DNA of 7,889 nucleotides from Halobacteriales archaeon. GTDB lineage: Archaea > Halobacteriota > Halobacteria > Halorutilales > JAHENH01. Positions 1 through 7,889 of the stretch are shown in pieces (the first letter of the stretch is position 1; each line of letters starts with the position of its first letter). The stretch lies in assembly GCA_018609935.1 (NCBI GenBank), contig JAHENH010000161.1:1-7889 (forward strand), in the 5' to 3' direction. The position numbers and the translations under genes were made by a program. The notes under the pieces are model-generated. The model ran no database searches. It saw only the letters and a list, made by a program, of their open reading frames with translations, and was not told where the DNA came from.

Positions 1-1910
1 AAGAGCATTTGGGTTATAGTGTATTTTAGCCCGGATATAGGTTCACTCATTGACATTTCCCCTGCTAGTAAGCCACTAAATAGCGCTTGTATTAAAGAAG
101 CATGAAAGAACAACAACCGAAACATATCTATTGATATTCCACCTCCTGCAAATAATCCAGTAGAACTTCCTCCACTACCTGAACTTCTCGCTTCTGCTAG
201 GTTAGGTAGGAAAAAACCTGTTAGTACAGCCATCACAAAAAGAAAGACTAGGAAGCTAACAAGTATTATTATAACATAGACAAATGTTTCACTAAATCTA
301 TCTCTTTCCAGTTGGTATGTTTTCTCTGCGTCTTGTGCTGCTACATCTATTATTTCTCCTATATCACCGGTAACTCTGTTGGCCTCTGCTAAAAGCTTCA
401 TTGTTCTAGTTATTCTTGGTATTTTTAGACGGTTGGCCATGTTTCTTAGTGCTCTCGATAGATCTCCGTGCCACATTACTTCATTAGATACATAACTAAT
501 TTGTTTTGAAAGTATTCCTGTTGTTTCTTCTGCAACCATTGAAAGCCCTTCATATAGAGTGACACCCATTTCGTTAGCTCCTTTTACATTTTTTAATATC
601 TCAGGAAGTTGTTTCGCTGTTTTTTTCCATCTTCTAATTTTTCTTTCATGAAAAAAAGAAAGTGGAACAATAACTATAAATAAAGGAATAGCTACAAGAA
701 ATGTTGTTGTCCAAGTTGGTCTTTTTTCAAAACTAGTAATACTTAAATCAGCAACTCCGTAAAAAACAAAACCAATAAAAACCAAGATCGCAAGAGGTAC
801 AGAGATATATAGAGAAAGTATCGGTTTTTCCCTTATTTCCTTAATTTTATCAAGAAATCTCTGAATTTTAGTTCTTCTTTCTGTCAAATGTTTTCGAAAT
901 TGTTCCTGTTGTTCCGTCATCGACATAGTTTCAGTTGCTGATTCCCTTTCGACCATTATAGTATCTATTAACACAAGAAAAAACAAACTAGATAAGGGAA
1001 TACCTATATATATTATTAAAGCAAGCAACAAAAGTCCAGTATTCTCTATAGATATTATAATAGTCTGGATTATTATGATGAATAAAGGACCCGCTATTAA
1101 TAATGTGACATATGATTCAGATATAACCTCTAAAGTTTCTAATAGGCTTTCTTGTTCTCTCCTTGCAGTTTCTAATGCAGACCTGCTTCTATTCCATAAA
1201 AACTCCTCCATATTGCCACCTGATTCTAATACATTAAGTAGATGGTCTAGAAAAGAAGAAAAGTCATCACTTGGACTATTTGAGCTTGCTTTTCTTAAAG
1301 CTGATGTTACATCCCTACCAAAATATTCCATCTCTATTCTTATATAGTTAAACTCTCCTGCTAACTGTCCGTATGCATCTGGAGCTTCAGATAAGGTTTT
1401 TATTATACTAGGCATACTCATCCCTCCACTAGAAAGAGCATACATGAACGTTATTCCATGAGGTAAAGCAATATTTATTTTCCTTCTTCTTTCTGAAACA
1501 TAATAATTAGGTATATAATAGAGATATATTCCAGTTATAGATGCAAAAAGGACAAAAAATACAATAGATAAAAAAATACCCTGAAAAATCAATCTATTTT
1601 GTTCAATAAATGAACCAACACTAGAAGGAAGTGAAACAGAAAGACTAGGTAAAAAACTACCTAAAAGTACAGTAATCAAGACACCTATTAAAACACCAAT
1701 AAATCCTGAAATTAAGGACCAAAAAATAACTCGGGAAAGAAAAACATCATAGCTAACTCCTATTCTTGCCTGTCTAAGTTTTTTTATTAATTCAGAATAT
1801 TTATCCCTTTTATTTCTAAAAAACCTACCGAAAAAATTATAAGCTATTCTATCAGTTCTCTTTAAAGACTTTTTTAGGGTTGTAGGTTTATCTTTTTTAG
1901 TGTTAGACAT
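1..1910 (-). CDS. pilC: Type IV pilus platform protein, two T2SSF domains (PilC/TadC family), C-terminus cut by window edge
   Basis: My translation of the minus strand is open from ATG at 1910 to the left edge, giving 636 residues with no stop. The product should be the inner-membrane platform on which the pilus ATPase acts. Two T2SSF-type domains are visible, one at about residues 149-260 (motif SSGGMSMPSIIKTL) and one at about 435-545 (GANEMGVTLYEGL, then LLAEANRVTGDIGEII). Hydrophobic segments lie near 60-86, 107-131, 268-288, 292-316, 366-386, 402-418, 545-568 and 595-616. A Ser/Gly-rich loop (577-591) sits between the last two. The residues at the edge (SGLKYTITQML) look like the start of a final helix, so probably only a few tens of residues are missing. 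The start codon directly follows the TAA of the ATPase gene with no spacing, implying translational coupling. The double-domain layout matches haloarchaeal PilC as I know the family. Archaellum FlaJ/ArlJ is the main alternative, but no archaellum genes are seen. Confidence 0.9.
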   Translation of the reverse strand, partial: MSNTKKDKPTTLKKSLKRTDRIAYNFFGRFFRNKRDKYSELIKKLRQARIGVSYDVFLSRVIFWSLISGFIGVLIGVLITVLLGSFLPSLSVSLPSSVGSFIEQNRLIFQGIFLSIVFFVLFASITGIYLYYIPNYYVSERRRKINIALPHGITFMYALSSGGMSMPSIIKTLSEAPDAYGQLAGEFNYIRIEMEYFGRDVTSALRKASSNSPSDDFSSFLDHLLNVLESGGNMEEFLWNRSRSALETARREQESLLETLEVISESYVTLLIAGPLFIIIIQTIIISIENTGLLLLALIIYIGIPLSSLFFLVLIDTIMVERESATETMSMTEQQEQFRKHLTERRTKIQRFLDKIKEIREKPILSLYISVPLAILVFIGFVFYGVADLSITSFEKRPTWTTTFLVAIPLFIVIVPLSFFHERKIRRWKKTAKQLPEILKNVKGANEMGVTLYEGLSMVAEETTGILSKQISYVSNEVMWHGDLSRALRNMANRLKIPRITRTMKLLAEANRVTGDIGEIIDVAAQDAEKTYQLERDRFSETFVYVIIILVSFLVFLFVMAVLTGFFLPNLAEARSSGSGGSSTGLFAGGGISIDMFRLLFFHASLIQALFSGLLAGEMSMSEPISGLKYTITQML

Positions 1911-3869
1911 TTAGTTTTCTAATCTATATATTGCCCTTTTGTCTAATGTTCCAGTTCTTATTTTATCAAGAACTTTACTCTTATTCCTCATAAATGACTG
2001 AATAACCTTTGTACTATGATCCCAACTAGTTATATCTTCTTCTAATAAATATTCTAACAGTTCCTGTCTATGATCTAGTTCTTTTTGAAGCTTCTCTGAT
2101 GACCATCCATTAGATCTCCTTAGCTCTTCTAAAACCGTTGAATTACCAACCTTCTGAAATGTATCATCTGTAGATTCCCACCTAAATACAGTATCTGTTC
2201 TAATATTTCCACTTCTAGGATCAACACCTAATATCTCAGATATAGTATGGCTTCTTCTAACTCTTTTATTACCCATAGGAACTTGGACTTGCACACTAAC
2301 TATATCTAGCGCTTCAATCATTGCACGTGGAACATCTATTGGAGGATTGGTAAGTCTATGTATAGCAGATTCAACAGAATCAGCATGTAATGTAGAATAA
2401 CATGTATGACCTGTACTCATAGCCTGAAAAAGTGTAGTTGCTTCTTTACCCCTTACTTCTCCAACCAAAATATATTCAGGTCTCTGACGTAGCGCAGAAG
2501 TAAGTAACTGAAACATATCTATCTTACCTCTTTCATCCCCTCCAATGGGTTCCCTTGTAACAGAAGGAATCCAATTTTCATTCCGAATAGCAAGCTCTCT
2601 TGTATCTTCTATAGAAGAAACTTTACTACCAGGAGGTATAAAAACAGAAATAGCATTCATACTAGTGGTCTTTCCGCTACCAGTACCTCCAGCAAAAATC
2701 AAAGACATGTTGTTTTCAATACAAAGCCATAGATAAGCCATCTGCTCAGTAGAAAACGTATGGGTATCTACAAGTCTTATTGGAGAGAAAGGTTCCTCAC
2801 CATATTTCCTAATTGTAAAAGAAGACCCTCTAGATGTTACTTCTCTCCCTAGAGAAAGCTGTACTCTATATCCTTGAGGGAGAGAAGCATCCACAAGTGG
2901 TTCTGAAACACTTATATGTTTTTCACCTTTCTGTGCGAGTTTTATTATAAAATTATTCAATTCTCTTTCAGGAACCGTTATATTTGACCTTAAATTAGAA
3001 TAATCTTGATGATATACAAATATCGGTGAATTAGGAGCATTACAAGAAATATCCTCAATATAAGGATCTCTAATAATAGGATCTATTTTTTCATAGCCAA
3101 CATAATCTCTTTTCAAATAATATAGAATTTTATACCTTGAATCAGGATCAATATTTATATTATATATATCAAGTAGAGTATAGAAATTATCCTCAAGCAC
3201 CTTTTCTTTAGCACTATCAGAGTCTTCTATTTTTTCACGCATCAAAGTATCAATTAAACGTGTTTCTAATTCATTTCTAATTTCCACCTCAGATTCATTC
3301 AACTTCGGCTCAACTACTCTATACAAATATTGTTCATTTTCTTCATTATATAAAATAGCCACAAAAGAATAAGGCTCATTAACCCAATACCTATCCCGTT
3401 CTTCAAATCCCTCCAAACTCTCCAAATGAGCCACGCCTTCTTTGGAAGATCTAACAAATTCTCCAAGATCTTCTGTAACTGAACCAACATCCACTTTACT
3501 TATAGAACCAAAATCCGAAGATCTATCCTCAATTTTTTCTGCAAGGTTTTCAAGATTAAACTCACCATCTACATCCAAATCCTCTTCCCTACCATCACCT
3601 ACTTCTTTATTAAAACCAGTTAATTTATTTTTACCTCCTTTTTTGGCACTATCTTTGTTTGAAATATCAACGTCTTCTAGATTTTTAGGTTCATCCTTTT
3701 CAATTTTTTCTGCAAGGTTTTCAAGATTAAACTCACCATCTACATCCAAATCCTTTTTTTCACTATCTAAATCTCGAATGTGTTCTTCATCCTTTTTTTT
3801 CTTTTTGTAAAAGGATTTAATTTTTTCTAAAATAGATTTATTTTCTTTATCAGGTGATTCCTTATCCAT
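1911..3869 (-). CDS. pilB: Type IV pilus assembly / secretion ATPase, PilB/TadA (GspE-VirB11) family
   Basis: This 652-residue cytoplasmic hexameric ATPase should power pilin assembly by acting on the adjacent platform protein. The catalytic half is intact: Walker A GGTGSGKT (394-401), Asp box SIEDTREL (419-426), Walker B ILVGEVRG (467-474, Glu471) and His box TGHTCYSTLHAD (486-497). The upstream region with DPYIEDISCNAPNSPIFVYH (268-287) is the archaeal N-terminal domain that packs on the ATPase core. The first ~160 residues are a charged, probably disordered linker: a Lys run (22-26), then two identical DLDVDGEFNLENLAEKIE units at 40-57 and 97-114. The C-terminal tail (about 545-652) has the ISEILGVDPRSGNI segment seen in haloarchaeal PilB-type ATPases. 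The gene abuts pilC and follows a 220-bp gap containing a TATA-like box. An ArlI/FlaI role is less likely given the linker and C-terminal tail. Confidence 0.93.
   Translation of the reverse strand: MDKESPDKENKSILEKIKSFYKKKKKDEEHIRDLDSEKKDLDVDGEFNLENLAEKIEKDEPKNLEDVDISNKDSAKKGGKNKLTGFNKEVGDGREEDLDVDGEFNLENLAEKIEDRSSDFGSISKVDVGSVTEDLGEFVRSSKEGVAHLESLEGFEERDRYWVNEPYSFVAILYNEENEQYLYRVVEPKLNESEVEIRNELETRLIDTLMREKIEDSDSAKEKVLEDNFYTLLDIYNINIDPDSRYKILYYLKRDYVGYEKIDPIIRDPYIEDISCNAPNSPIFVYHQDYSNLRSNITVPERELNNFIIKLAQKGEKHISVSEPLVDASLPQGYRVQLSLGREVTSRGSSFTIRKYGEEPFSPIRLVDTHTFSTEQMAYLWLCIENNMSLIFAGGTGSGKTTSMNAISVFIPPGSKVSSIEDTRELAIRNENWIPSVTREPIGGDERGKIDMFQLLTSALRQRPEYILVGEVRGKEATTLFQAMSTGHTCYSTLHADSVESAIHRLTNPPIDVPRAMIEALDIVSVQVQVPMGNKRVRRSHTISEILGVDPRSGNIRTDTVFRWESTDDTFQKVGNSTVLEELRRSNGWSSEKLQKELDHRQELLEYLLEEDITSWDHSTKVIQSFMRNKSKVLDKIRTGTLDKRAIYRLEN
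3529..3754. repeat. Exact 55-bp direct repeat inside pilB (3529-3583 and 3700-3754)
   Basis: The two 55-base copies are identical by direct comparison and mismatch at both flanking bases (3528/3699 and 3584/3755). They are offset by 171 bases, exactly 57 codons, so the frame is kept. Each encodes DLDVDGEFNLENLAEKIE in the acidic N-terminal linker of the ATPase. The 116 bases between copies are not repeated. This looks like a tandem duplication of a 57-codon unit whose intervening part has diverged, or a conserved short motif kept identical by recombination. Confidence 0.95.
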
Positions 3870-3908
3870 TTTTAGATTTCTTTGTTTTTAAAAACCGAAC
3901 ACAAAATC

Positions 3909-3920
3909 GATATATTTTTT
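3909..3920 (-). promoter_or_regulatory. Candidate TATA box for pilB-pilC
   Basis: On the minus strand the sequence reads AAAAAATATATC. Its centre is about 45 bases upstream of the pilB ATG (3869), so a start site 25-27 bases downstream would give an mRNA leader of about 18 bases. There is no Shine-Dalgarno sequence before the ATG. The AT-rich background makes chance matches common. Confidence 0.35.
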
Positions 3921-3963
3921 AGAAACATAAAGTAAATATTTTTTCTTTAATTGTATTCGCTTC

Positions 3964-3988
3964 TATACACATATATTTTTTGTGTATA
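3964..3988. repeat. 8-bp inverted repeat TATACACA / TGTGTATA upstream of pilB
   Basis: The arms 3964-3971 and 3981-3988 are perfectly complementary around a 9-base AT-rich spacer. The dyad lies about 45-75 bases upstream of the candidate pilB TATA box, a plausible place for a transcription factor. It could equally be an RNA hairpin in the minD trailer, but no U-run follows it on the minus strand, so a terminator reading there is weak. On the plus strand it is followed by a T-run, but no plus-strand gene precedes it. Confidence 0.45.
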
Positions 3989-4058
3989 TTTTTTTAATAG
4001 TCTTAACATATAAAAGATATACTAAAAATAATTAAATATTATAATTTTTTATAGATAA

Positions 4059-4072
4059 GATATAACTATATC
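4059..4072. repeat. Short inverted repeat just downstream of minD
   Basis: GATATA and TATATC are complementary 6-bp arms separated by two bases, starting about 18 bases beyond the minD stop. The composition is entirely AT-rich, and the two-base gap is too tight for an RNA hairpin. It could be a protein-binding dyad or chance. Confidence 0.2.
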
Positions 4073-4089
4073 ATTGTATTCTAAAAAAA

Positions 4090-4797
4090 TCATATTTTTG
4101 ACTTTATATTATTAGCCATTCTTTTATACATTTGTGATGCAAGTGAATCAACATTATAATCAATAACAGAATGTCTATATGAATTAGCTTTTTTTATATT
4201 TTCATCTTCTGGTATTCTAGCTAATACATCGGTCCCTAAGATTTTTTCAATCCTAGATACATTTACCTCCGTTTCCTCGTCTCCTTCAACTCTATTAACA
4301 ATACAACCAATTATATCAGACCCAACATTTTTAGCTATATTTTGGGTTTTTAACCCACTCAATATACCCGAATTAGTTGGGGTAGTTATTGAAAAAACAC
4401 TATCTACTATATCTAAAAAATATAATAATTCTCTATTTAGGCCCGGAGGTGTATCTATAATAATACAATCAGAAGTCTCTTCCAGATATGCTAGATCCAA
4501 ATTTTCTGGATTTGCTTTACTATATGATTTAAGTTCCAAAGATGAAGGAACAACCTTAAAACCCTCTTTTTCATATGTTGCCTCATTAATATTAACTTCA
4601 TCTGCCAAAACATCATGTAGAGTAAATGGTTTATCTTCAAGACCTAATAAAAGACCAAGATCACCCATCCCAATATTTCCATCAATCAAAACTACATCTA
4701 CATCTTCTTCCGATAAAGCTGCTCCTAAATTAATAGCTGAAATAGTTTTTCCAACTCCTCCCTTCCCGGAAGCAATAGCAAATTTCTTACAAGTCAT
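4090..4797 (-). CDS. minD: MinD/ParA-family ATPase next to pilus motor genes
   Basis: This 235-residue P-loop ATPase is of the MinD/ParA (SIMIBI) class. It shows the deviant Walker A GKGGVGKT (11-18) with signature Lys12, the A' segment VLIDGNIGMGDLG (36-48) and Walker B IIIDTPPGL (112-120). The segment LHDVLADEVNINEATYE resembles archaeal MinD homologues. The Asp expected at position 41 (DxD in E. coli MinD, where Asp40 is needed for hydrolysis) is Asn here. The C-terminus (about 221-235, SQMYKRMANNIKSKI) is a Lys-rich helix, but a MinD-type membrane anchor is not evident. It lies 54 bases after the response regulator and upstream of pilB. In Haloferax volcanii MinD4 places pili, archaella and chemosensory arrays at the poles, and TadZ/CpaE does a similar job in Tad systems, so a pilus-positioning role is a reasonable inference. 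A chromosome-partition role is less likely without a ParB. Confidence 0.88.
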   Translation of the reverse strand: MTCKKFAIASGKGGVGKTISAINLGAALSEEDVDVVLIDGNIGMGDLGLLLGLEDKPFTLHDVLADEVNINEATYEKEGFKVVPSSLELKSYSKANPENLDLAYLEETSDCIIIDTPPGLNRELLYFLDIVDSVFSITTPTNSGILSGLKTQNIAKNVGSDIIGCIVNRVEGDEETEVNVSRIEKILGTDVLARIPEDENIKKANSYRHSVIDYNVDSLASQMYKRMANNIKSKI

Positions 4798-4823
4798 TTC
4801 TATTTTGTACAGAATAATAGACT

Positions 4824-4834
4824 ATTTTATAAAT
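4824..4834 (-). promoter_or_regulatory. Candidate TATA box giving a leaderless or near-leaderless minD mRNA
   Basis: The minus strand reads ATTTATAAAAT, centred about 32 bases before the minD ATG. With the usual archaeal TATA-to-start distance, transcription would begin only a few bases before the ATG. No Shine-Dalgarno sequence is present, which agrees with leaderless initiation. It lies in the 54-base gap after the response regulator gene. Confidence 0.4.
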
Positions 4835-4851
4835 AAAAAACATTTTTTTAA

Positions 4852-5400
4852 TCACATCTCTTCAAGAGCATCTTGTATATTTTCTTCATCTATATCTTCA
4901 AAAGAAACAGATTCGCTTTCTTCTTCTAATATTTCCCTAAGTTTAGAAAATTCTTCACTAGATTCTAGTTCTTCCTTTGATTTTTCTTTTCTTAAAGTTT
5001 CAAATTTCTCTCGAAGTGAATATAGTTCACGTTCTTCATCTGTTAATTTAGTTCTTTCTATCATTTTTTGAACAACTTCATGTAGTTCACCACCAGAAAC
5101 CGGTTTTATAACATAACCATCAAAATCCATAGACACAACATCAAAATCAGGTTCAACAGCTGTCACCATTACTATACTACACTTATATCCCAACCTCTCT
5201 CTAATTTCTTCTAGAACATCATCACCAGATATTTGAGGCATTTTTCTATCCAGGAGTACAACATCTACATCATCATTTATTTTTTCTAGAGCTTCTTGAC
5301 CATTATATGCAACTAAAGTTTCGAATTGATCACTTAGAGATCTAGCATAAGCATCAGCAAGATCTTTTTCATCATCTACCACTAAAACAATCCCCGTCAT
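4852..5400 (-). CDS. Response regulator: receiver domain plus HalX-like domain
   Basis: This 182-residue cytoplasmic protein begins with a complete receiver domain (about 3-112): acidic pair Asp9-Asp10, phosphoacceptor Asp51 in VVLLDRKMP, Thr80 in VMVTA and the KP pair Lys99-Pro100. The following segment (about 113-158, ERTKLTDEERELYSLREKFE onward through SSEEFSKLREIL) matches the HalX domain as I know it from haloarchaeal regulators. It is a helical region rich in Lys and Glu and carries no recognisable DNA-binding fold. A very acidic tail (159-182) ends at a TGA stop. HalX regulators lack a clear output domain, so signalling by protein-protein contact is plausible. It is the first gene of the leftward series regulator-minD-pilB-pilC, with a TATA-like box upstream, and no sensor kinase is seen nearby. 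Confidence 0.9.
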   Translation of the reverse strand: MTGIVLVVDDEKDLADAYARSLSDQFETLVAYNGQEALEKINDDVDVVLLDRKMPQISGDDVLEEIRERLGYKCSIVMVTAVEPDFDVVSMDFDGYVIKPVSGGELHEVVQKMIERTKLTDEERELYSLREKFETLRKEKSKEELESSEEFSKLREILEEESESVSFEDIDEENIQDALEEM

Positions 5401-5448
5401 TAAACCAATTTTTTAATTCATCTATACAAAAAAGTTTCGACGTCTTAA

Positions 5449-5460
5449 AATATAATATAA
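5449..5460 (-). promoter_or_regulatory. Candidate TATA box for the response regulator gene
   Basis: On the minus strand the core reads TTATATTATATT, centred about 55 bases upstream of the ATG at 5400. A start site about 26 bases downstream would leave a leader near 28 bases. The ATG is preceded by TTGGTTTA, which is not a convincing ribosome binding site. Confidence 0.35.
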
Positions 5461-5550
5461 AAAAAATAAATTCTCAAAAAAATAAATAGGCTTAGAGAAT
5501 AAAATATATCTATATAATCCCCCAAATTGAACATAAATATCTCCCTATGC

Positions 5551-5583
5551 TTATTTAAATATAGTAAACCACTATATATTTAA
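5551..5583 (+). promoter_or_regulatory. Candidate promoter region for rps17e-trpS with a small inverted repeat
   Basis: Two overlapping TATA-like stretches occur, TTATTTAAATATA (5551-5563) and CTATATATTTAA (5572-5583). Between and across them lies a 7-bp inverted repeat ATATAGT-AAACC-ACTATAT (5559-5577). A second 6-bp inverted repeat, TAAGAT / ATCTTA, follows at 5581-5600. Use of the second TATA would predict a leader of about 70 bases for rps17e, enough for leader-level control. AT-rich DNA makes all of these weak on their own. The rest of the 276-bp divergent gap (5401-5676) shows no further gene. Confidence 0.3.
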
Positions 5584-5676
5584 GATCTATCAAAATCTTA
5601 TTATTCAAAAAATTCTAATAGTATTTCATCTATCCAAAGTTGAAAACTAATTAGCCTGTAATATATAATATAGTAT

Positions 5677-5859
5677 ATGCCAATAAAACCATACTATATA
5701 AAGAAGGTAGGAAACGAATTAGTTGAGAGATATCCAGAAGTGTTTAGTTCAGACTTCCAGGAAAACAAACAAAGGGTAAAGAAATTAACTAATGTGAAAT
5801 CAAAAACAGTACGAAATAGAATAGCTGGATATATTACTAGACTAAAACAATCAAGCTAA
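5677..5859 (+). CDS. rps17e: Small-subunit ribosomal protein eS17 (S17e)
   Basis: This is a 60-residue basic protein of the 30S subunit, found in archaea and eukaryotes and absent from bacteria. The family pattern is clear: [16 protein letters not shown] near the N-terminus, then [18 protein letters not shown] and [12 protein letters not shown] at the C-terminus. Length is normal for archaeal eS17, which lacks the long eukaryotic tail. The ATG at 5677 is supported because the conserved segment begins within a few residues. No Shine-Dalgarno sequence precedes it. trpS starts one base after the TAA, so the two genes are probably co-transcribed. Confidence 0.96.
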
Positions 5860-5860
5860 A

Positions 5861-7309
5861 ATGGCTGAACTAGATCCATGGGGGTCTTCCTCTATAGATG
5901 ATTATTCTAGACTCTCAGAAGAATTCGGTATAAAAGAATTTTCTAAATCTATATTGAATTCATCTCAAAAAATTAAACCTATGGATCTAATGAGGCGAAA
6001 GATAATATTTGGTCACAGAGATTACGAAAATATATCCAAAGCAATAAGTAATAAAGATGATTTTGCTGCACTCTCTGGATTTATGCCTTCAGGTGAGCCA
6101 CATATAGGGAACATGATGGTTATGAATGAACTAATATGGCATCAAAAACAAGGTGCAGAAACACACTTTGTAATTGCAGACATGGAAGCAAAAGCAGCCA
6201 GAGGTATGACAGAAAAAGAATGTCAAAAATATGCAAAAAGCTATACAGCTTCTATGATAGCACTTGGATTCGACACAGAAAAAGGCCATATATATAAACA
6301 AAGCGAAAATAGAGAACTAAGAAAGCTTGCCTTTGAACTCTCCCAAGAAACTAATTTTAACGAACTAGAAGGAATATATGGATTTGACAAAGAAACAAGT
6401 ATTGGACATATAGAAAGTGTTTTAACACAAACTGCAGATATACTATATCCCCAACTTAAAAAACCTAAACCTACAGTTATACCTGTTGGAATAGACCAAG
6501 ACCCCCATATAAGACTTACAAGAGAACTAGCAAGAAGATCCAGATATTTCGGAGTCACAGAAGCATATGCAAGTTTTGAACTTAAACCAAAATGGAAACC
6601 AAAAGTAAAAGAAGCATTAAAAAAACTTGGTGATAAAACAGAATCTAGAAAAATAGCTGAACAACTAAAAGGAAAAGTAGAAAACAAACTAATCAAAACA
6701 CTGAAATCAGGAGGAAAAGAAAAACTAAAACATAGAATTAGAGTTATCTCAAGAAAGGCACCAAAAGAATCATTTAAAAAAATAAAAAAAACACTTAACG
6801 AAAAATATGAAATACAGGAATTCGAAAAGCATATAGATATATTCAATGCATCAAAACTAAAAATAGAAGAAATAGTTAGAGAAATAGAGATAAAAGAAGG
6901 AGGCCACGGATTTTATCCCCCTTCTTCTATATATCATCGTTTTATGACAGGATTAAAAGGAGGTAAAATGTCATCTAGTATCCCGAAAAGCCATATAGCT
7001 CTAACAGATAAACCACAAAAAGGACATGAAAAAGTAAAAGATGCAGAAACCGGAGGTAGAGAAACAGCCCAAAAACAAAGAGAACTAGGAGGTAAACCAG
7101 ACGAATGCCCAATATATGAACTATACGCATACACAGTAGCCAAAAATGATGAACACGCAAAAAAAGTATACAAAGAATGTAAATCAGGAGAAAGACTATG
7201 TGGAGAATGCAAACAAGAAGCAGCAGAACTAACTTCGCAATTCCTAAAAAAACACAACGAAGAAAGAAAAAAAGCAAAAGAAAAAATAGAAAAAGAAAAC
7301 ATAATATAA
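5861..7309 (+). CDS. trpS: Tryptophanyl-tRNA synthetase with long insertion and four-cysteine motif
   Basis: This class I synthetase charges tRNA-Trp with tryptophan in the cytoplasm. Over 482 residues it shows the HIGH-type motif PHIGN (80-84), GIDQDPH (210-216), typical of archaeal/eukaryotic TrpRS, and the KMSKS-type loop GGKMSSS (367-373). Many archaeal TrpRS are shorter; here about 100 extra residues (roughly 241-345), rich in Lys, lie before the PPSSIYHRFMTGLKGG segment. Haloarchaeal enzymes have a similar region as I recall. After KMSSS, Cys416, Cys440, Cys447 and Cys450 are spaced C-x23-C-x6-C-x2-C, nearly the C-x22-C-x6-C-x2-C iron-sulfur motif of Thermotoga maritima TrpRS. The Lys/Glu-rich tail (463-480) is probably helical. 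The start at 5861 is one base after rps17e and lacks a Shine-Dalgarno sequence. TyrRS is excluded by the overall motif set and the KMSSS context. Confidence 0.95.
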   Translation: MAELDPWGSSSIDDYSRLSEEFGIKEFSKSILNSSQKIKPMDLMRRKIIFGHRDYENISKAISNKDDFAALSGFMPSGEPHIGNMMVMNELIWHQKQGAETHFVIADMEAKAARGMTEKECQKYAKSYTASMIALGFDTEKGHIYKQSENRELRKLAFELSQETNFNELEGIYGFDKETSIGHIESVLTQTADILYPQLKKPKPTVIPVGIDQDPHIRLTRELARRSRYFGVTEAYASFELKPKWKPKVKEALKKLGDKTESRKIAEQLKGKVENKLIKTLKSGGKEKLKHRIRVISRKAPKESFKKIKKTLNEKYEIQEFEKHIDIFNASKLKIEEIVREIEIKEGGHGFYPPSSIYHRFMTGLKGGKMSSSIPKSHIALTDKPQKGHEKVKDAETGGRETAQKQRELGGKPDECPIYELYAYTVAKNDEHAKKVYKECKSGERLCGECKQEAAELTSQFLKKHNEERKKAKEKIEKENII

Positions 7310-7502
7310 AAAACCCTAACTCCTAAAAACCTATACAAAAACAACTTAGTAACATCAATATAACCTATAGTTCCAGAAATATATGTATTTCTTTTAATTT
7401 ATATATATCTAAAAATAAATAATCGTCTATAGAGTACTACAAATATAAACTGATAATAAATGTACTAGGAAGTTATAAAACTGATTATAAAGTTTAGAGC
7501 GG
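7310..7502. other. 193-bp convergent intergenic region with T-rich tract and a 14-bp near-repeat
   Basis: This lies between the ends of trpS and the 70-residue gene. A T-rich stretch TATTTCTTTTAATTT (7386-7400) could act as an archaeal-type, hairpin-free terminator for trpS. Near the right end, AAACTGATAATAAA (7447-7460) recurs as AAACTGATTATAAA (7478-7491) with one mismatch and a 31-base period, almost three helical turns. No tRNA or reading frame is apparent. Confidence 0.35.
7386..7400 (+). terminator. Possible T-rich terminator after trpS
   Basis: A pyrimidine run, TATTTCTTTTAATTT, begins about 77 bases beyond the trpS stop, with no preceding hairpin. Archaeal RNA polymerase can terminate at such oligo-T tracts, and the neighbouring gene is convergent, so a terminator is expected here. 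The run is interrupted and the region is generally AT-rich, so this is tentative. Confidence 0.25.
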
Positions 7503-7715
7503 TTAATTTCCTTTTTCTCTATCGTATTTTACTGTATTGTCCTTATTCGCAGCATCAGGACTAATCCACTTGCTTCTATCATAGTCGCAAGATGGAAGCA
7601 TTATCATTAATTCTCTTGTTAAATATTGTTCTGGCGACATATCAAAATCATCAGCTCGCTTTTCAACTACGGTTTCAGCTATCGGATCAGGAATTTCAAC
7701 TGTATATTCAGCCAT
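7503..7715 (-). CDS. Small protein of 70 residues, ribbon-helix-helix-like N-terminus, function unknown
   Basis: The frame runs from ATG at 7715 to TAA at 7503. Residues 3-8 (EYTVEI) could form the short strand, 10-22 the first helix and 27-40 (SPEQYLTRELMIML) the second, as in Arc/MetJ/CopG-type ribbon-helix-helix proteins. The family match is by pattern only. The second half (41-70) is polar, contains one Cys44 and a Trp50, and looks unstructured. The base composition is less AT-rich than the flanks, supporting a real gene. It is followed by the convergent end of trpS and lies downstream of another minus-strand gene after a 67-bp gap with TATA-like sequence. No toxin partner is seen, so an antitoxin role is not supported. 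It may instead be a small DNA-binding regulator or another small structural protein. Confidence 0.65.
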   Translation of the reverse strand: MAEYTVEIPDPIAETVVEKRADDFDMSPEQYLTRELMIMLPSCDYDRSKWISPDAANKDNTVKYDREKGN

Positions 7716-7752
7716 ATTTTATTTTTTTATATTTTTTTGTTTATTATTTATG

Positions 7753-7764
7753 TTTTTATATTAT
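7753..7764 (-). promoter_or_regulatory. Candidate TATA box for the 70-residue gene
   Basis: The minus strand reads ATAATATAAAAA, centred about 44 bases before the ATG at 7715, which predicts a leader of about 17 bases. The whole 67-bp gap is nearly pure A on this strand, so position alone is not decisive. No Shine-Dalgarno sequence is present. Confidence 0.25.
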
Positions 7765-7782
7765 TTTTTGTTTTGTTTTTCG

Positions 7783-7889
7783 TTATTCTTCTTCTTTTTC
7801 TTCTAGGTATTCGTCTGCTTCTTCTCTTTTGACTGTTGGTGTGACTTGGTATAGGTGTTCTTCGACTTCTTGTTTTACTGTTTCTAGGT
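7783..7889 (-). CDS. C-terminal end of an unidentified acidic protein, cut by the right edge
   Basis: My translation of the minus strand from the right edge gives 35 residues ending at a TAA (7785-7783): LETVKQEVEEHLYQVTP, then TVKREEADEYLEEKEEE, with one partial codon before them. The other two minus-strand frames do not give as sensible a product, and the Glu-rich helical tail is typical of a real archaeal C-terminus. The protein cannot be identified from this fragment. It is upstream of and in the same direction as the 70-residue gene, but the AT-rich gap between them suggests separate transcription starts. Confidence 0.7.
   Translation of the reverse strand, partial: LETVKQEVEEHLYQVTPTVKREEADEYLEEKEEE

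Follow-up and report, generated by a model that had tools for sequence, protein, structure and literature searches.

Whether a response regulator encoded directly beside a MinD ATPase feeds signals into a pilus motor, or has only come to lie next to it, is the question raised by a stretch of 7,889 nucleotides from a Halobacteriales archaeon (contig JAHENH010000161.1; this whole stretch is referred to below as the window). The first-pass annotation had read the four genes concerned as a possible split TadZ-like control module, TadZ/CpaE being the protein of bacterial Tad pili that joins a receiver and a MinD-type ATPase in one chain.

Four consecutive genes encode a response regulator, a MinD ATPase and a pilus motor

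The open reading frames together with their domain matches confirmed that the genes for a receiver-HalX (REC-HalX) protein, a MinD ATPase, PilB and PilC follow one another on the minus strand, in the order REC-HalX, 54 nt, MinD, 220 nt, PilB, 0 nt and PilC. All four run in one direction, as had been claimed; this shared direction does not imply a single transcript over the four genes, which is putative. The 54-nt gap between receiver and MinD contains one TATA-like box (4826-4833), but the 6 boxes of this kind in the window are about what chance predicts (4.64). Past a 276-nt gap from the REC-HalX gene begins an S17e-like gene (5677-5859, plus strand), followed by the gene for tryptophanyl-tRNA synthetase, TrpS (5861-7309, plus strand), and a small open reading frame of 70 aa with no Pfam match lies at 7503-7715 on the minus strand. 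When the window was scanned for tRNAs and Rfam families, neither was found. Its G+C content is 28-36%, against 55-59% in the corresponding loci of its relatives (the group of genomes G134, G460 and G528). TrpS was closest to that of G134 (61%), the next full-length matches reaching at most 57% and N-terminal partial matches up to 59%, and PilB was closest to that of G546 (57%), followed by G460, G528 and G134 (53-56%). The DNA thus probably belongs to an uncultured organism related to a deep halobacterial group.

The regulator (4852..5400, minus strand; 182 aa) has a receiver domain at about residues 5-110 and a HalX domain at residues 116-160, with Pfam scores of 66.0 bits for Response_reg (cut-off 30.2) and 28.4 bits for HalX (cut-off 23.2). 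Asp10, Asp51, Thr80 and Lys99 are invariant in an alignment of 58 rows (A5) and Asp9 is found in at least 90% of these rows; therefore, the five phosphorylation residues named at first pass are indeed present. One close relative of the receiver, P0002, is 69% identical to it. With both Pfam cut-offs passed and these residues kept, the protein is a REC-HalX response regulator, and its domain order is that of the REC-HalX regulators of Halobacteria surveyed by Galperin et al. (2018, PMC5847659). In the part of that survey available to us, HalX is a common haloarchaeal output domain of more than 550 proteins with no documented function. Modelled alone, the protein gave a pLDDT of 88.0 and a pTM of 0.83, with HalX predicted as a hairpin of helices followed by a disordered tail. 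A fold search with HalX returned lists filled by receiver domains and no match for HalX itself.

PilB (1911..3869, minus strand; 652 aa) carries a long N-terminal linker and matches T2SSE (117.1 bits, cut-off 24.9), PilB3_C (36, cut-off 27) and PilB3_N, the last of these borderline, exactly at its cut-off of 27. These three matches place it among the PilB3-like pilus assembly ATPases of the PilB/TadA type. The PilC/TadC-type platform protein (3..1910, minus strand), of which 636 aa lie within the window and which is open at the window end, matches T2SSF in two stretches (105.1 bits, cut-off 25.2). Within the PilB linker region (3529..3757, minus strand), a 58-nt direct repeat (copies 3529-3586 and 3700-3757) encodes an 18-aa acidic segment twice. 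The two copies are identical at 57 of 58 bases, so the repeat looks recent. The segment was compared with close PilB linkers as a candidate for a conserved docking motif, but conservation could not be demonstrated. Linker ends could be defined in 11 of the 28 relatives tried (P0243-P0270). For three near-identical rows (P0243-P0245), 4, 8 and 9 of 1000 shuffles did as well or better; for the other eight linkers, 104 to 948 of 1000 did.

MinD, PilB and PilC form an inherited linkage

We examined the gene order in the five nearest genomes and observed that minD adjoins pilB-pilC in four of them (G134, G460, G528 and G548); in the fifth, G546, the assembly breaks at this point, with MinD at the end of one contig and PilB at the end of another. 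G134, G460 and G528 each carry their best match to the window MinD upstream of their best PilB match and in the same orientation, with one other gene in between in G134. In G548, MinD is beside PilB on a short contig. PilC is followed by a gene for a DUF7125 protein (KaiC-like; named by Pfam in two loci) and, as judged by eye, a thioredoxin reductase-like gene, and both occur in all four PilC loci that reach so far.

To look beyond these genomes, the MinD of G460 was searched against 294 genomes of the phylum, which gave many full-length matches. We took 40 loci at 48-58% identity from 29 genomes, none of them within the 292-genome draw of the halobacterial class, and kept roughly 8 kb of flanking sequence in both directions wherever the contig was long enough. 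They comprise the best 34 listed matches after G134 and six from further down the list, with three second copies, G141, G238 and G173, skipped; the 40 include sister species and are not independent. PilB and PilC were both present in 20 of the 40 neighbourhoods. Roadblock/LC7 was found in 35, a receiver domain in 18 (with MetOD2 in 12 of the 18), and in 31 a protein family that we call upDUF, which also has a member close to MinD in each of the five halobacterial loci (the 40 being L278-L317). Within the 40 loci, Pfam by itself recognised a pair of receivers, one further receiver and three LC7 genes. Eight of the loci (L279, L281, L285, L289, L301, L302, L307 and L312) contributed to the home-made models of upDUF, LC7 and MetOD2 and so match by construction, and two of the five halobacterial loci likewise contributed to the upDUF model. 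Members of upDUF include L047:6526-7437, L048:5651-6502 and L049:5249-6109; none of five members scanned had a Pfam match above cut-off. As controls, 20 regions of equal size were taken at round coordinates, one each in 20 of the 29 genomes, and none held PilB, PilC, LC7, upDUF or a receiver.

The linkage has limits. In the rest of the class draw, none of 40 neighbourhoods of high-ranking PilB matches held a MinD match (these being the matches after the clade, without the second copies of G134 and G231 and without G120). Three Archaeoglobaceae PilB loci (L001-L003) all hold PilB and PilC, but neither MinD nor a receiver was matched within 10 kb of them, and the three genomes gave no match to REC-HalX.

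The above results show that MinD-PilB-PilC is an inherited linkage that extends well beyond this genome, so the first-pass annotation's concern that the neighbourhood might be confined to one genome does not apply to the MinD-PilB part of it. MinD very probably serves PilB and PilC in some way. MinD genes in archaeal pilus loci had already been reported by Makarova et al. (2016, PMC4858521), together with LC7, and our MinD-PilB survey therefore largely confirms known work.

The MinD of the window lacks the C-terminal helix of its relatives

The MinD ATPase (4090..4797, minus strand; 235 aa) scored 213.8 bits with the NCBIfam profile TIGR01969 minD_arch (cut-off 201.75), which assigns it to archaeal MinD, and its best sequence match in the PDB was the MinD of A. 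fulgidus (1hyq, 143 bits). The deviant Walker A motif with its signature lysine is intact (SGKGGVGKT, residues 10-18) and is invariant in alignment A1 bar one position.

In the same alignment, the window MinD and one relative, P0122, lack the C-terminal amphipathic extension. A short amphipathic-looking C-terminal helix was seen by eye in all 40 fetched MinDs and in the five halobacterial ones, these 45 being mostly of a GF-(I/V)-D-R type. A frameshift was considered as the cause of its loss and rejected: the 220-nt A+T-rich gap that precedes pilB (3870..4089, minus strand) encodes the extension in none of three frames, and P0122 (54% identity) stops at about the same place. A MinD without this helix might attach only weakly to membranes when no partner anchors it, and we infer that a partner may have to tether the window MinD; REC-HalX and the PilB linker would be the candidates. 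Also noted was a set of haloarchaeal MinDs of about 530-660 aa (L093-L099, L101, L108, L109, L111-L113, L117 and L119), which are among the next-best class matches of the window MinD. They have a long acidic C-terminal part and end in a short helix-like tail.

Two trees were made from chosen rows cut to about 262-275 residues, one with 67 rows and the other with 61. In both, the window MinD and P0122 sit on a long branch that is not placed with support inside the group of G134, G460, G528, G546 and G548; measured by path length, the window MinD is nearest to P0122 and next to the pilus-linked halobacterial MinDs. The 61-row tree joined the window MinD to P0124 (Methanothermococcus) and P0132 (Methanotorris) at 96/82, a placement flagged as a possible long-branch artefact. 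Because the branch is long and the placement doubtful, orthology with the pilus-linked MinDs rests more on gene order than on the tree.

REC-MetOD2 receivers are found repeatedly near related MinDs

We then asked how often a REC-HalX gene lies beside such a MinD. We sampled 40 REC-HalX neighbourhoods from the class, taking 34 from the top 36 matches and six more from G134, G460 and G528. None holds a MinD of the window's kind, L200 having one weak match of 49 residues, whereas the REC-HalX gene of the window adjoins minD. In G134, G460 and G528, the REC-HalX genes are on other contigs or far from minD. One neighbourhood of the 40, L191 (G341), holds PilB and PilC; there, REC-HalX is about 1.3 kb downstream of the PilB-PilC pair on the same strand, and the locus is without MinD. 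A separate observation concerns contigs C40 and C53 of G528, which gave many receiver-like matches in two separate pieces per open frame, possibly diverged regulators with insertions.

Among the 40 related-MinD loci, the picture was different for another class of regulator. A REC-MetOD2 protein lies near MinD in 12 (L285, L288, L289, L296, L299, L300, L302-L305, L313 and L314), and in all 12 its gene adjoins that of LC7 and points away from the MinD gene; the receiver gene of the window is in tandem with minD. The window receiver has no MetOD2 match, either in Pfam or with the home-made model, and is not a REC-MetOD2 protein; the window also has no LC7 match. HalX and MetOD2 could not be treated as one domain, as hhalign gave a probability of 0.8% and no homology at this sensitivity (for the input, the domain could be excised from 56 of the 58 HalX rows and from 11 of the 14 MetOD2 proteins). 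Galperin et al. (2018, PMC5847659), in the part available, place MetOD2 in Methanocellales and Methanomicrobiales, a distribution that hints at the affiliation of the genomes with REC-MetOD2 loci. Seven receiver-linked loci, those first noticed, fall in three places in the MinD tree.

From these counts, a pairing of receiver with MinD recurs in archaea with unrelated output domains, and LC7, REC-MetOD2 and MinD make up a candidate cluster for archaeal polarity. Among the 40 loci, no member is shared between the 12 with a linked receiver and the 20 with linked PilB, and nine genomes have one of each. Since these MinDs are different genes, the receiver-linked MinD of those organisms may serve a target other than the pilus. 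Among the loci examined, the window alone has receiver, MinD and PilB together. The survey of adjacency proposed at first pass thus came out in two halves: MinD beside pilB and pilC is conserved, and REC-HalX beside MinD occurs only here (0/40 elsewhere). A literature search, covering few subscription journals, found no paper that pairs a HalX or MetOD2 regulator with MinD.

REC-HalX as a possible signal input to MinD or the motor

Receiver and MinD are encoded in the same frame 54 nt apart (4798..4851, minus strand), so they could be folded as one chain, with the two stops between the genes read as residues. The alignment for this fold (A4) contained 30 receiver and 50 MinD relatives in unpaired rows. 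Each part was confidently modelled, the linker was not, and the pTM was 0.60 with no confident docking. A confident receiver-HalX:MinD interface, named at first pass as support for the idea, did not emerge, a negative that is weak because rows were unpaired and a single chain was used. Fold matches of this chain (50 rows listed) were MinD/ParA-type and related P-loop ATPases, in alignments of at most 270 columns.

The reading that we tentatively prefer, though at somewhat less than an even footing, is that of an inherited MinD-PilB-PilC locus in which REC-HalX provides a signal input to MinD or the motor. Here, a REC-HalX response regulator would have come to adjoin MinD in an inherited archaeal pilus-motor locus. 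As an ATPase, MinD would position or license the PilB/PilC machine, and the receiver would supply its signal input. Phosphorylation of Asp51 would change the contacts of the HalX helical hairpin with MinD or the PilB linker, and the changed contacts would alter where or whether the pilus motor works. REC-HalX would thus act on MinD or the motor through protein contact, with pilus placement or activity as the output. The conserved MinD-PilB linkage, the retained receiver residues and the occurrence of REC-MetOD2 beside MinD (12/40 versus 0/20 controls) argue for this; the lack of a second genome with REC-HalX beside MinD (0/40), the disjoint receiver-linked and PilB-linked MinDs, the pTM of the one-chain fold and the long-branch MinD argue against it.

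The strongest competitor, which we regard as unlikely though not markedly so, is that REC-HalX is a chance neighbour, separately transcribed and with other duties, which a rearrangement set beside an old MinD-PilB-PilC locus. This would fit the absence of this kind of MinD from the 40 REC-HalX neighbourhoods and the single one with PilB/PilC, and also the distant REC-HalX genes of G134, G460 and G528. Chance does not readily account for receivers of another type recurring beside related MinDs but in none of the controls, nor for the tandem placement of REC-HalX and minD with a gap of only 54 nt.

It is improbable that REC-HalX instead controls the expression of minD and the pilus genes, with HalX acting on DNA or through another factor. 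Galperin et al. (2018, PMC5847659) considered that HalX might form a helix-turn-helix structure, and a Haloferax multidomain protein with HalX and a Bat-type HTH affects motility according to the available part of PMC7824242; however, DNA binding of HalX is undocumented in the available part of the former survey, and the helix hairpin and disordered tail modelled for the window HalX neither show nor exclude it. Least probable is a general MinD that serves cell shape or archaella besides or instead of pili and whose position next to pilB is a relic of history. No other strong MinD match occurs in G134, G460, G528, G546 and G548 (the rest have E 1.7e-10 or weaker), and in Haloferax archaella and chemosensory arrays are the targets of MinD2 and MinD4 (PMC11588486, in part), but the PilB/PilC linkage is kept in 20 of the 40 loci from the 29 genomes sampled and in the nearest halobacterial genomes.

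The most economical reading is that the inherited MinD-PilB-PilC locus gained a receiver in this lineage, in parallel to archaea in which a related MinD is paired with another receiver. Were MinD or the pilus motor the target of a HalX regulator, HalX would gain a testable output. That receivers with an output domain unrelated to HalX lie near such MinDs also points to control of archaeal polarity and pili by signalling, a subject that has had little study.

Comparison with known systems

The closest bacterial comparison is TadZ/CpaE of Tad pili, which likewise brings a receiver and a deviant-Walker ParA/MinD-type ATPase together with a TadA-type motor and a TadC-type platform; in Caulobacter, the receiver-ATPase fusion CpaE has been modelled around the motor CpaF (both from the available part of PMC13170226). 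In the same source, TadZ/CpaE is one fused protein whose receiver is atypical and whose C-terminus forms an amphipathic helix, whereas the window has two proteins, a receiver that keeps its phosphorylation residues and a MinD without the helix. The deviant Walker A motif with lysine and the company of TadA-type motor and TadC-type platform genes agree with TadZ/CpaE. The fusion is absent, a stop codon and 54 nt separating the two genes, and so is the helix. Of TadZ/CpaE profiles, only CpaE_hom_Actino (the actinobacterial Ssd type) was listed, at 37.1 bits against a cut-off of 154.45, in a library that may leave out other CpaE profiles. As fusion, profile and C-terminal helix all fail, the receiver/MinD pair of the window is not a TadZ/CpaE. 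What stands of the split TadZ-like module is a separate receiver and MinD in a pilus locus; the profile and the helix do not bear it out, and that the pair works like a split TadZ is plausible but unproven.

A broader proposal would be that archaea have repeatedly built a two-protein counterpart of TadZ/CpaE from a pilus- or polarity-linked MinD and a free phosphorylatable receiver, with REC-MetOD2 and Roadblock/LC7 as its form in other genomes and REC-HalX as its form in the window, where receiver, MinD and motor are encoded together. The receiver, and not a membrane helix, would then tie MinD, and HalX would contact MinD or the motor. We consider this rather unlikely as a whole.

Among archaeal systems, Makarova et al. 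(2016, PMC4858521) described an ATPase of the FleN/MinD family (arCOG00589) in or near PilB/TadC loci, usually as a stand-alone gene in their clade 2 systems, along with Roadblock/LC7 (arCOG02603) in archaeal pilus loci, and proposed that MinD regulates archaeal type IV pili. The available part of that text nowhere uses the term "response regulator", and the window adds a REC-HalX regulator to the picture. MinD in pilus loci is already known, and what is unusual is REC-HalX beside MinD.

The MinD2 and MinD4 proteins of Haloferax (PMC11588486) are also MinD ATPases that affect the placement of surface machines in a halophilic archaeon. Their effects concern archaella, chemosensory arrays and cell shape, and the operon partner of MinD2 is HVO_0596; the word "receiver" does not appear in the available text. 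The first-pass annotation had credited MinD4 with effects on both pilus and archaellum position; this part of the source deals with archaella and chemosensory arrays, and nothing on pilus position was found in it.

In the polarity module of Myxococcus, the Roadblock protein MglB and the response regulator RomR control the polar pilus machinery, and the GTPase there is MglA, not MinD (PMC9481161, in the portion available). The neighbourhoods of LC7, REC-MetOD2 and MinD might act in a similar manner.
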